Shown here in pieces: positions 1 through 64,000 of a DNA stretch of 64,000 nucleotides. The DNA is from Flavobacteriales bacterium (lineage in GTDB: Bacteria; Bacteroidota; Bacteroidia; Flavobacteriales_G; Salibacteraceae), in assembly GCA_018660685.1 (NCBI GenBank), contig JABJJW010000001.1, positions 62,001 to 126,000 of the forward strand, in the 5' to 3' direction. Numbering within the stretch: the stretch's first letter is position 1; every line of letters begins with the position of its first letter. The position numbers were made by a program, and so were the translations under genes. Below the pieces are notes generated by a model, which was given only the letters and a program-made list of their open reading frames with translations, was not told the origin of the DNA and searched no databases.

Positions 1-2030
1 CGAATTGCAGATGAAAAAGTAGAGCGGAAAGTGTGATTGGCGTTCGGTGAATAAACCACCGACACCGCAGGCGATAGTAGAAAGTCAAAGTTTTGATTCT
101 TATCTACCCTCAAAGTGAAGTTGGTAAGCAGCTTTTTGTCAAAAAAGGATCGGCTCAATCCAATGTAGAAGCCAAGCTCTTCATTTTGAATTACCCGATA
201 GTTGGAATCTGTTTTAATTACAGCTCCTGAGTCGGTCTTGGTTCGTTCATAGCTAAGTGTGTCCTGAAATATTGTCCCTCGAGAATTTGGTCTGTACCAG
301 CGATAGTTTCCTCCAGTAGCGATTTCGATCCCTGCTAAATCAAAAATGTATTCTCCTTGGACATGATAAAGAGCGGACTTGTCATAAAATAGAGCACCAC
401 CTTCCGTGAAATTTCTGCTCGTGATGTCTGAAAATGCGGAATCAAATCGCTGTGATCCGACTTCATAGGCCGGAATTCCTGCGCGTGGATCTTCGTCTAG
501 CTCGTCTCGGAGTCGTTGATGCCAAATGTTGAGCGTATCGCTGTAATCCTCCATCCAAACATCGAGCGCCTCGGCCCAAAGCGTGTCATTTCCAAAATCG
601 CCCAAATCAGGATATCCTTCATACTGTTTGAGCTCTCGAGCATAGTCTCGGCCTCCCCAAATTGTCCTGTATCTCGTGAACCAATTGTCGTTTCCGTTGA
701 TGTCGGAAGTGATGGTTGACTCAACCATGCGCACTCCTGTGGTCACAATGTCATAGGATTGACCAGCATCTTCATTAGTAGAATATCCCCTCACGAACCA
801 AGTTCCCTTCTTTCCAATTTCAACCTGGTTTTGCATGAATTGAATTCCTTTCAGGCTGTACCGATTATCGCCTTGATAGATTGTTGTTCCTGTTCCATAG
901 TTGAAGGCATAGCTGATTTCAACACTATCCGTTATCCGATAGTATAAAGCAGTATTCAGTTTCAGGTTCTCGGTTCCGTAGTCTGCTAAGTCAATTTCCT
1001 TGTATCCGTCTCTGTGCACGATCCCATAGCCAGGATACTGAAACTTAGAAAGTATGTCTCGTCGATCGTCGTTTTCTTCATCTCCATAGATATTGACGGC
1101 GTCAAAACCTCCAGGATTATCCTGTTCAACATCGCCATCGTCGATTGGCTCATAGTTCTCCGCAAACCAATCGAGAGCGCTCATGTAAAACGCATTGATC
1201 TTGTAGGCGAATTTCGGTTTGCCTTCTTTGTTCTTAATGACTTGAGCCCAGCGAAACGCATATTCCTGCAGATTTCGCTCTCCAAGCTTTGTTGAGACTG
1301 CTAATCCAGGAAATACCCATGGATCTTTAGTCGTCATGTTGATGACACCGTTGAATGCTCCGGGACCATAGAATGCAGAACTAGCTCCGGCAATAATGTC
1401 GACGCGCATCACATCAAGATCTGACGTACCCAGAAAATTCCCGAGCGAGAAGTTTAAACCAGGGCTCTGATTGTCTCTCCCGTCGATGAGCTGTAATGAT
1501 CGAACAGGGCTCGTGCTGTTAAACCCACGTGTATTGATCACCTTGAATCCCAAACTAGCCGCGGTGATATCAACCCCTTTCAGTGAAGCCAATCCATCAT
1601 AAAAATTATCGGCAGGAGTTTCCTTGATGGCGATAATGTCCATTCGTTCCACTGTCAGTGGCTCTTGTCGCTGCTTCTCTGAAACTCGGAAATCGACCAC
1701 ATCAAAAGCTTCCAGCAGCTGAGCTGAGGTATTGAGTTTGATTTTAAGCTTTTGGCCATCTTGTTCATAGACGATCAATTGCTCTTCAAAACCAATAAAT
1801 GACACGACGAGATTGATGGGTAATTCTCGATTTGTTTCGAACTTGAAATTGCCATCTATATCGGTAGTAGTTCCTTCCGTGGTTCCTTGAACGACAACGG
1901 CAGCGCCAATCATAGCATCGCCGGTAGAAGGATCATAAACTGTCCCTTCTATTACCCTTTGGGCATAGATCATAACCGGCAGCAGGAAAATACAGGTTAT
2001 TAAGCTCTGGAGGTATGTAGGCTTACCCAT
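1..2030 (-). CDS. TonB-dependent outer membrane receptor (3' end outside window)
   Basis: About 676 codons are visible from an ATG at 2030, open to the left window edge. The product starts with a signal peptide ending near MIYAQ. A CarboxypepD_reg-like beta-sandwich (EGTVYDPSTGDAMIGA) follows at about residues 25-105. Next comes a TonB plug with VINTRGF, QLIDGRDNQSPG and AGASSAFYGPGAFNGVINM at about 150-220, then barrel strands rich in aromatic residues. This layout is the Bacteroidota TonB-dependent transporter type, but no SusD partner is visible, so the substrate cannot be named. A second ATG four bases upstream meets a stop after three codons, which fixes the start at 2030. The C-terminal barrel lies outside the window. 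Confidence 0.9.
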   Translation of the reverse strand, partial: MGKPTYLQSLITCIFLLPVMIYAQRVIEGTVYDPSTGDAMIGAAVVVQGTTEGTTTDIDGNFKFETNRELPINLVVSFIGFEEQLIVYEQDGQKLKIKLNTSAQLLEAFDVVDFRVSEKQRQEPLTVERMDIIAIKETPADNFYDGLASLKGVDITAASLGFKVINTRGFNSTSPVRSLQLIDGRDNQSPGLNFSLGNFLGTSDLDVMRVDIIAGASSAFYGPGAFNGVINMTTKDPWVFPGLAVSTKLGERNLQEYAFRWAQVIKNKEGKPKFAYKINAFYMSALDWFAENYEPIDDGDVEQDNPGGFDAVNIYGDEENDDRRDILSKFQYPGYGIVHRDGYKEIDLADYGTENLKLNTALYYRITDSVEISYAFNYGTGTTIYQGDNRYSLKGIQFMQNQVEIGKKGTWFVRGYSTNEDAGQSYDIVTTGVRMVESTITSDINGNDNWFTRYRTIWGGRDYARELKQYEGYPDLGDFGNDTLWAEALDVWMEDYSDTLNIWHQRLRDELDEDPRAGIPAYEVGSQRFDSAFSDITSRNFTEGGALFYDKSALYHVQGEYIFDLAGIEIATGGNYRWYRPNSRGTIFQDTLSYERTKTDSGAVIKTDSNYRVIQNEELGFYIGLSRSFFDKKLLTNFTLRVDKNQNFDFLLSPAVSVVYSPNANHTFRSTFSSAI

Positions 2031-2067
2031 ACATAACAAGAATAGTGAATTTTAGCGAGCGTTTTGC

Positions 2068-3168
2068 TTAGTTGAGGGCGTAGCATTTTCCAGGAAGAGA
2101 ACGGACAACACCTTTGAATTCGAGGTCTAGAAGGACCATCGATGTTTTACTCATGGGCAACGACGACGCAATGCTCAGAGTATCTATGGAAGACCCTTCA
2201 CTCTTAGAGAGCAACTCAAATATTTTTAATTCCTCTCCACTCAAATCTGGGAAGAACACCTTTTGTTTCTTGGGTTCCTTGGTTACTTTTTCCCACCCCA
2301 TCGTGTAGATAAAATCCTCTATCCCCCCCATCAAATTCGCACGGTGAGATTTGATGAGGTGATTGCATCCGCTGGAATAAGGAGCATTTACGGAGCCAGG
2401 AACCGCAAATACATCTCGGTTGTATTCGCCTGCCAGTCGAGCTGTAATCATCGAGCCGCCCTTTACACCTGATTCGATTACGATGGTTGCGTCACACATT
2501 CCGGCCACAATTCTGTTTCGCTGAGGGAAGTTTTCTCGATCGGGTTTTGTCCCTTGTTCGAATTCGGTTAGAAGACCACCTCGCTCCTGCATCTTATTCG
2601 AGAGGGACTCATTTGCCCGAGGATAAATTCGATCGAGGGAATGCCCAAGTACTCCAATAGTTTGCAACCCACCTTCAACTGACAATCGATGTGCCATTGT
2701 ATCAACCCCGTATTCGAGGCCACTGACGATCAAGGGATTATACGGAATTAAGTCCTCTATCAACCGCTCCAGAATTTTAGCACCATACGTGGTGCAATCC
2801 CTCGTTCCAACTATGGCAATCGCTCGCGACGTATTACTGCTCATTTCGCCTCTCCCATAGAGTAAAATTGGAGCGTCTTCGCAATTCTTTAATCGGTGTG
2901 GATAATCAACATCTAAGTAGAAATAGGTTTCGATATCTGCCTTCGATAAAAACTCGACTTCTTCGGCTGCTGCATCCAATGCCTCGCTTCGGTTAAGTCT
3001 TCGGACGAGCGTTGATCCAATCTCAGGAATGAGCGAAAGCTCTTGGTTGCTTGCCTCGAAAACCTCTTTCAACCCTCCACAGTACGAGACCAACTTTCTA
3101 GCTCTTCGAGGACCCACAGAATGGAGCATCTTCAGGCCAATTTGATATGTCAAATTATCCCGATACAC
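2068..3168 (-). CDS. dprA: DNA-processing protein DprA
   Basis: 366 aa. DprA loads RecA on incoming single-stranded DNA during natural transformation. Helix-hairpin-helix-like sequence fills residues 1-70. The Rossmann-like core includes the IVGTRDCTTYG motif near residue 117, SGLEYGVDTMAHR near 150 (usually SGLAxGID, so variant here), and later FPQRNRIVAG and GSMITARLAGEYNRDVFAVPG. A winged-helix domain of about 60 residues ends the protein. The start is a GTG; no in-frame ATG precedes it. It is transcribed divergently from kdsB across 56 bp. No competence operon is visible beside it. Confidence 0.95.
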   Translation of the reverse strand: MYRDNLTYQIGLKMLHSVGPRRARKLVSYCGGLKEVFEASNQELSLIPEIGSTLVRRLNRSEALDAAAEEVEFLSKADIETYFYLDVDYPHRLKNCEDAPILLYGRGEMSSNTSRAIAIVGTRDCTTYGAKILERLIEDLIPYNPLIVSGLEYGVDTMAHRLSVEGGLQTIGVLGHSLDRIYPRANESLSNKMQERGGLLTEFEQGTKPDRENFPQRNRIVAGMCDATIVIESGVKGGSMITARLAGEYNRDVFAVPGSVNAPYSSGCNHLIKSHRANLMGGIEDFIYTMGWEKVTKEPKKQKVFFPDLSGEELKIFELLSKSEGSSIDTLSIASSLPMSKTSMVLLDLEFKGVVRSLPGKCYALN

Positions 3169-3175
3169 AATCTAG

Positions 3176-3215
3176 CGAAAGTAATGCACGACCTCCGGTT
3201 GTATGACTACTTTCG
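3176..3215. promoter_or_regulatory. Divergent dprA/kdsB promoter pair (candidate)
   Basis: Two copies of TACTTTCG, one mismatch from the Bacteroidota -7 consensus TAnnTTTG, face away from each other. The minus-strand copy is at 3183-3176, 8 bases before the dprA GTG. The plus-strand copy is at 3208-3215, 9 bases before the kdsB ATG. Leaders would be very short. No clear -33 TTG was found, so this is an inference from motif and position. Confidence 0.4.
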
Positions 3216-3224
3216 TCACAACAG

Positions 3225-3968
3225 ATGAAAATTTTAGGCATTATTCCGTCGAGGTATTCATCCTCCCGATTCCCTGGAAAACCCCTCGTTGAGATCCAAG
3301 GAAAAAGCATGATCCAACGGGTCTACGAACGGTCAAAAGCATCAAAAAGTTTAGATCGTGTGGTTGTGGCAACAGACGATGAACGGATACTTGAACACGT
3401 ATTGGGATTTGGAGGAGAAGTGATCATGACTTCTTCAGAACATCAAAGTGGAACGGACAGATGTGTTGAAGCCTTGGACATTCTAGGAGAGGATTATGAC
3501 GCCGTCATTAACATTCAAGGAGACGAGCCCATTATCAATCCGGCCCAACTCGACTTACTCTCCTTTTGCTTCAATGATGACAATTGTGAAGTTGCTACGC
3601 TCGCGGTAAAAATTAAGTCCCAAGACATTCTTTTTGACGCCTCGAAGATTAAACTCATTCTAGACGATAGTAACCAGGCGCTTTACTTCAGTCGGCATCC
3701 AATTCCTTATCAAGCACGCCCGGCTGAAGAATGGTTAGATCATTACGGATATTTAAAGCACGTGGGTATCTATGGATTTAGATCTGACATTCTAAAAGAG
3801 ATTGGAAAAATCCCACCGTCACAATTGGAATTGGCTGAGTCACTCGAGCAATTGAGATGGCTCGAAAATGGTTACACGATTCAAGTCAAGATCACGGAAT
3901 TTGACTCAATTTCGGTGGACATTCCAAAAGATCTTGATCGCGTACTTACCATCCTGAATCAAGGCTAA
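3225..3968 (+). CDS. kdsB: 3-deoxy-manno-octulosonate cytidylyltransferase
   Basis: 247 aa, the usual KdsB length. The enzyme activates Kdo with CTP to give CMP-Kdo for lipopolysaccharide core assembly in the cytosol. The N-terminal nucleotide-binding motif IIPSRYSSSRFPGKPL, the VVVATDD segment, TSSEHQSGTDR and INIQGDEP are all present and in family order. ISVDIPKDLDRV at the C-terminus is also typical. It follows dprA divergently and precedes the HU/SPOR gene by 42 bp on the same strand. Confidence 0.96.
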   Translation: MKILGIIPSRYSSSRFPGKPLVEIQGKSMIQRVYERSKASKSLDRVVVATDDERILEHVLGFGGEVIMTSSEHQSGTDRCVEALDILGEDYDAVINIQGDEPIINPAQLDLLSFCFNDDNCEVATLAVKIKSQDILFDASKIKLILDDSNQALYFSRHPIPYQARPAEEWLDHYGYLKHVGIYGFRSDILKEIGKIPPSQLELAESLEQLRWLENGYTIQVKITEFDSISVDIPKDLDRVLTILNQG

Positions 3969-4010
3969 TTTCTCACCGGAATTCTTTTCTTTGTTCTTGA
4001 CCTCAACAAA

Positions 4011-5105
4011 TTGAGATTAGACGATTACATAGCATCACTTTTAGAAGAACATGACTGTGTTATTGTCCCTGATTTTGGAGGCTTTGTGGCGAACTACTCT
4101 CCAGCCAAAATCAATCCAGTCAACAACCGATTTGATCCCCCATTTCGGAAGATTACATTCAATCAATTTCTAGTTCACAATGACGGTTTGCTTGCTGCAT
4201 ATGTGGCCCAAAGAGAGCAGCAGCAATATGAACAGGCACTTCAGTTCGTAAAAGACTATGTAGTACTCATCAAGAATGAGTTGCGAGATGATCACAAAAC
4301 GAAGCTTGAGGATGTTGGAATTCTCTATCGTCAAGCAGACGGTTCACTGCGTTTTGAACAACTTAAAAACGAAGCACACTTCAAGTCAAGCTACGGTCTC
4401 GAAAGCTTCTTCTCAAACAAGATCGAAAGGAAGCCGGCCAAGGTTGCGATCGTGGAACCGAAGGCGAAGGTCGAACCGATTAAAATTGATGAGTCAAAAG
4501 TCATAACGCTGGACCCGGAACCAGAAGAAATTGAGCCCGCCATCGTACATGAGCCGGTTGAGTCTCAGAACAAGCGCCGCGTGTGGCCAGCAGTCGCCGC
4601 TTCACTTAGTTTGCCATTGGTTGGTTACTTGGTCTATGTTGCACTCGGCACACCTCTCTTAAAAGATAGGTCACAATTTCACTATTCCGACTTGAATCCT
4701 TTCGCAGAAAAAAATTGCCCTGAGTACAAACTTAGAGCGGACTCATTCTCCTCAACACCGTTTCAGGAAATTGACGATTCTGTATCAGAAGCGGAATTTA
4801 TGGAAATGAATCTTGATACTTCTCCAGACAAAACTTTAGTAGTTCGACTCAGCGATCCAATCGAAAAAATGGAGACGCTCGAGGAATTACGATATCATAT
4901 AATTGGTGGATGTTTTGGGATAGAATCGAACGCGACAAGACTGACGTCAAAATATAAATCGGTCGGTTCAAATGCCAACATTGTTGATCAGAAAGGATCG
5001 CTTTATCGCGTAAGTGTTGCAAGCTTCGCCTCGAGATCCGAAGCGGTTGCTGCATTAGGTAATTACCAGAGAGAAATCCCTGGGGCTTGGCTACTTTATA
5101 AGTAG
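4011..5105 (+). CDS. HU-CCDC81-type and SPOR domain envelope protein
   Basis: 364 aa. The N-terminal 130 residues (LDDYIASLLEEHDCVIVPDF, then GGFVANYSPA and FNQFLVHNDGLLA) match the bacterial HU-CCDC81 family of Bacteroidota. A proline/glutamate-rich linker precedes a single membrane helix near residues 195-215 (VWPAVAASLSLPLVGYLVYV). The last 75 residues form a SPOR fold (YHIIGGCFG to GAWLLYK), expected to bind denuded septal peptidoglycan. The start is TTG at 4011: no ATG lies in frame upstream, and the family sequence begins exactly here. Its stop overlaps the end of rpoD by 10 bp. A role in division or envelope organisation is inferred. Confidence 0.85.
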   Translation: MRLDDYIASLLEEHDCVIVPDFGGFVANYSPAKINPVNNRFDPPFRKITFNQFLVHNDGLLAAYVAQREQQQYEQALQFVKDYVVLIKNELRDDHKTKLEDVGILYRQADGSLRFEQLKNEAHFKSSYGLESFFSNKIERKPAKVAIVEPKAKVEPIKIDESKVITLDPEPEEIEPAIVHEPVESQNKRRVWPAVAASLSLPLVGYLVYVALGTPLLKDRSQFHYSDLNPFAEKNCPEYKLRADSFSSTPFQEIDDSVSEAEFMEMNLDTSPDKTLVVRLSDPIEKMETLEELRYHIIGGCFGIESNATRLTSKYKSVGSNANIVDQKGSLYRVSVASFASRSEAVAALGNYQREIPGAWLLYK

Positions 5106-5956
5106 TTCTTCAGAAGGTGACTGTTCGCTTTCTTGCGTAGATTCCGAAGACCTTTCTCCCTTATCTGACGAATTCGTTCTCTTGTAAGACCGAGATTATT
5201 TGCAATCTCTTCTAATGTCATAGGTGGAATTCCATTAAGACCAAATGAAAGCCTTAAAACATCCGCTTCTCTTTCTTTAAGGTTCACCAATACTCGCTCA
5301 ATATCTCTACGCAATGACTCGTGCATCAAGAGTTCTGTAGGAATGTCTGAATCCCCATTGGCCATTACGTGAAGTAGGCTGTTGTCTTCCCCTTCCATCA
5401 AGGGTGCATCCACGCTCACTTGCTTTTGGGCATAGACGAATAGATCTCCTACGCTATCTGCGTTAGACTCAAGCAATTCTCCGATCTCATCGTTTGACGG
5501 AGCTCGTTCGTACCTCTGTTCTAATTGTGAAAATGCTTGAGCGACTTTCTGAATTGCGCTGACCTTATTTAGGGGCAGTCTGACAACTCTGCTGTTTTCA
5601 GCGATCGCCTGCATAATGCTCTGACGAATCCACCAAACCGCGTAAGAGATGAATTTGAATCCTTTTGTTTCGTCGAATCTTTTTGCTGCTATGATCAAAC
5701 CAATGTTTCCTTCTGCTATGAGATCTTCTAATGTCAACCCATGACCTTGATACTGTTTTGCAACAGATATTACGAATCGAAGATTAGCTGAAACGAGTTT
5801 GTTCAAGGAAGCTTCGTCACCCTGTTTAATTCTAACCGCAAGTCTCACTTCTTCCTCAGCAGTGATCATCTCTTCCTTGGAGACATCGCTTAAATATTTA
5901 TCAATGGACTTGCTGTCCCTATTGGTGAGCTGCTTGGTTATTTTAAGCTGGCGCAT
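5096..5956 (-). CDS. rpoD: Primary RNA polymerase sigma factor RpoD/SigA
   Basis: 286 aa, the short Bacteroidota housekeeping sigma factor without region 1.1. Region 1.2 is DKYLSDVSKEEMITAEEE, region 2 carries NLRFVISVAKQYQGHGLTLE and FKFISYAVWWIRQSIMQAI, region 3 runs from about 130 to 200, and region 4.2 is MTLEEIANNLGLTRERIRQI. Region 2.4/4.2 changes in this lineage underlie recognition of TAnnTTTG promoters, several of which occur in this window. It converges on the HU/SPOR gene with a 10 bp overlap of coding ends. Confidence 0.97.
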   Translation of the reverse strand: MRQLKITKQLTNRDSKSIDKYLSDVSKEEMITAEEEVRLAVRIKQGDEASLNKLVSANLRFVISVAKQYQGHGLTLEDLIAEGNIGLIIAAKRFDETKGFKFISYAVWWIRQSIMQAIAENSRVVRLPLNKVSAIQKVAQAFSQLEQRYERAPSNDEIGELLESNADSVGDLFVYAQKQVSVDAPLMEGEDNSLLHVMANGDSDIPTELLMHESLRRDIERVLVNLKEREADVLRLSFGLNGIPPMTLEEIANNLGLTRERIRQIREKGLRNLRKKANSHLLKNYL

Positions 5957-6089
5957 GGGTATTGTAGGTTTAGTTTAGGAAAAGGACACTCAATGTAGGA
6001 ATTATTCCGTAAAAGTCAATTCCAACCTAAATATTTACCCGATTATTTTGCCTATTGGTCGAATGATCTATATAATCCGTCCTGAATCT

Positions 6090-6542
6090 CTAACCTCGCC
6101 ACTTATCGAGAAGACCGTTCAATGCGACGGCTTCTTCCTCAGAAATATTATGGAGTTTACTTTCAAATGGCTTCAAATCTTTGTCGATCTCAATCAACAA
6201 ATCGAGCCCTTTTTGAGTAATGGCGATGTCCACTTGTCTGCGATCCCCTTTACACGTTTTTCGAGTAACGAGAGCTTTGGCTTTGAGCTTGTCGATGATC
6301 CTTGAAACATTGCTCATTTTATCAATCATCCGATCCTTGATCAAATTGACACATGCGGCATTTGGATGCTGACCTCGTAAGATCCTCAGCGTATTGAATT
6401 GCTGCTGAGTGAGCTTGTGTTCTTTCAGCAACGAGTTGTGCAACCCATTCAACCAACTGCTCGTGAATAGTACGTTGATCGAAAGCTTCGTGTATTCGTT
6501 TGCAAACTTCTTTTGCTGGATTTCTTCGTTGATACTAGTCAT
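6090..6542 (-). CDS. MarR family transcriptional regulator
   Basis: 150 aa winged helix-turn-helix protein. LTQQQFNTLRILRGQ, the recognition-helix region MIDKMSNVSRIIDKLKAKAL and the wing TRKTCKGDRRQVDIAITQKG are characteristic of MarR dimers. Helices at both ends would form the dimer interface. It lies 48 bp downstream of the hemJ-like gene on the same strand but has its own perfect -7 element and an adjacent inverted repeat. Ligand and targets are not evident from sequence. Confidence 0.92.
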   Translation of the reverse strand: MTSINEEIQQKKFANEYTKLSINVLFTSSWLNGLHNSLLKEHKLTQQQFNTLRILRGQHPNAACVNLIKDRMIDKMSNVSRIIDKLKAKALVTRKTCKGDRRQVDIAITQKGLDLLIEIDKDLKPFESKLHNISEEEAVALNGLLDKWRG

Positions 6543-6557
6543 GTACGGAGCTTTTCA

Positions 6558-6576
6558 CAAAAATATGTTTTAACAT
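6558..6576 (-). promoter_or_regulatory. marR promoter with overlapping inverted repeat
   Basis: On the minus strand TATTTTTG (6565-6558) matches the TAnnTTTG -7 element, 15 bases before the regulator's ATG. Immediately upstream and sharing one base is ATGTTTTAACAT (6565-6576), arms ATGTT/AACAT. This position suits autorepression by the MarR dimer. The operator role is inferred. Confidence 0.45.
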
Positions 6577-6590
6577 TATATGTCGATGTA

Positions 6591-7121
6591 CTATTTATTC
6601 AACCTCCGGTACAGCCGAATTCCAAGCATAAGTACAATACCGACAGCAAAGAAACCGACCGTTCCATAAACCCAATCCATGGTATTCTTGAGGACCACAA
6701 CGAAGACGATGGATACCAGCCACAACGTTGCTAGCTCGTTCCAAAGTCGATACCGTTTTGAACTCCAACTAATCATGTCGGATTGAAGCCTTTTAAACAG
6801 GAAGTGGGTATAGATGTGATAGACCCATAAGAGCATTGTTAACCCAAGTTTGACATTCATCCACATGGAGGACCACAGATTCAACTCGTAGACCATCCAA
6901 AAACCGAAGATGGATGCCAAAATTGCCGCTGGCCACGTGATGATGTACCACAGTCTTTTCTCCATGATTTTAAACTGAGCCTGAAGTATGTCCTTCTCAG
7001 TTGTGGGCTTGTCTTCAGCTTCGGTGTGATATATAAAAAGGCGGACGATATAGAACAGTCCTGCAAACCAGCTGACGACGAATATGATGTGGAGGGCTTT
7101 GATGTATAATAATCCCATCAC
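6591..7121 (-). CDS. hemJ: HemJ-like protoporphyrinogen IX oxidase / CopD-family membrane protein
   Basis: 176 aa with four or five membrane helices. The first helix carries IKALHIIFVVSWFAGLFYIVR, with the conserved histidine, followed by RLFIYH. MEKRLWYIITWPA and MNVKLGLTMLLWVYH supply the conserved Lys and later His of the HemJ family. HemJ oxidises protoporphyrinogen IX in the heme pathway. The family resemblance is good, but CopD-like proteins share this fold, so the enzymatic call is moderate. It is divergent from the thioesterase gene across a short promoter region. Confidence 0.75.
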   Translation of the reverse strand: MMGLLYIKALHIIFVVSWFAGLFYIVRLFIYHTEAEDKPTTEKDILQAQFKIMEKRLWYIITWPAAILASIFGFWMVYELNLWSSMWMNVKLGLTMLLWVYHIYTHFLFKRLQSDMISWSSKRYRLWNELATLWLVSIVFVVVLKNTMDWVYGTVGFFAVGIVLMLGIRLYRRLNK

Positions 7122-7149
7122 GCCGAAGGTAGTTCAGAGATGCGAAAGT

Positions 7150-7157
7150 TACTTTTG
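7150..7157 (+). promoter_or_regulatory. -7 element of thioesterase-mrp-nfu transcript
   Basis: TACTTTTG is a perfect TAnnTTTG element, 17 bases before the ATG at 7175. It overlaps a possible upstream GTG start at 7157, which argues that translation begins at the ATG. Confidence 0.6.
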
Positions 7158-7174
7158 TGGGGCCAAAAACTAAT

Positions 7175-7693
7175 ATGAAGGATAAGACACCACAGGAATC
7201 AATGGCCATGGGAACACACATTGTTCTCCCAGATGATACAAATACTTTAGGCAACCTCATGGGCGGAAGGTTGATGTACTGGATGGATGTCATGGCCGCC
7301 GTCGCCGCTCATCGACATTGTGGACGCGTTGTGGTCACGGCATCGGTCAACAATATTTCATTCAATCAACCCATTCAATTGGGGGATTTTGTGACTTTGG
7401 AAGCGAAGGTTACAAGAGCCTTTGGTTCGAGCATGGAGGTATTTATTGATGTCTGGGTAGAAGATCATAAGTCGGGCGATAAAATGAAGTGCAATGAAGC
7501 CATATTCACCTTCGTCGCGGTTGATCAAATCGGCAATACAATTGAAGTGCCTGGTCTAATTCCAGAAACAGAACTTGAAAAGCAGCGCTATGGTGGCGCC
7601 CTGCGCCGTAAGCAACTCAGCCTCATCCTCGCTGGCCGAATGAAGGCCAAAGACGCCACTGAACTCAAAGCAATTTTCGAAGACCTTTCTTAA
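7175..7693 (+). CDS. Acyl-CoA thioesterase (hotdog fold)
   Basis: 172 aa from the ATG at 7175. The family signature LPDDTNTLGNLMGGRLMYWM contains the catalytic Asn/Asp region of YciA-type hotdog thioesterases. VTASVNNISFNQPIQLGDFV and NEAIFTFVAVD complete the core. The enzyme hydrolyses acyl-CoA to free acid and CoA in the cytosol; chain length cannot be read from sequence. A C-terminal extension of about 40 residues (EKQRYGGALRRKQLSLI) is typical of the Bacteroidota form. Its TAA overlaps the next ATG by one base. Confidence 0.9.
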   Translation: MKDKTPQESMAMGTHIVLPDDTNTLGNLMGGRLMYWMDVMAAVAAHRHCGRVVVTASVNNISFNQPIQLGDFVTLEAKVTRAFGSSMEVFIDVWVEDHKSGDKMKCNEAIFTFVAVDQIGNTIEVPGLIPETELEKQRYGGALRRKQLSLILAGRMKAKDATELKAIFEDLS

Positions 7694-8751
7694 TGGAGAA
7701 ACAAGAAGTACTTGATGCGCTCTCTTATGTAATTGAGCCAGACCTTAAAAAAGACATCATAAGTCTAGGGCTAGTATCTGAACTGAAAATCGAAGGAAAC
7801 ACCGTCAGTTTTCATGTCAAGTCAAGCAATCCGGCCATGCACTATCGCAAACGACTCGAGGAAGCGTGCATTCATCAAGTGCGAAGATTTCTCGGAGATG
7901 ATGTAGCCGTCCTTATTGAAGTTGAGGCGCTTCCTGATGGTAAGGAACGAACACAAGAGCAGCGGAAAGTGTTGCCTGGAGTCAAGAAGATAATTGCCAT
8001 TGCATCAGGTAAAGGAGGCGTTGGCAAATCCACGATTTGTGCAAACATCGCAGCGGGACTAGCCGCCAGAGGTTTAAAAGTCGGATTAGTTGACGCGGAC
8101 ATTTACGGCCCCTCGATGCCAACCATGTTTGACACGGTGAGTGAAAAACCTGGCGTTGGAGGAGAAAACGAAGACAACAAAATGGTTCCGGTTGAAAATT
8201 ACGGAGTCAAAATGCTGTCGATCGGCTTTTTCGCGGAAGCAAATCAAGCAATCGTATGGCGTGGCCCGATGGCGAGCAAAGCATTAAACCAAATGTTCAA
8301 TGATGTGTACTGGGGAGATCTTGACTTCATGTTAATTGACCTTCCTCCAGGAACAGGAGATGTTCATCTCTCCTTGGTGCAGGGTATTCCGCTTGACGGA
8401 GTAATCATTGTCAGCACACCTCAAGAAGTTGCTCTCGCAGATGCGCGAAAAGGTGTTGGAATGTTTAAGCTGCCAAGCATCAATGTCCCCGTGCTTGGCA
8501 TCATCGAAAACATGAGCTGGTTTACTCCCGAAGAGTTACCCGATAGCAAGTACTACATCTTTGGCAAAGACGGCGCGAAGCACTTGGCCGAGGAGTTAGG
8601 CGTAAAACTGCTAGGACAGATTCCACTGGTTCAGAGTATTCGAGAATCGGGAGATGTAGGACGGCCTGCGGTTCTCCAAGATTCGACGCCACAATCCATT
8701 GCTTTGAACACAATGATCGATGAAGTTGTAAAAAAGGTCCGAATTGGCTGA
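7693..8751 (+). CDS. mrp: Mrp/ApbC family iron-sulfur cluster carrier ATPase
   Basis: 352 aa. Residues 1-80 form a DUF59/MIP18 domain, followed by a P-loop ATPase with the deviant Walker A ASGKGGVGKSTICANIAAGL near residue 104. VDADIYGPSMPTMF and DFMLIDLPPGTGDVHLS (Walker B) follow. A Cys pair is not clear in the usual CxxC place (IIENMSWF), so cluster binding may differ from the E. coli type. Mrp proteins carry [4Fe-4S] clusters to apoproteins. Start and previous stop overlap (TAATG), and nfu follows 22 bp later, which makes a cluster-assembly unit. Confidence 0.93.
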   Translation: MEKQEVLDALSYVIEPDLKKDIISLGLVSELKIEGNTVSFHVKSSNPAMHYRKRLEEACIHQVRRFLGDDVAVLIEVEALPDGKERTQEQRKVLPGVKKIIAIASGKGGVGKSTICANIAAGLAARGLKVGLVDADIYGPSMPTMFDTVSEKPGVGGENEDNKMVPVENYGVKMLSIGFFAEANQAIVWRGPMASKALNQMFNDVYWGDLDFMLIDLPPGTGDVHLSLVQGIPLDGVIIVSTPQEVALADARKGVGMFKLPSINVPVLGIIENMSWFTPEELPDSKYYIFGKDGAKHLAEELGVKLLGQIPLVQSIRESGDVGRPAVLQDSTPQSIALNTMIDEVVKKVRIG

Positions 8752-8773
8752 CGCTTAGTACATTTGAACTAGA

Positions 8774-9031
8774 ATGTCGAACACCGAAGAACTGTTTCTT
8801 AAAGTCGTAAACGCACTTGATGAGATTCGTCCATTCCTAAATGAGGATGGTGGTGACCTATCGATTGTCGACATTACTCCTGATCACACCTTGAGGGTTG
8901 AATTCACAGGAACTTGCAGCACTTGCACGATGAACAACATGACCTTTAAAAACGGAGTTGAGGACGCTATTCGAAGATTGGTACCTGAAATAAAAAAGGT
9001 AGAGCCAGTGAATTTTGCACTTCAAAGCTAA
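8774..9031 (+). CDS. nfu: NifU C-terminal domain (Nfu) iron-sulfur scaffold
   Basis: 85 aa, a stand-alone Nfu domain. FLNEDGGDLSIVDI and the cluster-ligand motif GTCSTCTMNNMT (CxxC) are diagnostic. Nfu dimers hold a [4Fe-4S] cluster and deliver it to client proteins. It lies 22 bp after mrp, a common Fe-S carrier pairing. Confidence 0.95.
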   Translation: MSNTEELFLKVVNALDEIRPFLNEDGGDLSIVDITPDHTLRVEFTGTCSTCTMNNMTFKNGVEDAIRRLVPEIKKVEPVNFALQS

Positions 9032-9176
9032 ATCGACCCAACCCTTCCAATTCTTCTTACGTGTAACCCGCAGAACGGAAGAAATTCCGGCTTTTGAGCA
9101 ATACAATGATCATTGAAAACCAAGGCAAAAGGGCCAAAAAGGCAACGCGGACCACTAAACTTGCGTATTTAGAAGC

Positions 9177-9725
9177 ATGCAAGCCGCACCTGAATTACTC
9201 GCACGCTGTCGAAAAAACGACCGCAAAGCGCACAATGAGCTATATGGCCATTGTTTCGGGTACCTTATGTCCATTTGTCTGAGATACTGCAACAATCGCG
9301 AAGACGCGGAATCGTTGCTAAATCAGGGCTTTCTTAAGATCGTTACTAAACTCGACAAGTACAATGAGGACGTTCCTTTTGGTTCCTGGATTTCCAGAAT
9401 CATGGTGAACACAATCATTGATGAGTTCAGACGAGATAAAAAGCGTCGAGAAAACATGTCGGGAGCTGAATTGGATGAAGATCGATCAACTGGTCGAGTG
9501 GATTACAACGAAGCAGCACAAAGACTGGAAGCTGAAGCATTAGAAAAGATGATTCAAAAGCTTCCGGATATGAGTAGAAAGGTTTTTAACCTGTATGCAA
9601 TTGAAGGATACACACATAAGGAAATTGGAGAGATGCTCGGAATCAGCGATGGTACCAGTAAGTGGCATGTCTCATTTGCTAGAAAGAACCTTCAAGGGAT
9701 GATAAAAACGGCAATGAAAAAATGA
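9177..9725 (+). CDS. ECF RNA polymerase sigma factor
   Basis: 182 aa. Region 2 runs from AHNELYGHCFGYLMSICLRY to FGSWISRIMVNTIIDEFRRD. Region 4 is LPDMSRKVFNLYAIEGYTHK followed by EIGEMLGISDGTSKWHVSFA. The ATG at 9177 is the only ATG after an in-frame TAA at 9156. The next gene, 16 bp downstream, encodes a membrane protein whose short N-terminus faces the cytosol, as expected for a sigma-binding partner. The target regulon is unknown. Confidence 0.92.
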   Translation: MQAAPELLARCRKNDRKAHNELYGHCFGYLMSICLRYCNNREDAESLLNQGFLKIVTKLDKYNEDVPFGSWISRIMVNTIIDEFRRDKKRRENMSGAELDEDRSTGRVDYNEAAQRLEAEALEKMIQKLPDMSRKVFNLYAIEGYTHKEIGEMLGISDGTSKWHVSFARKNLQGMIKTAMKK

Positions 9726-9741
9726 TGACGTTGACTCTACT

Positions 9742-11142
9742 ATGAGCGATTTCAACAACATAGACGATTTATTCAAGGGTAAGCTTCAAGGAAGAGAAGC
9801 AGCTTATTCTGCTGCTGCATGGAAAGGTGCGGAAGGTCTGTTGACAAAGCACTACAAGGCGCTGCTCATTAAGAAGATCCTACTCATTACCATTCCAACG
9901 CTCATTGCTGGAACAATTGGTCTTGCCGTCCTGTTTAATTCTACTGCTGAGACCAGTCAAAATTTGAATCAAGACAACACCGTCGTTGGAACATCTGCTA
10001 TCGATCAGACTGAATCTGAAGGTTCGGTTATCGAGAATGCCAGCATGGAACCAGCAACATTGACATCAAATGAAACTTCAATAACGTCTGAAACAATTGG
10101 AGCAGGATTACCTTCTGTTTCGAGTTCATCTGATGACGCAACTTCAGCTCAGCAAACTCCATCAACCGATAATGGCATCGTGGAAGTGGAAAATGAGATT
10201 GCAGATGCAACAGACCTAACAACGGATGCTCAAAACACAATCATTGAGACACCAGAAGACAATATTCAAGAAAGTACAACTGACCCCAACGTACCATTGC
10301 CTCCCGGATTCGCTGACCTTTTAAATGAAATGGCTTTAGATGAAGCTTCGTCTTCGGATGTAGGTTCAGCAGCAACATTGGATAATGTGCCGACGATGCC
10401 AATTGAGGAAGCGAATGCCCTTCTGAACACGGTTAATTCGGAAATGGGCATGATGCCCGGTTTTGATGTTTCTCAGATATCGAATTGGTCAGCCGGACTT
10501 GCGGATGAAAACAGAGCCAGCGAGAAACTCATGTCTAAAATCAGAAAGATTGAACTAATGGCCTCAGGAGGCGGATTGATCGCTTCTGGCATGAGAGGTA
10601 ACGGCTGGCAAGATGAAAAGGCATCTTTAGGATGGCACGCAGGAATCACTGTTCAGTATTTCATTAAGGAAAAGTGGTTTGCGCAAACGGGAGCTACTAT
10701 ACACCAACGAAGTGCAATCAATTCTAGACGCGTGGAATGGCCTCCATTTTATATTCTGCCGACAGATGTGAATGCCCCGATCAATTTGAGGTACATCGAC
10801 ATCCCTCTTCAAATGGGTTACCGACTTGGCGGAAGACATGAAGTCGCATTCGGACTCGCATTTGCTCCATTGTTGAGTTATACGAGAACCACAAACGTAC
10901 TGCCAACACAGGACGTTGCTAAATATTCCAAGGACGGGACATCACGAGAAGGCTTCGCCAACTTCGATGTGGCCGCATTGCTTAACTACAAGTATCAAGT
11001 TACCGAACGCATCGACTTGAAAGTAGAAGGCCGATTTGGAGCCTTTGATATAACGGACAACGCCTACTTTGGAACCGACATCGTTTACGATCGAAATCAT
11101 CAAGTGCGGCTTGGTGTGAGCTACCGAATCATTCGTCATTAA
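9742..11142 (+). CDS. Inner-membrane-anchored protein with C-terminal outer-membrane beta-barrel domain; putative anti-sigma partner
   Basis: 466 aa. Residues 1-40 (NIDDLFKGKLQGREAAYSAA, then WKGAEGLL) resemble the short cytosolic tip of Bacteroidota sigma-linked proteins. A membrane helix lies at about 43-66. A Ser/Thr/Glu-rich linker of about 190 residues follows. The last 200 residues alternate aromatic and glycine strands (GWHAGITVQYFIKEKWFAQT, IDIPLQMGYRLGG, VRLGVSYRI) like an OMP_b-brl/PorT barrel. The ECF sigma gene is immediately upstream. One polypeptide thus appears to span from the cytosol to the outer membrane. Anti-sigma function is inferred from order and topology. It overlaps the end of recJ by 14 bp. 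Confidence 0.75.
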   Translation: MSDFNNIDDLFKGKLQGREAAYSAAAWKGAEGLLTKHYKALLIKKILLITIPTLIAGTIGLAVLFNSTAETSQNLNQDNTVVGTSAIDQTESEGSVIENASMEPATLTSNETSITSETIGAGLPSVSSSSDDATSAQQTPSTDNGIVEVENEIADATDLTTDAQNTIIETPEDNIQESTTDPNVPLPPGFADLLNEMALDEASSSDVGSAATLDNVPTMPIEEANALLNTVNSEMGMMPGFDVSQISNWSAGLADENRASEKLMSKIRKIELMASGGGLIASGMRGNGWQDEKASLGWHAGITVQYFIKEKWFAQTGATIHQRSAINSRRVEWPPFYILPTDVNAPINLRYIDIPLQMGYRLGGRHEVAFGLAFAPLLSYTRTTNVLPTQDVAKYSKDGTSREGFANFDVAALLNYKYQVTERIDLKVEGRFGAFDITDNAYFGTDIVYDRNHQVRLGVSYRIIRH

Positions 11143-12865
11143 TCTTCACATCCTTTACCATCATCTCAATGTTGGTCCTTCCGTTGAACGTGTTTTCCTC
11201 TAGCGTATAAACCAGGTCAAACGATTTTCCTTCCTTCATCGCATCGTGAAACTCGAACAGTCCAAACCCGATTCCTCGCATCGTCCGACTTAAGCCTTCT
11301 TGAACCACATCGAATTTGAGATGCGTTCCATCTCCCACACATTTTGACTTTCCCGTGTCTTTGACATTGTACGACACAAAGAAGGGCTTCATATTATCTG
11401 GCCCAAATGGAGACATGCGTTCGATGGTGTTGAAGAGATTAGATGTTATCTGATTGAAGCTCAATTCGGCATCGATCTCAATGGTCGGCACGAGCTGATC
11501 GGGCTTGATTCGGTCTGCGACGCTCTTCTCAAAGCGACTCCTAAAATCATCTACTTTATCCACATCGAGGGTCATTCCAGCTGCAGCTGGGTGACCTCCA
11601 AAACTGAGGAGCAAGTCAGAACACTGTTCAATCGATTCGTGGATGTCAAATCCGTTTACCGAACGAGCCGAACCCGATGCTTTTCCATTCGCTTCAGTAA
11701 GAATTATAGTCGGCTTGTAAAAGTGTTCTTGGATCCGAGAAGCTACAATTCCGATGACTCCCTTGTGCCAATGCTCGGCGTAGAGCATCGTTGACTTTTT
11801 CCCCGCTTGCTCGGGATCAGTATTGATCATCTCCAATGCTTCGTCGAGGATCTGAAGATCCACTTCCCTCCTATCTTGATTGTTAAGGTTGATCTTTTTA
11901 GCGGGTTCTTCAGCACCTTTCATCGTGTTTGCGGTTAACAATTCTACCGCGAGCTGACCATGCTGCATGCGTCCTGCAGCATTGATTCTTGGGCCAATTT
12001 TGAAAACGAGATCTGTAACGGTCAGCACCTTTTTGGTCAATTCTCCGTCCTTGATCATTCCCGCGTTTTCCAAAAGCAAATTCAATCCTGGGCGCAGGCT
12101 ATGAGACATCAGCTTGGCGCCCTCATTTACTAATATTCTATTCTCTCCCGTAATCGGAACGATGTCACAAGCTGCGGCGATGGCAACCAAGTCCAGCTGC
12201 TTCCAAGCCAACTCCTTTTCCAATCCCCATGAAATTGAAAGCGCTTGGATCAACTTGTAGCCAATACCACATCCTGACAAATATTTGTAGGGATAATCGC
12301 AATCTTTCTGCAACGGATTCAACATGGCCGTCGTCATCGGCAAGTCATCCGATGGCAGGTGGTGATCGCAGACAATGAATTCAATTTTCTTATCGAGTGC
12401 ATAGGCAATTTGCTCATTGGCTTTCACCCCACAGTCGAGTGCAATGACGAGCGAAAATCCATTGTCATCAGCGAAGTCGATGCCTTGATAGCTTACCCCA
12501 TAACCTTCACCATATCTATCCGGAATATAGTAGCCAACGTTTTCATACTGCTCCATAAGAAAGCCATAAACCAAGGAGACGGCGGATGTTCCATCGACAT
12601 CATAATCCCCGTAGATGAGGATGTTCTCTCCTTCTTCAATGGCGTTTGAAATACGGTTTACTGCTCGGTCCATGTCCTTCATCAGAAATGGATTGTGGAG
12701 TCCTTCAATGACTGGGTTGAAAAAGGACCGAGCTGACTCAAAATCTTGGATTTTTCGCTGGACAAGCAAGGTAGCCAGGATGTCGCTGGCGTTGATCGCC
12801 GACTTCAGTTCGGCTAACTCAACCGAAGAAGGTTGAGGCTTGAGTATCCACTTTTTCTCGAGCAT
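11129..12865 (-). CDS. recJ: Single-stranded-DNA-specific exonuclease RecJ
   Basis: 578 aa, normal RecJ length. DHH-family motifs are ILIYGDYDVDGTSAVSLVYG (motif I), ALDCGV, IVCDHHLP (the DHH), and SFGGHPAAAGMTLD in the DHHA1 part, with a C-terminal OB-like domain. RecJ degrades single-stranded DNA 5' to 3' in recombination and repair. It lies 23 bp downstream of the LysM gene on the same strand and overlaps the convergent barrel gene by 14 bp. Confidence 0.97.
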   Translation of the reverse strand: MLEKKWILKPQPSSVELAELKSAINASDILATLLVQRKIQDFESARSFFNPVIEGLHNPFLMKDMDRAVNRISNAIEEGENILIYGDYDVDGTSAVSLVYGFLMEQYENVGYYIPDRYGEGYGVSYQGIDFADDNGFSLVIALDCGVKANEQIAYALDKKIEFIVCDHHLPSDDLPMTTAMLNPLQKDCDYPYKYLSGCGIGYKLIQALSISWGLEKELAWKQLDLVAIAAACDIVPITGENRILVNEGAKLMSHSLRPGLNLLLENAGMIKDGELTKKVLTVTDLVFKIGPRINAAGRMQHGQLAVELLTANTMKGAEEPAKKINLNNQDRREVDLQILDEALEMINTDPEQAGKKSTMLYAEHWHKGVIGIVASRIQEHFYKPTIILTEANGKASGSARSVNGFDIHESIEQCSDLLLSFGGHPAAAGMTLDVDKVDDFRSRFEKSVADRIKPDQLVPTIEIDAELSFNQITSNLFNTIERMSPFGPDNMKPFFVSYNVKDTGKSKCVGDGTHLKFDVVQEGLSRTMRGIGFGLFEFHDAMKEGKSFDLVYTLEENTFNGRTNIEMMVKDVKINDE

Positions 12866-12888
12866 GAATCGAAAGTATGCTTCCTCGA

Positions 12889-13989
12889 TTAAGGAGAAAA
12901 CATTCGCTCGACATATGCCGAATCTTTAACTAAAATTAGGGTGTCGGTCAATCCGAACGGATTGTATTCGAAGGCGTTTTGAAAGCTCACAAATCGCTTC
13001 GTTTCTACGATCGTGGCATCGCACTTTCCCGAAATTCCATTGTCAATTGCATACTGCCTCAGCAAAGTATTGTGCTTGCTTTCTTGAGCCATGTGCTCGA
13101 CATACAGCGGATCATTGAAAACACGAAGTCGAGTCTTTTTGACCTTAAGCGAATAGGAAATCCGACGAGCCTGATAGTGCAACCCCAATGGCAGTATTTT
13201 GTTTTTTAAGACTTCTTCATTCGCAATGAGGAGATGTCCTTTTACTTCTTCAGGATTCAAATACATCGAGTTCTCATTCGTTTCCGTGCGCTCATCCTTG
13301 ACATTGGTTATCTGACCTTGCTCGTTCAACCGAATGATAAAATATTCTTTGAGCGTAAGCGATGAACACGTATCGTTTTTACCCAAATAGCTGGTTGCAA
13401 ATTGGTCCAGAAAATCTCCGATTCCGCCCTTTGCTTCTGCCATGTATGGTTCCGAGCTTACTGTCGGTTTCGCATCTGCCTCTTTTTCAGTAGGCGTTTC
13501 TTCAATGACGCTTTTAAGTTCTGTAAGTGCCGAAAGCCCTTCGCTGATGCTCTGGGAAAGCGCTGCTAACTGGGCAAGTTCCGTTTCTCCTGGACTTTCG
13601 TCCACCTTCGTTTTTGTTTCGCTCACTTGCTGCTTTGTTGCCTCATCCTGTAGAAGTCGAACCGCTTCTTGAATCGGACTATTTGCACGGGAGGTATCCG
13701 GTGGTGGTATTTTCGACATACGTTCTGCCGAACCTACAGCAAATGGAACTTTCAGGATCATTCCTGGCTTTATTCCGGTTCGAATTTTTGGGTTGGAAGC
13801 TAAAATTGCTGGAATGTCCGCTCCATACGCCTCTGATATCATCTCGATTTCTTGGCCTTCAAGAATCTCGTGCATATAGAATGCCTCTGACCCAATTACC
13901 TTGATGGAGGAATTGATGTTGGCTACCTGTCCTTGACTGAACTGGGAACACAGAAATATAAAAAGCACGGTGCTGATGACCTTCAGCAT
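12889..13989 (-). CDS. LysM domain secreted protein
   Basis: 366 aa with a signal peptide (VISTVLFIFLCSQFSQGQ). A LysM peptidoglycan-binding module at about residues 35-85 is seen as HEILEGQEIEMISEAYGADI and ILASNPKIRTGIKPGMILKV. A low-complexity Thr/Glu linker follows at 90-180. The C-terminal 190 residues (KEYFIIRLNEQGQITNVKDE) match nothing I recognise. It sits 5 bp after the aroG stop and before recJ. A periplasmic cell-wall role is inferred from LysM only. Confidence 0.8.
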   Translation of the reverse strand: MLKVISTVLFIFLCSQFSQGQVANINSSIKVIGSEAFYMHEILEGQEIEMISEAYGADIPAILASNPKIRTGIKPGMILKVPFAVGSAERMSKIPPPDTSRANSPIQEAVRLLQDEATKQQVSETKTKVDESPGETELAQLAALSQSISEGLSALTELKSVIEETPTEKEADAKPTVSSEPYMAEAKGGIGDFLDQFATSYLGKNDTCSSLTLKEYFIIRLNEQGQITNVKDERTETNENSMYLNPEEVKGHLLIANEEVLKNKILPLGLHYQARRISYSLKVKKTRLRVFNDPLYVEHMAQESKHNTLLRQYAIDNGISGKCDATIVETKRFVSFQNAFEYNPFGLTDTLILVKDSAYVERMFSP

Positions 13990-13994
13990 AATGC

Positions 13995-15104
13995 CTAATC
14001 CTTAGGGGTCAAGTTGTGCTTCACTATTTCGGTTTGAAGCCGAATAGAGGCATTGTGAATATCGTTCCAAACAGTCTTGATGAGCTTTTGATCAATTTCA
14101 TTCAACGAGCCATACTCAAGTCGGTCGTCCATGATTTCCTTCCAGCGTTCAAGCTGAAAAACCATAACACCATGATCTGCTTTGTACTCTCCGATTTGCT
14201 CAACAATCTTGAGGCGGTGCTTCAAATTCTCAAGTAGGTTATGATCTATTTCGTCGATCAATACTCTCAATCTGCGCAACTGACTTTGGGTCACCGAATC
14301 TTCGAAATGTTGTGACTTGATCTCCAAACTTCCTAGGAAGTCATCAAAATTGGCGAGCTCAATCTGCTGTTTGGGATCACTCAATGCTTTGTCTGGAGAA
14401 GGATGCGTCTCAATCATCAATCCATCGAACCCTAGGTCAAATGCCTTTTGAGCGATCGGGTGCAGCAGCTCTCTCTGACCTCCAATATGGCTTGGGTCCA
14501 CGATTATGTCAAGGTTTGGATAACGAGTTTTCAGCTCGATTGGAATTTCCCAATTGGGAGAATTTCTGTACACATGATCTTGATAGGTATTGAACCCCCG
14601 GTGTACCGCAACCAACTTGTCGAGGCCGTGCGCTGCAAATCTTTCCAGTGCGCCTATCCAAAGATCCAAGTCTGGATTCATTGGGTTTTTGACAAACACT
14701 GGCGCATTGGAAGCTTCCAAAGCATTTGCCAATTCTTCTACAAGAAAGGGGTTGACCGTTGTTCGGGCTCCAATCCAGAAATGGCGAAGACCAGCATCAA
14801 GTGCTTCCTGAACATGGCTCTTATTGACGACCTCTACGATGGCTGGAATGCCAAACTCCTGCTCCGCCTTCATCAACCACTTCAGGCCCTGAGAGCCCAC
14901 TCCTTCAAATGAATTTGGTCTCGTTCGTGGTTTCCAAATGCCAGCACGCATGAGCTTTACTCGGCCGCCTGAAGCGAGCTTTTCGGCAACCTCCAATACC
15001 TGAAATTCACTTTCAGCACTGCATGGTCCTGCAATGATCAGAGGGCTGCCTCCTGTGTCTAGCCAGTTGCTAGCGTTTTGAATGTCACCGAGTTGGACTT
15101 TCAT
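13995..15104 (-). CDS. Bifunctional 3-deoxy-7-phosphoheptulonate synthase / chorismate mutase type II
   Basis: 369 aa. Residues 1-265 are a class I DAHP synthase of the KdsA-like subtype: IIAGPCSAESE, LMRAGIWKPRTRPNSFEGVG, IGARTTVNPFLVEEL, VDPSHIGGQRE and GLMIETHPSPDKALSD are visible. Residues 275-369 form an AroQ chorismate mutase (LRVLIDEIDHNLLENLKHRL, VEQIGEYK). The fusion couples the first committed shikimate step to the phenylalanine/tyrosine branch and usually confers feedback control. It leads an apparent operon with the LysM gene and recJ. Confidence 0.95.
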   Translation of the reverse strand: MKVQLGDIQNASNWLDTGGSPLIIAGPCSAESEFQVLEVAEKLASGGRVKLMRAGIWKPRTRPNSFEGVGSQGLKWLMKAEQEFGIPAIVEVVNKSHVQEALDAGLRHFWIGARTTVNPFLVEELANALEASNAPVFVKNPMNPDLDLWIGALERFAAHGLDKLVAVHRGFNTYQDHVYRNSPNWEIPIELKTRYPNLDIIVDPSHIGGQRELLHPIAQKAFDLGFDGLMIETHPSPDKALSDPKQQIELANFDDFLGSLEIKSQHFEDSVTQSQLRRLRVLIDEIDHNLLENLKHRLKIVEQIGEYKADHGVMVFQLERWKEIMDDRLEYGSLNEIDQKLIKTVWNDIHNASIRLQTEIVKHNLTPKD

Positions 15105-15187
15105 AGAAGTTGAACGAATGTATGAATCGATTGTTTTCTAAATGATTCACCATGATTCTGAGTGTGCAAAACTACATTTGAACTTAG

Positions 15188-16765
15188 ATGTCAAGCCCAC
15201 TTCCAACCATAAATCCTTCATTCAAGCGGTTATGGTCGAGCTTGTGGCCCTACAGTTTCATTCTTCTCGTAGGATTACTCTTCATCCCGGTCATCGGGAT
15301 TTTGTCTCAATCGTCCATGGCCGTGCTCAATGCAACCCTTGACGTGGTAATGAGTGAGAGCACTTTCAACTCGGTCTTGGTGGTCTTTCTCTCTTGCCTG
15401 TTTGCATCGATATTCGGTATATCAAGCGCCTGGATCGTCACTTTTTCAAACATCCCCTTCAAGAAGTGGATTCAATGGCTTCTCATCATGCCACTCGCAA
15501 TTCCTCCCTATGTGATGGCTTACGTGAGTAAAGGCTTTTTCGATCCGTTCGGAACATTGGATCAATGGACGGGTATTCATTTAGACATTTCCAATATCGT
15601 TGTGCTTTCCCTGCTTATTAGCCTAGTGCTGTATCCCTACGTTTACACTCCACTCCGAGCGTCGTTGGCTCAACAAAGTGCAAGCCTTATTGAGGCAGCA
15701 AAAATCGCCGGTTATCGGAGTCAATGGAAAATGATGAGGTTGATTCTTCCGATGCATCGTACGGCTCTTGTCGGAGGGCTTTTGTTGGTTGGTCTTGAAT
15801 CTCTCAATGAGTATGGCGCCCCAGCCTACTTCGGTGTGAAGACTTACACCACGGAAATCATTCGCTATTGGGATCCGATGAATCTGCAGTATTCTGTATC
15901 TCATGCCCTGGTGGCACTCATCTTTGTTGGACTTCTTCTCTATTTGGAATCGAGAACACGGCTGAAGTCACATACAAGTGATAAGCTCGGCAGAAAAGTG
16001 CAAGACATGGAAGCGTCTATGAAATCCAGTCTTGGCTTTGCTGTCTGTATTACACTCTTGGCAATAGCCTTTGCCGCTCCAGTCTTGCAAATGCTTTTCT
16101 GGTCAGGAAAGAATCTTGGCTTGTTCTTCGAGAGCAGCTTTCTGATGACAACTGGTTACACATTCATGCTTGCTCTCTCTTCAGGCTTAATTCTTCTTCT
16201 CACGTCCGTCCTTCTGAGCTATTTCATTTATATGTTTAAGAATTATTCCCTTGCGAAGCTTTCGTTCATTGCCAATTTGGGCTACGCTATTCCAGGAGCC
16301 ATAATTGGAATCGGTGTATTGATTCCAATCGCTTGGCTGAACGAGTCGACCGATATTCTGCTGACGGGAACCGCAGGACTTCTTATTGGGGCCTATTGCA
16401 TGCGGTATCAAAGTGTTGCATTCAACACCGTAGAAGGGACGCTCAAGAAAATACCAGTTTCTCAGCTAGAGGCGAGCCTATCTCTTGGAAGAAGTAGGAT
16501 TGGAAGTTTACGAAGCGTCATTCTCCCTCAAATGAAGCCGGCACTGATGGGCGCTTTGCTTTTGGTTTTTGTAGATATTACCAAGGAGCTTCCCCTCACT
16601 ATGCTATTTCAGCGCTTCAATCAAGAAACACTGGCCGTCAAAGCCTTCATCATGATGGACACAGATGGAGCCTTTTACAAAGCATCAGTTCCTTCATTAG
16701 CCATTGTTTTTCTCGGAGTTCTTTCAATCATTGCACTGAGATATCTCGATTCAAAAGATGAGTAG
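15188..16765 (+). CDS. Iron(III)-type ABC transporter permease
   Basis: 525 aa with about 12 membrane helices in two homologous halves, as in FbpB/AfuB permeases. Each half ends with an EAA loop: SLIEAAKIAGYRSQWKMMRL in the first and LEASLSLGRSRIGSLRSVIL in the second. The substrate class (ferric iron, possibly thiamine) is inferred from the two-half single-chain layout and the partner ATPase. No periplasmic binding protein gene is nearby. It overlaps the ATPase gene by 8 bp. Confidence 0.85.
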   Translation: MSSPLPTINPSFKRLWSSLWPYSFILLVGLLFIPVIGILSQSSMAVLNATLDVVMSESTFNSVLVVFLSCLFASIFGISSAWIVTFSNIPFKKWIQWLLIMPLAIPPYVMAYVSKGFFDPFGTLDQWTGIHLDISNIVVLSLLISLVLYPYVYTPLRASLAQQSASLIEAAKIAGYRSQWKMMRLILPMHRTALVGGLLLVGLESLNEYGAPAYFGVKTYTTEIIRYWDPMNLQYSVSHALVALIFVGLLLYLESRTRLKSHTSDKLGRKVQDMEASMKSSLGFAVCITLLAIAFAAPVLQMLFWSGKNLGLFFESSFLMTTGYTFMLALSSGLILLLTSVLLSYFIYMFKNYSLAKLSFIANLGYAIPGAIIGIGVLIPIAWLNESTDILLTGTAGLLIGAYCMRYQSVAFNTVEGTLKKIPVSQLEASLSLGRSRIGSLRSVILPQMKPALMGALLLVFVDITKELPLTMLFQRFNQETLAVKAFIMMDTDGAFYKASVPSLAIVFLGVLSIIALRYLDSKDE

Positions 16766-17783
16766 CACACTCGAAATACAAGAAGTCTGTAAGTCGTTCA
16801 CCAAAGGCACGGAGGTGCTTTCTTCGGCGTCTCTCACCCTTCGAGAGAACGAAATCGGCGTGCTCATTGGTCCAAGTGGCAGCGGTAAGAGCACTTTGCT
16901 CCGTTCGATCGCAGGTCTTGAAATCCCAGACAGTGGAAGTATTTCAATCGCCGGGAAGTGTGTGAACGATGCTCGAACTTATTTGGAACCGTCGGATCGT
17001 CAAGTTGGCTTTCTCTTTCAAGATTTTGCCCTCTTTCCTCACTTGACCGTAGAACAAAACATTCGATTTGGACTTCATGGCGTTGATAAAAGGGTCGCAT
17101 CTGATCGAGTGCAGAAGTATATGCAGCTCTGCTCCATTAGCGAACTCAAATCCAGATATCCGCATCAAATCAGCGGCGGTCAACAACAGCGAGTAGCACT
17201 GGCTCGAGCCTTGGCCACAGAACCCGTCATGCTCCTGCTCGATGAGCCGTTTAGCAACGTGGACGAAAACCTGAAAGCCCAAATCAGAACCGACATGGTC
17301 GAGCTGATAAGGGCAAGCAAGACAACGGCACTTATTGTAGTTCATGATATTGAAGATGCATACGCCATTGCAGACAAGATCTCGGTACTGATTGAAGGTC
17401 GAGTTGCGCAATCTGCCAGTCCTGAAGAACTTTACTCCTCTCCTGCTAGTTCAGGTGTCGCCTCCGTCACCGGAGAAGTAAACCTCCTCTCTGCAAAAGC
17501 GAGCAGTTTTGGATTTACATGTGCCATCGGGGAACTAGATCAACCGCACGACCTAGAAGCTGGACAAGGAGCAACTTTGGTCATTCGACCCGAGGATTTA
17601 AATCTCGAAAAGGAAGGCGATTGGACTGTAGAAGAGATGAGATACTCCGGCATTGGCTACTTAGTCAAATGCATCAACAATCTAGAGCGGGTTTCAGTAT
17701 TTGTTTCGGCAGCTGAATTGCCTGCGGTGAATGATCGAGTTGGATTCAAAGTGCACAGGATGCACTGGATCGTCAATGACTAG
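16758..17783 (+). CDS. ABC transporter ATP-binding protein (FbpC-like)
   Basis: 341 aa. Walker A is GPSGSGKSTLL near residue 37, the Q-loop is LFQDFALFPHLTVEQN, the signature is ISGGQQQRVALARALA, and Walker B is VMLLLDEPFSNVD. The H-loop is VVHDIEDAYAIAD. A TOBE-like C-terminal domain occupies about 240-341. It pairs with the permease (8 bp overlap), and its stop overlaps the next gene's ATG by 8 bp (ATGACTAG). Confidence 0.9.
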   Translation: MSSTLEIQEVCKSFTKGTEVLSSASLTLRENEIGVLIGPSGSGKSTLLRSIAGLEIPDSGSISIAGKCVNDARTYLEPSDRQVGFLFQDFALFPHLTVEQNIRFGLHGVDKRVASDRVQKYMQLCSISELKSRYPHQISGGQQQRVALARALATEPVMLLLDEPFSNVDENLKAQIRTDMVELIRASKTTALIVVHDIEDAYAIADKISVLIEGRVAQSASPEELYSSPASSGVASVTGEVNLLSAKASSFGFTCAIGELDQPHDLEAGQGATLVIRPEDLNLEKEGDWTVEEMRYSGIGYLVKCINNLERVSVFVSAAELPAVNDRVGFKVHRMHWIVND

Positions 17784-18473
17784 CGCAGAAGTGAAAACCT
17801 TCCCTGAAGGCGCTGCATATTACCGAGTTCTGCACTATGATACCAGCAAGCAGTCCTCTGGATTGGTGAAGGATTACTATGCTTCAGGGAAGCTCCAGTT
17901 TGTTGGCACATTGTTATCTGATAATCCTGCGGTTTTGGACAGCACATGCACATGGTATTTTGAAAATGGGAACTTGCAATCTCAAATCACCTATTTGGCT
18001 GGAGAGCTTCATGGCGAACGAAGCATTTTCTATGAAGACGGCCAATTGATGCGTCGAGAATATGTCATCAACAACCACAATGAAGGCATGGATGTGTTCT
18101 ATTATCCAAACGGAAACCTGAAAGAGGAGTGTGAGTATAAAGATGGTTTTATCAAAGACACTTGTCGGGTTTTCCATTTGCATGGAGCTCTTAAAGACCT
18201 GACCATTCGAGAGGTCATGGACAGCACGATGTTTGTCTATTTCAAAAGATTTCGGGATGATGGCAGCCTGTACCATGACTACCACTCTACAAATGGAGTT
18301 ATTGACGGCGAGCTTAAGCGGTTCCATCGGATGGAAGCCTGAGCGAATTTCAACTTCACATCGACGGTCAGCAGCGATCGCGTATCACATATGATGAGAA
18401 CGGAACTGTGACGTTTCACGAAATCTACGATAAGCGAGGTTACATCATTGAAGAGGAATCGAGCGAGGATTGA
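17776..18473 (+). pseudogene. MORN-repeat protein, frameshifted
   Basis: From the ATG at 17776, which overlaps the ATPase stop, the frame gives 188 aa with MORN-variant repeats such as YYASGKLQFVGT, YFENGNLQSQITY, YEDGQLMRREY and YYPNGNLKEECEY. It ends abruptly at 18342 as FHRMEA. One frame over, the reading continues as SLSEFQLHIDGQQRSRITYD and on to the stop at 18471. Restoring one C near 18328 (CATCGG to CATCCGG) gives FHPDGSLSEF, exactly what a MORN repeat needs. Either a real one-base deletion or an assembly error. No function is known; coupling to the transporter may be incidental. Confidence 0.75.
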
Positions 18474-18504
18474 TTGAAGTGTTGGTTATCTTTTCAGCGA
18501 TAGT

Positions 18505-19668
18505 TTGAAAGTGCCGAAGCGAATATTGCCTGTCATTGTGCTGTCACAATTTTGCTGTACCTCACTTTGGTTTGCAGGTAATGGGGTAATGAATGATCTC
18601 GTCAGCAATTTTCAACTTGCAGAAAGTGCCTTAGGTCATCTCACCTCTGCCGTCCAATTCGGATTTATTTCTGGCACATTACTATTTGCGATTTTGACGA
18701 TCGCTGATCGTTTTTCACCTTCAAAAGTGTTCGTCATAAGTGCACTGGCTGGGGCGCTGTTTAATACAGGGATGATGTGGGAAGGAAACAGTTTAGGCAG
18801 CCTTCTCATCTTTCGTTTTCTTACTGGATTCTTTCTCGCTGGGATTTATCCTGTAGGAATGAAAATTGCTGCGGATTACTATGATAAAAAGCTTGGAAAG
18901 TCGCTGGGTCTTTTAGTTGGGGCGCTGGTCATAGGCACCGCTTTCCCGCATTTGATAAAGGGACTTACATCAACTTTACATTGGAAGATTGTTTTATGGA
19001 GCACTTCATCGCTCGCATTCGTTGGTGGGCTACTGATGTTTACCTTGGTTCCAAATGGACCCTATCGAAAGCCCGGCCAAAAACTTGACCTATCCGCATT
19101 TTTCAAGGTATTTGAGAATCGAGATTTTCGCTCTGCTGCATTCGGGTATTTCGGCCATATGTGGGAATTGTACGCGTTCTGGGCATTTGTCCCCGTAATC
19201 CTCACGACTTATGCTGATGTACATCCTGAATCCATACCTAATGTGCCCTTCTTATCATTTTCAATAATCGGCATTGGTGGAATTGCTTGCGTGATTGGGG
19301 GGTATGTTTCTTTGAAAGCGGGCGCTAAAAAAACGGCTGCCGTCGCTTTACTTTTGTCATGCCTTTGTTGCGTAGCATCGCCATTGATGCTCGGAAGTGA
19401 CTCAATCATAATCATTGTAGCGTTTCTCTTATTCTGGGGAATGGTAGTGGTGGCTGATTCTCCTTTATTTTCAACCTTAGTGGCTCGCAATGCGCCTGCG
19501 GAATCAAAGGGAACAGCCCTCACCATTGTAAATTGCATTGGTTTCTCAATAACCATAATCAGCATCCAAATTCTGGTTGCATTGAAGGATTTTATTAATC
19601 CAACCTATCTATTTCTAATACTCGCCCTCGGACCGTTTCTTGGGTTGATGGCATTGTACAGGAAATAA
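18505..19668 (+). CDS. Major facilitator superfamily transporter
   Basis: 387 aa with 12 predicted membrane helices. Family features include FCCTSLWFAGNGVMNDLV in helix 1, LTIADRFSPSKVFVISALAG at loop 2-3, and FLTGFFLAGIYPVGMKIAAD in helix 4. The annotated start is TTG at 18505; a GTG two codons later is the alternative, and no ATG is available before helix 1. Substrate is unknown. It is preceded by the broken MORN gene by 31 bp. Confidence 0.88.
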   Translation: MKVPKRILPVIVLSQFCCTSLWFAGNGVMNDLVSNFQLAESALGHLTSAVQFGFISGTLLFAILTIADRFSPSKVFVISALAGALFNTGMMWEGNSLGSLLIFRFLTGFFLAGIYPVGMKIAADYYDKKLGKSLGLLVGALVIGTAFPHLIKGLTSTLHWKIVLWSTSSLAFVGGLLMFTLVPNGPYRKPGQKLDLSAFFKVFENRDFRSAAFGYFGHMWELYAFWAFVPVILTTYADVHPESIPNVPFLSFSIIGIGGIACVIGGYVSLKAGAKKTAAVALLLSCLCCVASPLMLGSDSIIIIVAFLLFWGMVVVADSPLFSTLVARNAPAESKGTALTIVNCIGFSITIISIQILVALKDFINPTYLFLILALGPFLGLMALYRK

Positions 19669-19810
19669 TAATCACTGCAGCTAACCTAGAGCATACCGCC
19701 TTCGCAGGTTTTCGTTTTTGATGGGGATTTACTCGCTCCAGCTGCGGCATTATAGCCATGAACATTAGGCATTAGAAACATCGCCTGATGTCATATCAAA
19801 GAAATCATCC

Positions 19811-19818
19811 TAACTTTG
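19811..19818 (+). promoter_or_regulatory. -7 element of cold-shock gene
   Basis: TAACTTTG matches TAnnTTTG perfectly and lies 25 bases before the ATG at 19844. The 163 bp before the gene hold no other coding signal. Confidence 0.55.
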
Positions 19819-19843
19819 CGCTTTATTTTAAATGAAAATTATA

Positions 19844-20035
19844 ATGAGTAAAGGAACAGTAAAGTTTTTCAACACCGCTAAAGGGTTTGGATTCATCGCA
19901 CCTGACGATGGTAGTAAAGATGTATTTGTGCATCAAAATGGACTGACTAGTGACATAACTGAAGGGGATAAAGTAAGTTATGATGTTGAGGAAAGTCCGA
20001 AAGGTTTGAACGCAATAAATGTCAAAGTAGAATAA
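19844..20035 (+). CDS. Cold-shock domain protein
   Basis: 63 aa. A single cold-shock OB fold with both RNA-binding motifs, KGFGFI and DVFVHQ, starts at SKGTVKFFN. The ATG at 19844 is preferred over one four codons upstream because the family begins at MSKG. It binds single-stranded nucleic acid and acts as an RNA chaperone in the cytosol. A strong terminator follows, so it is monocistronic. Confidence 0.95.
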
Positions 20036-20070
20036 TATAATATTGTTTTTGTGACGCCGTTGCGGCGCAT

Positions 20071-20101
20071 AAGCCTATCTGAATTGATGGGCTTTTTTTT
20101 T
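20071..20101 (+). terminator. Rho-independent terminator after cold-shock gene
   Basis: AAGCCTATC and GATGGGCTT pair over nine positions with one G-U, around a six-base loop, followed by nine T residues. A smaller hairpin (CGCCG/CGGCG) lies just upstream at about 20055-20067. Confidence 0.8.
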
Positions 20102-20213
20102 GTCAAAAAAATTAATCGTCTTAGGCTAAGAGCGTGTTTGTATTGCAAAACATGTGTAGGCCAAAAGCAATACGTCATCGAGCCCTAAGCAGCGCTACTG
20201 CTAATGACTCGAA

Positions 20214-20450
20214 ATGGATGCTGCCATTAAAATCCCTGTCTTTCCCATTCCCCTTACGATTGAATTTGAAACGTCGGCTCGGAGAGAGCTGAGGATCCTC
20301 GATATCCATGGTCGGCTAATTTCTCAGGATGTACTCACTGGATCAGGTGGCGAATTGGATGTTTCTTCATTCTCCGAGGGAATTTACTTCCTTCAGGTGG
20401 AGAGCAGCTCAGGAAACTTGGTGGAGCGACTAGTCATTATTTCTGATTAG
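20214..20450 (+). pseudogene. Orphan T9SS type A sorting domain (78 codons)
   Basis: The 78 codons encode almost only a type IX secretion C-terminal sorting domain: KIPVFPIPLTIEFE (usual VxPNP), LRILDIHGRLISQ, LDVSSFSEGIYFLQVES and LVERLVIIS. There is no signal peptide or passenger, and an in-frame TGA lies three codons before the ATG. The preceding 110 bp show no matching reading frame. It is most simply the surviving tail of a decayed T9SS cargo gene. A stand-alone domain is the alternative. Confidence 0.65.
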
Positions 20451-20519
20451 TTTTATTCCAATGCTTCTATGGCGGGTAACAGCTTAGAGCTGTTTGGCTA
20501 ATTAAAAAAATCACTGAGT

Positions 20520-21061
20520 ATGGACAAAGCGTTGCAAACGATGATTGACAACATGCCTGATAAGACAGGTAAGTCTTTGGATGAATGGAGGTTAATTTTG
20601 AGACAAAAATCTTTCTCCAAACATTCTGACGGAGTCAAGTATCTCAAGACAGAGCACAATGTCACTCATGGATTTGCCAACACGATTGTATCTCTATCGA
20701 AAGAAGAAAATAGCGCTCCTCCGGTCTTAGTGGATACACAGTATGAAGAGAAAGAGAATCTTGTTCCAGTTTACAATAAACTAATCGAGCACATCAAAAC
20801 CTTGGGTTCTGACGTAACTATTACGCCGAAAAAGGAGCCGTTAGTGTAATCAGAAAAAGACAATTTGTTCTAATTAAACCAGCTACTAAAACTAGAATTG
20901 ATCTTGGATTTAAACTAAAAGACAAGCCAACCAGCGACAGACTTGAAAACTCAGGTCCATTTGGAACCATGTGCACCCATAGGGTTCGATTATCTGAAGA
21001 ATCTGAAATTGATGATGAATTAAAAACATGGATTTCCAAGGCATATGAAAAATCAATATAA
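20520..21061 (+). pseudogene. DUF4287/DUF5655 domain protein, frameshifted
   Basis: The frame from the ATG at 20520 gives a DUF4287 domain (MIDNMPDKTGKSLDEWRLIL, VTHGFANTIVSLS) and the first part of a second domain, stopping at 20847. Immediately after, another frame reads IRKRQFVLIKPATKTRIDLG, RLENSGPFGTMCTHRVRL and on to the stop at 21059, the rest of the DUF5655-type domain. One missing base near 20848 explains the break (GTGTAATC for GTGTnAATC). Apart from the single indel both halves look conserved. Function is unknown. Confidence 0.8.
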
Positions 21062-21110
21062 AACTCGCTTCAACATTGGCCATTGCCTAGCACGATAGGC
21101 CCAAAATAGA

Positions 21111-21497
21111 ATGGATCAAAGTCCTGAAGAACGTAAAATATTCTTGTCTGAGTTGAATCAGATTGCCCGTTACACCGCTACGGTAATCCATGGTGAGGAG
21201 GTGTCAAAAGTTCGTGTCAGGCAGTATAAAAAGTACTTCAATCGAACCTTTAATATGCTGAACAGGATTTCGGTCATGAAGGGGGACATTAACAACAACT
21301 CTTTCAAATATGGCTATGGCGGAAAGCTCTTGGTTCGAAAGGTGATGCTTGAACTTGGCATTGTCGAGAGGAAAGACAGCCTTGGAAAAAAGGCGACTTA
21401 CAATCTTCTCGTCCAACCCAATGATATCACACTCGAACTGGTGTCTCGAATTATCGTAGAAGTCTACTTGATAAGGAATGATGTGGAGCCAATTTAG
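21111..21497 (+). CDS. Hypothetical protein, 128 aa
   Basis: A charged, helical, cytosolic-looking protein without signal peptide or membrane segment. It has FLSELNQIARYTATVIHGEE, a basic stretch VRVRQYKKYFNRTFN, and LVRKVMLELGIVERKDSLGK, which could be part of a winged helix. I recognise no family. It stands alone between the broken DUF4287 gene and the split lipoprotein gene. Codon use resembles its neighbours, so it is probably real. Confidence 0.55.
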   Translation: MDQSPEERKIFLSELNQIARYTATVIHGEEVSKVRVRQYKKYFNRTFNMLNRISVMKGDINNNSFKYGYGGKLLVRKVMLELGIVERKDSLGKKATYNLLVQPNDITLELVSRIIVEVYLIRNDVEPI

Positions 21498-21654
21498 AAA
21501 CCCATTGAACCACCAATAATTGCCCGCTCGCCCTTATAAAAACTCAGTCCAGACTGCCGAGCGCGATGTTTTCAAGCGCCTCTAAACCCCTGGAAAAGTG
21601 TAACTTGCCTTCTTCTGAGCGAAACTCTATCAACCCAACATCGAACCAGATATT

Positions 21655-22569
21655 ATGAAAAAAGGAATAAAACTAATCGCAATCGCGCTCCTTGCGAGCA
21701 GCGTGATCATCACAGCATGCAAGAAGAAAGATGAAGCCGTATATGTGGATGATGTCGACATCACCATGGATGAAAATCCAGCGAACGGAGAATCGATTGA
21801 GAACTTAGATGCGACCTCCGAAATAGGAACGCTAGGTTATGCACTAACCTCCGAATTTCCGGCCGGCGCCATCAAGTTAGACTCAGTATCAGGAACGCTC
21901 ACGGTGAGAGACGCCTATCTCTTCAATTTCGAAATCAACCCGAGCATTACTGCGACGATCGAAGTGACCAATGGAACCAATACTGAAGTGGTCGACGTCA
22001 CAGTAACCTTATCCGACGTCGATGAAGTTCCTGCGGTAATAGGTGACTACAGAGATGGAGGCATCGACTATGTACTCAATAATCCGAGGTACAAAAACCA
22101 ACTTTACCTGTACCGGATAAAGTTCATAAACCTCACGCTGCGCTTGAAACAGTTCGTGGACGCAGGGGTGGGACTATAAATCCAAATTGAAGAGGAACTA
22201 GGGAATGAAAATGCACTGCCAACCATAATACAGAACGAATATCAGTCACTCTCAGCCGAACAATTGACCACATTCACCGGGAAATTCAACCTTATGGAAG
22301 GGCAGCTCTTTGGTGGCTACATTGTTAATTTTAAAAATGTGGAAGTCACGGCAACAGATCGAAATCTTATTTGGACGTTCACCGCACTAACTGATCCGTC
22401 GACACAATTAATGTTCAGCGCCTACCTACCTCATCAAACAGTACTTCACGCTAAGCCCAATGATGAGTTTTACATGAATGGATATCATGGCGTGACATAC
22501 ATTGGAAGGGACTCAATCATTCTCAAGCCCCATGGAAGTACCAATAGGGTGGTATTCGTTCGAGAATAA
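21655..22569 (+). pseudogene. Lipoprotein with cadherin-like segment, split by in-frame stop
   Basis: The first 174 codons encode a lipoprotein signal (lipobox VIITAC, then KKKDE) and a short cadherin-like module (IGTLGYALTSEFPAGAIKLD, LTVRDAYLFNFEINPSITAT). A TAA at 22177 stops it, yet the same frame stays open for a further 130 codons, from IQIEEELGNENALP through LTTFTGKFNLMEGQLFGGYI to VVFVRE. CAA, AAA or GAA to TAA is a one-base change. The lesion could be mutation or sequencing error. The segment around GDYRDGG also looks unusual, so a more complex lesion is possible. No enzyme function is recognisable. Confidence 0.6.
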
Positions 22570-22602
22570 TAATCCTTTGAACAACCTAAATCGTGTTCTC
22601 CT

Positions 22603-24438
22603 CTATTCAGTTTTCATGACTCGAACGGCACGGTATCCACCTTCGGCATATATGAGCACCGTATAGAGGCCTGTAGCGCCGAGCTCAAATTGAATCTGGC
22701 GAGAAGAGAATTTCTCGATCATTCGTACTGTCTTGCCTTCTGCATTGATGATTCGAGCCTGCGAATTCTCATAATTGAATCCACCGTCGATGGTTACCAT
22801 ACCTGAAGTTGGATTAGGAAACACTGAAATGCCAAGATCCGAGGCATAATCTTCGACTCCGACAATGTTCACTTTAAGACACTCGGAAGTATCCGTACAT
22901 CCATTTTGCGTGACGATCACTGCATACCACCCAGTTTTGTTTGGCGAATACGTTTTCCCTGCCTCACCAGAAACAAGTGTGCTGTCACTGCACTTCATCC
23001 ATTGATAGCTCGCTCCAACTGCAGTTGCGCTAAGCGTTTTCCCACTCTTGGAGATTCCTGCGTTAACAGTATCAATGGTGAGGTTAACGGTGATCATGCT
23101 ATCGCAACCGTTTGCAGCAGTCGCTGTGTCTATATAGGTTCCGCTCTCTGTCCAATAATATAACCCACTAGGTGAAGTGTAGCCATTGCACCCACTTGCT
23201 GTAATGGATGAGCTTGAGTTTTGGAGGATGGTCACATGAATAAGCATGGACGAGTCGCATCCTGCGGCATTTGGGATGGTGTCGAAGTAGCTTCCTGAAA
23301 AAATGTAGGTGTTGTTGCCACTTGGAATCGTGTATGAGTTACAAGCATCAACTGAAAATTCACTGGACGAATTGTTAACGCTCAAATCAACGGTCAGGAT
23401 GGAATCACAACCCGCGGCGTTGACCAAGGTATCTGTGTAAATACCGCTCACCGTCCAAGTATATGAGCCACTTGGTGATGTATACGATTCGCAAACCGAT
23501 TCCACTATGGAACTAGCTGTGCTCGTATTGAACGCTAACGTAATAGTTAGGATCGAGTCACAAGCCATGACGGACTGGATCGTGTCTGTATAGGTGCCGG
23601 CTTGGGTCCAAACATGATTCCCACTCGGGCTCGTGTAGCTAGCATTACATCCAGTTGCAGATAATGTCCCTGCCAACGAACTAGTACTTAGCCCGTAGCC
23701 GGTAACCCAATTCGATGTGGCACCGCTGAGTGATATGTTTTGTAGTGAGCCATTGTTTCCATTTCCACTGGCATCGTACGAACTGTTGACTCCTGAATTA
23801 GACCCGCCTGCTGTTCCATGATTGAACTTGTGATAAGCCCCCAGATTTGAATCTAGAGTGCAATATTCTGCCCCCATGCCATTGCTGATTTCCGTCACGG
23901 ATCGTGCGTAATCCCAAATTCGCACCTCATCAATCGAACCATAAAATGGAATGCTGCCGCCAGCAACGCGTTGTCCAATTCTGAGGTTTGTATTTCCACT
24001 CGGTGTATTGACAGTAGACAAATTCCCCGTTCCCACTTGAGTTCCATTCACATACAAATACCCCGTTCCATTGTCCAAGACGAAGGCTACATGGGTCCAT
24101 TGACCTGGCGTGACCACGTTGCTTGTGGATCCGATGTTCGCGTTGGTTCCTCCCGAGATGAAAGTGAGACCATTGCTCCCACTAACGGAAAACGAGTTTC
24201 TAGAACCGACAGAATTTGTTCCATAGTCTACAACGCAGACGTTTCCGCTTGCGTTTGCATCTACGTTCACCCAAGCCTCAAAGGTTCTGTTCGCTGTGCC
24301 TAGCACTCCAGAAAATGAAGTTTGGACATAGTCATTTGCCCCGTCAAAGTTGAGGGCGTTTTGTGCTTGTAGGTTTGCAGAGAAGAACACTGCAAGAAGT
24401 ACAACAAGGCTAAGTGTAAGGTTAAAATTGCCGCTCAT
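22603..24438 (-). CDS. LamG-domain T9SS-secreted protein with four repeats
   Basis: 611 aa from the ATG at 24438, where a signal peptide begins (FNLTLSLVVLLAVFFSANLQ). A LamG/concanavalin-like domain follows (LNFDGANDYVQTSF to GSIDEVRIWDYARSVTEI) at about residues 28-215. Four repeats of about 49 residues come next, each with a Cys, YTSPSG, a W/Y core and CDS. The C-terminus is a T9SS type A sorting domain (ISVFPNPTSGMVTIDG, GLYTVLIYAEGGY). It is predicted to be exported by the type IX machinery and held at or released from the cell surface. An ATG 28 codons upstream is less likely because it would bury the signal peptide. Confidence 0.85.
   Translation of the reverse strand: MSGNFNLTLSLVVLLAVFFSANLQAQNALNFDGANDYVQTSFSGVLGTANRTFEAWVNVDANASGNVCVVDYGTNSVGSRNSFSVSGSNGLTFISGGTNANIGSTSNVVTPGQWTHVAFVLDNGTGYLYVNGTQVGTGNLSTVNTPSGNTNLRIGQRVAGGSIPFYGSIDEVRIWDYARSVTEISNGMGAEYCTLDSNLGAYHKFNHGTAGGSNSGVNSSYDASGNGNNGSLQNISLSGATSNWVTGYGLSTSSLAGTLSATGCNASYTSPSGNHVWTQAGTYTDTIQSVMACDSILTITLAFNTSTASSIVESVCESYTSPSGSYTWTVSGIYTDTLVNAAGCDSILTVDLSVNNSSSEFSVDACNSYTIPSGNNTYIFSGSYFDTIPNAAGCDSSMLIHVTILQNSSSSITASGCNGYTSPSGLYYWTESGTYIDTATAANGCDSMITVNLTIDTVNAGISKSGKTLSATAVGASYQWMKCSDSTLVSGEAGKTYSPNKTGWYAVIVTQNGCTDTSECLKVNIVGVEDYASDLGISVFPNPTSGMVTIDGGFNYENSQARIINAEGKTVRMIEKFSSRQIQFELGATGLYTVLIYAEGGYRAVRVMKTE
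23063..23660 (-). repeat. Four coding repeats of about 147 bp
   Basis: Within the LamG protein, four degenerate copies of a module of about 49 aa are in tandem. Each has C-x-SYTSPSG, an aromatic strand, a TYxDT strand and GCDSxxTxxL. Diverged nucleotide sequence shows old duplication. Boundaries are approximate. Confidence 0.75.
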
Positions 24439-24630
24439 TTGCTGTCTATAAAGGATATGGAAATATCGACTGATGTATGGTTTCGTAGCGGACTTCAGTG
24501 TGATAATGTTCAAATTACGCAATGAGCCAAATTTGCTACCTTTAAAATAGTCAAATCGGCAGATTTTGCGGTGCTAAAAAAAGATGCACCGCCAATATTT
24601 ACCAAAAAACAGCTATGAACTATACATTTT

Positions 24631-25177
24631 GTTAGGCAACGTATTATTTATTCATAAGTTTTGCTTTTTGTTCATCAAATTCTTCTTGTGATAATATCCC
24701 ATCATCAACTAAACCTTTCATTTTTTTCAATTCATCAGCAACACTTAAAGCTTCACCACCAGATGAATTAGTTGCTTTAGCAATTGCTTCAGCTAATGCT
24801 TCCGTTGTTCCTTTTTGAGTATTACCAGATATATGAGTAGAACTTGCATCTGCAATTTTATTTGCTGTCTTTTTTGAAAGTCCATTTATTCTTATACTCT
24901 TACTGCCTGTAGTTTCTATAATTATAGTTGCTCCAAATAAATGTTTATCAACATCAAGCCCAGCAACATTTTGAAAATGAAATTTTTTAGAGTCAACAGA
25001 TACTAAATGCCAATTTCTCTTTTTCAATTCCACAAAATTCTCCTGTTAAAGCTCTATAAAAGTAACTTGAACTAAAGTGTTGTACATCTTTCTTGTTTTC
25101 CATGATTTTTAATTTTTAGTTTATAATTGTTAAATTCCTATTTATTGTTTTATATATTCTGGCTTATGATGCCTAAC
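24631..25177. repeat. Short inverted repeats flanking the SHOCT gene
   Basis: GTTAGGCA at 24631-24638 and its exact reverse complement TGCCTAAC at 25170-25177 bracket one AT-rich gene. The 7-base GTTAGGC/GCCTAAC core has the GTTRRRY/RYYYAAC form of integron attC core sites. Full attC folding could not be shown at either end. Confidence 0.4.
24644..25033 (-). CDS. SHOCT-domain protein, AT-rich
   Basis: 129 aa. The N-terminal 70 residues resemble a small PH-like or antigen-like beta domain (FHFQNVAGLDVDKHLFGATI, SIRINGLSKKTANKIADA). The last 30 residues are a SHOCT helix motif (VADELKKMKGLVDDGILSQE, then EFDEQKAKLM). SHOCT modules are short C-terminal oligomerisation segments. The gene and its flanks are visibly more AT-rich than the surroundings and lie between the GTTAGGCA/TGCCTAAC pair, which suggests acquisition. 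Function is unknown. Confidence 0.8.
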   Translation of the reverse strand: MELKKRNWHLVSVDSKKFHFQNVAGLDVDKHLFGATIIIETTGSKSIRINGLSKKTANKIADASSTHISGNTQKGTTEALAEAIAKATNSSGGEALSVADELKKMKGLVDDGILSQEEFDEQKAKLMNK

Positions 25178-25279
25178 TAGGGAGCTAAAGTATGAACTCC
25201 ACGCTATTTGGCTGTCGTTCGGCAATGATATCTTCCAGGTTGGATAACTGAACTAATAAAAATGCCAGATTGAAAGCGC

Positions 25280-25777
25280 TCACCAGCTATAACCTAAGCT
25301 CACCCCTGGTAAGGGCAAGAACATCCAATTGATTCTGTAGAATGGGTAAACCCCAGCTCTGAAGAAAAATTTGCTTGAAACCTGATAACGATAACCAAGC
25401 GCCGCGTGTAAAGAAAGCATGGAATCATTTGGACTATACTCTTTCCATGGAACAGGTGAGATACTCACTCCAACGCCCGTTTCGAAGTAATGTCGTTGCT
25501 TGCCAAACAATTGAAGGAACATAACGCTCGGAGTCGGGAGCGCCATCGTAGGATATTCCGTCTCGGTAGGTCGTTTCGCGAATTCGTGATCCAAGGCAGT
25601 CAATCCCAGAGTCAATCGACTTTTCGGAGCAAGTGGGAAATCGACGTTGAATCCAAAGAAGCCCTTGCCTCCTATCTCCAAGTACAGCGCAGTCACTATT
25701 TTATCAGGCTCCTGAGAAAAAGCATCACCGTTGCTGATGATCCATATCAAGACTGTTAACAACAGCATTCGTTTCAT
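25280..25777 (-). CDS. Small outer-membrane-like protein
   Basis: 165 aa with a signal peptide (MLLLTVLIWIISNGDAFSQ) and alternating strands rich in Phe, Tyr and Gly, ending in Trp (VYPFYRINWMFLPLPGVSLG, then YSW), as outer membrane barrels do. It is short for a full barrel, perhaps eight strands. No family was recognised. It stands alone. Confidence 0.6.
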   Translation of the reverse strand: MKRMLLLTVLIWIISNGDAFSQEPDKIVTALYLEIGGKGFFGFNVDFPLAPKSRLTLGLTALDHEFAKRPTETEYPTMALPTPSVMFLQLFGKQRHYFETGVGVSISPVPWKEYSPNDSMLSLHAALGYRYQVSSKFFFRAGVYPFYRINWMFLPLPGVSLGYSW

Positions 25778-26130
25778 TGTATAATAGTGTGATCATCAGC
25801 TGAATAAAACAATGTACCAGGACAGGTAGCTACCTGAGATTCTCCTGCTTTGTACGGCTCACGAAAAATCACTCAAGAGATTCTGCTTTATAGACCCTTA
25901 ATAATGCTGATTTGAAGAACCCCACAATCCGCTAAAAGGTTAAGTTTCTGGACAAAGTGGTGTATGAAATAGCGCAGGGTCGGAAGATGGAAAAGTGATT
26001 GAAATTCCATGAGCAACTCGACCATTATATCAGGTAGACATAACTGGACCTTGCGTAGCATTTGTGTCCTATGTGGACAGGATGTCTTGACTTAAACCTT
26101 CTCAATTCACTAAACCAAACAAAAAATATC
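25778..26130. other. Gene-free stretch of about 350 bp
   Basis: No open frame of convincing composition, RNA gene or strong hairpin was seen. The segment around 25940-26040 has an open-looking texture but is interrupted by stops in all frames. It may carry remnants of a lost gene. Confidence 0.4.
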
Positions 26131-26550
26131 ATGCGCGATTTAATGCTCATTGTTCACTTCATTGGTCTTGCCATGGCCCTTGGAACCGGCTTTGCTAATA
26201 TGTTTCTCGGATCAGCCGCGGCTAAAATGGAACCTGCTGAAAGAGGGCCGTTTATGTCCAAAACAATGGTCCTCGTTCGAATGGGACAAATTGGACTCGG
26301 ACTACTATTGATCTCTGGATTCTATATGATTACTCCCTATTGGGGTTCTCTGATGGAAATGCCATTGCTTATGGCCAAACTAGGTCTTGTTCTTGCCATC
26401 GCAATTCTTGTGACCGTTATTTCCCTCAGAGTAAAGAAGTCACAAAAGGAAGGAAACCCAGCTCTGTTGATGACGATCAAGCCTCTGGGTATGGCCAACT
26501 TTTTTATTGCTATCACGGTTGTGATTCTGGCGGTGCTAATCTTTCACTAA
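26131..26550 (+). CDS. Small integral membrane protein
   Basis: 139 aa with four membrane helices: LIVHFIGLAMALGTGFANMF, IGLGLLLISGFYMI, LLMAKLGLVLAIAILVTVIS and NFFIAITVVILAVLIF. The histidine in helix 1 and layout recall CopD or DUF2269-like heme/copper membrane proteins, but no firm family can be named. The ATG at 26131 is preferred; a longer frame upstream lacks membrane character. Confidence 0.7.
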   Translation: MRDLMLIVHFIGLAMALGTGFANMFLGSAAAKMEPAERGPFMSKTMVLVRMGQIGLGLLLISGFYMITPYWGSLMEMPLLMAKLGLVLAIAILVTVISLRVKKSQKEGNPALLMTIKPLGMANFFIAITVVILAVLIFH

Positions 26551-26563
26551 TAAAAAAAAGAAA

Positions 26564-26589
26564 ACCCCAACATTTCGCAATGCCGGGGT
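26564..26589 (-). terminator. Terminator for the PKD lipoprotein gene
   Basis: ACCCC-AA-CATT/AATG-CC-GGGGT forms a stem with a small internal loop and a TCGC tetraloop. On the minus strand it is followed by a T-rich run (TTTTCTTTTTTTTA), 24 bases beyond the PKD stop. It may also act for the convergent membrane gene. Confidence 0.7.
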
Positions 26590-26612
26590 CCATATCGGGA
26601 TTAGGTTAATTC

Positions 26613-27587
26613 TTAGTCGATGGTCACATTTTTACTTGCAACAGACTCATTGACCATATAGTATTTCTTGCCTCCTAGCGCTTGGTCGTAGATGTTGTAA
26701 GATGCAATTTGCATGATGCCAGTTCCAGCTCCGAGGGTTCCCATTTCTGTGGAAGTAAATGTTACACTAGTCGTGAAACCATCAACCGTCTTCATAACCG
26801 TTCCGTTGGGACCAGATATCATAAAGATGGTGGAGTCAGCGTCGGAAATCGACCCGTTGTGCATGAGCGTGTAATCCGCACTGCCGCTAATGTTATCGCT
26901 TGATTCATTAATTTCAGAGGTAGATGGGAACGGGAACCCATTGGCCAATCCGCTTATTGATCCATGTCCATTTCCTCCGTCAATTGTCCATTCTACGCCG
27001 CCACTCTTGTTGAAACCAGAGGAAGTAAAATCAGTTTCAACCCATGTGTAGGTATTGTTCGCATTCATGTCTAAAGTTCCAGACTTTGATCCCTGGGCAA
27101 AAGAAACATCTCCGACATCCACGAAATCTGTTCCGCCATTCACGAACCAAGCAACAGCTGATCCAACAATAACTTCAACTGGAAATCCACCCACATTCGA
27201 AACCGAAACTGCGTTGATGGAATAAAATGCGCCGTCCGCATCTCCAAAGCTCAACTGAGGTGCCTCCGCTGTACTCGCTTCAACCAAAACATCTTGAGAT
27301 TCTTCATCATCACCATCTTCATTGGTGGCGGTTAGAACTACAGTGTATGTTCCCCCAGCTCCATAGGTATGACTTGGGTTTTGGACCGTACTGGAATTCC
27401 CGTCTCCAAAATCCCAACTGTAGCTTTCTGCATCCGTTCCTGCGTATGTGAACGAAACGCTTAGTTCAGCGACTTGATAGGTGAAGTTCGCAGTGGGAGG
27501 ATCGTCTTTTTTACATCCCGTGAACGCAAATAGAAATAACGACGCAACAGTGATTGCGGTAAACTTTTGATAGGCAATTGTCTTCAT
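26613..27587 (-). CDS. PKD-domain lipoprotein
   Basis: 324 aa from the ATG at 27587. The lipoprotein signal (ITVASLFLFAFTGC, then KKDD) is followed by one PKD domain (SYSWDFGDGNSSTVQNPSHT, YTVVLTATNEDGD) at about residues 35-105. The remaining 220 residues are beta-rich and unassigned (DADGAFYSINAVSVSNVGGF, VEWTIDGGNGHGSISG). There is no T9SS sorting domain, so it probably stays lipid-anchored in the outer membrane. Role unknown. Confidence 0.8.
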   Translation of the reverse strand: MKTIAYQKFTAITVASLFLFAFTGCKKDDPPTANFTYQVAELSVSFTYAGTDAESYSWDFGDGNSSTVQNPSHTYGAGGTYTVVLTATNEDGDDEESQDVLVEASTAEAPQLSFGDADGAFYSINAVSVSNVGGFPVEVIVGSAVAWFVNGGTDFVDVGDVSFAQGSKSGTLDMNANNTYTWVETDFTSSGFNKSGGVEWTIDGGNGHGSISGLANGFPFPSTSEINESSDNISGSADYTLMHNGSISDADSTIFMISGPNGTVMKTVDGFTTSVTFTSTEMGTLGAGTGIMQIASYNIYDQALGGKKYYMVNESVASKNVTID

Positions 27588-27662
27588 AGCAGGTGTTTGT
27601 TGTAGACAAATGTTCAACATCCTGCCTGTTAGTCGACTACGACAATCGCCCTATTTTCAGAA

Positions 27663-27998
27663 TTAGTCTTCCTTGGGCTTGAGAATACCCATCTTTCCGC
27701 CGATCTCCAATCCAAAATTTTTCATCTCGTCTGAGATCTCTTGGTCCCCTGTTGCCCTCATGTAGGTTTCACTCATACTGAGCAGCATTTGATGGAAATA
27801 GATCTTCATATCATCAACGACCATGTTCTTCGTCCACAAGTCGATACGGAGCGTATTCTTTTCGTTCTTGTCCCAAAAGGTTAGGAATGCCGCATCGCAT
27901 TCTCCTTTCCCATCTCCGTCGCTTGCTTCCCATGTAAGTGTTTCCGGGACATTGTTTTCATCCATTCCCAAAATGACTTTAATTTCAGATTCTTTCAT
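27663..27998 (-). CDS. gldC: Gliding motility protein GldC
   Basis: 111 aa, the usual GldC length. Diagnostic stretches are MDENNVPETLTWEASDGDG, LRIDLWTKNMVVDDMKIYFH and MSETYMRATGDQEISDEMKN. GldC is a cytosolic protein that improves gliding in Flavobacterium johnsoniae. It starts one base after the gldB stop, the same gldB-gldC order as in that species. Confidence 0.93.
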   Translation of the reverse strand: MKESEIKVILGMDENNVPETLTWEASDGDGKGECDAAFLTFWDKNEKNTLRIDLWTKNMVVDDMKIYFHQMLLSMSETYMRATGDQEISDEMKNFGLEIGGKMGILKPKED

Positions 27999-27999
27999 A

Positions 28000-29025
28000 C
28001 TAAGGCTTGTATTTGCTGTTATTCAATATTTCTTCGGCGTCCGTAGACATCATTTTTGTCAAGTCTATTTCATCTTGTCTCTCCATGTAGGCTTTTACAA
28101 TTTGCCAGCCGATGTAAGTTCCCATTCCAGATGGTGATTCTTTCGCAAGGTCCACAGTAAATGGCCCGTCGTTCGTGTATTTCCCAATGAGCGCAGCGTC
28201 GGTCTCGAAGAGCATTGCTTTATCAATGAAATGCGCCCACACGAATTCCTCATGTTCGACGGCCCATTTCATTCCCTTCCCATCATAGAATATTTTCAAG
28301 GTGTCATCGGCCTGAGGGAACATGGCGTCCATGGCAAAAAGCACCTTCCCTTCGTGCACGATTTTGTCAAGAAGTGTTGGGTTCTCTTCATCTAAAACAA
28401 AGTCAGAACTGATCCATCCTTTCAAAGCGGTTGGCGCCATATGTGCTCTCGTCATTCGTTGCCTAATGAATAGTGGTATTTGGAGAAACTCATAGTAGAC
28501 GGCGTCCTTGCCCATGTACATCTCAAGCCCAATTCCGAGGGCCTCATCGGTAACGGCCAACGGGGTGTTGAAGCCTCCCATGAAGATCATGTGCTTCGGG
28601 ATTTCTTGATTTGGGAAATAGTATTTGTAATGCTTCCAAGCTTCTTCCAACTCTACTTGTACGTCCTCCAAATCTGAAAATTGTTGTTCTAAATCCGAGT
28701 GAACCTCTAGGATGCTCCGGTCAGTTGTGAATCTTCTTATCTGATTGAAAAGGTTGCTGTCATTCCAGCCCCCAAGCCCCAATACATCTTCTACATAGCG
28801 CTGATACAACTCACCGTATTCAGCTTGCCACTGAGGATGTCGCTCTCGATAAGACACTGGAGTGAGGTCAAACCAGGCCTGATCAAGCCGTCCGAGCTCG
28901 ACTGAAACCTCAATTCCGCTGACGTCTATATCAAGCGGATTCTCAGTCTCACAGCCATTCGTGAAGACGATGATTAGTGAACACAACAATGTTTGAAGTG
29001 AACGCGTTTTAAATTTTGGAAGCAC
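28000..29025 (-). CDS. gldB: Gliding motility lipoprotein GldB
   Basis: 341 aa. The lipobox is LIIVFTNGC near residue 25. Family features include VELGRLDQAWFDLTP, HMIFMGGFNTPLAVTDEALG and IGLEMYMGKDAVYYEF. GldB is needed for gliding and T9SS function in flavobacteria. The start is a GTG; no ATG is available upstream in frame. It shares a divergent promoter region with porT. Confidence 0.92.
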   Translation of the reverse strand: MLPKFKTRSLQTLLCSLIIVFTNGCETENPLDIDVSGIEVSVELGRLDQAWFDLTPVSYRERHPQWQAEYGELYQRYVEDVLGLGGWNDSNLFNQIRRFTTDRSILEVHSDLEQQFSDLEDVQVELEEAWKHYKYYFPNQEIPKHMIFMGGFNTPLAVTDEALGIGLEMYMGKDAVYYEFLQIPLFIRQRMTRAHMAPTALKGWISSDFVLDEENPTLLDKIVHEGKVLFAMDAMFPQADDTLKIFYDGKGMKWAVEHEEFVWAHFIDKAMLFETDAALIGKYTNDGPFTVDLAKESPSGMGTYIGWQIVKAYMERQDEIDLTKMMSTDAEEILNNSKYKP

Positions 29026-29036
29026 CAGTTGGAAAG

Positions 29037-29055
29037 TAACTTTGACACAAAAGTA
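29037..29055. promoter_or_regulatory. Divergent gldBC / porT-nadE promoters
   Basis: Two perfect TAnnTTTG elements lie back to back. TAACTTTG at 29037-29044 reads toward porT, with a TTG at 29016-29018 eighteen bases upstream as -33 element. TACTTTTG at 29055-29048 on the minus strand reads toward gldB. The two promoters must compete for the same DNA. Confidence 0.65.
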
Positions 29056-29063
29056 ATGGGCTC

Positions 29064-29861
29064 ATGAGGATAAAACTGTTGCTGTTGGCTTTGGCCTTCA
29101 TATTTACGCTTAATCCACTCGTTTCTACCGCTCAAGAGAATGACATGAGCGAAAGGAAATTTCGCTTTGGCCTCCATGGTTCACCAAACTTTGGATGGAT
29201 CAAGCCAAACATCAAGGAATTTGAAAAGAGTGGTCTACAACCCCGTTTCGGGTTTGGCTATGGTCTGATGATGGACTATCGCTTCAGTGAAAGTCCAAAC
29301 TATCTATTCAGTACCGGGGTCAACCTTTCACAATTTGGAGGTGGTCTAGTCGAGCCTTGGGATTCAACGGTTCTTGTTCCTAATGTGGATACAACAACCT
29401 ACTACGGTAAGCTAGACAGGACATACCGATTACAGTATGTCAACATCCCAATCATGCTTAAAATGAGAACGAACGAAATAGGCTACATGAGCTATTTCGC
29501 GTCCGTTGGATTTGACCTTGGAGTTCGTACAAGAGCTTTCGCTAATGACAACTTTGAATGGACCAATTCGCTCGGCCCGGCCAACGAGGAAGATGTAAAC
29601 ATCCAAGATGACATTGGGCTATTTCGAGTAGCCCTCAACCTGACCGGTGGTGGTGAATTCAATCTTACCGGAAACACCAATGTGTACATCGGAGTTGGAT
29701 GGCACAACACCTTGTTGAACATGTTCCAAGGAAGTGAGCATGTCATACAACCAGACGCGAATGGATTTCCTGAGACGGACGGCAATGGTGTTTCAATCAT
29801 TAGCCGTCAGAAGAAAGCTGTTCCAAATTACATATCATTGGATCTAGGTTTATTCTTCTAA
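29064..29861 (+). CDS. porT: PorT family outer membrane protein (type IX secretion)
   Basis: 265 aa with a signal peptide (LLLLALAFIFTLNPLVSTAQ) and an eight-strand-like barrel: FRFGLHGSPNFGWIKPN, GFGYGLMMDYRFSESPNYLF, YVNIPIMLKMR and NYISLDLGLFF. PorT/SprT is required for type IX secretion in Porphyromonas and Flavobacterium. Its position beside gldB supports this over a general PorT-like barrel. Its TAA overlaps the nadE ATG by one base. Confidence 0.85.
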   Translation: MRIKLLLLALAFIFTLNPLVSTAQENDMSERKFRFGLHGSPNFGWIKPNIKEFEKSGLQPRFGFGYGLMMDYRFSESPNYLFSTGVNLSQFGGGLVEPWDSTVLVPNVDTTTYYGKLDRTYRLQYVNIPIMLKMRTNEIGYMSYFASVGFDLGVRTRAFANDNFEWTNSLGPANEEDVNIQDDIGLFRVALNLTGGGEFNLTGNTNVYIGVGWHNTLLNMFQGSEHVIQPDANGFPETDGNGVSIISRQKKAVPNYISLDLGLFF

Positions 29862-30640
29862 TGAACACTTCAGCGGTAATCGATCATATAACCCAGTGGC
29901 TGGTCGACTATTCCAAACGAGCCGGCACAAACGGATTTGTTATTGGCGTCAGTGGCGGCATTGACTCCGCAGTAACCTCGGCATTGGGCGCAAGAACTGG
30001 ACTTCCAATGTCAGTATTAGAAATGCCAATCCATCAGTCAGAAGATCAAGTAACTCGAGCACTAGACCATGTCGCTTGGCTTAAAGAGCATTCCAGTAAT
30101 GTGAGCACTCAAAAAGTAGAGTTAACGCCGATTTTCGATCAATTCGTGGCGGCTCTTCCACCTGCATCTGGAGATCAGCATGAAATGTCACTGGTCAACA
30201 CACGTGCAAGAATTAGAATGTCAACGCTCTACTATTTCGCGGCTTTAGAAAGCAAGTTGGTTTTGGGTACTGGAAACAAGATTGAGGACTTTGGAATTGG
30301 TTTCTACACCAAGTACGGGGACGGCGGTGTTGACCTCAGTCCAATTGCCGATCTCACGAAGACCGAAGTGTATGAGCTTGGGAAGGAATTGGGAATCATT
30401 GACTCGATCATGATAGCACCACCAACGGATGGACTGTGGGGCGACGACAGAACAGACGAGGACCAGATTGGTGCGACTTATCCTGAATTAGAGTGGGCAA
30501 TGGACTTCGATGGCGATGAATCAATGCTAGACAAAAGACAATCAGAAGTACTCTCCATTTATCGAAAACTCAATGGAGCGAACAACCACAAGATGGATGC
30601 GATTCCAGTTTGCGAAATTCCCGACTCCTTAAGAAAATGA
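29861..30640 (+). CDS. nadE: NAD(+) synthase
   Basis: 259 aa, the short ammonia-dependent form without a glutaminase domain. The ATP-pyrophosphatase motif GVSGGIDSAVTSALGAR, VNTRARIRMSTLYYFA, LGTGNKIEDFGIGFYTKYGD and PTDGLWGDDRTDEDQIG match NadE. It makes NAD from deamido-NAD. It is translationally coupled to porT, and nadE near gldB is a known flavobacterial arrangement. Confidence 0.96.
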   Translation: MNTSAVIDHITQWLVDYSKRAGTNGFVIGVSGGIDSAVTSALGARTGLPMSVLEMPIHQSEDQVTRALDHVAWLKEHSSNVSTQKVELTPIFDQFVAALPPASGDQHEMSLVNTRARIRMSTLYYFAALESKLVLGTGNKIEDFGIGFYTKYGDGGVDLSPIADLTKTEVYELGKELGIIDSIMIAPPTDGLWGDDRTDEDQIGATYPELEWAMDFDGDESMLDKRQSEVLSIYRKLNGANNHKMDAIPVCEIPDSLRK

Positions 30641-30665
30641 AAATAGAATTACCTATTTCAACCAG

Positions 30666-31682
30666 CTAGACCGACCAGGTGTGTCCGCCTCTGATCAGCG
30701 CGTCAAGATCTCCTTCACCCTTTACCTCAACAGCCTTGTCAATTTGATCTTGCATGGCTTCCTCGTAGCGGAAGCGATCTTCTTGATAGATAATTCCGAA
30801 CGGTCGAGGGAGTGCATCTTCCTTGGATTGATCATCGAAGAACTCGGTTAACATGAGCGCCTTGTAACGGTCAGATGAATCATGAATCCATAAGTCCTCT
30901 TTGCTGTAATCCGACAGAGAAACCAATTCCGGTTTCATGCCATTGAGTCGAATTCCTTTTTCTTCTCCTGCAAAAACCAGTGGTTCACCATCTTTTAAGA
31001 AAATGGTTGTCATTGCCTTGGAATCCTTGTCTGTGTACACGCCAAATGCACCATCGTTAAACACATGGCAATTCTGGTACACTTCGATGAAGCTCGTGCC
31101 TTTGTGATCGCTCGCAGCCTTCAATATTTCGCGCATGTGCTTTGGATCGCGATCCATGCTTCTAGCAACGAATGTTGAGCCGGCGCCCATGACCAATGCT
31201 CCTGGATTGAATGGATGATCAAGCGATCCCATAGGTGTTGACTTCGTCACTTGACCTTTTGGAGAAGTCGGTGAGTATTGACCTTTGGTCAGTCCATAGA
31301 TCTCATTGTTAAACAGGACAACATTGACGTCAAAATTCCTTCTAAGGAGATGGATTAAGTGGTTCCCTCCTATTGATAATGAATCGCCGTCGCCAGTAAT
31401 TACCCAAACACTTAAATCTTGTCGAGCTGCTTTCAATCCGCTGGCCATGGCCGTTGCCCTGCCGTGAATGGAGTGAATTCCGTATGTGTTCATGTAGTAA
31501 GGGAACCTTGACGAACAACCAATTCCACTTACAAATACCGTGTCTTCAACGGCGACGCCTGCTTCGGCCAATGTGCCTTGCATCTGCTTGAGAATGGAAT
31601 AATCACCACAACCCGGACACCAACGGACGTCCTGGTCAGTAGCCAAGTCTTTGCTCGTATAGTCTTCTGGGTTCTTCGTCAT
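30666..31682 (-). CDS. korB: 2-oxoacid:ferredoxin oxidoreductase beta subunit
   Basis: 338 aa. The TPP-binding beta subunit shows [52 protein letters not shown] and [17 protein letters not shown] with the GDG...N metal-TPP motif. With the alpha subunit it interconverts 2-oxoglutarate and succinyl-CoA using ferredoxin. Start overlaps the korA stop by 4 bp. Confidence 0.94.
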
Positions 31683-33535
31683 GACTCGTTCAAAGTTTCA
31701 AGAATTTTCTCTCTGATTTCCTTGGATGTAATTGGCATTCCTTGAATCTTGCTCAATGGCAAAGCCCCCTTCAAGAATTTGCTATTGATGATGTGCACCA
31801 ATTGCCGATCGTTGATCTCCGGAATAAGGACTTTGTCAAATCGATCTAGCACATCACCTAAGTTTTTAGGGAACGGATTTAAATATCTGATATGAGCGTG
31901 GCTAACTGGTTTGCCCTCAGCAATCAATTCCCGAACCGCGGTCATGATCGCTCCATACGTCGAACCCCATCCGAGAACCAAAAGTTTGCCTGAATCTTCG
32001 CCTTGTTCTATTTCTATCTCAGGAACGAAATCGGCTACGATGTCAACTTTTTGCTGACGAATCTTCACCATCTTTTCATGGTTCTCCGGATCGTAGCTTA
32101 CGTTGCCCGTCTCATCATCCTTCTCTAAGCCTCCAATCCGATGCTGCAATTCTTTCATCCCTGGGATTGCCCATTCGCGCACCAATTTCTCGTCGCGCTT
32201 GTATGGAAGATATCCGCGATCAGTCATCGACTTTTCGGAGTCAGCCCACTTAGGTTTGATCGCTGCGATGTCGTCGGCACTTGGAAACTTCCAGGGTTCA
32301 GAACCATTAGCGATATAGCCGTCGCTTAAGAACATGACCGGAACCATATGCTCAATCGAAATTCTCGCGGCTTCAATAATTGTGTCGAAACAATCGGATG
32401 GGGAATGCGGAGCAATCACGACCATCGGAGCTTCTCCATTCCGACCATAAATTGCTTGCATCAAATCGCTTTGCTCCGTCTTCGTTGGGAGTCCGGTAGA
32501 CGGCCCGCCTCTTTGAACATTTATTACCAACAGTGGAAGCTCGAACATGATGGCCAATCCAATGGCCTCGGCCTTCAAGGCGATTCCGGGGCCGCTCGAG
32601 GCAGTGACTCCAAATGCACCACCAAAACTGGCTCCAATAGATGCGCAGACCGCCGCAATTTCATCTTCTGCCTGAAATGTCTTCACCCCATAATTCTTGT
32701 GCCGAGCGAGTTCATGGAGAATGTCAGATGCAGGGGTAATTGGGTAGCTCCCGTAGAATAAGTCAAGACCTGCTTTCTTGGCCGCAACGATCAAACCAAG
32801 GGCGGTTGCTTGATTCCCCATGATGCTGCGATACTCGCCCTCTGGAAGAGAAGCCGATTCCACTTCATAGCGCGATGTGAATGTTTCATTCGTGTCTCCG
32901 AAGTAATAACCGGCCTTGAGCGCCTTGATGTTGGCATCCATGATTTGCTGCTTCTTAGCAAACTTGTTTTTGATAAATACCTCGGTGTTCTCAAGCTTCC
33001 GATTGTACATCCAATAGAGAAAACCCAACACGAACATGTTCTTGCAACGTTCAATCTCTTTTGCCCCTAATCCAGAATCAACGAGTGCCTCTTTGGTCAT
33101 CTTGGAGATATCAATCTCAATGACTCTGTACTCTTCTAAGCTGTCATCCAACAAGGGGCTTTCTGCATCGCCGTACTTGGCGAGTCGGAGATTCTTCTTA
33201 TCGAAGCCTGATGTATTGGCAATGATGGTTCCTCCTCTTTTCAGCTGGCTCAAATTGGCTTTAAGCGCTGCCGCATTCATCGAAACCAATACGTCAACCT
33301 CATCCCCCGCTGTGAATATGTCAACGCTAGCGAACTGGAGTTTAAATCCCGAAACTCCAGCAACGGTCCCTTGCGGTGCTCGAATCTCGGCTGGAAAGTT
33401 CGGGAAGGTGCTGATGTCATTCCCGTACTCTGCCGAAGTATTTGAGAAGAGACTTCCCGTCAACTGCATTCCGTCTCCAGAGTCACCCGCAAAAAGGATG
33501 ACTACGTCTCTTTTTTTTTCGGTTGTTTTTGTCAT
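31679..33535 (-). CDS. korA: 2-oxoacid:ferredoxin oxidoreductase alpha subunit (gamma-alpha fusion)
   Basis: 618 aa from the ATG at 33535. Residues 1-190 are the gamma-like domain ([40 protein letters not shown]). The alpha pyrimidine-binding domain follows ([58 protein letters not shown]). This is the KorA form typical of Bacteroidota. Starts five codons upstream are possible but less typical. Confidence 0.94.
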
Positions 33536-33604
33536 TTCTCTCTTACGCACTCAACCCTTGATGTCCATAAAACGTATTAAAATGGACGGGTTGATTAATG
33601 CGGC

Positions 33605-33612
33605 CAAAAGTA
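33605..33612 (-). promoter_or_regulatory. -7 element of korAB
   Basis: TACTTTTG on the minus strand is a perfect match to TAnnTTTG and lies about 70 bases before the korA ATG, which implies a leader of about 60 bases. Confidence 0.5.
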
Positions 33613-33676
33613 GCCGTTCTTACCTTCTTTTTAGTGACATTAGTAACCTCTGTTTTCAGAAGATGTTCACGGATTT

Positions 33677-35725
33677 ATGAATTCTTCTCTATTAAATAAG
33701 CTCATACTCATTGCATTCGTCTTTTTGCAGTACGGATGTAGGAAGGAATTTGCGCCTCCTAGCGTCGAGAATCAAATCTTGGCTCCTCTCTTCCACACTA
33801 GTCTGAGCATTAACAAAATCGTTCCTGACAGCCTTCATGAAACAGATGGCAACGACCTGGTATCCCTCGTTTATCGCAGAACATTGTATGACGCTGCGAT
33901 GGAATCGTTTCAAGAATTGGAAACCCGCGAATTCAATGAGACGGCCAAACTTCAGAGCCTTTCACTCGGATCTAAAACGGCCGTGAGATCGGTCTCGCTG
34001 GGCCAAATTGCCGTAGCAGAAGGTGGCGCGACAGGTGCTTTCATCATTGCACAACACGGAAATAATTCAATCATCCCACCAATTCCCGGTCTTTCTTATG
34101 GGCCAATCGCTGTAGACGGAACGGCATTCTTTGAAACGGTCACTTTGGATTCAGGATATATGGACGTGACCATCAGCAATGGCTTTCCCACGGGTATTTC
34201 GAATGTCGATTTTGAAATTCGAAATGAAAGCGACAATTCCTTAGTGGGCAACGAAACATTTGCGAACGTCGCCGCAGGTTCTCAAGAGACCAAAACCATT
34301 GACTTAACAGGAAAGACAGTTGAAGGCAGCCTTCTTGGCAACATCCTGAACTTTGACATAAACGGCACCGGAATCACTGCAGTTCTGATTGACACGACAG
34401 ATAAAATCACCGTGACAATTACGGTTAGAGATACCAAAGTCAACTCGGCCACAGCGGTTTTTCCCGCTCAAAACCTGATTGAGTTGTATGACACGAACAC
34501 CATGAAGAATGTGCAAGACCTTCGGCTCACTGGGTCAACCGCTAAAACTGGATTGATTCAATTGAGAGTCGTGAGCACGATTGAAGACACCATGTACTTT
34601 GACTACTTCGTGCCGAGTGTAACCAAGAATGGAGTTCCCTTAGAATTACATGAAACAATTAACCCGGCTCCGTCTGGTGGCTCGACGCAAAGGGAGTTTC
34701 TCATCGACGTTGGCGGATATGATTTTGACCTGACCGGTTTCCCTAAAGTCAATCACTACAATGCTTTTTATAGCGAGCTTGTTGGAAGGATTGATTCGAC
34801 TGGAGAAGTAGTGACCTTAAGTCTTTCTGATAGCATCCTGGTCTTTGTGAAATTGAAGGATTTCGTTCCTGAATATGTTGAAGGCTACCTCGGGAACACT
34901 TCCGTGAGCGTAGGTCCAGAGACGGTTCCATTTGAACTATTCAAAGCATTTAAAGGAGGAAGTCTCGAGTTCGAAGAAGTTGAAATATCAGTCGGAGTGA
35001 CCAACGGAAATGGCGTCCCATTCAACGTGGACGTCGAACAATTGGAGGCTGTGAATTCGAAATCAGGTGATGCGGTTTCTATTGACCTCTCAACTCTTGG
35101 AAACCCTCTTGTAATTGATCGAGCGGAAGGGGTGTTCACAACTTCGGAAGAGACTTGGTCATTGAGCAATTCCGCAAACTTGACCGAGGCGCTGAACATT
35201 TTCCCTGACGCTTTGAACTTTGAAATGGCGATTGAGAGCAATCCTCAGAATGACACTTCGGATTTGACTCAATTCGCGGTGGATAGTAACAGTCTCATCG
35301 CCTTTACAGAGGTGGAAATTCCGCTCTCCCTGATTGCCGACGATCTCATTATTGAAGACACATCATCATTTTCTGGATCCAGCATTACGGTGCCAGAAGG
35401 CTTAAATAGCGGGAGTTTGTACTTCATCATTGACAATTCATTTGACCTCCAAGCTGCAATAGAGGTTGAGTTTCTGACTGAATCGGGCGATTTGCTCGAA
35501 GCTATTGCATACGAAAATCCGATCGCGGCATCGGATGGAACTCCAATCCGGACAATTCTAGAATGGGAATTTCAAGCGGAAGATCTCAGTGCGATTCTGG
35601 CCTCGAAGAACATTGTGTTCCGAGCAACACTCAATACGCGTGGGCTCAATGAGTACAAAAAGATCTATTCTACCCAATCTATTGAAGCGAAAATGACAGT
35701 GCGATTTAATTACAATTTTGAATGA
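33677..35725 (+). CDS. Large beta-rich lipoprotein, unknown function
   Basis: 682 aa. A lipoprotein signal (LILIAFVFLQYGC, then RKEF) gives a mature N-terminal Cys. The rest is a series of beta-sandwich-like segments with hydrophobic/Thr strands (VTISNGFPTGISNVDFEIRN, LEFEEVEISVGVTNGNGVPF). There is no sorting domain or catalytic motif. It is translationally coupled to the next barrel-like gene (ATGA overlap), so the two probably act together at the outer membrane. Confidence 0.7.
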   Translation: MNSSLLNKLILIAFVFLQYGCRKEFAPPSVENQILAPLFHTSLSINKIVPDSLHETDGNDLVSLVYRRTLYDAAMESFQELETREFNETAKLQSLSLGSKTAVRSVSLGQIAVAEGGATGAFIIAQHGNNSIIPPIPGLSYGPIAVDGTAFFETVTLDSGYMDVTISNGFPTGISNVDFEIRNESDNSLVGNETFANVAAGSQETKTIDLTGKTVEGSLLGNILNFDINGTGITAVLIDTTDKITVTITVRDTKVNSATAVFPAQNLIELYDTNTMKNVQDLRLTGSTAKTGLIQLRVVSTIEDTMYFDYFVPSVTKNGVPLELHETINPAPSGGSTQREFLIDVGGYDFDLTGFPKVNHYNAFYSELVGRIDSTGEVVTLSLSDSILVFVKLKDFVPEYVEGYLGNTSVSVGPETVPFELFKAFKGGSLEFEEVEISVGVTNGNGVPFNVDVEQLEAVNSKSGDAVSIDLSTLGNPLVIDRAEGVFTTSEETWSLSNSANLTEALNIFPDALNFEMAIESNPQNDTSDLTQFAVDSNSLIAFTEVEIPLSLIADDLIIEDTSSFSGSSITVPEGLNSGSLYFIIDNSFDLQAAIEVEFLTESGDLLEAIAYENPIAASDGTPIRTILEWEFQAEDLSAILASKNIVFRATLNTRGLNEYKKIYSTQSIEAKMTVRFNYNFE

Positions 35726-36984
35726 GTCAACAGCGAATATTCATATCGCTGGTGATGATCCTTGGTAGTTGGACAATGAACGATGTCCAAGCACAGACCT
35801 CGAGATGGTTGCTGATTGAACATTATGGAAATATTGAACATGAAGAACAATCATTTCTGCTAGCAGATTTTGATTATAGCCTTGAGAGCAATGGCCTCAC
35901 CAACGCACTTCTGAATGAGGCTGTTTTTGATGGGAAAATCAATTCAGCATCCTCCGCCTATCTCTTGGACTCAGAAGGGCCTGACCGACTAACTCTTGCT
36001 GGTGGAGTCCGAGGAAGCTTGACCTATTTACTCCAACGTGAAAATGGCCTCAACTTCATTTTTTCAGCTGGCATGAGCGATATGATCACATCCTCATCTA
36101 CCAAAGGTCTATATCAACTTTACCTTTTGGGAAATGGCCCGTTCGAAGATCAGACCATGTCTCTGGGCTCAAGCAAGTTTCGATATATGAGCGCTCAGTA
36201 TTTGGGATTTGGAATTGACGTTGAAAAAGAACAGCATCGATTTGGTCTAACTGTAAACATTCAGAAAGTGAGTCGCTACCAATATTTGGAAATCAATGAT
36301 GGTTCAGAGCTCTACACCGCCCCATATGGCGAAGAATTGGGGTTAAGCGTCCAAGCTACTTCCTACAGAACGACGACATCTCAATCTAAGTTGGGAGCTT
36401 GGCAAGGCACCGCAGCCACCTTAAATGCTTACTACGTTTTTCGCCCATCATCGGGTCGTTCCTTGTTCTCATTGGAGATTAATGATCTTGGTGCCATTCA
36501 TTTTGGTGGATTTCAGGAACAGTCGGCCAATTTGGATTCGACCTTTTCAGGGTTTGAAGTGGCTGATATGCTCCATGGCGGTTTTACAATTTCCAGTAGT
36601 GGCGACCTTGACAGCCTAGAAGCTCTTTTCGGTGTTGAAAGCATTGCTAGCTCCGGTTTTAGGCCTACTTGGGGTAGACTTCGAATAAGCTATGTCAACC
36701 AATTAAACAATAAACTTTCGCTCATGATAACGGGGACATACATGGCAGGATCACCGCTGCCTGAAGGAAGAGTAGGTCTGTGCCTTCATCTCACCAATTC
36801 ATTGGCACTTGAACCATACCTTAAAGTTGGTGGGTTTGCTCGGGCAAATACTGGGCTGAGCCTCGCTGTGATCCCATCTTCGAGGTTTCAAGTACTTTTA
36901 CGATACGGATTATTAGGTTCGAACATCATACCGAATAATAGCACTTCACAACAAGTTTCTGGGGCTTTGAGTTTTGGCTTCTAG
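35722..36984 (+). CDS. DUF5723-like outer membrane protein
   Basis: 420 aa with a signal peptide ending near VQAQ. Strands typical of a PorV/FadL-like or DUF5723 barrel run throughout: LNFIFSAGMSDMI, RFGLTVNIQKVSRYQYLE, LFSLEINDLGAIHF and a C-terminal FGF. It begins inside the stop of the upstream lipoprotein gene. The family assignment is by general resemblance and gene pairing. Confidence 0.65.
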   Translation: MSQQRIFISLVMILGSWTMNDVQAQTSRWLLIEHYGNIEHEEQSFLLADFDYSLESNGLTNALLNEAVFDGKINSASSAYLLDSEGPDRLTLAGGVRGSLTYLLQRENGLNFIFSAGMSDMITSSSTKGLYQLYLLGNGPFEDQTMSLGSSKFRYMSAQYLGFGIDVEKEQHRFGLTVNIQKVSRYQYLEINDGSELYTAPYGEELGLSVQATSYRTTTSQSKLGAWQGTAATLNAYYVFRPSSGRSLFSLEINDLGAIHFGGFQEQSANLDSTFSGFEVADMLHGGFTISSSGDLDSLEALFGVESIASSGFRPTWGRLRISYVNQLNNKLSLMITGTYMAGSPLPEGRVGLCLHLTNSLALEPYLKVGGFARANTGLSLAVIPSSRFQVLLRYGLLGSNIIPNNSTSQQVSGALSFGF

Positions 36985-37105
36985 CCTTCCGTACTATCCA
37001 ATGTCCGATGTGTATAACCTAGGCTCACTGGCCCATAGGTAGTTGATTTTCGAAGTACTTTTCGGAAACTTTTAGGGGTTTCTTGCGTAATGTTCTAATA
37101 GAGAA

Positions 37106-39502
37106 ATGGGCAGGATATTTATAATTTTTCTGATCACACTATTGACCAGTGTCAATGCTTTAGCTTGTAACCTTGCTATTGATACCTACACCTCCGTCCA
37201 AGACGGAAGTTGGGATGTAGCTGCAACATGGGGAAACAACGGGAACAACACTCCTGGTTTCAATGACCACATTGTTATTTCCTCTGGTGACTCTGTCTAT
37301 CATAATGGAAACGAAATAATTGGTCGTTTAAGGATCCAATCATTTGGGACACTTCAGTCCAACTCAACTTTAAGAGTAGCGGAGAGCTACACAAATAATG
37401 GCGCACATTATGGTACAGGCGCTCTAAGATTGGTAGGAAACAATGACTCAATCGTCGGTGCCGGTCTTCTAGAAACGACCAGTATGAGTCGAGCTGATGG
37501 TTTTAGGGTTATTTATCCTGGCTCTTCAATTACGATTCGCAATACTACGTTTCGATTACCCAACAATGACACGTTAGTGAATCGCGGAACACTTACCATG
37601 GAAAATAGTTCGTTTGATGGTAACGGCAGCGGTATCATTAAAAATGACAACAATGCAATGCTACTTTCAAATTCTCCTGATGTAATCAACAGTGGAGCGG
37701 GAGAACTCGAAGCAAGTGCTTTCGGAAACACAGTTAACTATAATGCCTCTTCGGATCAAAATATTTTTATTCCTATTTCTACCTATTATAATCTCACCTT
37801 GGAAGGTGGTGGTACAACTAAAAGTTTGGTAGCAAGGACTAAAATTGACCATGATCTGAAGGTAGATGGGCCAACATTATCGTTGATTGACACTTTTTCA
37901 ATAACGATTGGACGAGACCTAGATTTAGTCGACGGAGTTCTTGATGCCCAAAACGGATTGGTCGAATTCGACGGAATATTGGCTCAAAGCATCAAAGGAC
38001 ATGTCACATTTCATGACGTTCGCTTAAATAGTTCTGGTGGAGTTGCAATAACTCAGGACTCAATGCGCGTTATGGGAAGCCTTTGGTTGGATGCTGGAAG
38101 TTTCAATACTAATGATCGACTCACGATTCTGTCCAATGCCGGAGGAGATGGATCAATAGGCCCAATTACCGGTGGGTCAATTTCCGGTGACGTCACGATG
38201 CAGCGATACATTGGTTCAGATTCAACAAATTGGCGCTTTCTTGGAAGCCCTACTACCAATGCCATCATAAGTGATTGGCAAGATGATTTTATAACGGCTG
38301 GCTATCCAGGATCTCATTATCCGTCCTTCAATTTCAAAAGCATCTTAGGGTATGATGAAACCGTACTAGGATTCAGTTACAGTGGGGCCGTATAGGTTTC
38401 TTCTACAGATAACGTTACCTCTGGTACCGGATTTTGGGTGTACTGTGGGGATTCGCTAGGAGGAACTGCTCCATTTACCGTTGATGTGACGGGGCCTGTT
38501 TATCAAGGTGCATTCAATTTTTCCGTTTCATATACTGGAACCGTTGGAGATACTGATAACGGTTGGAATCTATTGGCCAATCCATACCCATCCGCCATCG
38601 ACTGTGAGGATGCTAGTTGGAGCAGAGGTAATGTTGACGACGCAATTTATATGTGGAACGCTGAACAAAATCAGTATGCGACATATGTGGGAGGCGTCGG
38701 AATAAATGATGGAAGCAATATAATTCCACAAGGTCATGGCTTTTATGTTAAGGCCTCAAATACTCCAGCTTCACTCAGTGTTTCAGAACAAGCTAAAATT
38801 GACACGACCATTGCTTTCCTTCGGCCTAGAAGAAATGAAGACCTGCTTATTCGACTGAGGATCAACCAATCTCGATTCAAGGACGAAACGATAATTAGAT
38901 CAACCTCCGAAGCAAGTCTACAATTTGATCCTTCGCTTGATGCGCACCACTTCGCTGCCAATGGCAAGAACCCACTTCAACTCTTTACGCGAATCGAAGG
39001 TGACAATTTTGCCATTGACGCACTCGATTTATCCAAGGTCGACACTCTTCCAATATTCCTAACCGGAAAAGAAGGAAATGCACTGCTTCATGTATCGATA
39101 GAAAACCAACATTCGACAACCTGTCTTTATCTGTGGGACCGAATGGACAATCATCTGTTCAAACTCGGAGATCAAGATGTAATCGAATTTGAGGTCGAGG
39201 ATGAGTCTGCATACCATAAGTACAGCCTAATTACTAGGTATAACCAAGATGATTGTGACAACTTGCTTGGAGATTCTCCTTTGGCCGTAAAACCATCCGA
39301 CAGATGGGCTTATTACAATGGCGTTGACATCATTTTCACTGATGAGTCCCTTGAAAATGAACACTATAAAATTTACAACCTCCATGGTCAATTAGTCAGT
39401 CATGGCTCCGTATCTTCTCAAACCTTAGCTTGTAAATTACTTGGTTCTGGGCTATATATCCTGCACGTTGAAGATCGGCTCCTCAAGTTTGTGAATCCTT
39501 GA
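37106..39502 (+). pseudogene. T9SS-secreted protein interrupted by an in-frame TAG
   Basis: The frame from the ATG at 37106 encodes a signal peptide (LITLLTSVNALACNLAI) and a G8/pectin-lyase-like beta-helix start (GSWDVAATWGNNGNNTPGFN, IVISSGDSVYHNG). TAG at 38393 stops it after 429 codons. The same frame continues unbroken as VSSTDNVTSGTGFWVYCGDS up to 39502. It ends with a sorting-type domain (YKIYNLHGQLVSHGSVS, LGSGLYILHVEDRLLKFV). The sequence across the stop matches the usual long T9SS cargo layout, so this was one protein of about 798 aa. One base change, or one sequencing error, explains it. Confidence 0.75.
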
Positions 39503-39582
39503 TTCCTCCTCGCTTTAATGTAAGAAATGCTGAATGCTACTTACATTTGACCTTCACGGCGATCTAACACTAACTAATCATC

Positions 39583-42009
39583 ATGAGAGCTTTTTTCATT
39601 TCCTTGTTATTAGCTGTTCCATTTTGCCTTCAAGCGCAATCTCGATATATCCCAAGTGAGAATATCGAAACGGGGTATGCCAGCTTCGTCTTCCATCTCG
39701 ATGAAGGGTTGTTTAAGGCCGACTTAAGCGCTAAATCTCACTCTAGCAAGGGCACGCCTACTTCTTTCTTTCTGCCACTTCCCAGTGGAGAGTCTTTGGA
39801 AGTATCCATAGAGGAAAGTCCGATAATGGCAAAAGCGCTCCAAATGAAGTTTCCAGAAATTAAATCATATAAAATATCTGGCGAGGGTATTTACGGAAGA
39901 ATGGGCTTCACCTACAAAGGGTTCCATGGTATGATTTTCACTCCAGATGGTACGGTTTACATAGACAACCTTGTGAATACTAATGCCTATCACAGCTATT
40001 ATCGTCATGATTACATGGCATTCTACGAATTCACGAAGGGACATCAATGTTTGGTCGATGATGATCATACCATCACAATTCCCTCCAACTTGAAGCATGA
40101 AAGAAAAAGCGGTGAAACACTCAGAACGTATCGCCTCGCTCTCGCGTGTACTGGTGAATACGCCTCTTTTCACGGCGGAACCGTCAATGGCGCTCTCAGC
40201 GGGATGGTCGTGACCATGAATCGGGTCAACGGGGTATATGAAAAGGACTTCGCTGTAACGATGGAAATTATTGCAAACAACGACACGATCATCTTTTTAG
40301 ATGCCAACAATGATCCTTACTCCAATTTCAGCGGATTCGCCATGCTTGGTCAGAATCAAAGTGCGATTACGTCCTACATTGGCACTTCTAATTTTGACAT
40401 CGGCCATGTGTTCAGCACAGGCGGAGGTGGAGTAGCTTCGTTGAGTTCTGTTTGCAGTTCTAGCAATAAGGCTAGAGGAGTAACTGGTAACGGGTCTCCA
40501 ACTGGAGATGCATTTGACATTGACTATGTAGCCCATGAAATGGGACATCAGTTTGGAGCCAATCACACCCAGAATAATGATTGCAATCGAGTGTCATCTG
40601 CGGCCTACGAGCCTGGAAGTGCGAGCACGATCATGGGTTATGCAGGTATTTGTTCTCCGAATCTCCAAAACAATTCTGATGACTACTTCCATGCAGGCAG
40701 CTATGATGAGATCATGTCCAATGTTGAGTTCGGGTCAGGGAGCTCATGCGACGCAGCGACAAGCACAGGAAACACTGCTCCAACCGTGAACGTGGGCACA
40801 GGTGGGTTTCACATTCCAATTGAGACTCCGTTTGTGTTAGCTGGTAGTGCCTCAGATCCAGATGGCGACAACTTGAGCTATTGCTGGGAAGAAATGGATC
40901 TCGGACCTTCAGGAAATCCACAAAGCCCAAATGGGAACGCCCCAATATTCCGGAGCTGGTCGCCTTCAAGTAGCAATGAGCGCACTTGCCCGCGTATTGC
41001 CAGTGTAATTACTGGGTCTCTGGTTATAGGAGAAACTTACCCGACTTACTCCAGAGATCTAAATTTTCGATTGACAGTTCGCGACCAAAACAGCGCAGGT
41101 GGCGGTGTGGAGTACGATGAGATTTCATTTGATGTAGATGGTAATTCCGGCCCATTTGTCGTCACAACACCAGAATCTGGGGAATCCGTTGAGACAGGAA
41201 ACTCGTATTTGATTGAATGGGACGTTGCGGGAACAGATCAAAGTCCGGTGAATTGCCAGAACGTGCACATCGAGCTTTGCAATTTCAGTGGCGGTCAGTT
41301 GAATGTGCAAGACACGCTGAAGGACGACACGCCAAATGATGGAGAGGAATTGGTGTCGATTCCAACATCATGGGCTGGAACCGGCAACAAATACATCCGC
41401 GTGAGAGCAGCAGACAACATTTTCTTTTCGTTGAATGGAGGCGCCTTTACACTTACCAACCCAACTGCCCCACAAGGAGCTGAAATAGTGCTAGTTGCAA
41501 CCCCGGACTATGCGAATAGTACTGTGCAGTTAAACTGGAATGACAGTTTTTCAAATGAATCTCACTTCATGATCGAACGATCGCTAGGAAGTAACTCCAA
41601 CTTCATTTTAATGGACAGCGTCCCGATGGATAGCACGATGTACATCGATGTTAACGCGATAATGACTGGAAACAACTTTTATCGAGTTTACGCCAAGAAC
41701 TTTGGTGGAAATTCAGCATTCTCAAATGAAGTAACGTATGATCCGCTGGGCGCTAATTACGTTTCACAAAATGAAAACAGCATTTTCCCAAATCCCACGA
41801 ATGGCTCAGCAACGCTTCGTTTAGGCACCATTCAAGGCACGGCCTTGGCTGTTTTGCTTAACTCCCAAGGTCAATTTGTCAAAAGTTATGACGTTAAAAC
41901 CGGAGACACACAATTAAACTTATCAGGACTTGCATTTGGCCATTATGTATTAAGCATACAATCCGAGACCTCGCATCTCGAAATGGCCATTGAACTCATA
42001 CAGCAATAG
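39583..42009 (+). CDS. Reprolysin-like zinc metalloprotease, T9SS-secreted
   Basis: 808 aa. A signal peptide ends near LQAQ. After a prodomain of about 180 residues comes a metzincin catalytic domain with HEMGHQFGANH (H318, E319, H322, H328) and a Met-turn SASTIMGYAG near 351. Beta-sandwich and fibronectin-like regions span about 410-720 (SASDPDGDNLSYCWEEMD, NGGAFTLTNPTAPQG). The end is a T9SS type A domain (SIFPNPTNGSATLRLG, GLAFGHYVLSIQSE). It should digest proteins outside the cell. Substrate unknown. Confidence 0.92.
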   Translation: MRAFFISLLLAVPFCLQAQSRYIPSENIETGYASFVFHLDEGLFKADLSAKSHSSKGTPTSFFLPLPSGESLEVSIEESPIMAKALQMKFPEIKSYKISGEGIYGRMGFTYKGFHGMIFTPDGTVYIDNLVNTNAYHSYYRHDYMAFYEFTKGHQCLVDDDHTITIPSNLKHERKSGETLRTYRLALACTGEYASFHGGTVNGALSGMVVTMNRVNGVYEKDFAVTMEIIANNDTIIFLDANNDPYSNFSGFAMLGQNQSAITSYIGTSNFDIGHVFSTGGGGVASLSSVCSSSNKARGVTGNGSPTGDAFDIDYVAHEMGHQFGANHTQNNDCNRVSSAAYEPGSASTIMGYAGICSPNLQNNSDDYFHAGSYDEIMSNVEFGSGSSCDAATSTGNTAPTVNVGTGGFHIPIETPFVLAGSASDPDGDNLSYCWEEMDLGPSGNPQSPNGNAPIFRSWSPSSSNERTCPRIASVITGSLVIGETYPTYSRDLNFRLTVRDQNSAGGGVEYDEISFDVDGNSGPFVVTTPESGESVETGNSYLIEWDVAGTDQSPVNCQNVHIELCNFSGGQLNVQDTLKDDTPNDGEELVSIPTSWAGTGNKYIRVRAADNIFFSLNGGAFTLTNPTAPQGAEIVLVATPDYANSTVQLNWNDSFSNESHFMIERSLGSNSNFILMDSVPMDSTMYIDVNAIMTGNNFYRVYAKNFGGNSAFSNEVTYDPLGANYVSQNENSIFPNPTNGSATLRLGTIQGTALAVLLNSQGQFVKSYDVKTGDTQLNLSGLAFGHYVLSIQSETSHLEMAIELIQQ

Positions 42010-42079
42010 AAACCTCATCGTGCATGGTCGTTCCGACTAGTCATCAGTTCCTGACGAACAGAAGACTTTCCTCCATGAG

Positions 42080-42097
42080 CTCGACAAATTTGTCGAG
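42080..42097. promoter_or_regulatory. Perfect 18-bp palindrome upstream of secreted-protein pair
   Basis: CTCGACAAATTTGTCGAG is a perfect palindrome. It is 63 bases upstream of the TATTTTTG element that should drive the first gene of the pair. No T run follows, so an operator is more likely than a terminator. Confidence 0.45.
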
Positions 42098-42159
42098 GAA
42101 TTGACCATTCTCATGTGAAGAAAGGAGGGGCTTTATTACGAATCTGTGAAGTTTTACAG

Positions 42160-42167
42160 TATTTTTG
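42160..42167 (+). promoter_or_regulatory. -7 element of first T9SS tandem gene
   Basis: TATTTTTG matches TAnnTTTG perfectly, 26 bases before the ATG at 42194. Confidence 0.5.
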
Positions 42168-42193
42168 ATGTCCTACTACTTAACAAATGCAAT

Positions 42194-43213
42194 ATGAAAA
42201 ACTTCAACTTTTTCTTTGTTTCGATGATAATTTCATCGCTTTCCTTCGGGCAAGTTGATTCTTACTCAGAGGATTTCGACTCTCTTAGCGCTGGTGACTA
42301 TATGGGTGTTGTTGGTGCCGCCAACGGCTGGACTACTTGGTCTGGGACTACAGGTACTGCTGAAGACGTTCAAGTCTCAGATTCAATGTCCAACAGCGGA
42401 TCTAACTCTATCTATTTTGATGGAGCTCCAGGTGGTGGTGCTCACGATGTACTTCTTGACTTCGGTGGAGAATACAACTATGGTACTTTCACTGTAGATC
42501 TAGAGCTTTATGCTGATAGTGGATTTTACTGGAACCTTCAGGGAAATACTTCTCCTGGAATTACCTTCCCGCTTCAGATGTATTGCTTAGATGATTCGCT
42601 TCAGATTAATGACGCGGCTTTCTTCTACTACTATGAAGATTACATGAACTACGGTGAGTGGGCGCATTTCACAATGCATATGGATCTAGATAGCAATGTC
42701 TGGACTGTACTGTTGAACAATGACACTCTAGCTTCTTTCCCGAATGCTATGATCAATCAGGTTGCTTCAATGGACCTATATCCACTTGATGCACATCACG
42801 ACTTCTTCATCGATGACGTAATGTGGACATGGGATACTACGGTAGTAACTCCAACCAGTGACACAACTCAGATCATCGTAGGTGGTGATACTGCTTGGGT
42901 TATTGATGGTGATACATTCGAAATGTGGGATGGTGGATATGTTCCTTACGGAGTAGAAGAATTGGATAACGGTGCTGTAAGCATGTATCCAAATCCAGCC
43001 AATGATGTTCTTACAGTTTCTTTCGGACGTAAGGTTACGAACCTAGAGGTATCACTTGTTGATATTCAGGGTAAGCAAGTTTTTGCGAACTTCAAGAACG
43101 TTGATGGAAGAAATCAATCACTCGACGTGACCAACATTCCTTCAGGAGTGTACATCATGAAAGGCTCGAGTAAAACCTTCAACTTTAGGAAGTCTGTGGT
43201 AATACAGCACTAA
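42194..43213 (+). CDS. T9SS-secreted protein, tandem copy 1
   Basis: 339 aa from the ATG at 42194. A signal peptide (FFFVSMIISSLSFGQ) precedes a beta-jelly-roll domain (EDFDSLSAGDYMGVVG, GWTTWSGTTGTAEDVQVSDS) of the concanavalin-like type. A linker with DTTQIIVGGDTAWVIDGDTF follows, then a T9SS type A domain (VSMYPNPANDVLTVSFGRK, VYIMKGSSKTFNFRKSVV). It is clearly homologous to the next gene along its whole length. Codons are strongly T- and U-ending (GGT, GCT, TCT), unlike copy 2, suggesting high expression or older adaptation. No catalytic residues were recognised. Confidence 0.85.
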   Translation: MKNFNFFFVSMIISSLSFGQVDSYSEDFDSLSAGDYMGVVGAANGWTTWSGTTGTAEDVQVSDSMSNSGSNSIYFDGAPGGGAHDVLLDFGGEYNYGTFTVDLELYADSGFYWNLQGNTSPGITFPLQMYCLDDSLQINDAAFFYYYEDYMNYGEWAHFTMHMDLDSNVWTVLLNNDTLASFPNAMINQVASMDLYPLDAHHDFFIDDVMWTWDTTVVTPTSDTTQIIVGGDTAWVIDGDTFEMWDGGYVPYGVEELDNGAVSMYPNPANDVLTVSFGRKVTNLEVSLVDIQGKQVFANFKNVDGRNQSLDVTNIPSGVYIMKGSSKTFNFRKSVVIQH

Positions 43214-43231
43214 GTTGATTGTAAAATCTAG

Positions 43232-43259
43232 AAAAGGGGCTTATAGAGCCCCTTTTTTT
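43232..43259 (+). terminator. Terminator after tandem copy 1
   Basis: AAAAGGGGCT and AGCCCCTTTT form a ten-base stem around a five-base loop, followed by seven T residues in total. It separates the two tandem genes, so copy 2 needs its own promoter. Confidence 0.9.
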
Positions 43260-43356
43260 ATGACCGATATTGACGGGTCAATTTCCTCCCCGGTGTGAGT
43301 TTTTAAATCCTCCACAAAAAATCTATCTTGCTATTCCTAACTAAACAATCCGAACA

Positions 43357-44382
43357 ATGAAAAATCTTAGCTTAAGCTTGATCGGCGTATCCATTGCATT
43401 GCTTTCGTATGGCCAGGTCGACTCCTACTCAGAGAATTTTGATTCATTCACTGCCGGCGACTATATGGGCGTGGTTGGAATGTCCGAAGGATGGACCACA
43501 TGGTCAGGCACCACCGGAGGCGCTGAAGACGTGCAGGTCGTTGATAGCAATTCTAATTCGGCCTCCAATTCTCTCTATTTCTATTCCACTTCTGGCGGCC
43601 CTCAAGATGTGGTTCTCGCCTTTGATGATGCGTACGTTGATGGAATCTTCGAATTTGAGATGATGATGTACGTAACCTCCGGAACTGATGCATACTTCAA
43701 CTTCCAATCCGAATCGACTCCTGGCGTAGTGTGGGCAATGGAGTTCTATTGCGAAAATGGAGCTATCAGTATGTCAAATACAGCTGGCCCATTACTTTCT
43801 GGCACTATGTCTACAGATCAGTGGGTGCGGATATCGTATAACATTGACATCACGAACAACATATGGGAGGCCTTTGTAGATAGCACCAGCATTGGTGGGT
43901 TCATTAACCCCAATAACAAGGTGGCGTCCTTGAATCTCTATCCGGCAGTTGTGACTGCAACCGAATCTGAGTACTGGATCGATGATATTTCATGGTCTTG
44001 GGACACAATACCAGTCGTACCAACCAATGACACAACGCAGATTATTATCGGGGGTGATACGGCATGGGTCATTGATGGCGATACATTCGAAATGTGGGAT
44101 GGGAACTACGTGCCATTTGGTTTGGAGGAAGTTAACAATGCCTCGGTCAGTATTTATCCAAATCCCGCCACCGACCAACTTAACGTTGCATTTGGAAGAG
44201 AAGTAAGCAACATGGATGTATCACTCTTTGATATTCAAGGAAAACAAGTCCTCGCAAAGCTGAAGAACGTTTCCGGCCGAAATTATTCGCTCAACGTTTC
44301 AGAAATACCATCTGGTGTTTACGTGATGAAAGGGAAGAGCAAAACCTTCAATTTTCAAAAGTCTGTGATCATACAGCACTAA
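43357..44382 (+). CDS. T9SS-secreted protein, tandem copy 2
   Basis: 341 aa, paralogous to the preceding gene. It has a signal peptide ending SYGQ, the jelly-roll part (ENFDSFTAGDYMGVVG, GWTTWSGTTGGAEDVQVVDS), the shared linker (DTTQIIIGGDTAWVIDGDTF), and a T9SS domain (VSIYPNPATDQLNVAFGREV). The C-terminal 110 residues are nearly identical in the two proteins, the N-terminal domain less so. It is followed by a near-copy of the first terminator, so the duplication included the terminator. Confidence 0.85.
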   Translation: MKNLSLSLIGVSIALLSYGQVDSYSENFDSFTAGDYMGVVGMSEGWTTWSGTTGGAEDVQVVDSNSNSASNSLYFYSTSGGPQDVVLAFDDAYVDGIFEFEMMMYVTSGTDAYFNFQSESTPGVVWAMEFYCENGAISMSNTAGPLLSGTMSTDQWVRISYNIDITNNIWEAFVDSTSIGGFINPNNKVASLNLYPAVVTATESEYWIDDISWSWDTIPVVPTNDTTQIIIGGDTAWVIDGDTFEMWDGNYVPFGLEEVNNASVSIYPNPATDQLNVAFGREVSNMDVSLFDIQGKQVLAKLKNVSGRNYSLNVSEIPSGVYVMKGKSKTFNFQKSVIIQH

Positions 44383-44400
44383 GCAGATCTTATGATATAG

Positions 44401-44427
44401 AAAAGGGGCTCATTGAGCCCCTTTTTT
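44401..44427 (+). terminator. Terminator after tandem copy 2
   Basis: AAAAGGGGCTCA and TGAGCCCCTTTT pair around a two-base turn, followed by more T. It closely matches the terminator at 43232. Confidence 0.9.
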
Positions 44428-44445
44428 GGTTTATGGTCTTAGGTT

Positions 44446-45270
44446 TTACTTTGACAAGGCAAGCATCGGAATATCAATGTGATTAGCAAGTTTTTTAGAA
44501 AGACTTGGATTCACAAGCCGGTGAAACCACGTGCTCTGTTTTGGAATTGTCACCAGCATCTGCATGTCATTTACGCGAGCGTACTCCTCAATTCCAAGCT
44601 CAATGTTTTCGCTTTCAATGACTTCAAAACGATGATTCAATTCTTGCATCTGGATGTGCAAGTCATAACCAACCTCTGCCTTTTCTACATCAATGATGTC
44701 GTGCTCCTTATTGACAGTGAGAATGGTTATTTCGGCTTTGTTCACCCGAGCGATATCCATGAACACCTCAGGGAGGCTTGATCCGTCCAATTCGCTAAGG
44801 TCAGAAGCAAATAGTATTCTTTTTGGGGCTTCAGGCTTGTAGTTAATTGGAACAGCCATGACAGGCACGGGTGAGTTCTGAATCACCGCCGAAGCAACGC
44901 TGCCTATGATTATTTCTTTCAACCCAGAAGCGCCCGTCGTACCCATAACAATGAGATCTACTTTGAGGTCATCATTCCGCGCAAAGTTGGCAATGGCATG
45001 AACTGGGTCTCCGTACTCTGAATAAGTGTCGAGCTGAATTCCCTTTAGTCCCAGAACCTCCCGAACGCGGTACTCTGCCTCGCGAAGCGAATCGACCGAT
45101 GATTCATGCAGAATATCCCGCAATGAAATCATCGAAGACGTTGTGCTCCTTGGCTCTTCGTATGTATTCAGCAGGATAAATTTGTTGTCCTCTCCAAATA
45201 GCTTTAGAGCGAAGTCAAACGCATTCCTAGCGCTATCAGAGAAATCAGTGGGTATAAGAATGGTTTTCAT
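44446..45270 (-). CDS. Universal stress protein (tandem Usp)
   Basis: 274 aa with two Usp folds. ILIPTDFSDSARNAFDFALK starts domain 1, and MGTTGASGLKEIIIGSVASA gives the ATP-binding G-2X-G-9X-G(S) motif. Domain 2 (RILFASDLSELDGSSLPEVF) lacks this motif. It begins 3 bp after the stop of the other Usp gene, so the two are co-transcribed, near the oxidase and its regulators. Confidence 0.9.
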   Translation of the reverse strand: MKTILIPTDFSDSARNAFDFALKLFGEDNKFILLNTYEEPRSTTSSMISLRDILHESSVDSLREAEYRVREVLGLKGIQLDTYSEYGDPVHAIANFARNDDLKVDLIVMGTTGASGLKEIIIGSVASAVIQNSPVPVMAVPINYKPEAPKRILFASDLSELDGSSLPEVFMDIARVNKAEITILTVNKEHDIIDVEKAEVGYDLHIQMQELNHRFEVIESENIELGIEEYARVNDMQMLVTIPKQSTWFHRLVNPSLSKKLANHIDIPMLALSK

Positions 45271-45273
45271 GGA

Positions 45274-46152
45274 TCAATCAGAGGTTAGAGCTGAAAATGG
45301 TGAGTATTCCCTTTTGAGGTCTTGGATTTTAACCGATAGTACGGGCATGTTCGCATGATTCACCACACTTTCAGTTTGACTGCCATAGAAGAATCTTGAT
45401 AGACCGGTTCGTCCATGCGTCTCCATGGTAATGAGGTCCGCTCCTATGCGTTCTGATGCTTCATGAATTCCAGCGTGAATAGTCCGTTCATTGAAAATAT
45501 GCATCGTATAATTTTTCAACTTCCATTCATCCACAAATTCTTGAATTGACTTCTCGGTGTATGGAGTGCTTTCAAAATGATCAGGAGTGATGACCTTGAC
45601 CAAATGCAGATGTGCATCAAAAGCCTTCACAAAGCGAAATAATTTCTCAAAATTGTCTTTGGCTTCACCATAAAAATTAGAAGCGAAAACAACGTTTTTG
45701 GGATTAAAGTCCTCTATGCGTTCTTTGATTGTTAGGACAGGGCATTCGGCGAGGCGAACAACCTTCTCCGTGTTAGAACCAATGAATACCTCGTGGGCAC
45801 CAGAATCACCGTGTGATCCCATAACTATAAGGTCAATATCGTGCTCAGCAGCCTGAGTAGCGACGGTTTCATAGACTCCATGAAATTGTAAAACCTCGAC
45901 GGCATTTACCCCTTCTAAGAATGGCATCGCAAATAACTCTTTGAACCTCTTCTTCACTAGTTTCAACCAGAAGATTCCCTCTGCGGTATTCTGAAACGTT
46001 GATAAGCCATCGTTGCGGTCATAGACAGGAATATCCAAAACATGTAATATATACAGTCTGGCTCCGGTTTTTTTGGCGATTGAAGCTGCAACCTCTGTGG
46101 CATGGGTTGCGCATTCACTAAAGTCTGTTGGTACTAATATTTTTTTCATCAC
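45274..46152 (-). CDS. Universal stress protein (tandem Usp)
   Basis: 292 aa. Domain 1 is KILVPTDFSECATHATEVAA with MGSHGDSGAHEVFIGSNTEK as nucleotide loop. Domain 2 includes NVVFASNFYGEAKDNFEKLF and METHGRTGLSRFFYGSQTES, also with a good loop, so both halves could bind ATP. A 277 bp gap upstream separates it from the response-regulator gene and holds a weak FNR-like half palindrome. Confidence 0.9.
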   Translation of the reverse strand: MMKKILVPTDFSECATHATEVAASIAKKTGARLYILHVLDIPVYDRNDGLSTFQNTAEGIFWLKLVKKRFKELFAMPFLEGVNAVEVLQFHGVYETVATQAAEHDIDLIVMGSHGDSGAHEVFIGSNTEKVVRLAECPVLTIKERIEDFNPKNVVFASNFYGEAKDNFEKLFRFVKAFDAHLHLVKVITPDHFESTPYTEKSIQEFVDEWKLKNYTMHIFNERTIHAGIHEASERIGADLITMETHGRTGLSRFFYGSQTESVVNHANMPVLSVKIQDLKREYSPFSALTSD

Positions 46153-46429
46153 TTACTATTTGTGCCACGAAGTGATCAGTGTTTGGCTTGAACTCATCAT
46201 GGCTGTTGATTTACTCGGATAGCAAATATTTCTAGAATTAGGATAAATCCTTTTGACTCGACTCAATGCACAACTTGATAAAAGTCACAGGTTGGCTTGG
46301 TAAAAGGTAAGATGAGCATGAGTCAAGGGCTGCTACAGGTCTAATTCTCATCGATTAAAAGGGTGCCCTTGGTCAGATATTCCGACTTAGAATCTGACTT
46401 TATAGTCGGGAAGGCGGTCGATCGAATGC

Positions 46430-47500
46430 TTAAATCCCACCGGAAGCTATCTTTCTGAGATGATCAATGTCCTCGACAATGATGATTTTTCCATCATTGG
46501 CAATCAAGCCTTCAGATTTGAAGTCCGTTAAAGTTCGGATGAGCGACTCTGTGGCAATCCCAGCATAACCGGCAAGTTCTTCTCGAGATATGCTCAACTC
46601 AATGTGACGGTTGGTCTCATTTCCATATTTACCGAAAAGCGATTCGATAACGGTAGCGACTCTCTCTCTCACATTGCCATATGCGAGCTTGAGCAGACGC
46701 TCTTCTTGCTCGATCACATTGCGTGACAGAATCTTGATAAAGTTGTTGGTTACCTCTCGATTTTGATGAATTAGTTTTTTGAACTCCTCAATTGGAATCA
46801 GTGCAATTTCTGAATCTTCGATTGCCGTGGCCTCTTCAGAAAATGCGGAGTTTTCGAGTAAAGCAAGATATCCTAGGAACTCCCCAGGTCCGCAAAGTTG
46901 AGTAATGAATTCTTTCCCGTAGTCGCTACTCTTACTCAGTTTTACTTTGCCCTTCCTTATATAGTAAATCACGTGCGGGTACTCCCCGTCTCGGTAAATG
47001 CTCTCTTTTTTCTTATAGGTTTTGGTGTTTCTCTCTGAAATCAAATCCTCAATGGAAAGCTCTTCTTCAACATCCTTAATAAATCGGCGAACATGCTCTT
47101 CACCATCCGCTTGAACCAGCGCCTTGAGTCGCTCACTCTTCTGCAATCGCAGCTCGATCGCATCTAACAAGTCGGTTTCTTCAAATGGTTTCGTGAGGTA
47201 ATCATCTGCGCCAAGATTCATCCCTTTTCGAAAATCCCCCTTCTCCGTTTTCGCAGTCAAAAAGATGAACGGAACGGACGATGTCTTGGGGTTCTTATTG
47301 AGAATGTGAAGTACCCCGTAGCCATCCAGTTCTGGCATCATGATGTCGCAAATGATCAAATCGATCGTCGAAGCGACTGCCTTCTCAACGCCCCGTTTTC
47401 CATTTTCGGCGGTATCCACATAGTATCCAGCGAGTTCTAATATCTCAGCTATGTTCTCTCGAACATCTCGATTGTCTTCAATTAGTAGGATCCTTTTCAT
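46430..47500 (-). CDS. Response regulator with Crp/Fnr-type output domains
   Basis: 356 aa. A receiver domain at 1-120 has the phospho-acceptor D52 (CDIMMPELDGYG), with T and K at FLTAKTEKG and LTKPFEETD. A cyclic-nucleotide-binding fold follows at about 150-265 (KKESIYRDGEYPHVIYYIRK, GPGEFLGYLALLE). A Crp helix-turn-helix is at about 285-345 (ISREELAGYAGIATESLIRT). There is no Cys cluster for an FNR [4Fe-4S] centre at the N-terminus. It starts inside the kinase stop (4 bp overlap). Confidence 0.93.
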   Translation of the reverse strand: MKRILLIEDNRDVRENIAEILELAGYYVDTAENGKRGVEKAVASTIDLIICDIMMPELDGYGVLHILNKNPKTSSVPFIFLTAKTEKGDFRKGMNLGADDYLTKPFEETDLLDAIELRLQKSERLKALVQADGEEHVRRFIKDVEEELSIEDLISERNTKTYKKKESIYRDGEYPHVIYYIRKGKVKLSKSSDYGKEFITQLCGPGEFLGYLALLENSAFSEEATAIEDSEIALIPIEEFKKLIHQNREVTNNFIKILSRNVIEQEERLLKLAYGNVRERVATVIESLFGKYGNETNRHIELSISREELAGYAGIATESLIRTLTDFKSEGLIANDGKIIIVEDIDHLRKIASGGI

Positions 47501-49020
47501 TGTTTGACGTGCATAGGTAGGGATACGGTAAATGTAGTACCGACATCCGGGTCACTTACAAAAGTGATATTTCCATTTAAGTGCTGAAGATACCGACTTA
47601 CGATGTTTAATCCCAATCCTGTGCCCTCAATGTTTACTGCATTTCTAGCTCGAAAAAAACGTTCAAACAGGTGCTCTTGCTCATCGGCTGGAATTCCGAT
47701 CCCTTTGTCTTCAACCTTTATCGTCAACTGATCATTGGAAGTAAAAGAGGTTATGTTGATGGTCACCCCTTCTGGAGAGTATTTGATCGCATTACTCAGC
47801 AAGTTGCTCACCACAATTCTAAGCATGTTTTGATCTGTGAAGAACTCAGAGTCACAGTTACAATCCAGCACAATTTGTTGGCCTTCCTTCGCCATCTGAT
47901 TGTGTTCATCAACGATGTCCACCATCATCTCGGGTAAATCGACTTGGGTTGGTTGAATATTAATTTTCCCTTCTTCAACCTTTTCCAGGGACAAGAAGTC
48001 GTTTAAGATGTTCGTCAGCTGTCGGACCGAATTTCTAATCCTCTCATAGTGCTTGCCCTTTTTCTCGTTCGCCCCTAGAGCATCGTACTTTTCGAGCAAG
48101 GACATCGAACTTAAGACTGTGCTCAAAGGTGTTCGGAATTCGTGCGACGCCATGCTGACAAATCTGGATTTCAACTCGTTAAGGTTGATTTCCTTTTCCA
48201 AGGCTTTTTCGAGTTTTACCTCTGCTTCTTTTCGTTGGGTAATGTTTTGCTCTACCAGCAGAATTCGATCAATCTCTCCTGAGTCATCGGCCAGTCCTAC
48301 GGTGTTGATCAAATAGAATTGATTATCAAATTCTATTTCGAAAGTGGCATTCTTCCCATCCAAAACGGAAGCTAAATGGTCCTTTATCTGTAATCGAACC
48401 TCCTTTGGCACTCGATCGAGGTAGTTCTTCCCTACAAGCCACTCACTCGTAATGCCGGATTTGTACATCTCCTCGCCTTCCGCAAAAATGTAGCGGAACG
48501 ATCGATCAAATACATTAATGGTTCCATTCGGATAGTTCCTTGCGATCACTTGATATAGCTGCTGCGAGGCTTTCAAGTCGCGGGTTCTCAGCTCCACTTT
48601 TTGTTCGAGCTCTCGATTGAATTTTTGGATTCGTTCTGCCTGCTCTCTACGCACCGTAACATCCATTATCAACGCAAGAACCTTGACGCCATCACCAGAT
48701 TTGAAATAATTCAGACTAACCTCTACAGGAACTTCGATGCCATCCTTTCGAGCTCCGCTCAGATTACTGCCAACTCCCATTCGCCTTTTATGGGGGTTCT
48801 CAGCATATCCTTCACGCAGGCCGGAATGGCCTAGCCTTTTGTTCATTGGAACAAGCTGATCTACATTGAGACCTATGAACTCCGCTTTCGAATACCCGAA
48901 AATGTCAGCCGCTCTATCATTGGCAATCTCAATTACCCCGCGTTGATCGGTGATAATAACTCCCTCTATTCCAAAATCGAAGAGTAAATCATACAGCATC
49001 GACCGCTGTGTCTCATCCAT
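47497..49020 (-). CDS. PAS-domain sensor histidine kinase
   Basis: 507 aa without membrane helices, so cytosolic. PAS 1 at about 8-125 (GVIITDQRGVIEIANDRAAD, RMGVGSNLSGARKDGIEVPV), a coiled segment, PAS 2 at about 155-275, then HisKA with H293 (MASHEFRTPLSTVLSS). The HATPase part has NLLSNAIKYSPEG, DKGIGIPADEQEHLF and GTGLGLNIVSRYL. Its gene is coupled to the REC-Crp regulator and lies just after the cbb3 operon on the same strand, so oxygen or redox sensing is likely. Confidence 0.93.
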   Translation of the reverse strand: MDETQRSMLYDLLFDFGIEGVIITDQRGVIEIANDRAADIFGYSKAEFIGLNVDQLVPMNKRLGHSGLREGYAENPHKRRMGVGSNLSGARKDGIEVPVEVSLNYFKSGDGVKVLALIMDVTVRREQAERIQKFNRELEQKVELRTRDLKASQQLYQVIARNYPNGTINVFDRSFRYIFAEGEEMYKSGITSEWLVGKNYLDRVPKEVRLQIKDHLASVLDGKNATFEIEFDNQFYLINTVGLADDSGEIDRILLVEQNITQRKEAEVKLEKALEKEINLNELKSRFVSMASHEFRTPLSTVLSSMSLLEKYDALGANEKKGKHYERIRNSVRQLTNILNDFLSLEKVEEGKINIQPTQVDLPEMMVDIVDEHNQMAKEGQQIVLDCNCDSEFFTDQNMLRIVVSNLLSNAIKYSPEGVTINITSFTSNDQLTIKVEDKGIGIPADEQEHLFERFFRARNAVNIEGTGLGLNIVSRYLQHLNGNITFVSDPDVGTTFTVSLPMHVKQ

Positions 49021-49029
49021 ATATTCTGT

Positions 49030-49407
49030 TTAGGTAATGTCGTGAAGGTCTTCCTCAAATTTCTTTAGCAATGCCTTTTCGTCATCTGTGACAGGGGGGA
49101 ACGCATGTGCGATGTCATTCACCAAGAAAACGAAACGTTCTTTTAGGCTTTGGGTTAAGTTTTGGCTCCCCAATCGAATCTGTTTCATTCCAGCCTCGTA
49201 TCCATCGTCCAGATTAAGGGGTGGAGACTTTTTCAAGACAGAGAAGATAATTTCTGCGATGTCGAAGTCCTGCTCGAAATTATCCGACCATTCCTGGATT
49301 ATATTATGAAGCTCGTTCCTTTCATGAGCCTGAATCCGGCCATCCGAACCTGCCATTGCAAAGGCTATCATACCGAGTCCATAAAATGGAAGTTCACGTG
49401 CGTCCAT
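49030..49407 (-). CDS. TerB-like protein
   Basis: 125 aa, all helical. The N-terminal MIAFAMAGSDGRIQAHERNE is the typical TerB/TerB-like metal-binding type motif, with HAFPPVTDDEKALLKKFEED at the end. Function in this context is unknown. It lies between hemN and the kinase gene, with the kinase 9 bp downstream. Confidence 0.7.
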   Translation of the reverse strand: MDARELPFYGLGMIAFAMAGSDGRIQAHERNELHNIIQEWSDNFEQDFDIAEIIFSVLKKSPPLNLDDGYEAGMKQIRLGSQNLTQSLKERFVFLVNDIAHAFPPVTDDEKALLKKFEEDLHDIT

Positions 49408-49466
49408 GTCTCTAATTTTTCGAAAAATAAGTGAATATCAATTACGGAATGAAAGAGAATACCTTT

Positions 49467-50813
49467 TCAAACCGTCATACTGAAGATTTGGGTTTCTGGT
49501 TTATTGGCTATCAGTCTTTGGTCAAATGCCATGCAAATATTTCTCACAAACGCCCGGCCTTTCTTTGTCACGGTGACCCCTCGATCATTTATTCGCACCA
49601 GACTATCCTTTTCCATCTCCTTTAGAGTTTCCAAATTGGTTGACAGGCTCCTCGATGCTTCCGATGAAATAGATGATTTGAAACTACACATCAATTCCAA
49701 TATAATCTTCCGGATTTCCATGTCCTCCTCACTTAGCATGTGCCCTCTAAAAATCGGTATTGTTCCTTCGTCAATGCTCCTTATGTACTCTTCCACAACC
49801 TTGACGTTTTGACCAAAGGAACTCCAAGTATCGCTTATTGCGGAGACTCCGAGACCGATCATCAACTTGCTTGTTTGAGTAGTATAACCCATAAAATTCC
49901 GATGCATTTTCCGTGCTCGGAAAGCAACTGAAAGATGATCTTCAGGCAAGGCAAAATGATCCATTCCAATCTCAATGTATCCTGCTTCTGTCAATAGCCT
50001 CTTGCCTTTGACATACATTGAATGTTTCTCTGTCCCCTCAGGCAAGTCCTTGTCTGTAAATGATCTCTGACCTGGCTTCACCCATGGCACATGTGCATAG
50101 CTATAAAAGGCAATCCTATCCGGACGAAGAAGGCTCACCAAGTCAACCGTGTTTTCGATACTCTTTTGGGTTTGGAATGGTAATCCATACACCAGATCGT
50201 AGTTGATGGAATCATATCCCAAATCTCTCGCCCAATCTGTCACCTGTTTCACCTGAGAGAAAGACTGTACCCGGTTAATTGTTTTCTGAACCACAGGATC
50301 GAAGTCCTGAATTCCCAGACTCAATCTTTTAAAGCCCAAGTCAGCCATCACCTTGAGGTGAGCATGGGAAGTTGTTTTTGGATTAGCCTCAAACCCGAGT
50401 TCTGCTGAAGGGTGCAATTCGCTCTTTCCAATTATTCCTTTAAAAAGCTTCTTGAGGTGCGTGGGACTAAAAAAGGTGGGCGTGCCCCCGCCCAGATGTA
50501 ATTCTTTAATCTGCGGCTTCCCATCAAACAACTCTAGATATAGATCCCATTCTTTGAGGAGCGCTTCGATATAAGGTTCTTCTACCCCATGATTAACAGT
50601 AATTCGGGTGGTACACCCGCAGAAAGTACAAAGGCTTTCGCAATACGGTAAGTGGATGTATACACTGATCCCATCTGAGATGTTATAAGCCGAGAAGGCG
50701 GAAGAAACGTGCTCTTTCCAATCGGCCTCACTAGGATCATTATCCCAATATGGAACAGTCGGGTAACTTGTATACCTAGGGCCAGGGACGTTGTATTTAT
50801 CTATAAGTTTCAT
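49467..50813 (-). CDS. hemN: Oxygen-independent coproporphyrinogen III oxidase
   Basis: 448 aa radical SAM enzyme. The cluster motif is YIHLPYCESLCTFCGCTTRI (CxxxCxxC plus the extra Cys of HemN), preceded by the HemN-typical GPRYTSYPTVPYW. HLGGGTPTFFSPTHL and GFEANPKTTS follow. It decarboxylates coproporphyrinogen III when oxygen is scarce. It overlaps the safE-like gene by 4 bp and closes the cbb3 operon, fitting heme supply for a high-affinity oxidase. Confidence 0.96.
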   Translation of the reverse strand: MKLIDKYNVPGPRYTSYPTVPYWDNDPSEADWKEHVSSAFSAYNISDGISVYIHLPYCESLCTFCGCTTRITVNHGVEEPYIEALLKEWDLYLELFDGKPQIKELHLGGGTPTFFSPTHLKKLFKGIIGKSELHPSAELGFEANPKTTSHAHLKVMADLGFKRLSLGIQDFDPVVQKTINRVQSFSQVKQVTDWARDLGYDSINYDLVYGLPFQTQKSIENTVDLVSLLRPDRIAFYSYAHVPWVKPGQRSFTDKDLPEGTEKHSMYVKGKRLLTEAGYIEIGMDHFALPEDHLSVAFRARKMHRNFMGYTTQTSKLMIGLGVSAISDTWSSFGQNVKVVEEYIRSIDEGTIPIFRGHMLSEEDMEIRKIILELMCSFKSSISSEASRSLSTNLETLKEMEKDSLVRINDRGVTVTKKGRAFVRNICMAFDQRLIANKPETQIFSMTV

Positions 50814-51502
50814 GGGTTACAAACAGCATCTGCAGAGTTTACAATATCATTTTGAGGACTGAGGTATGGAATCCCCAAATCCATTCCCCGCACAATCAAT
50901 AAAGCGCCTACCAAGATCACAACGACAGGAACCAAGGCTCTGAACTTATTTCTTAGTTGAAGGGGGATCTTTCTACCGAAAGCTGACAATACCCACAATG
51001 CCGGCACGGTACCAAGCCCAAAAGCCAACATGAATACAGCTCCGTCCCAAGGTGTAAATGTATTAGCCGCTCCAACGAGGGCAAGGTAGACTACTCCGCA
51101 CGGGAGAAGTCCATTTGCCACTCCGAGAACATAGTGCTTCATAGGCGACTTCTGTTGCTTGCCATTTGCATATGACGCCAGCTTTATAGATACTCTGCCG
51201 ATTAAACTCTCAAGCCTTCCTATATAGTGCTTGAAAAAGACGATCAATGCACTTCCAACCAATAGTATTCCCGCAATCATGGAGAATGATTGCTGCAATC
51301 CCATCATATTAAAGCTTGTTCCAATCGTCCCAGCAACCAACCCCATGGTCATGTACACAGACAGCCGCCCGACGTGGTGCAACATTTCCCCAGAACCATT
51401 GGCTCGGCTTTGATGGAGCGCGAGGACCAATGGCCCACACATGCCGACGCAATGAAGGCTGCCGACGATTCCAATTGCTATTGCTGAGAGTATGTAAATC
51501 AT
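50810..51502 (-). CDS. Sulfite exporter TauE/SafE family protein of the cbb3 cluster
   Basis: 230 aa with six to seven membrane helices. GIVGSLHCVGMCGPLVLAL in helix 1 and GVANGLLPCGVVYLALVGAA carry the Cys and His typical of the CcoH-linked SafE proteins often found in cbb3 clusters, which are thought to act in copper or metal supply. It overlaps ccoH and hemN by 4 bp on each side. Confidence 0.88.
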   Translation of the reverse strand: MIYILSAIAIGIVGSLHCVGMCGPLVLALHQSRANGSGEMLHHVGRLSVYMTMGLVAGTIGTSFNMMGLQQSFSMIAGILLVGSALIVFFKHYIGRLESLIGRVSIKLASYANGKQQKSPMKHYVLGVANGLLPCGVVYLALVGAANTFTPWDGAVFMLAFGLGTVPALWVLSAFGRKIPLQLRNKFRALVPVVVILVGALLIVRGMDLGIPYLSPQNDIVNSADAVCNP

Positions 51503-51939
51503 AAATAAACCTGCTTAGCTAGGTAGAAATTTCGCCCCTCCATTGACCAATGAATCTTCACTTCATATCTGCCTTCTTTAAAAAGCTGGCTTGGGAAGGT
51601 GACTTGTGCACTATCGTCTAGTCTTAAAGGGAACTTTAGATCCAAACTTTTATCTGATGGCCGGAAGAAATGAACTTCTCCTTCGAAATCATTTTCTTGA
51701 AACTCCTTTGGAAATTCCAATACAACCTCAGTCTCCAACTTCGTCGCCGAGATCAAGTCAGCGTAGATTTTGGCGTTTTGTGTTTCATCAATCCGGTCTT
51801 GGAAAACCACTTCTTGAGCATAGTAGTCTTCTGCCACCAGATCAATGTTTTCATTGAAGCTGCGATAAACGAACGAGAGAATGTAGACTACAAAAAGTGT
51901 AAACCCAATCGTTATTCCATGTCCCCAGGTGAATTTCAT
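51499..51939 (-). CDS. ccoH: FixH/CcoH cbb3 assembly protein
   Basis: 146 aa with one N-terminal membrane helix (WGHGITIGFTLFVVYILSFV) and a periplasmic beta domain (DLVAEDYYAQEVVFQDRIDE, KFPLRLDDSAQVTFPS). It is short but of standard FixH layout. It lies 5 bp after ccoG and overlaps the safE-like gene. Confidence 0.9.
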   Translation of the reverse strand: MKFTWGHGITIGFTLFVVYILSFVYRSFNENIDLVAEDYYAQEVVFQDRIDETQNAKIYADLISATKLETEVVLEFPKEFQENDFEGEVHFFRPSDKSLDLKFPLRLDDSAQVTFPSQLFKEGRYEVKIHWSMEGRNFYLAKQVYL

Positions 51940-51944
51940 AATCT

Positions 51945-53360
51945 TCAGTTTGCTGGTCCCATGAAGCTGGTTTTCACGACTTCTATTCGTCGTTCACCTT
52001 CATAGATTCCAATTTTCAGTTTTGTCTTTACGCCTTCCAGCTCCTCTCTTTCCATTATCACGAACATGACGCCTTCTGCAATACCTTGTTCTTCCACAAT
52101 TGGATTAGGGTTTCCAATCATTTTGATCTCCCCACCCACGTCTTCAAGCGTGAATTGGATGGGCAGTTGCTCGTTTGACTTGTTAATCACTTTATAGTTG
52201 TAGAGATTGCTTATTCGTCCATCTTCTTGGGTTTGATACATCATGCCACTTGTCCTTAGAATGGTCGTTTCGACCTGAGATCTGCTCGCCAATAAAAATG
52301 CAATAGCCCCGAGTAGAATCGCAAGTACGGTCGTATAACCTATGACCCGCGTAGTAAACTTGAAAGGAACCCCTTGGGCAATACTGTTCTCCGTTTTATA
52401 ACCTATCAGCCCCATCTTAAGATTGACTGACTCCATCATGTAATCGCACGCATCCATGCACGCTGTACAGTTCACACACTCTAGTTGCGTTCCGTGTCGA
52501 ATGTCTATCCCTGTAGGACATACGTGAACGCACTGTCCGCAGTCAATACAATCTCCTTTACCAAGCTCATCTCTATTTTCACCTTTTCGAAATTTCGCTC
52601 TTCCTTCAGTGCGTTCCCCCCTCGTGTAGTCATAGGCAACAACCAATGAGTTTCGGTCTAGGAGAACTCCCTGAAGCCTTCCGTATGGGCAAATAGTTGT
52701 GCAAACCTGTTCACGCAACTGGCTAAAAACGCCATAGAACAACCCAGAAAAAATGATCATGGCGCTGAGCCCACCAACGTGTTCGCCAATTGGTTCGGTG
52801 ACGATTTTGATTAGCTCTTCAGAACCAATTATGTAGGCTAAAAACGTATTTCCAATCAGAAAACTGATTGCTATGAACAGGACGTGCTTCAGCCCTTTTT
52901 TGCCAATTTTCTCGGCGTTCCAATCTTGCTTATCTAAATTTCTCTGCTGTTTAAAATCTCCTTCGATGGCGTATTCGATTTTCCTGAACACCATCTCCAT
53001 GAAGATGGTTTGGGGGCACAGCCAACCGCAAAAAAGACGACCAAATACCACCGTAAAAAGAATCACGAATACAATGGCCGTGATCATAGCAAACATGAAC
53101 AGGTAAAAATCCTGGGGCCAGAAAATATTTCCGAGAATGATAAATTTTCTTTCTAGAATATTCAGCAGCAACAGCGGCTCTCCCCCGATTCGAATAAATG
53201 GTCCAGAGAATAGTGCGAGCAGGAGTAAGGCACTGACAAGCATTCGATAATTCGTGAACTTGCCTTTAGGTTTTTTAGGGTAGACCCAAATACGCTTGCC
53301 TGAATCATCAACCGTGGAAATATGGTCCCTGAAGGATTCTTTATCTGGCTGATTTGTCAT
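51945..53360 (-). CDS. ccoG: Cytochrome c oxidase accessory protein CcoG
   Basis: 471 aa from the ATG at 53360. Several membrane helices are followed by two 4Fe-4S motifs (CIDCGQCVHVCPTGIDIRHG, then CVNCTACMDACDYMM) and a C-terminal Ig-like domain (FKTKLK-like beta strands). RLFCGWLCPQTIFMEMVFRK and CTTICPYGRLQGVLLDR are also typical. CcoG reduces Cu(II) for CuB delivery to the oxidase. It lies 62 bp after ccoP. Confidence 0.95.
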   Translation of the reverse strand: MTNQPDKESFRDHISTVDDSGKRIWVYPKKPKGKFTNYRMLVSALLLLALFSGPFIRIGGEPLLLLNILERKFIILGNIFWPQDFYLFMFAMITAIVFVILFTVVFGRLFCGWLCPQTIFMEMVFRKIEYAIEGDFKQQRNLDKQDWNAEKIGKKGLKHVLFIAISFLIGNTFLAYIIGSEELIKIVTEPIGEHVGGLSAMIIFSGLFYGVFSQLREQVCTTICPYGRLQGVLLDRNSLVVAYDYTRGERTEGRAKFRKGENRDELGKGDCIDCGQCVHVCPTGIDIRHGTQLECVNCTACMDACDYMMESVNLKMGLIGYKTENSIAQGVPFKFTTRVIGYTTVLAILLGAIAFLLASRSQVETTILRTSGMMYQTQEDGRISNLYNYKVINKSNEQLPIQFTLEDVGGEIKMIGNPNPIVEEQGIAEGVMFVIMEREELEGVKTKLKIGIYEGERRIEVVKTSFMGPAN

Positions 53361-53422
53361 TTCCTCGGTGATGCAGTGTATGGACAATTACCACAGCGAC
53401 TTTCATCGCCGTGGTTTCGTCG

Positions 53423-54583
53423 TTATTCTTCTACGGTAGCAGCTTCCACTTCGTCATTGGCCTCTTCAGGTTGCTCTTGACTTTCTGATTCTGCTGGCTC
53501 TATAACCGACTCGTATAATTCTCCTTGGGCTTCCTTGGCATTATCCGGGTTGGTTCCCACAATCGACATGATAAAGCTGGTTACCTCTTGAATCTGAGTT
53601 GGATTTAGCTGGGCTTGCCAACTCACCATTCCTTTTTCTGGAACACCATACTTAATCGTCTTGAAGATGTCTGTTGTTGACCCTCCATTAATCCAGTGAT
53701 CGTCCGTAAGATTTGGTCCAACTCCTCCAGGACTAGATCCTCCGTGTTCAGCATGACATGGAGCGCAGTACAATTTGAAGATCTTAGCTCCAGATGTCAA
53801 GGCAGATGCGTCAGTCAATAATTCAACATTGTTTTCGTCAACGACGTTTTCTTGTGTCGCCACAAAAGCTTGTTTGGCATCTTCTGCCTCCTGCATTTCT
53901 ACTTGATACTCTTCCAATTGCAGTTGCCCGCTATCCGTAAAATGATAGTAGATAATGTATACGAATGCGAATGCAATGCAGAAATAGAACCCATACAACC
54001 ACCATGGTGGTAGGTTGTTGTCTAATTCCCTAATCCCATCATATTCATGGTCCATTTCGACATCGGCTTCTTTGTCAATTGGAACGGCATCAGTCAGCAT
54101 GGTTCTCATCTTATCCATGAAGGTTTCAGGAACCGAACCATCTTCGTCCATCATCATCCGCGTGATTCCATTTAATTTGGAAACGAGATACAGGAATGTG
54201 AAGAGCAAGACCAAATTAAGCGTCACTAAGATTAGAAAGCCCGTATCATCCATGGTAATCAAGGCATCAAAATCAGCGGATTTAGCCATGGCTTGAACAC
54301 TGGTTAAACCGAGAAGCAGCGTGATAATTCCGGCCTTGGTTCTACCCTTTATTTGCCATAAGTCACGATTCGAAGCCAATGACTTGATGACATTTGCTAT
54401 TACCACAATAGCAATGACCTGAAGGACCGAAGCGACAAGCAGTATCATTAACAAAGTCTCATCTGACAACCCTGTACTGTTGACCAATATCGAGGAAGCT
54501 GAGAGCTTCAATGGAGCCAAAAATGCAACGGCGATCAAAAGGATCATCATTGTCTTGGATTTGATATTTCTGATTAGTCTCAT
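53423..54583 (-). CDS. ccoP: cbb3-type cytochrome c oxidase subunit III (CcoP)
   Basis: 386 aa. Three membrane helices occupy the first 225 residues, and the conserved WWLYGFYFCIAFAFVYIIYY is visible. One cytochrome c domain follows with heme motif CAPCHAEHG near residue 272 and M ligand candidates GMVSWQAQL. Proteobacterial CcoP has two hemes; the single-heme form is the Bacteroidota type. The extra helices and a Glu-rich tail are notable. It begins 6 bp after ccoQ. Confidence 0.93.
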   Translation of the reverse strand: MRLIRNIKSKTMMILLIAVAFLAPLKLSASSILVNSTGLSDETLLMILLVASVLQVIAIVVIANVIKSLASNRDLWQIKGRTKAGIITLLLGLTSVQAMAKSADFDALITMDDTGFLILVTLNLVLLFTFLYLVSKLNGITRMMMDEDGSVPETFMDKMRTMLTDAVPIDKEADVEMDHEYDGIRELDNNLPPWWLYGFYFCIAFAFVYIIYYHFTDSGQLQLEEYQVEMQEAEDAKQAFVATQENVVDENNVELLTDASALTSGAKIFKLYCAPCHAEHGGSSPGGVGPNLTDDHWINGGSTTDIFKTIKYGVPEKGMVSWQAQLNPTQIQEVTSFIMSIVGTNPDNAKEAQGELYESVIEPAESESQEQPEEANDEVEAATVEE

Positions 54584-54589
54584 GATTAA

Positions 54590-54763
54590 TTAGTCATTAT
54601 CGGTTAGAGGAATGTTTTCCAGTTCTTTAATGTGATTCTTCTTCATCAACATAACATAGGCGAAGAGGCTCAGAAAAAAGGTGAAGAAGATGACGAATGA
54701 AACCAGCGGATATATTTCAATTCCCGCGATCGTTTCCATATGGTGTTTTACGAATTTCAACAT
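54590..54763 (-). CDS. ccoQ: cbb3-type cytochrome c oxidase subunit CcoQ
   Basis: 57 aa. One membrane helix (VSFVIFFTFFLSLFAYVMLM) is followed by a charged cytosolic tail (KKNHIKELENIPLTDND). It lies between ccoNO and ccoP with 11 and 6 bp gaps, the canonical ccoQ position. It stabilises the oxidase complex. Confidence 0.85.
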   Translation of the reverse strand: MLKFVKHHMETIAGIEIYPLVSFVIFFTFFLSLFAYVMLMKKNHIKELENIPLTDND

Positions 54764-54774
54764 GGTTTCTAGTC

Positions 54775-56907
54775 TTATTTAGTTTCTACTTCGTTCTCGA
54801 TGTCTCGACCCAAACGCTGTAAGTATGCGATGAGCGCGATGATCTCTCGATCCGATGCAACCTCGATTCCCGAACCCGCGAGATCAGATGCGATCGCATC
54901 GGCTTGAGCCTGTAAGTCCGCGACTGCCCTATTCTCATATCCAACTGGATAAGGAACTCCAAGCGTTCTCATGGCATTGATCTTTTTAGCTGTTAAACTC
55001 ATGTCGAGTTCGTTGTCAATTAGCCATGGATACGGTGGCATGATTGACCCAGGTGACAAAATGGTGGGATCAAGCATGTGGTTGTAATGCCAGCTATTCG
55101 GTTTCCGAAGTTTAGATCCGCCTTCTCTCGCAAGGTCAGGACCGGTTCGTTTTGATCCCCATTGGAAAGGGTGGTCATATACAAACTCTCCTGCTTTCGA
55201 GTATTCGCCGTAGCGCTCTGTTTCGCTTCTGAATGGACGAATCATCTGTGAGTGACAGTTGTAACATCCCTCCTTTATGTAGAGGTCACGGCCTTCCAAT
55301 TCAAGTGGAGTATATGGCCGAACACTGCTTATCGTTGGAATATTTGATTTGACAAGCATGGTCGGAATGATTTCAAACAAGCCTCCAATACTGACCGCTA
55401 CTAATGCAAGGACGGTTAAAATCAATGGCTTTCTCTCTAGTGCTCTGTGCCAATGCTCCCCCTTGTGTGGAGTGTAAACCGGAGTGAGTGCTGCAGCTTC
55501 TGCTGGTTCTTCTTTTTGGAAGCTTCCAGCTTTCGCAGTCATGATCAGGTTGTAGACCATAACGAGCACGCCGATAATGTAGATCGCTCCTCCAAAAGCT
55601 CTCATGGCATACATAGGAGCCAGTTTTGTTACTGTATCGAGGAATATTGGGTTTGCTAGGAATCCGTCATCTGTGAAATCTGTCCACATCTGACTTTGTG
55701 CAAATCCAGCCCAATACATTGGAATGGCGTAGAATATAATCCCCAAGGTTCCAATCCAGAAATGGAAGTTGGCAAGCGTTGGAGAATGGAGTTTTGACCC
55801 CCACATTTTAGGGACTAAGAAGTAGAGCATACCGAAGGTTAAGAAGCCGTTCCATCCCAGCCCACCAATATGAACGTGAGCAATGGTCCAATCCGTAAAG
55901 TGACTTATGGCGTTTACACTTTTCAAGGACATCATTGGCCCTTCGAACGTTGTCATTCCGTAGCAGGTTATGGCGACAACCATGAATTTCAGAACTGCGC
56001 TATCTCGAACCCTGTCCCATGCCCCTCGGAGCGTGAGTAGTCCATTGAGCATTCCACCCCACGACGGAGCGATGAGCATGATGGAGAATACAACTCCGAG
56101 CGACTGAGCCCAATCAGGAAGTGCAGTGTAAAGCAAGTGGTGTGGTCCTGCCCAGATGTAAATAAATATCAAAGCCCAGAAGTGGATGATTGATAGTCTG
56201 TAGGAGTATACCGGTCTGTTCGCCGCTTTTGGAACGAAGTAGTACATCAATCCCAGGTAAGGCGTGGTCAAAAAGAATGCAACCGCATTGTGTCCGTACC
56301 ACCATTGTACCAACGCATCTTGAACGCCCGCGTACCAACTGTAGCTCTTTAAAAACGAAACTGGAAGCTCGAAGGAGTTGAATATGTGTAGGATGGCTAC
56401 CGTGACGAAAGTGGCTAGGTAAAACCAAATCGCAACGTATATGTGTCGCTCTCTTCTTTTTACCATTGTCATGATCATGTTTAGACCAAACACAACCCAC
56501 AATAGCGTAATGGCAATATCAATTGGCCATTCAAGCTCTGCATATTCTTTACCGGTTGTATACCCAAATGGTAATGTGAGAACCGCCGAAAGAATGATGA
56601 TTTGCCATCCCCAGAAATTTACATTCGAGAGCATGTCACTCCACATTCTGGCTTTCAGCAACCGTTGCAAGGAGTAATATACTCCCGCAAAAATGCCGTT
56701 TCCTACAAAGGCGAATATGACTGCGTTTGTGTGAAGAGGCCTGATACGACCGAAAGTCAAAAAGTCGGTGGCGAAACCAAGCGACGGCCAAACGAGCTGA
56801 AGAGCGGCTAGCAGCCCTACGAGCATTCCGACAACGCCGAATACCACAGTCGCGATAATGAACTTGCGTACTATCGAATTGTCGTAACTGAATTTTTCGA
56901 GTTCCAT
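54775..56907 (-). CDS. ccoNO: cbb3-type cytochrome c oxidase fused subunits I-II (CcoNO)
   Basis: 710 aa from the ATG at 56907. Residues 1-470 are CcoN with 12 helices and the heme/CuB histidines in WWYGHNAVAFFLTTPYLG, WAGPHHLLYTALPDW and AHVHIGGLGWNGFLTFG. A junction helix then leads to CcoO, with a cytochrome c motif EGCYNCHSQMIRPFRSETER and MPPYPWL. The fusion is typical of this phylum. The oxidase reduces oxygen at low concentration and pumps protons. Confidence 0.97.
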   Translation of the reverse strand: MELEKFSYDNSIVRKFIIATVVFGVVGMLVGLLAALQLVWPSLGFATDFLTFGRIRPLHTNAVIFAFVGNGIFAGVYYSLQRLLKARMWSDMLSNVNFWGWQIIILSAVLTLPFGYTTGKEYAELEWPIDIAITLLWVVFGLNMIMTMVKRRERHIYVAIWFYLATFVTVAILHIFNSFELPVSFLKSYSWYAGVQDALVQWWYGHNAVAFFLTTPYLGLMYYFVPKAANRPVYSYRLSIIHFWALIFIYIWAGPHHLLYTALPDWAQSLGVVFSIMLIAPSWGGMLNGLLTLRGAWDRVRDSAVLKFMVVAITCYGMTTFEGPMMSLKSVNAISHFTDWTIAHVHIGGLGWNGFLTFGMLYFLVPKMWGSKLHSPTLANFHFWIGTLGIIFYAIPMYWAGFAQSQMWTDFTDDGFLANPIFLDTVTKLAPMYAMRAFGGAIYIIGVLVMVYNLIMTAKAGSFQKEEPAEAAALTPVYTPHKGEHWHRALERKPLILTVLALVAVSIGGLFEIIPTMLVKSNIPTISSVRPYTPLELEGRDLYIKEGCYNCHSQMIRPFRSETERYGEYSKAGEFVYDHPFQWGSKRTGPDLAREGGSKLRKPNSWHYNHMLDPTILSPGSIMPPYPWLIDNELDMSLTAKKINAMRTLGVPYPVGYENRAVADLQAQADAIASDLAGSGIEVASDREIIALIAYLQRLGRDIENEVETK

Positions 56908-56911
56908 AGAA

Positions 56912-57073
56912 TTATACGTTTTCGTTATTTGGTTTAGTATCGTCAAAAAGTATTCTCACAGAAGGCGAATAGTCGTCGTCATATTGATTCGTTTTAATGG
57001 CCCAGATGAAGGCCCCCAGAAATGCTAGGGCAATTATTAGGCTTACGACAATGTGAATGATCATCACGCTCAT
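56912..57073 (-). CDS. ccoS: cbb3-type oxidase assembly protein CcoS
   Basis: 53 aa. One membrane helix (IIHIVVSLIIALAFLGAFIW) is followed by KTNQYDDDYSPSVRILFDD, the classic CcoS tail. It lies 4 bp before ccoNO and heads the operon. CcoS is needed for heme and CuB insertion. Confidence 0.9.
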   Translation of the reverse strand: MSVMIIHIVVSLIIALAFLGAFIWAIKTNQYDDDYSPSVRILFDDTKPNNENV

Positions 57074-57095
57074 AGTGTAGATTTTGAGTTGAGGG

Positions 57096-57161
57096 CAAAG
57101 GTGAATGGCGCGTATGCCCCAAGTAATGATGATGAATAGACTAAATACTGATCCTCATCAG
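57096..57161 (-). promoter_or_regulatory. cco operon promoter with FNR/Crp-like site
   Basis: CACCTTTG on the minus strand (57103-57096) is one mismatch from TAnnTTTG, 22 bases before the ccoS ATG. CTGAT-CCTC-ATCAG at 57148-57161 is a perfect inverted repeat with the four-base spacer of FNR/Crp sites. Its centre lies about 60-65 bp upstream of the likely start, an activating position. The neighbouring REC-Crp regulator is the natural candidate, by inference. Confidence 0.45.
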
Positions 57162-57202
57162 CAATGATCTCAGTTGGAATTCAGTTGCTCTCACTCATTT
57201 TA

Positions 57203-57246
57203 AACTGTTTTTTCAGTTTTATAACTGTTTTTTCAGTTTATATTTG
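57203..57246 (+). promoter_or_regulatory. Duplicated BlaI-type operators overlapping a -7 element
   Basis: AACTGTTTTTTCAGTTT occurs twice, at 57203-57219 and 57223-57239, exactly 20 bp apart. Each is an inverted repeat AACTG-N6-CAGTT. The second runs into TATATTTG (57239-57246), a perfect TAnnTTTG. The blaI ATG is only 5 bases later, so the transcript may be almost leaderless. The layout fits binding of two BlaI dimers side by side to block RNA polymerase. Confidence 0.7.
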
Positions 57247-57250
57247 TGGT

Positions 57251-57619
57251 ATGGAAAATTTGACGCCTACTGAAGAGCGGATCATGCAGGTCATTTGGAA
57301 GCTTGATAGAGCATTTGTCAAGGATATTATCGAGCTCATGCCAGAGCCTAAACCGCCATACAACACAGTCTCTTCAGTCGTAAGATTGCTGGAGAAAAAA
57401 GAGTTCTTGGGTCACAAGGCATACGGAAAGACATATGAATACTTTCCGATCATTTCCATCGAAGAGTACTCCAAACGCACTTTTAAAACGCTCCTTGGAG
57501 ACTATTTTAATGGCTCCTTTCAGTCCCTCGTTTCATTCATGGTCAGTGAAGAGAACCTCAGCGACAAGGATCTGAAGGAGATCGGTGCGATTTTAAAAAC
57601 AGGCCAACAAAAATCTTGA
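57251..57619 (+). CDS. BlaI/MecI/CopY family transcriptional repressor
   Basis: 122 aa from the ATG at 57251, chosen because the family begins at LTPTEERIMQVIWKL. The winged helix includes AFVKDIIELMPEPKPPYNTV and SSVVRLLEKKEFLGHKAYGK. The C-terminal half forms the dimerisation domain (FKTLLGDYFNGSFQSLVSFM). BlaI proteins repress their operon until cleaved through the partner M56 protease. Two matching inverted repeats overlap the promoter, and the M56 fusion gene starts 4 bp downstream. Confidence 0.93.
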   Translation: MENLTPTEERIMQVIWKLDRAFVKDIIELMPEPKPPYNTVSSVVRLLEKKEFLGHKAYGKTYEYFPIISIEEYSKRTFKTLLGDYFNGSFQSLVSFMVSEENLSDKDLKEIGAILKTGQQKS

Positions 57620-57623
57620 GCAT

Positions 57624-59529
57624 ATGATGAGTCATTGGACAATCCTCTTCTTGGAATTTCAATTCTGCCTCTTTGCGTTTGGCCTATTCTACTGGTCGGC
57701 TCTTTCCAAAATGAATCACTACCGATGGAAACGTATTTACATTCTGTCGGCCGTGGTCATGTTACTGATGATTCCAAACTTTCACTACACAGTTGTCGAA
57801 TCAACTGCTCCTTTGGATGTGACTATTGATCTTGGCGCCATTCTCAATTCCGTTGAGGCAGGTGATGCAATTGTCGAACCAGAGAATCAACTCAGCGTAC
57901 AAACTTTCAATTACACTTCGCTTCTCTCGTACGTAATTCTTCTATTGCTTGGGTTTGGTTTGGTTCCTCATCTACGTTGTCAGATGGATATCTCTAAAAA
58001 CTAAACTCCGGAAGTACTCCTACTTCGATTCAAAGCTTGATGCTTTTATCACCGACGAGTTCGAGATGGCTTTTGCATTTGCTGGCTCGGTATATGTCCC
58101 TCCAACCTTTGATGAGATGGTGCCGGCCGAACGAAGCGCCATCCTAAACCATGAACGACGACACGTAAAATTCAACCATGAATTTGACAAATGGCTGATG
58201 AATATGGCAAGGGTCATACTTTGGATCAATCCCATATTTAGATATCTGAGCAATGAGCTTTCAGCAATCCATGAATTTGAAGCGGACGATGATTTTGCTC
58301 CAGGATATGACCGCATACTTTACAGCGAGTTGTTGCTCAAGCTCCAATTCCAAAAATCTGATCTGCCATTGATGGCTTCTCCCTTCTCCCAAAGTTTGAT
58401 TAAAAAGCGCGTACGACAGCTAAATCAACCAAAATCAAATACCATGAAAAAAGGATTGTTTTTCCTTTCATTACCCATGATTATCATGCTCGTATATGCG
58501 TTTTCAATTGAGACCGTCAACAAACCGCATCAGGAAGAAAGCCAAGTGCTAACTCCCCATTTTGTTTCACCTATCAACCTTTCAAAAGTCACGAGGTATT
58601 CCTCTTTCGGAATGCGAAAAGGGCCAGGATCTGCTGAGTCTCAAATGCACGAAGGACTTGACCTGGCGGCAGAAGTTGGAACCGATGTCTTTGCTTCTAG
58701 CACGGGCACCGTAGTCTTGGTAGAACACTACTCAACTGGCCATGGCCTTCGAGTTGGCTTCGACCATGCTGACAGTTTCGAGACGCGTTACTCCCATCTG
58801 GATCAAATACTAGTTGTAGAGGGGCAAAATGTTGAATCAGGCCAATTAATTGGAAAATGTGGGACTTCTGGAAAAAGCACTGGGCCACATCTGCATTTTG
58901 AAATTCTCAAGAACGAAGAACATGTAGATCCAGAGAAATTTTTAAGTCTGAGCCTGCTAGATTTCGGAGCCAGTGATCTTAGTAAAGAGAAGTTTCTGGT
59001 CATCATCGATCCAGCTCATGGAGGCAAGGACAATGGGGTTCAAGTCGGGGATCACACCGAAAAGGACCTAAGCCTGAAGTATGCATTGACTCTTAGAGAC
59101 GAACTCAAAGTTTTAGGCATATCATCCATAATCTTGAGAGAAGACGATCGGAGCATGTCTCTCGAACAGAGAACCATGGCCACCTATGGCACTGAGAATG
59201 TACTCTACCTTTCTCTCCACTTTAATGAAAGTAAATCTGACTCCGCCCAAGGAATTGAACTCTACCTGAGCGAACAAGAAGATGTAAACCAGCTAAAAAG
59301 TAAGCTGTACGGAGAGATTTTTGGGCAATTAGCTGTCGCCAAGGACATTCAATTCAGAGGGGTAAAAACAGCCGGATTTTACGTGGTCAAGAACAGTAAT
59401 AGCCCTGCTATTCTCATGGAGCTTGGGTTCATGAGTTCTCCAGAAGAGCTCGAGAAAATATTGGACGATCAATACCGCAAAAAGGTCTGTTCAGTTATTG
59501 CTGAGAGTACGAACTTGTACGTGAACTAG
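57624..59529 (+). CDS. M56 (BlaR1-type) protease fused to M23 endopeptidase and Amidase_3 domains, frameshifted
   Basis: The 5' frame (57624-58004) encodes N-terminal helices; the second frame is open from 57949 to 59529. Removing one G from GGG at 57951-57953 joins them as LLLGLVWFLIYVV, giving 634 aa. Positions in that protein: M56 zinc motif HERRH at 176-180 and EFEADD downstream; membrane helix about 275-295; M23 with HEGLD (H342, D346) and HLH (422-424); Amidase_3 with H465 (DPAHGG), E479, H532 and catalytic E599 (LMELGF). All expected catalytic residues are present. The gene follows blaI by 4 bp. The M23 and amidase parts occupy the place where BlaR1 carries its penicillin sensor. Whether the break is a mutation, an error or recoding is open. 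Confidence 0.8.
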
Positions 59530-59558
59530 TCTTTGGGAGAAGGCTGTTTAATTAGGTT

Positions 59559-59585
59559 AGGGTGTCCTTTTGGGCCCCCTTTTTT
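59559..59585 (+). terminator. Terminator after the M56 fusion gene
   Basis: AGGGTGTCC pairs with GGGCCCCCT (one mismatch, one G-U) around TTTT, followed by five more T residues. It isolates the repressor-protease unit from the cyclophilin gene. Confidence 0.75.
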
Positions 59586-59673
59586 CTTGAACTTGCGTTT
59601 CGAGAACCAATCAAAAAACTGAACAGTTCTTGATTGCAACTCGATATTGACTAATTTGGCACAACCCTCTAAC

Positions 59674-60534
59674 ATGAAAAATTTAGTCCTATTCATCGGA
59701 ATATTTCTTCTGTGTGCAGCTCAAACCACAGCTCAAACACAAATCAAATTTTACACAACAATGGGCGACTTCATCGTCGAGATGTCCGACTCATTGACAC
59801 CAATCACCTCCGGTAATTTCATTGATTTGACTGATCAGGAATACTACGATGGTGTGATTTTTCATCGTGTAATTGACAATTTCATGATCCAAGGAGGAGA
59901 TCCAACAGGCACTGGGTCAGGAGGCCCTGGTTATACGATCCCAGATGAATTCGATTCCACGGGTACATTGAGCAATGTTCAAAAGACCATCTCAATGGCG
60001 AACTCCGGCCCTAACACAGGGGGGAGTCAATTTTTTATTAACCTCGTCAACAACACTTATCTTGATTTTGACAATGCTCCGTTTTCCTCGGCTCACCCAG
60101 TTTTTGGGATGGTCATTGACAGCTTTGAAGTAGTTCAAGCAATTGGTGGAGTATCTGTTAATGGTAATAACCGCCCGCTCACTGATGTTGTCATGGACAG
60201 TTTGAGGGTTATTTATCGCCCCTCGAACGACACCATTGTTGACACCACCCCGCCGGCAGGATATCAAAAGAGTGCGGCGCTCTCAACGAAGGTGTTTCCA
60301 AATCCAATTGGTCAGGAGTCTGTCGTGATTATCGAATCGAAAGAAGCCGGAAATGCACAGATTTCGGTCATTGACGCAGGGGGTCGAGTTGTAATAAGTA
60401 CAAATCGAAATTTGCGCATAGGTATGAATCGATTTACGGGTTTTGGCTTGGAGTCCTTGTCTCGTGGATTTTACACCATGCATATTTCACAAGGAGATCA
60501 CCGCCACTCGCACAGTCTTTTGGTGACGAGATAA
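59674..60534 (+). CDS. T9SS-secreted cyclophilin-type peptidyl-prolyl isomerase
   Basis: 286 aa from the ATG at 59674. A signal peptide ends near TTAQ. The cyclophilin fold (IKFYTTMGDFIVEMSD, YYDGVIFHRVIDNFMIQGGD, ANSGPNTGGSQFFINLV) has the active-site FHR, Q and F residues. A T9SS type A sorting domain (KVFPNPIGQESVVIIESKEA, RGFYTMHISQGDH) ends the protein. A secreted isomerase for extracellular folding is predicted. Most cyclophilins stay in the cytosol or periplasm, so surface delivery is unusual. Confidence 0.9.
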   Translation: MKNLVLFIGIFLLCAAQTTAQTQIKFYTTMGDFIVEMSDSLTPITSGNFIDLTDQEYYDGVIFHRVIDNFMIQGGDPTGTGSGGPGYTIPDEFDSTGTLSNVQKTISMANSGPNTGGSQFFINLVNNTYLDFDNAPFSSAHPVFGMVIDSFEVVQAIGGVSVNGNNRPLTDVVMDSLRVIYRPSNDTIVDTTPPAGYQKSAALSTKVFPNPIGQESVVIIESKEAGNAQISVIDAGGRVVISTNRNLRIGMNRFTGFGLESLSRGFYTMHISQGDHRHSHSLLVTR

Positions 60535-60598
60535 TTTATTCACAAATCTGTTGAGAATTGCAAGAATTCTTTTTGATTTGATGTCATAATAAGTGGTC

Positions 60599-62074
60599 AT
60601 GAAGAAAATTCTGTTTGCACTGATAGTAGTGCTCCCGGTTACAGCCTTAACACAGCAAGTTCAGATGTACGAAGGCCCGTTCGAGGCTGGTGAAGCATCC
60701 TACTCCTTCAAGGAAAATGCGATGCATCAGAAGGTTTATCATGGACTGTTCAAATATTCTGAAACTCGAGAGATCCCTGCTCGTGGTGGAGAAAACGAGG
60801 TGCTCCTAACAGGAAATTACAAGGACAATAAGAAGAACCTAGCTTGGGTAGTGACTGTGAAAAATGAGTCATTCTCGGAGACCGTTACTGGTCAATATCT
60901 AAACGGTAAAAAGAACGGAATGTGGACCAATCGACTTCGAGATGAAGCGAATGGAATGGATATTAAAGTAACTCAAGCATCATTCTATAAAAACACTTTC
61001 CGCGGAAAATTCAGCTATAAATACTTGATGTACGGAAACAGCGTCAGTTTCGAAAAACTCAATGTGGACGGTTCCTTTGACATGAACGGAAAATTTGATG
61101 GGGAATGGACTCTCGAATACAGACGGGCTGGCGGTTCGGCAAAATCTGAGAAAATAAGCTTTCAACACGGAGTGCTCGTCTCACATATGATTGTTGACTC
61201 CGCGTCAGGTGAAGTGACTAAGAATATTGACAACAGTGAGTTGGTCAATGGTTTCTTTTCGAATATGGATCGGATGGATTCCAGTGCTGTGGTGGGAGAT
61301 TCAAAATGGGGATTGAAGCATGCTTACACTGAGCATGAAATACTGAAACCCGTTCTAAGCATTTGGACCAAGGTCCTTGGCGCTAAGCTGGGAAATCATT
61401 TCAATTCGTCTTTGCCAACACTCTTGATTAAAACAGGTGAACTTGAGAAAAAGCAGGCCCTAAGGAACCAGATGGTACTAATTGACTGGAAGGAAACACC
61501 GAAAGGGAAGCGGGAATTTGAAGAACAGAAGCGAATTCAAGCCGATTACGACAATAAAATTGCTTTAGGCAATAAGCACTTTGAGTTGAAGAATTACCCG
61601 CAAGCATTAAACCTATATAAGGATGCGACTGGCATTAAAAAGGACGAAACATATCCACAAGATCAGATCATCAAGGTTGAAGCATTGATCGCTGAGGAAG
61701 AAAAGAAATCTAAGCTCGCAAGAATGATCTCGGGGCGAGCAACCTTGTGGAAAGGAAATGAGAAGATGTTGGAAGGAGAAGAGTATTACGGAAAGAAGAA
61801 GCACCTGTATGAGGCTACGGTACTCGCTTTTGGGCAGCAGAAAAGGAGTATGCTTTCGACTCATCGGGAGACGAGAACGAATCTCGACCGTAAGACCTAT
61901 GACAATCTCAACAATACTGTGCTCGAAGCCTATTTGAAAGATCTTGATGATGCAATTGCCCTTCAGGATAAAGTGAAGGCCCTGGTCAAAACTGAAGACA
62001 CAAAGGATTTAGAAAAAGAGCTTAAAAAACTCGAAACCGCCCAAGCAATCATCAATCGCCTGATGCAGGAGTGA
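60599..62074 (+). CDS. Secreted MORN-like/TPR-like protein
   Basis: 491 aa from the ATG at 60599, with a signal peptide (ILFALIVVLPVTALTQQV). Residues 30-190 repeat a MORN-like pattern (TGQYLNGKKNGMWTNRL, GSFDMNGKFDGEWTLEYR). At about 330-360 is one TPR-type helix pair (DYDNKIALGNKHFELKNYPQ, ALNLYKDATGIKKDE). The C-terminus is coiled-coil (EAYLKDLDDAIALQDKVKAL). The function is not recognisable; a periplasmic or surface scaffold is a guess. Confidence 0.7.
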   Translation: MKKILFALIVVLPVTALTQQVQMYEGPFEAGEASYSFKENAMHQKVYHGLFKYSETREIPARGGENEVLLTGNYKDNKKNLAWVVTVKNESFSETVTGQYLNGKKNGMWTNRLRDEANGMDIKVTQASFYKNTFRGKFSYKYLMYGNSVSFEKLNVDGSFDMNGKFDGEWTLEYRRAGGSAKSEKISFQHGVLVSHMIVDSASGEVTKNIDNSELVNGFFSNMDRMDSSAVVGDSKWGLKHAYTEHEILKPVLSIWTKVLGAKLGNHFNSSLPTLLIKTGELEKKQALRNQMVLIDWKETPKGKREFEEQKRIQADYDNKIALGNKHFELKNYPQALNLYKDATGIKKDETYPQDQIIKVEALIAEEEKKSKLARMISGRATLWKGNEKMLEGEEYYGKKKHLYEATVLAFGQQKRSMLSTHRETRTNLDRKTYDNLNNTVLEAYLKDLDDAIALQDKVKALVKTEDTKDLEKELKKLETAQAIINRLMQE

Positions 62075-62092
62075 TCATATGCTAAACCCATT

Positions 62093-62429
62093 ATGAAAAA
62101 AACTCTCTACTTAATACTAAGCGGTCTAGGGTTCATCGCTCCTAATTTATACGTTGCAAAAGTGAGCATTGAAACCGGCAACTATCTGCTATGGTTAGAC
62201 CCAATGGCAACCCTACATGGAATGTTTCAGAATGATATATCCAGTGCCTTCGTGGTAGACCTTCTAGTAGTTGTTTTAATATTCTTCATGGACTTATCAG
62301 GACAGTAGAAAAATCCAGATGAAGAGACCTTATATGATCTGGATTCTCACATTGCTTTTCGGTATGGCCGGGACCCTTCCTTTATATCTTTATTATCGCG
62401 AAAAGTTCCTAGCCGAGAGAACTATCTGA
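62093..62429 (+). pseudogene. DUF2834 membrane protein, frameshifted
   Basis: The first frame gives 71 aa (LYLILSGLGFIAPNLYVAKV, DISSAFVVDLLVVVLIFF) typical of DUF2834 helices 1-2, ending at 62306. From 62301, one base off, another frame reads DSRKIQMKRPYMIWILTLLF and GTLPLYLYYREKFLAERTI to the stop at 62427, which is exactly helix 3 of that family. One extra base near 62291-62300 breaks it. The hairpin TATCTGA/TCAGATA overlaps its end. Confidence 0.75.
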
Positions 62430-62502
62430 TTATCAGATAAACAACCCTTAAATTTGATTGCTCCAATCCTATCGAATGTCTGAAAACGAAATCGTGCAAT
62501 TC

Positions 62503-63345
62503 CTACATGAGTCGTACACCTGTCCCCAAACCGCACACGACTATGGCAACCACATCGCCTTCAGCATCTATGGTGTAGGTATCTGGAGAAAACCCAATGT
62601 TCGTAGTGCTGTCTATTCCAGGCAATTGCAAGTCAGTGATGTCCCAAGATGCTCCTTGATCCGTAGAACGAGCATAAAGCAAAGCTCCGTCTAATCCATT
62701 GTATGGTGTTCCGCTAAAAGCGTCAATTTGGGTAATTCCAATAAGGTGAATAGTGTTTCCTTCCGGGCCACCTACCACAAACTTGTGCCACCAATCAGAG
62801 GCTAATGTGGAGCCCTGCCCAGCTTGGGTCCAACTCCCACTTCCGACAGAGCTTCGAGAAGTCATTCTTGTCTCAATGCTCGTGTTGTCATGGGCGATTA
62901 CTATTTCCTTTCCACCTGCAGTTGCCCCGATGGTTGGCCATCCAGTTCTCACTGATTCCAATTGCGCCGTCGGCGCTGTACCCCAGGTTGTTCCATTAAA
63001 GAAATTATATCCTGTTCCCCGTGTCGACCAATTATTGACGGTCGAAAATGTCCAAGCAGTAGACATCGTTCCGTTTTCGTGTCGAACAATGTGTTCAAGC
63101 ATCGACCCATTGGTCATCAAGTCATATGTCGTTATTCCAATTTGTGCCTCGGATGTAGTTCTAGCAGTATTGTGCTGACTTTGGTTTTCCATGACCGGCC
63201 TCAACTCATAGTTTGGTTTTTCACCAACGAGTGGAGCCGTTTTTGGCTCTTGATTTCGGAGGACATCTTTCGATATCTGAGGAACCTGAGCCAGTACATT
63301 CAACGTAAATAATACCGCTATTGCGGAGAGCGTAAAGGTTTTCAT
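62503..63345 (-). pseudogene. Truncated secreted beta-propeller-like protein
   Basis: 280 aa with a signal peptide (FTLSAIAVLFTLNVLAQ). Strands such as TYDLMTNGSMLEHIVRHENG, SDWWHKFVVGGPEGNTIHLI and LDGALLYARSTDQGASWDIT resemble sialidase/BNR-repeat proteins that are normally about twice this length with a C-terminal T9SS domain. The frame ends abruptly after DAEGDVVAIVVCGLGTGVRL, within a repeat. No continuation was found in any frame downstream, so the 3' part is deleted rather than frameshifted. Confidence 0.6.
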
Positions 63346-63402
63346 GGAGGTAGATTTTGTTGAGACTAGAAAATTAAGTTTTTAATAAGCTACGATCTTG
63401 GC

Positions 63403-64000
63403 CTAATTAGATTTTGGTCGTATCAAGGTTGTGAGGAGGGTCACAAATGCAACAACTGTTACTGAGCTTAGCGGCATGAGAATGGCCGCAACCAAAGGAG
63501 TCAACTCACCACGGACGGCGAAAAACAGACCAACCACATTGTACAGCAATGAGATGATGATGCTCCACTTAACGACGGTAATGCTTCTCGCGATGTACCT
63601 GACAAACTCTCCCAGTCTCTTGAGCTGATCTGCTTGCAATATGGCATCACAGGCAGGCGAAAAACTAAAAACATCGTCCGCAATCGCGATGCCGACATCA
63701 GCTTGCTTTAAGGCTCCAGCATCGTTCAGGCCATCTCCCATCATAATGACGCTTTTACCGTCGGATTGGAGGTTTGCAGTATAATGCATCTTATCCGTGG
63801 GGGAATGATTAAAATGCAGGGCGTCCTCAGTGCCGAAGAGTTCCTTCATTCTCTGCTTATCGGAGTCATTATCCCCGCTTAACAAATGAAGCCGATATCT
63901 TTTCGCCAAGCTTTTTATCAATTCCGAAATTCCATTCCGTAAACTCTTCTCAATCCTGAAATAACCAAGATAACGACCATCTACCACGACATGAACGACA
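63403..64000 (-). CDS. ccoI: P-type copper ATPase CcoI-type, C-terminal part (5' end outside window)
   Basis: 199 codons are visible, open to the right edge. They cover the end of the P domain (LHLLSGDNDSDKQRMKELFG, MMGDGLNDAGALKQADVGIA) and two last helices (IISLLYNVVGLFFAVRGELT, AAILMPLSSVTVVAFVTLL). The LNDAGALKQ plus FSPACDAIL combination is that of cbb3-linked CcoI rather than general CopA. The N-terminal metal-binding domain and the CPC motif lie outside. Confidence 0.8.
   Translation of the reverse strand, partial: VVHVVVDGRYLGYFRIEKSLRNGISELIKSLAKRYRLHLLSGDNDSDKQRMKELFGTEDALHFNHSPTDKMHYTANLQSDGKSVIMMGDGLNDAGALKQADVGIAIADDVFSFSPACDAILQADQLKRLGEFVRYIARSITVVKWSIIISLLYNVVGLFFAVRGELTPLVAAILMPLSSVTVVAFVTLLTTLIRPKSN

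Follow-up and report, generated by a model that had tools for sequence, protein, structure and literature searches.

A putative Dma-like trans-envelope anti-sigma factor and its ECF sigma factor in a Flavobacteriales bacterium, with sprB-sprF as candidate target

Introduction

Anti-sigma factors with domains reaching from the outer membrane to the cytosol, designated Dma1-3, have been described from Bacteroidota only. According to the accessible parts of that report, they are encoded beside ECF21 sigma factors, Dma1 and Dma2 repress Das1 and Das2 in Bacteroides thetaiotaomicron, and Dma3 has a sigma domain within its own chain (PMC13088901). Dma2 (BT1558) is packaged in outer-membrane vesicles, as stated in the available text of a further study (PMC11878027). 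A pair from Phocaeicola vulgatus (M0N98_03761/03760), known to us from excerpts, comprises an anti-sigma factor with a C-terminal outer-membrane barrel, disruption of which releases the regulon; impairment of this anti-sigma factor leads to longer O-antigen, the protein toxin BcpT induces the response, and a similar pair is present in B. fragilis (PMC9308784). The name ecfO-reo and a nigD regulon are given in the accessible part of PMC13114119. For the adhesin gene sprB, the available sections of work on Flavobacterium psychrophilum describe an operon (remFG-sprCDBF) under sigma-54 and an SM5 promoter and not under an ECF sigma factor, as well as an ECF motif at genes of the type IX secretion system (T9SS) (PMC9723704).

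The window analysed here is a stretch of 64,000 nucleotides and part of a 2.58-Mb, 28-contig genome of a Flavobacteriales bacterium. A preliminary description, made from the sequence alone, had placed in it an ECF sigma factor followed by a partner thought to extend as a single chain from the cytosol to the outer membrane. The pair is a predicted new member of the Dma kind; it comes from a Flavobacteriales lineage, and relatives occur across Bacteroidota. The kind as such is already known, anti-sigma factors of this build having been published from Bacteroides and Phocaeicola in the text available to us (PMC13088901, PMC9308784).

Results

Sigma factor and neighbourhood

Both open reading frames (9177-9725 and 9742-11142, Table 1) were confirmed within the span given in the preliminary description. 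They are separate, lie in different frames and are 16 bp apart. NifU-like and Mrp/ApbC-like iron-sulphur genes are located upstream of the pair, and a convergent recJ overlaps the partner gene at its downstream end. The assignment of the 182-aa product to the ECF sigma factors was borne out by TIGR02937 (99.6 bits, cut-off 42.9) and by the Pfam models for regions 2 and 4 (Sigma70_r2 and Sigma70_r4_2), both above cut-off. With TIGR02985 it scored 83 bits, below the cut-off of 126.4; no ECF21 model was found in the libraries searched. The genome holds 13 Sigma70_r2 matches in total. The window sigma factor shares 69-78% identity with its counterparts in near relatives and 47-60% with more distant ones, the partner 17-33%. 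A sigma gene lies immediately 5' of the partner gene in all 30 homologous loci fetched, so that the pairing is not due to chance; gaps between the two genes range from -17 to +35 after trimming of the starts, and two of the partners, L027 and L028, were identified from their position.

Table 1. Features of the sigma/partner locus and of further tip-encoding loci in the same genome
Feature	Position	Strand	Evidence
Distal ECF-type motif CCCAACC-N16-CGTG, candidate autoregulatory promoter	9037..9063	+	14/14 genus/near-genus loci
Proximal motif GCAACG-N15-GCGTA before start codon; possible second ECF-like promoter or operator, genus only	9142..9167	+	Full motif 13/14, GCAACG 14/14
ECF sigma factor, 182 aa	9177..9725	+	TIGR02937, Sigma70_r2, Sigma70_r4_2; 69-78% identical in near relatives
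Dma-like trans-envelope anti-sigma factor (putative), 466 aa	9742..11142	+	ORF, Pfam, alignment, AlphaFold2
Residues 1-40, cytosolic tip, putative sigma-binding domain	9742..9861	+	Conservation, AlphaFold2, tip model
Residues 41-66, single inner-membrane helix (predicted)	9862..9939	+	Hydropathy; helix 24-70 in model
Residues 67-265, disordered acidic periplasmic linker (predicted)	9940..10536	+	Low pLDDT, no conserved columns
Residues 266-466, 8-strand outer-membrane beta-barrel (predicted)	10537..11139	+	PF13568/PF13505, AlphaFold2, VIA Z 16-17
Second barrel pair	L032		PF13568 30.0 bits
ECF sigma factor and tip-TM-PKD-like protein with terminal T9SS type B sorting domain	L065 972-2748 = C4:119471-121247	-	TIGR04131 47.4 bits, cut-off 35
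Sigma/tip pair, C-terminus resembling CHU_C sorting domain	L063 1704-3317, C23	-	25.2 bits, cut-off 27 (sub-threshold)

Anatomy of the partner protein

The tip consists of two helices (residues 4-17 and from 24 onward) and contains the motif IDxLFKxKL...AW, in which W27 is invariant among 31 aligned sequences. In the same alignment, 50%-majority columns make up 16 of 40 positions in the tip, none in the linker and 44 of 201 in the barrel. Hydropathy analysis found one hydrophobic segment (residues 40-67), and the N-terminus is presumably cytosolic. The region from about residue 66 to 265 has a net charge of -34 and consists to 67% of S, T, N, Q, D, E, G and P; with approximately 200 residues it is probably long enough to cross the periplasm. 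An AlphaFold2 model built from 54 sequences showed two helices (4-17 and 24-70), then a stretch of low confidence that begins at 71 and reaches to about 265, and finally eight main strands between 270 and 465, mostly with pLDDT >90 and weaker in the loops; the mean pLDDT of 69.6 is due to the linker. Residues 289-462 matched OMP_b-brl_2 (31.8 bits, cut-off 27) and OMP_b-brl (29.9 bits, cut-off 28.7). Among the top matches of the barrel in VIA-align (996 chains) were, beside a designed 8-strand barrel, OmpA (Z 16.9, rmsd 3.1, 169 residues aligned), NspA (Z 16.4, rmsd 2.8, 155 aligned) and OmpW (Z 16.0, rmsd 4.1, 168 aligned); Foldseek was concordant, with OmpA, Ail and OmpX.

The preliminary description had divided the partner into a 40-residue cytosolic tip, one inner-membrane helix, a flexible linker of 190 residues and a barrel-like C-terminal domain, and each of these parts was recovered: a conserved tip with two predicted helices, the single hydrophobic segment 40-67, a disordered and acidic linker of about 200 residues with low pLDDT, and a C-terminal domain which Pfam, AlphaFold2, Foldseek and VIA-align predict to be an outer-membrane-type 8-strand barrel and not a soluble beta fold. 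The structure model supports a single-chain topology from cytosol to outer membrane, in which the barrel is likely to be inserted in the outer membrane. No FecR domain was matched in the partner (Pfam, E<=1). Zinc-binding (ZAS) anti-sigma factors carry an HxxxCxxC motif in their cytosolic part; this motif is absent here, residues 1-40 being free of cysteine.

Contact between tip and sigma factor

That the tip binds the window sigma factor is suggested by the linkage in one operon, by the conservation of the tip and by the known Dma/Das pairs. A tip of about 40 residues suffices for a two-helix anti-sigma factor such as CnrY, and a CnrH-CnrY entry was found among the structural matches of the sigma factor. 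Sigma factor and tip were modelled as one chain, made from an in-frame relative (L083) by reading through the stop codon (TAA=G). In this model the sigma fold was confident and the tip helical, but the pTM was 0.44, a value which is not an interface score, and no direct sign of contact between the two was seen. The VIA matches listed for it end by model residue 193 and barely cover the tip (191-260); since those spanning both sigma domains had an rmsd of about 15-20, the arrangement of the two domains is unlike that in a solved complex. Two mixed alignments (A3 and A5), in which rows with the partner only had aligned onto the sigma factor, were discarded for that reason. Covariation was calculated from 104 of the 109 pairs assembled, the five others having no long C-terminus. 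The mean z with the sigma factor was 3.19 for the barrel vs 2.49 for tip and TM segment; the barrel covaries at least as strongly as the tip, and shared descent thus dominates the signal.

Relatives across Bacteroidota

Of 60 genomes taken from the own genus and beyond, 39, the own genome among them, contain a partner match (E<=0.001). A search with the sigma factor only gave 591 candidates, of which 80 named loci were kept, spanning Flavobacteriales, Saprospiraceae, Chitinophagales, Mucilaginibacter, Pedobacter, Pontibacter, Spirosoma and others; at least three of them (L083, L085 and L087) are contigs already used in model building. Named relatives with the pair include Phaeodactylibacter luteus, Brumimicrobium salinarum and Saprospira grandis (loci L092, L121 and L126). 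All but two of these loci (L091 and L112) have a downstream ORF, and 73 of the 78 ORFs contain a TM-like segment near the N-terminus. At E<0.01, the tip was recognised in 60, the barrel in 56 and both in 48 of the 78; the tip model had no match among 1004 other plus-strand frames, nor with any shuffled N-terminus over ten trials. Of 54 partners searched with Pfam (E<=0.001), 32 matched OMP_b-brl_2 and 12 matched OMP_b-brl. The phylum also contains relatives of 200-250 aa that consist of the barrel only, as well as tip partners of 237-263 aa in which no barrel was recognisable (L080-L082). In some partners the tip motif stands in tandem at the N-terminus, with two copies in L026 and L027, up to four in L099 and a repeat also in L119; such stacked tips look as if several sigma-binding units were placed in a row.

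Promoter motifs upstream of the sigma gene

Alignment of the 14 upstream regions from the genus and near-genus loci yielded two blocks sharing the core AAC-N17-CGT (Table 1). The distal motif has its sole exact match in the window at the position listed. Of 86 wider loci, 46 have its shorter form CAACC-N16-CGT in the 250 nt preceding the sigma gene (shuffled sequences: mean 0.15, maximum 2), which suggests autoregulation; the distal motif is probably the promoter of the sigma factor's own operon. The proximal pattern GCAACG-N15-GCGT was found in none of the 86 wider loci. With approximately 9 nt between the end of this block and the start codon of the sigma gene, a transcript from there would be leaderless or nearly so.

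Across 13 genomes of the genus, the exact distal motif occurred at 29 places (reversed-pattern control: 15); it stands upstream of the sigma operon at 13 of these, upstream of a single other orthologous gene at 9 and elsewhere at 7. Family-wide, 41 places in 19 of 35 genomes were obtained (reversed-pattern control: 27); among the 30 places read, no shared target was seen apart from sigma operons and, in G015, a genome from another genus, the SprB gene. The pattern AAC-N16-18-CGT was not found upstream of the two own-genome sigma genes whose partners have sorting domains (L063 and L065).

The sprB-sprF unit as candidate target

The other orthologous gene preceded by the distal motif encodes a T9SS-secreted adhesin with SprB repeats (approximately 3,900-4,600 residues) and is accompanied by sprF. 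The motif was found there in 9 of the 13 genus genomes, which are all those with the 5' end of sprB assembled. In G001 and G008 the sprB gene begins at a contig end, and in G007 and G012 no sprB ortholog was found at E<=1e-40, yet sigma factor, partner and promoter are kept. Where the whole unit could be read (eight genomes), 54-57 nt separate the end of the motif from the sprB start codon and an sprF-like gene follows after 7-18 bp; in the ninth genome, G010, the unit was read at its 5' end only. The adhesin of the own genome is 3880 aa long and has 32 SprB repeats; its T9SS type B sorting domain scores 71.4 bits with CHU_C and 52.4 bits with TIGR04131. The gene of a PorP/SprF protein (234.6 bits, cut-off 90.55) starts 11 bp behind the adhesin gene. 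The own genome also encodes SprA, the T9SS translocon (2489 bits), and has a single match to a site-2 protease (PF02163). In G015 the motif lies 63 nt before the gene of a 4738-aa protein with SprB repeats and CHU_C, with an sprF-like gene behind. Each sprB gene read has a TAAATTTG box a short distance ahead of its start codon (L234 830-870 and orthologs); the box resembles the TAnnTTTG of the Flavobacterium primary sigma factor.

At the sigma and sprB sites the -35 and -10 elements are kept, but the 16-nt spacers between them have diverged (mean pairwise identity 0.46 and 0.42, respectively), which argues for selection, though the genomes compared are related and not independent. From these motif positions, control of sprB-sprF by the sigma factor appears likely in this genus, although sigma-54 and an SM5 promoter serve the sprB operon of F. 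psychrophilum (PMC9723704). A limited literature search, covering parts of the sources, retrieved no report tying an anti-sigma factor of this kind to sprB.

Tip proteins elsewhere in the genome

The four own-genome sigma factors scoring best on the group model adjoin a tip protein, and the other sigma loci checked do not. In the loci checked the tip adjoined a sigma factor, also where the C-terminus was not a barrel. In one same-genome pair (L065) a T9SS type B sorting domain takes the place of the barrel, and the tip therefore appears to be modular. Relatives of the L065 partner were found near full length in at least 20 further genomes among the 60 searched, with a sigma factor of this group at 16 of 17 fetched L065-type loci. 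The L065 partner is an anti-sigma-like protein with the look of a secretion substrate; a search by titles and the beginnings of abstracts found no description of anti-sigma factors with T9SS sorting domains. A 359-aa frame (L031 1815-2894, C23:15814-16893), in which an ECF sigma factor truncated in region 4 is joined to an OMP_b-brl_2 barrel, was rejected as a Dma3-type fusion. It was taken as a deletion fusion or an assembly artefact because the region 4 match stops at 32 of 54 positions and no clear membrane segment is present.

Discussion

The pair probably consists of an ECF sigma factor and a cognate anti-sigma factor of the Dma kind that spans the envelope; once freed, the sigma factor would transcribe its own operon and, in this genus, sprB-sprF. 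The two-helix tip would hold the sigma factor at the inner membrane, which the partner would cross once, with the linker spanning the periplasm and the 8-strand barrel sitting in the outer membrane. The barrel may sense the outer membrane or the surface, e.g. a ligand, LPS or surface damage, or failed barrel assembly. A change in the outer membrane would, through pulling, misassembly or proteolysis, loosen the chain or cut it, and the freed sigma factor would then transcribe from CCCAACC-N16-CGTG its own operon and, in this genus, the genes of the giant SprB-type T9SS adhesin and SprF. Sequence and structure prediction show the two genes and their linkage, the topology and barrel fold, the conservation of the tip and the promoter motif in common, whereas binding and inhibition of the sigma factor by the partner, insertion of the barrel, the signal sensed and the control of sprB-sprF are inferred. 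The preliminary description had proposed that the state of the outer membrane could be passed straight to the sigma factor; of this proposal, topology and barrel held up, the binding of the sigma factor by the tip is deduced from linkage, conservation and the Dma/Das pairs, and the concept had already been published.

The partner might instead be an outer-membrane protein with an N-terminal anchor that is a target of the sigma factor or an envelope tether, the two genes being merely co-transcribed. Such a role would fit the barrel-only relatives in the phylum, a one-chain model with no direct sign of contact and a tip covariation with the sigma factor that is not above that of the barrel. It is nevertheless improbable, since the tip is the most conserved part of the protein (16 of 40 columns), adjoins a sigma factor in the loci checked even with non-barrel C-termini, and accompanies in the own genome precisely the four best-scoring sigma factors; published relatives, in the accessible text, act as anti-sigma factors (PMC13088901, PMC9308784). 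We consider it similarly improbable that the partner is an anti-sigma factor whose barrel stays periplasmic, or which is cut after export, and which senses periplasmic folding stress. One chain would have to serve as an inner-membrane protein and also pass the outer-membrane assembly machinery, which speaks for such a reading; however, the barrel closely matches inserted 8-strand barrels, the linker is probably long enough to span the periplasm, and BT1558 (Dma2) is reported, in the text available, from outer-membrane vesicles (PMC11878027).

That the CCCAACC-N16-CGTG motif before sprB is read by another ECF sigma factor, leaving the adhesin outside this regulon, is a more serious possibility, though still a rather unlikely one. 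The 13 Sigma70_r2 matches offer other candidates, and G007 and G012 keep the system without sprB. Against this, the motif tracks this sigma factor across the phylum (46 of 86 loci), both boxes are kept at both places between diverged spacers, and the related core was not found upstream of the L063 and L065 sigma genes.

More speculatively, and with some doubt on our side, the tip could be a plug-in module for holding sigma factors, mounted on outer-membrane barrels or on T9SS sorting domains; the barrel version would report the state of the outer membrane or surface to control the giant SprB/SprF adhesin, and the sorting-domain versions would report T9SS activity. If so, tip proteins would be a family of single-chain gauges for surface export and adhesion, and the tip on T9SS sorting domains would offer a way to ask whether cells sense secretion via a protein that is a substrate itself. 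The analysis carries the Dma kind beyond gut Bacteroides, into Flavobacteriales and further orders of Bacteroidota. A promoter sequence travelling with the sigma factor and the candidate target sprB-sprF are additions not found in the parts of the literature seen, and a response of adhesin genes to the state of the outer membrane becomes directly testable.

The window pair resembles Dma1/Das1 and Dma2/Das2, as far as their available descriptions go, in having an outer-membrane-to-cytosol anti-sigma factor beside a cognate ECF sigma factor; the partner is likened to Dma1-3 by described architecture and gene linkage, not by sequence. In the Dma3 type, by the same text, sigma and anti-sigma form one chain, whereas the window pair consists of two ORFs. 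With the P. vulgatus pair, in the portions accessible, it shares a large anti-sigma factor with an inner-membrane segment and a C-terminal outer-membrane barrel, encoded downstream of the sigma factor. The regulon of the P. vulgatus and B. fragilis pairs is described in these portions as lengthening O-antigen or answering oxidative stress, and their hosts are gut anaerobes; ecfO-reo is presumably this B. fragilis pair similar to that of P. vulgatus. In Fec-type signalling (FecI-FecR-FecA), the state of the outer membrane controls an ECF sigma factor via a separate TonB-dependent receptor and FecR; the window pair would likewise link outer-membrane state to an ECF sigma factor, but in its partner no FecR domain was matched. 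With remFG-sprCDBF of F. psychrophilum, as described in the available sections, sprB-sprF is common, but there the operon is under sigma-54 and an SM5 promoter and here an ECF-type promoter stands before it. The outputs described for Dma/Das in the accessible text are vesiculation and polysaccharide loci, whereas the predicted output of the window pair is an SprB-type adhesin together with autoregulation.

Follow-up and report, generated by a model that had tools for sequence, protein, structure and literature searches.

The window analysed here (the whole 64,000-nucleotide stretch of a 2.58 Mb Flavobacteriales genome) contains a small repressor gene, blaI, preceded by two identical inverted repeats and a Bacteroidota-type promoter element and followed by the gene of a BlaR1-like membrane peptidase. 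Upstream and divergent lie cbb3 oxidase genes, identified by eye from their open frames, and a cyclophilin gene lies downstream. The features of the locus are the following:

57203 to 57219, + strand: O2, the putative distal operator, AACTG-N6-CAGTT plus T, assigned from sequence and from the conserved 20-bp pairing 5' of blaI; dyad centre at 57210.5, about -40 relative to the predicted transcription start
57223 to 57239, + strand: O1, the putative proximal operator, the same 17 bases as O2, abutting the -7 box, assigned from sequence and from its conserved position just 5' of TAnnTTTG; dyad centre at 57230.5, about -20 relative to the predicted transcription start
57239 to 57246, + strand: -7 promoter element TATATTTG (TAnnTTTG, Bacteroidota), assigned from sequence and from the conserved 4-nt gap to the ATG
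57251, + strand: predicted transcription start, the A of the ATG
57251 to 57619, + strand: blaI, BlaI/MecI-type winged-helix repressor of 122 aa (PF03965), aligning with MecI and BlaI of solved structures
57624 to 58004, + strand: N-terminal membrane part of the BlaR1-like M56 protein, frame 2, ending early by frameshift
57949 to 59529, + strand: remainder of the BlaR1-like protein, with M56 peptidase (HERRH), M23 endopeptidase and Amidase_3 domains (Pfam)

BlaI-type repressors control penicillin resistance in staphylococci, and BlaI-M56 pairs are common in Bacteroidota. In the literature that we searched, which covered few subscription papers, we found no operators described for the Bacteroidota pairs. 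The product of 57251 to 57619 carries the Penicillinase_R winged-helix fold (PF03965, E 6e-28, 98 bits against a cut-off of 22.6) and is the single PF03965 protein of the genome; its nearest solved relatives are MecI (1okr) and BlaI (1sd4). The C-terminal CxC metal motif of CopY and CopR is absent from its 122-aa sequence, which has no cysteine at all.

The adjoining gene encodes a BlaR1/MecR1-type M56 membrane peptidase whose C-terminal part contains HERRH, with Pfam matches to PF05569 (3e-11), PF01551 (4e-29) and PF01520 (2e-37). An M56 gene lies downstream of blaI in nearly all loci examined. Within the window gene (57624 to 59529) the frame changes between the membrane part and the peptidase part, and both parts are in one frame in four relatives (G005, G007, G008, in which part of the M56 gene reads N, and G015). 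This frameshift may be an assembly error or the mark of a decaying gene; in the latter case the strain may have lost a working circuit. The fusion of a BlaR1-type protease to two murein hydrolase domains (M23 and amidase) was seen in five genomes, the window's and those of the same four relatives, and about 11 other loci have M56 fused only to Amidase_3. No beta-lactamase or PBP2a gene was found under the same operator among the neighbouring open frames of the window, and the operator pair itself is unique genome-wide.

The 17-base sequence AACTGTTTTTTCAGTTT is found at 57203-57219 and again at 57223-57239, in a register of 20 bp, and each copy is an AACTG-N6-CAGTT dyad. Both copies, which an earlier note on this DNA had described, were read directly at these coordinates. 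The same note placed them exactly two helical turns apart, which is loose: at 10.5 bp per turn, 20 bp corresponds to 1.9 turns, about 34 degrees short, so that the sites nonetheless lie on nearly the same face, and two BlaI dimers on one face of the DNA would make reasonable geometric sense. The single palindrome occurs at chance level and the twin pair does not. Single AACTG-type sites with two mismatches numbered 32 in the window against 30.4 expected, which is background, and exact single sites genome-wide numbered 7 against 9 for a reversed control; the five that fall outside the pair are all within long open frames, with no TAnnTTTG nearby. The 37-bp twin unit is unique in the genome even when three mismatches are allowed (control, 0), and a relaxed twin pattern gave, besides 57203-57239, just weak two-mismatch hits in fewer places than its control. 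The pair is judged not to be chance because of this uniqueness and because the same pair, spaced by 20 bp, is found again at blaI loci across the phylum.

We examined the recurrence of the pair in 112 distinct blaI genes gathered from Bacteroidota. Strict ACT-N8-AGT pairs at exactly 20 bp were present at 48 of the 112 loci (shuffle mean 0.02, maximum 1). When the half-site was allowed to vary (AACTA, AACTG, AACTT or AACGT, with up to one mismatch), AAC-N10-GTT pairs at 20 bp were found in 84 of 110 upstream regions (shuffle mean 0.74, maximum 3), and 15 loci displayed triple sites in the 20-bp register. In most relatives the central six bases differ between the two copies while the half-sites and the register are kept, which points to selection on the half-sites and their protein contacts. 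Saprospiraceae loci (for example L063, L069 and L072) have AACGT/ACGTT half-sites in 20-bp arrays 5' of blaI, which suggests a third operator type.

The blaI ATG occupies 57251-57253, and four bases separate it from the end of TATATTTG; the perfect -7 element abutting the second operator was correctly noticed earlier, although its distance to the ATG had been given as five bases. This gap is exactly 4 nt in 19 loci, against a box background further upstream of 5 per 15,324 positions. It has been reported that the TAnnTTTG box of F. psychrophilum (Flavobacterium) sits at -12 to -5 (PMC9723704), and this position together with the 4-nt gap places the predicted start on the A of the ATG. A promoter previously called near-leaderless can therefore be described more sharply, and we read blaI-blaR1 as a leaderless and autorepressed operon. 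If so, the operator, the -7 box and the start codon fit within about 50 bp, and the operator dyads cover the region that polymerase must occupy. Leaderless spacing is uncommon in Bacteroidota, where it concerns a minority of mRNAs: 5.5% of mapped mRNAs are leaderless in F. psychrophilum (PMC9723704), and about 3.7% of 5' UTRs are shorter than 10 nt in B. thetaiotaomicron (PMC7366714). We discarded the alternative start at ATG 57164, with which the operators would fall within the coding sequence, because the alignment with relatives supports 57251 and the 4-nt gap is common to them.

Searches that started from the operator led back to the same gene. A pair search in 100 genomes returned 23 distinct promoters, 22 of them just upstream of blaI and one running off a contig end, and a search for exact AACTA pairs in 395 genomes returned 53 promoters in 52 genomes, of which 51 lead a blaI operon; reversed-pattern controls gave zero in both searches. 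At these 51 promoters blaI usually follows directly; in G182 it stands behind a small open frame and in G310 behind a permease gene. The two remaining exact pairs are a long hairpin-like site (L184/L219) and, in G337, an intergenic site that showed no -7 box. Two-mismatch AACTG pairs without BlaI in the 395 genomes (L164, L167, L168 and L170) were set down to chance because two mismatches had been allowed. Nearly all operator-first matches lie at blaI, so that the pair almost serves as a signature for this operon and is not the marker of a large regulon. Within the window's own genome, the scan for AACTG-N6-CAGTT that the earlier note expected to reveal the whole regulon uncovered no wider one: the five other exact single sites are inside genes and at chance level, and by pair only the blaI promoter matched, leaving the operon as the only target found. 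In G310 (L202, contig C45, 3493-7999) a twin-operator leaderless promoter precedes a gene for a MacB-like ABC permease, then blaI, then an M56-Amidase_3 gene, and this permease is a candidate structural target of the circuit.

The variable base of the half-site was found to track the BlaI protein. AACTA half-sites accompany Thr42 of BlaI, and AACTG or AACTT accompany Ser42: Thr42 is present in the BlaI of all 51 exact AACTA promoters, and Ser42 at the G-type promoters that were found by operator beside blaI. Residue 42 aligns with Thr47 of MecI, within the stretch Ser41-Asn56 described as the recognition helix (PMC5341023), and the base that matches the variable position is A in the mec/bla consensus. 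Six genomes (G005, G007, G015, G097, G238 and G275) carry both BlaI types, each with the matching operator. One locus in G007 (L122, C21:37000-50000) contains two blaI-M56 cassettes with different operator types, on opposite strands and no more than about 6 kb apart. Exceptions are L115, where Ser goes with AACTA, and mixed sites in Saprospiraceae. A phylogeny-corrected test counted two independent changes on supported branches and four on the whole tree, too few for significance. What supports the link is therefore the six two-paralogue genomes and its uniformity; we regard it as a strong lead, not as proof.

These findings make it very probable, as judged from sequence, that the twin sites are operators of the BlaI encoded directly downstream, as the earlier note proposed, since the 20-bp pair precedes blaI in most of the Bacteroidota loci examined and occurs almost nowhere else in the genomes searched. 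Two BlaI dimers would bind as neighbours, offset by 20 bp and on almost the same side of the helix, and would block the sigma-A promoter from which blaI-blaR1(M56) is transcribed. The M56-M23-Amidase_3 partner, facing the cell wall, would sense the state of the envelope or peptidoglycan and inactivate BlaI, which would release the operon. A peptidoglycan dipeptide is reported to dislodge BlaI from its operator in B. licheniformis (PMC3305447). Seen in this light, the joining of M56 to murein hydrolases is suggestive, and it may tie a cell-wall signal to BlaI release. Contact between the neighbouring dimers should not be assumed, because no cooperativity was seen for CopY on its two operators (PMC7253601). 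It counts against this reading that the promoter is not leaderless in many blaI loci, that the operator departs from the staphylococcal consensus within the dyad, and that the window's M56 gene is frameshifted.

Three other explanations deserve weighing. A wider regulon that takes in the divergent oxidase genes, or genes for the cell wall at other places, would draw on the oxidase operon that starts upstream in the window and on the ABC permease ahead of blaI in G310, but we consider it unlikely given that the pair is unique in its genome, that other single sites lie within genes, and that operator-first matches fall almost all at blaI operons. The dyads could also serve a different regulator, or act in the mRNA as a hairpin or attenuator, and stand before blaI by coincidence; each site is indeed palindromic, BlaI binding is a prediction, and one AACTA-type pair (L184/L219) has a single long hairpin form. 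We hold this to be very unlikely: the sites lie 5' of the predicted transcript start and would therefore be absent from the mRNA, blaI accompanies the pair at 51 of the 53 promoters found by operator alone in 395 genomes, and a different recognition helix in BlaI goes along with a different half-site base, even within single genomes. That the two 17-mers are identical in the window could reflect a recent, functionless tandem duplication of a 20-bp unit, an idea that is scarcely credible when the central six bases differ in most relatives and the half-sites and spacing are kept.

Control of the operon by its own BlaI is thus the reading that we prefer, and twin-operator blaI has the look of a self-regulating switch that is widespread and uses a sequence code of its own. 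Our results suggest that Bacteroidota BlaI systems monitor the cell wall and that control of beta-lactamases is not their main role. More tentatively, at somewhat less than even chances, there may be a phylum-wide BlaI circuit apart from beta-lactamase control, with phased 20-bp arrays on a leaderless autorepressed promoter, a one-residue recognition code (Ser/Thr42) that separates paralogues sharing a cell, and a sensor protease that in some lineages carries murein hydrolase domains; if true, the state of the cell wall feeds directly into the BlaI switch. The analysis gives an operator consensus for Bacteroidota BlaI and a way to find target operons from DNA alone, and it yields the simple prediction that BlaI residue 42 pairs with the half-site base.

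The window's -7 box matches the consensus of Bacteroidota sigma-A promoters (TAnnTTTG), whereas its leaderless spacing is uncommon among mapped mRNAs. The CopY/CopR copper repressors are related winged-helix proteins whose genes have a tandem pair of operators upstream in 67 of 88 cases (PMC7253601), but they differ in their metal-sensing CxC tail, copper genes, TACANNTGTA core and lack of an M56 partner. This core is absent here, as the window has TGTTTTTTCA at those positions, with the outer ACT/AGT kept and the inner CA/TG absent; TACANNTGTA characterizes the Gram-positive operators known so far (the staphylococcal consensus) and does not define the BlaI protein family as such. The staphylococcal and Bacillus BlaI/MecI systems (the bla and mec divergons) share with the window the repressor family, the adjoining gene for an M56 (BlaR1-type) membrane protein and dyad operators that overlap the repressor's own promoter, of which B. 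licheniformis BlaI uses three (PMC3305447), and the usual Bacteroidota half-site (ACTA) matches the mec/bla consensus at dyad distances 4, 5 and 7. Unlike them, the window operon is without a beta-lactamase or PBP gene, Bacteroidota sites stand in a fixed 20-bp head-to-tail register with ACTG as the window's half-site, the promoter is of the Bacteroidota type and predicted to be leaderless, and the window's sensor bears M23 and amidase domains.
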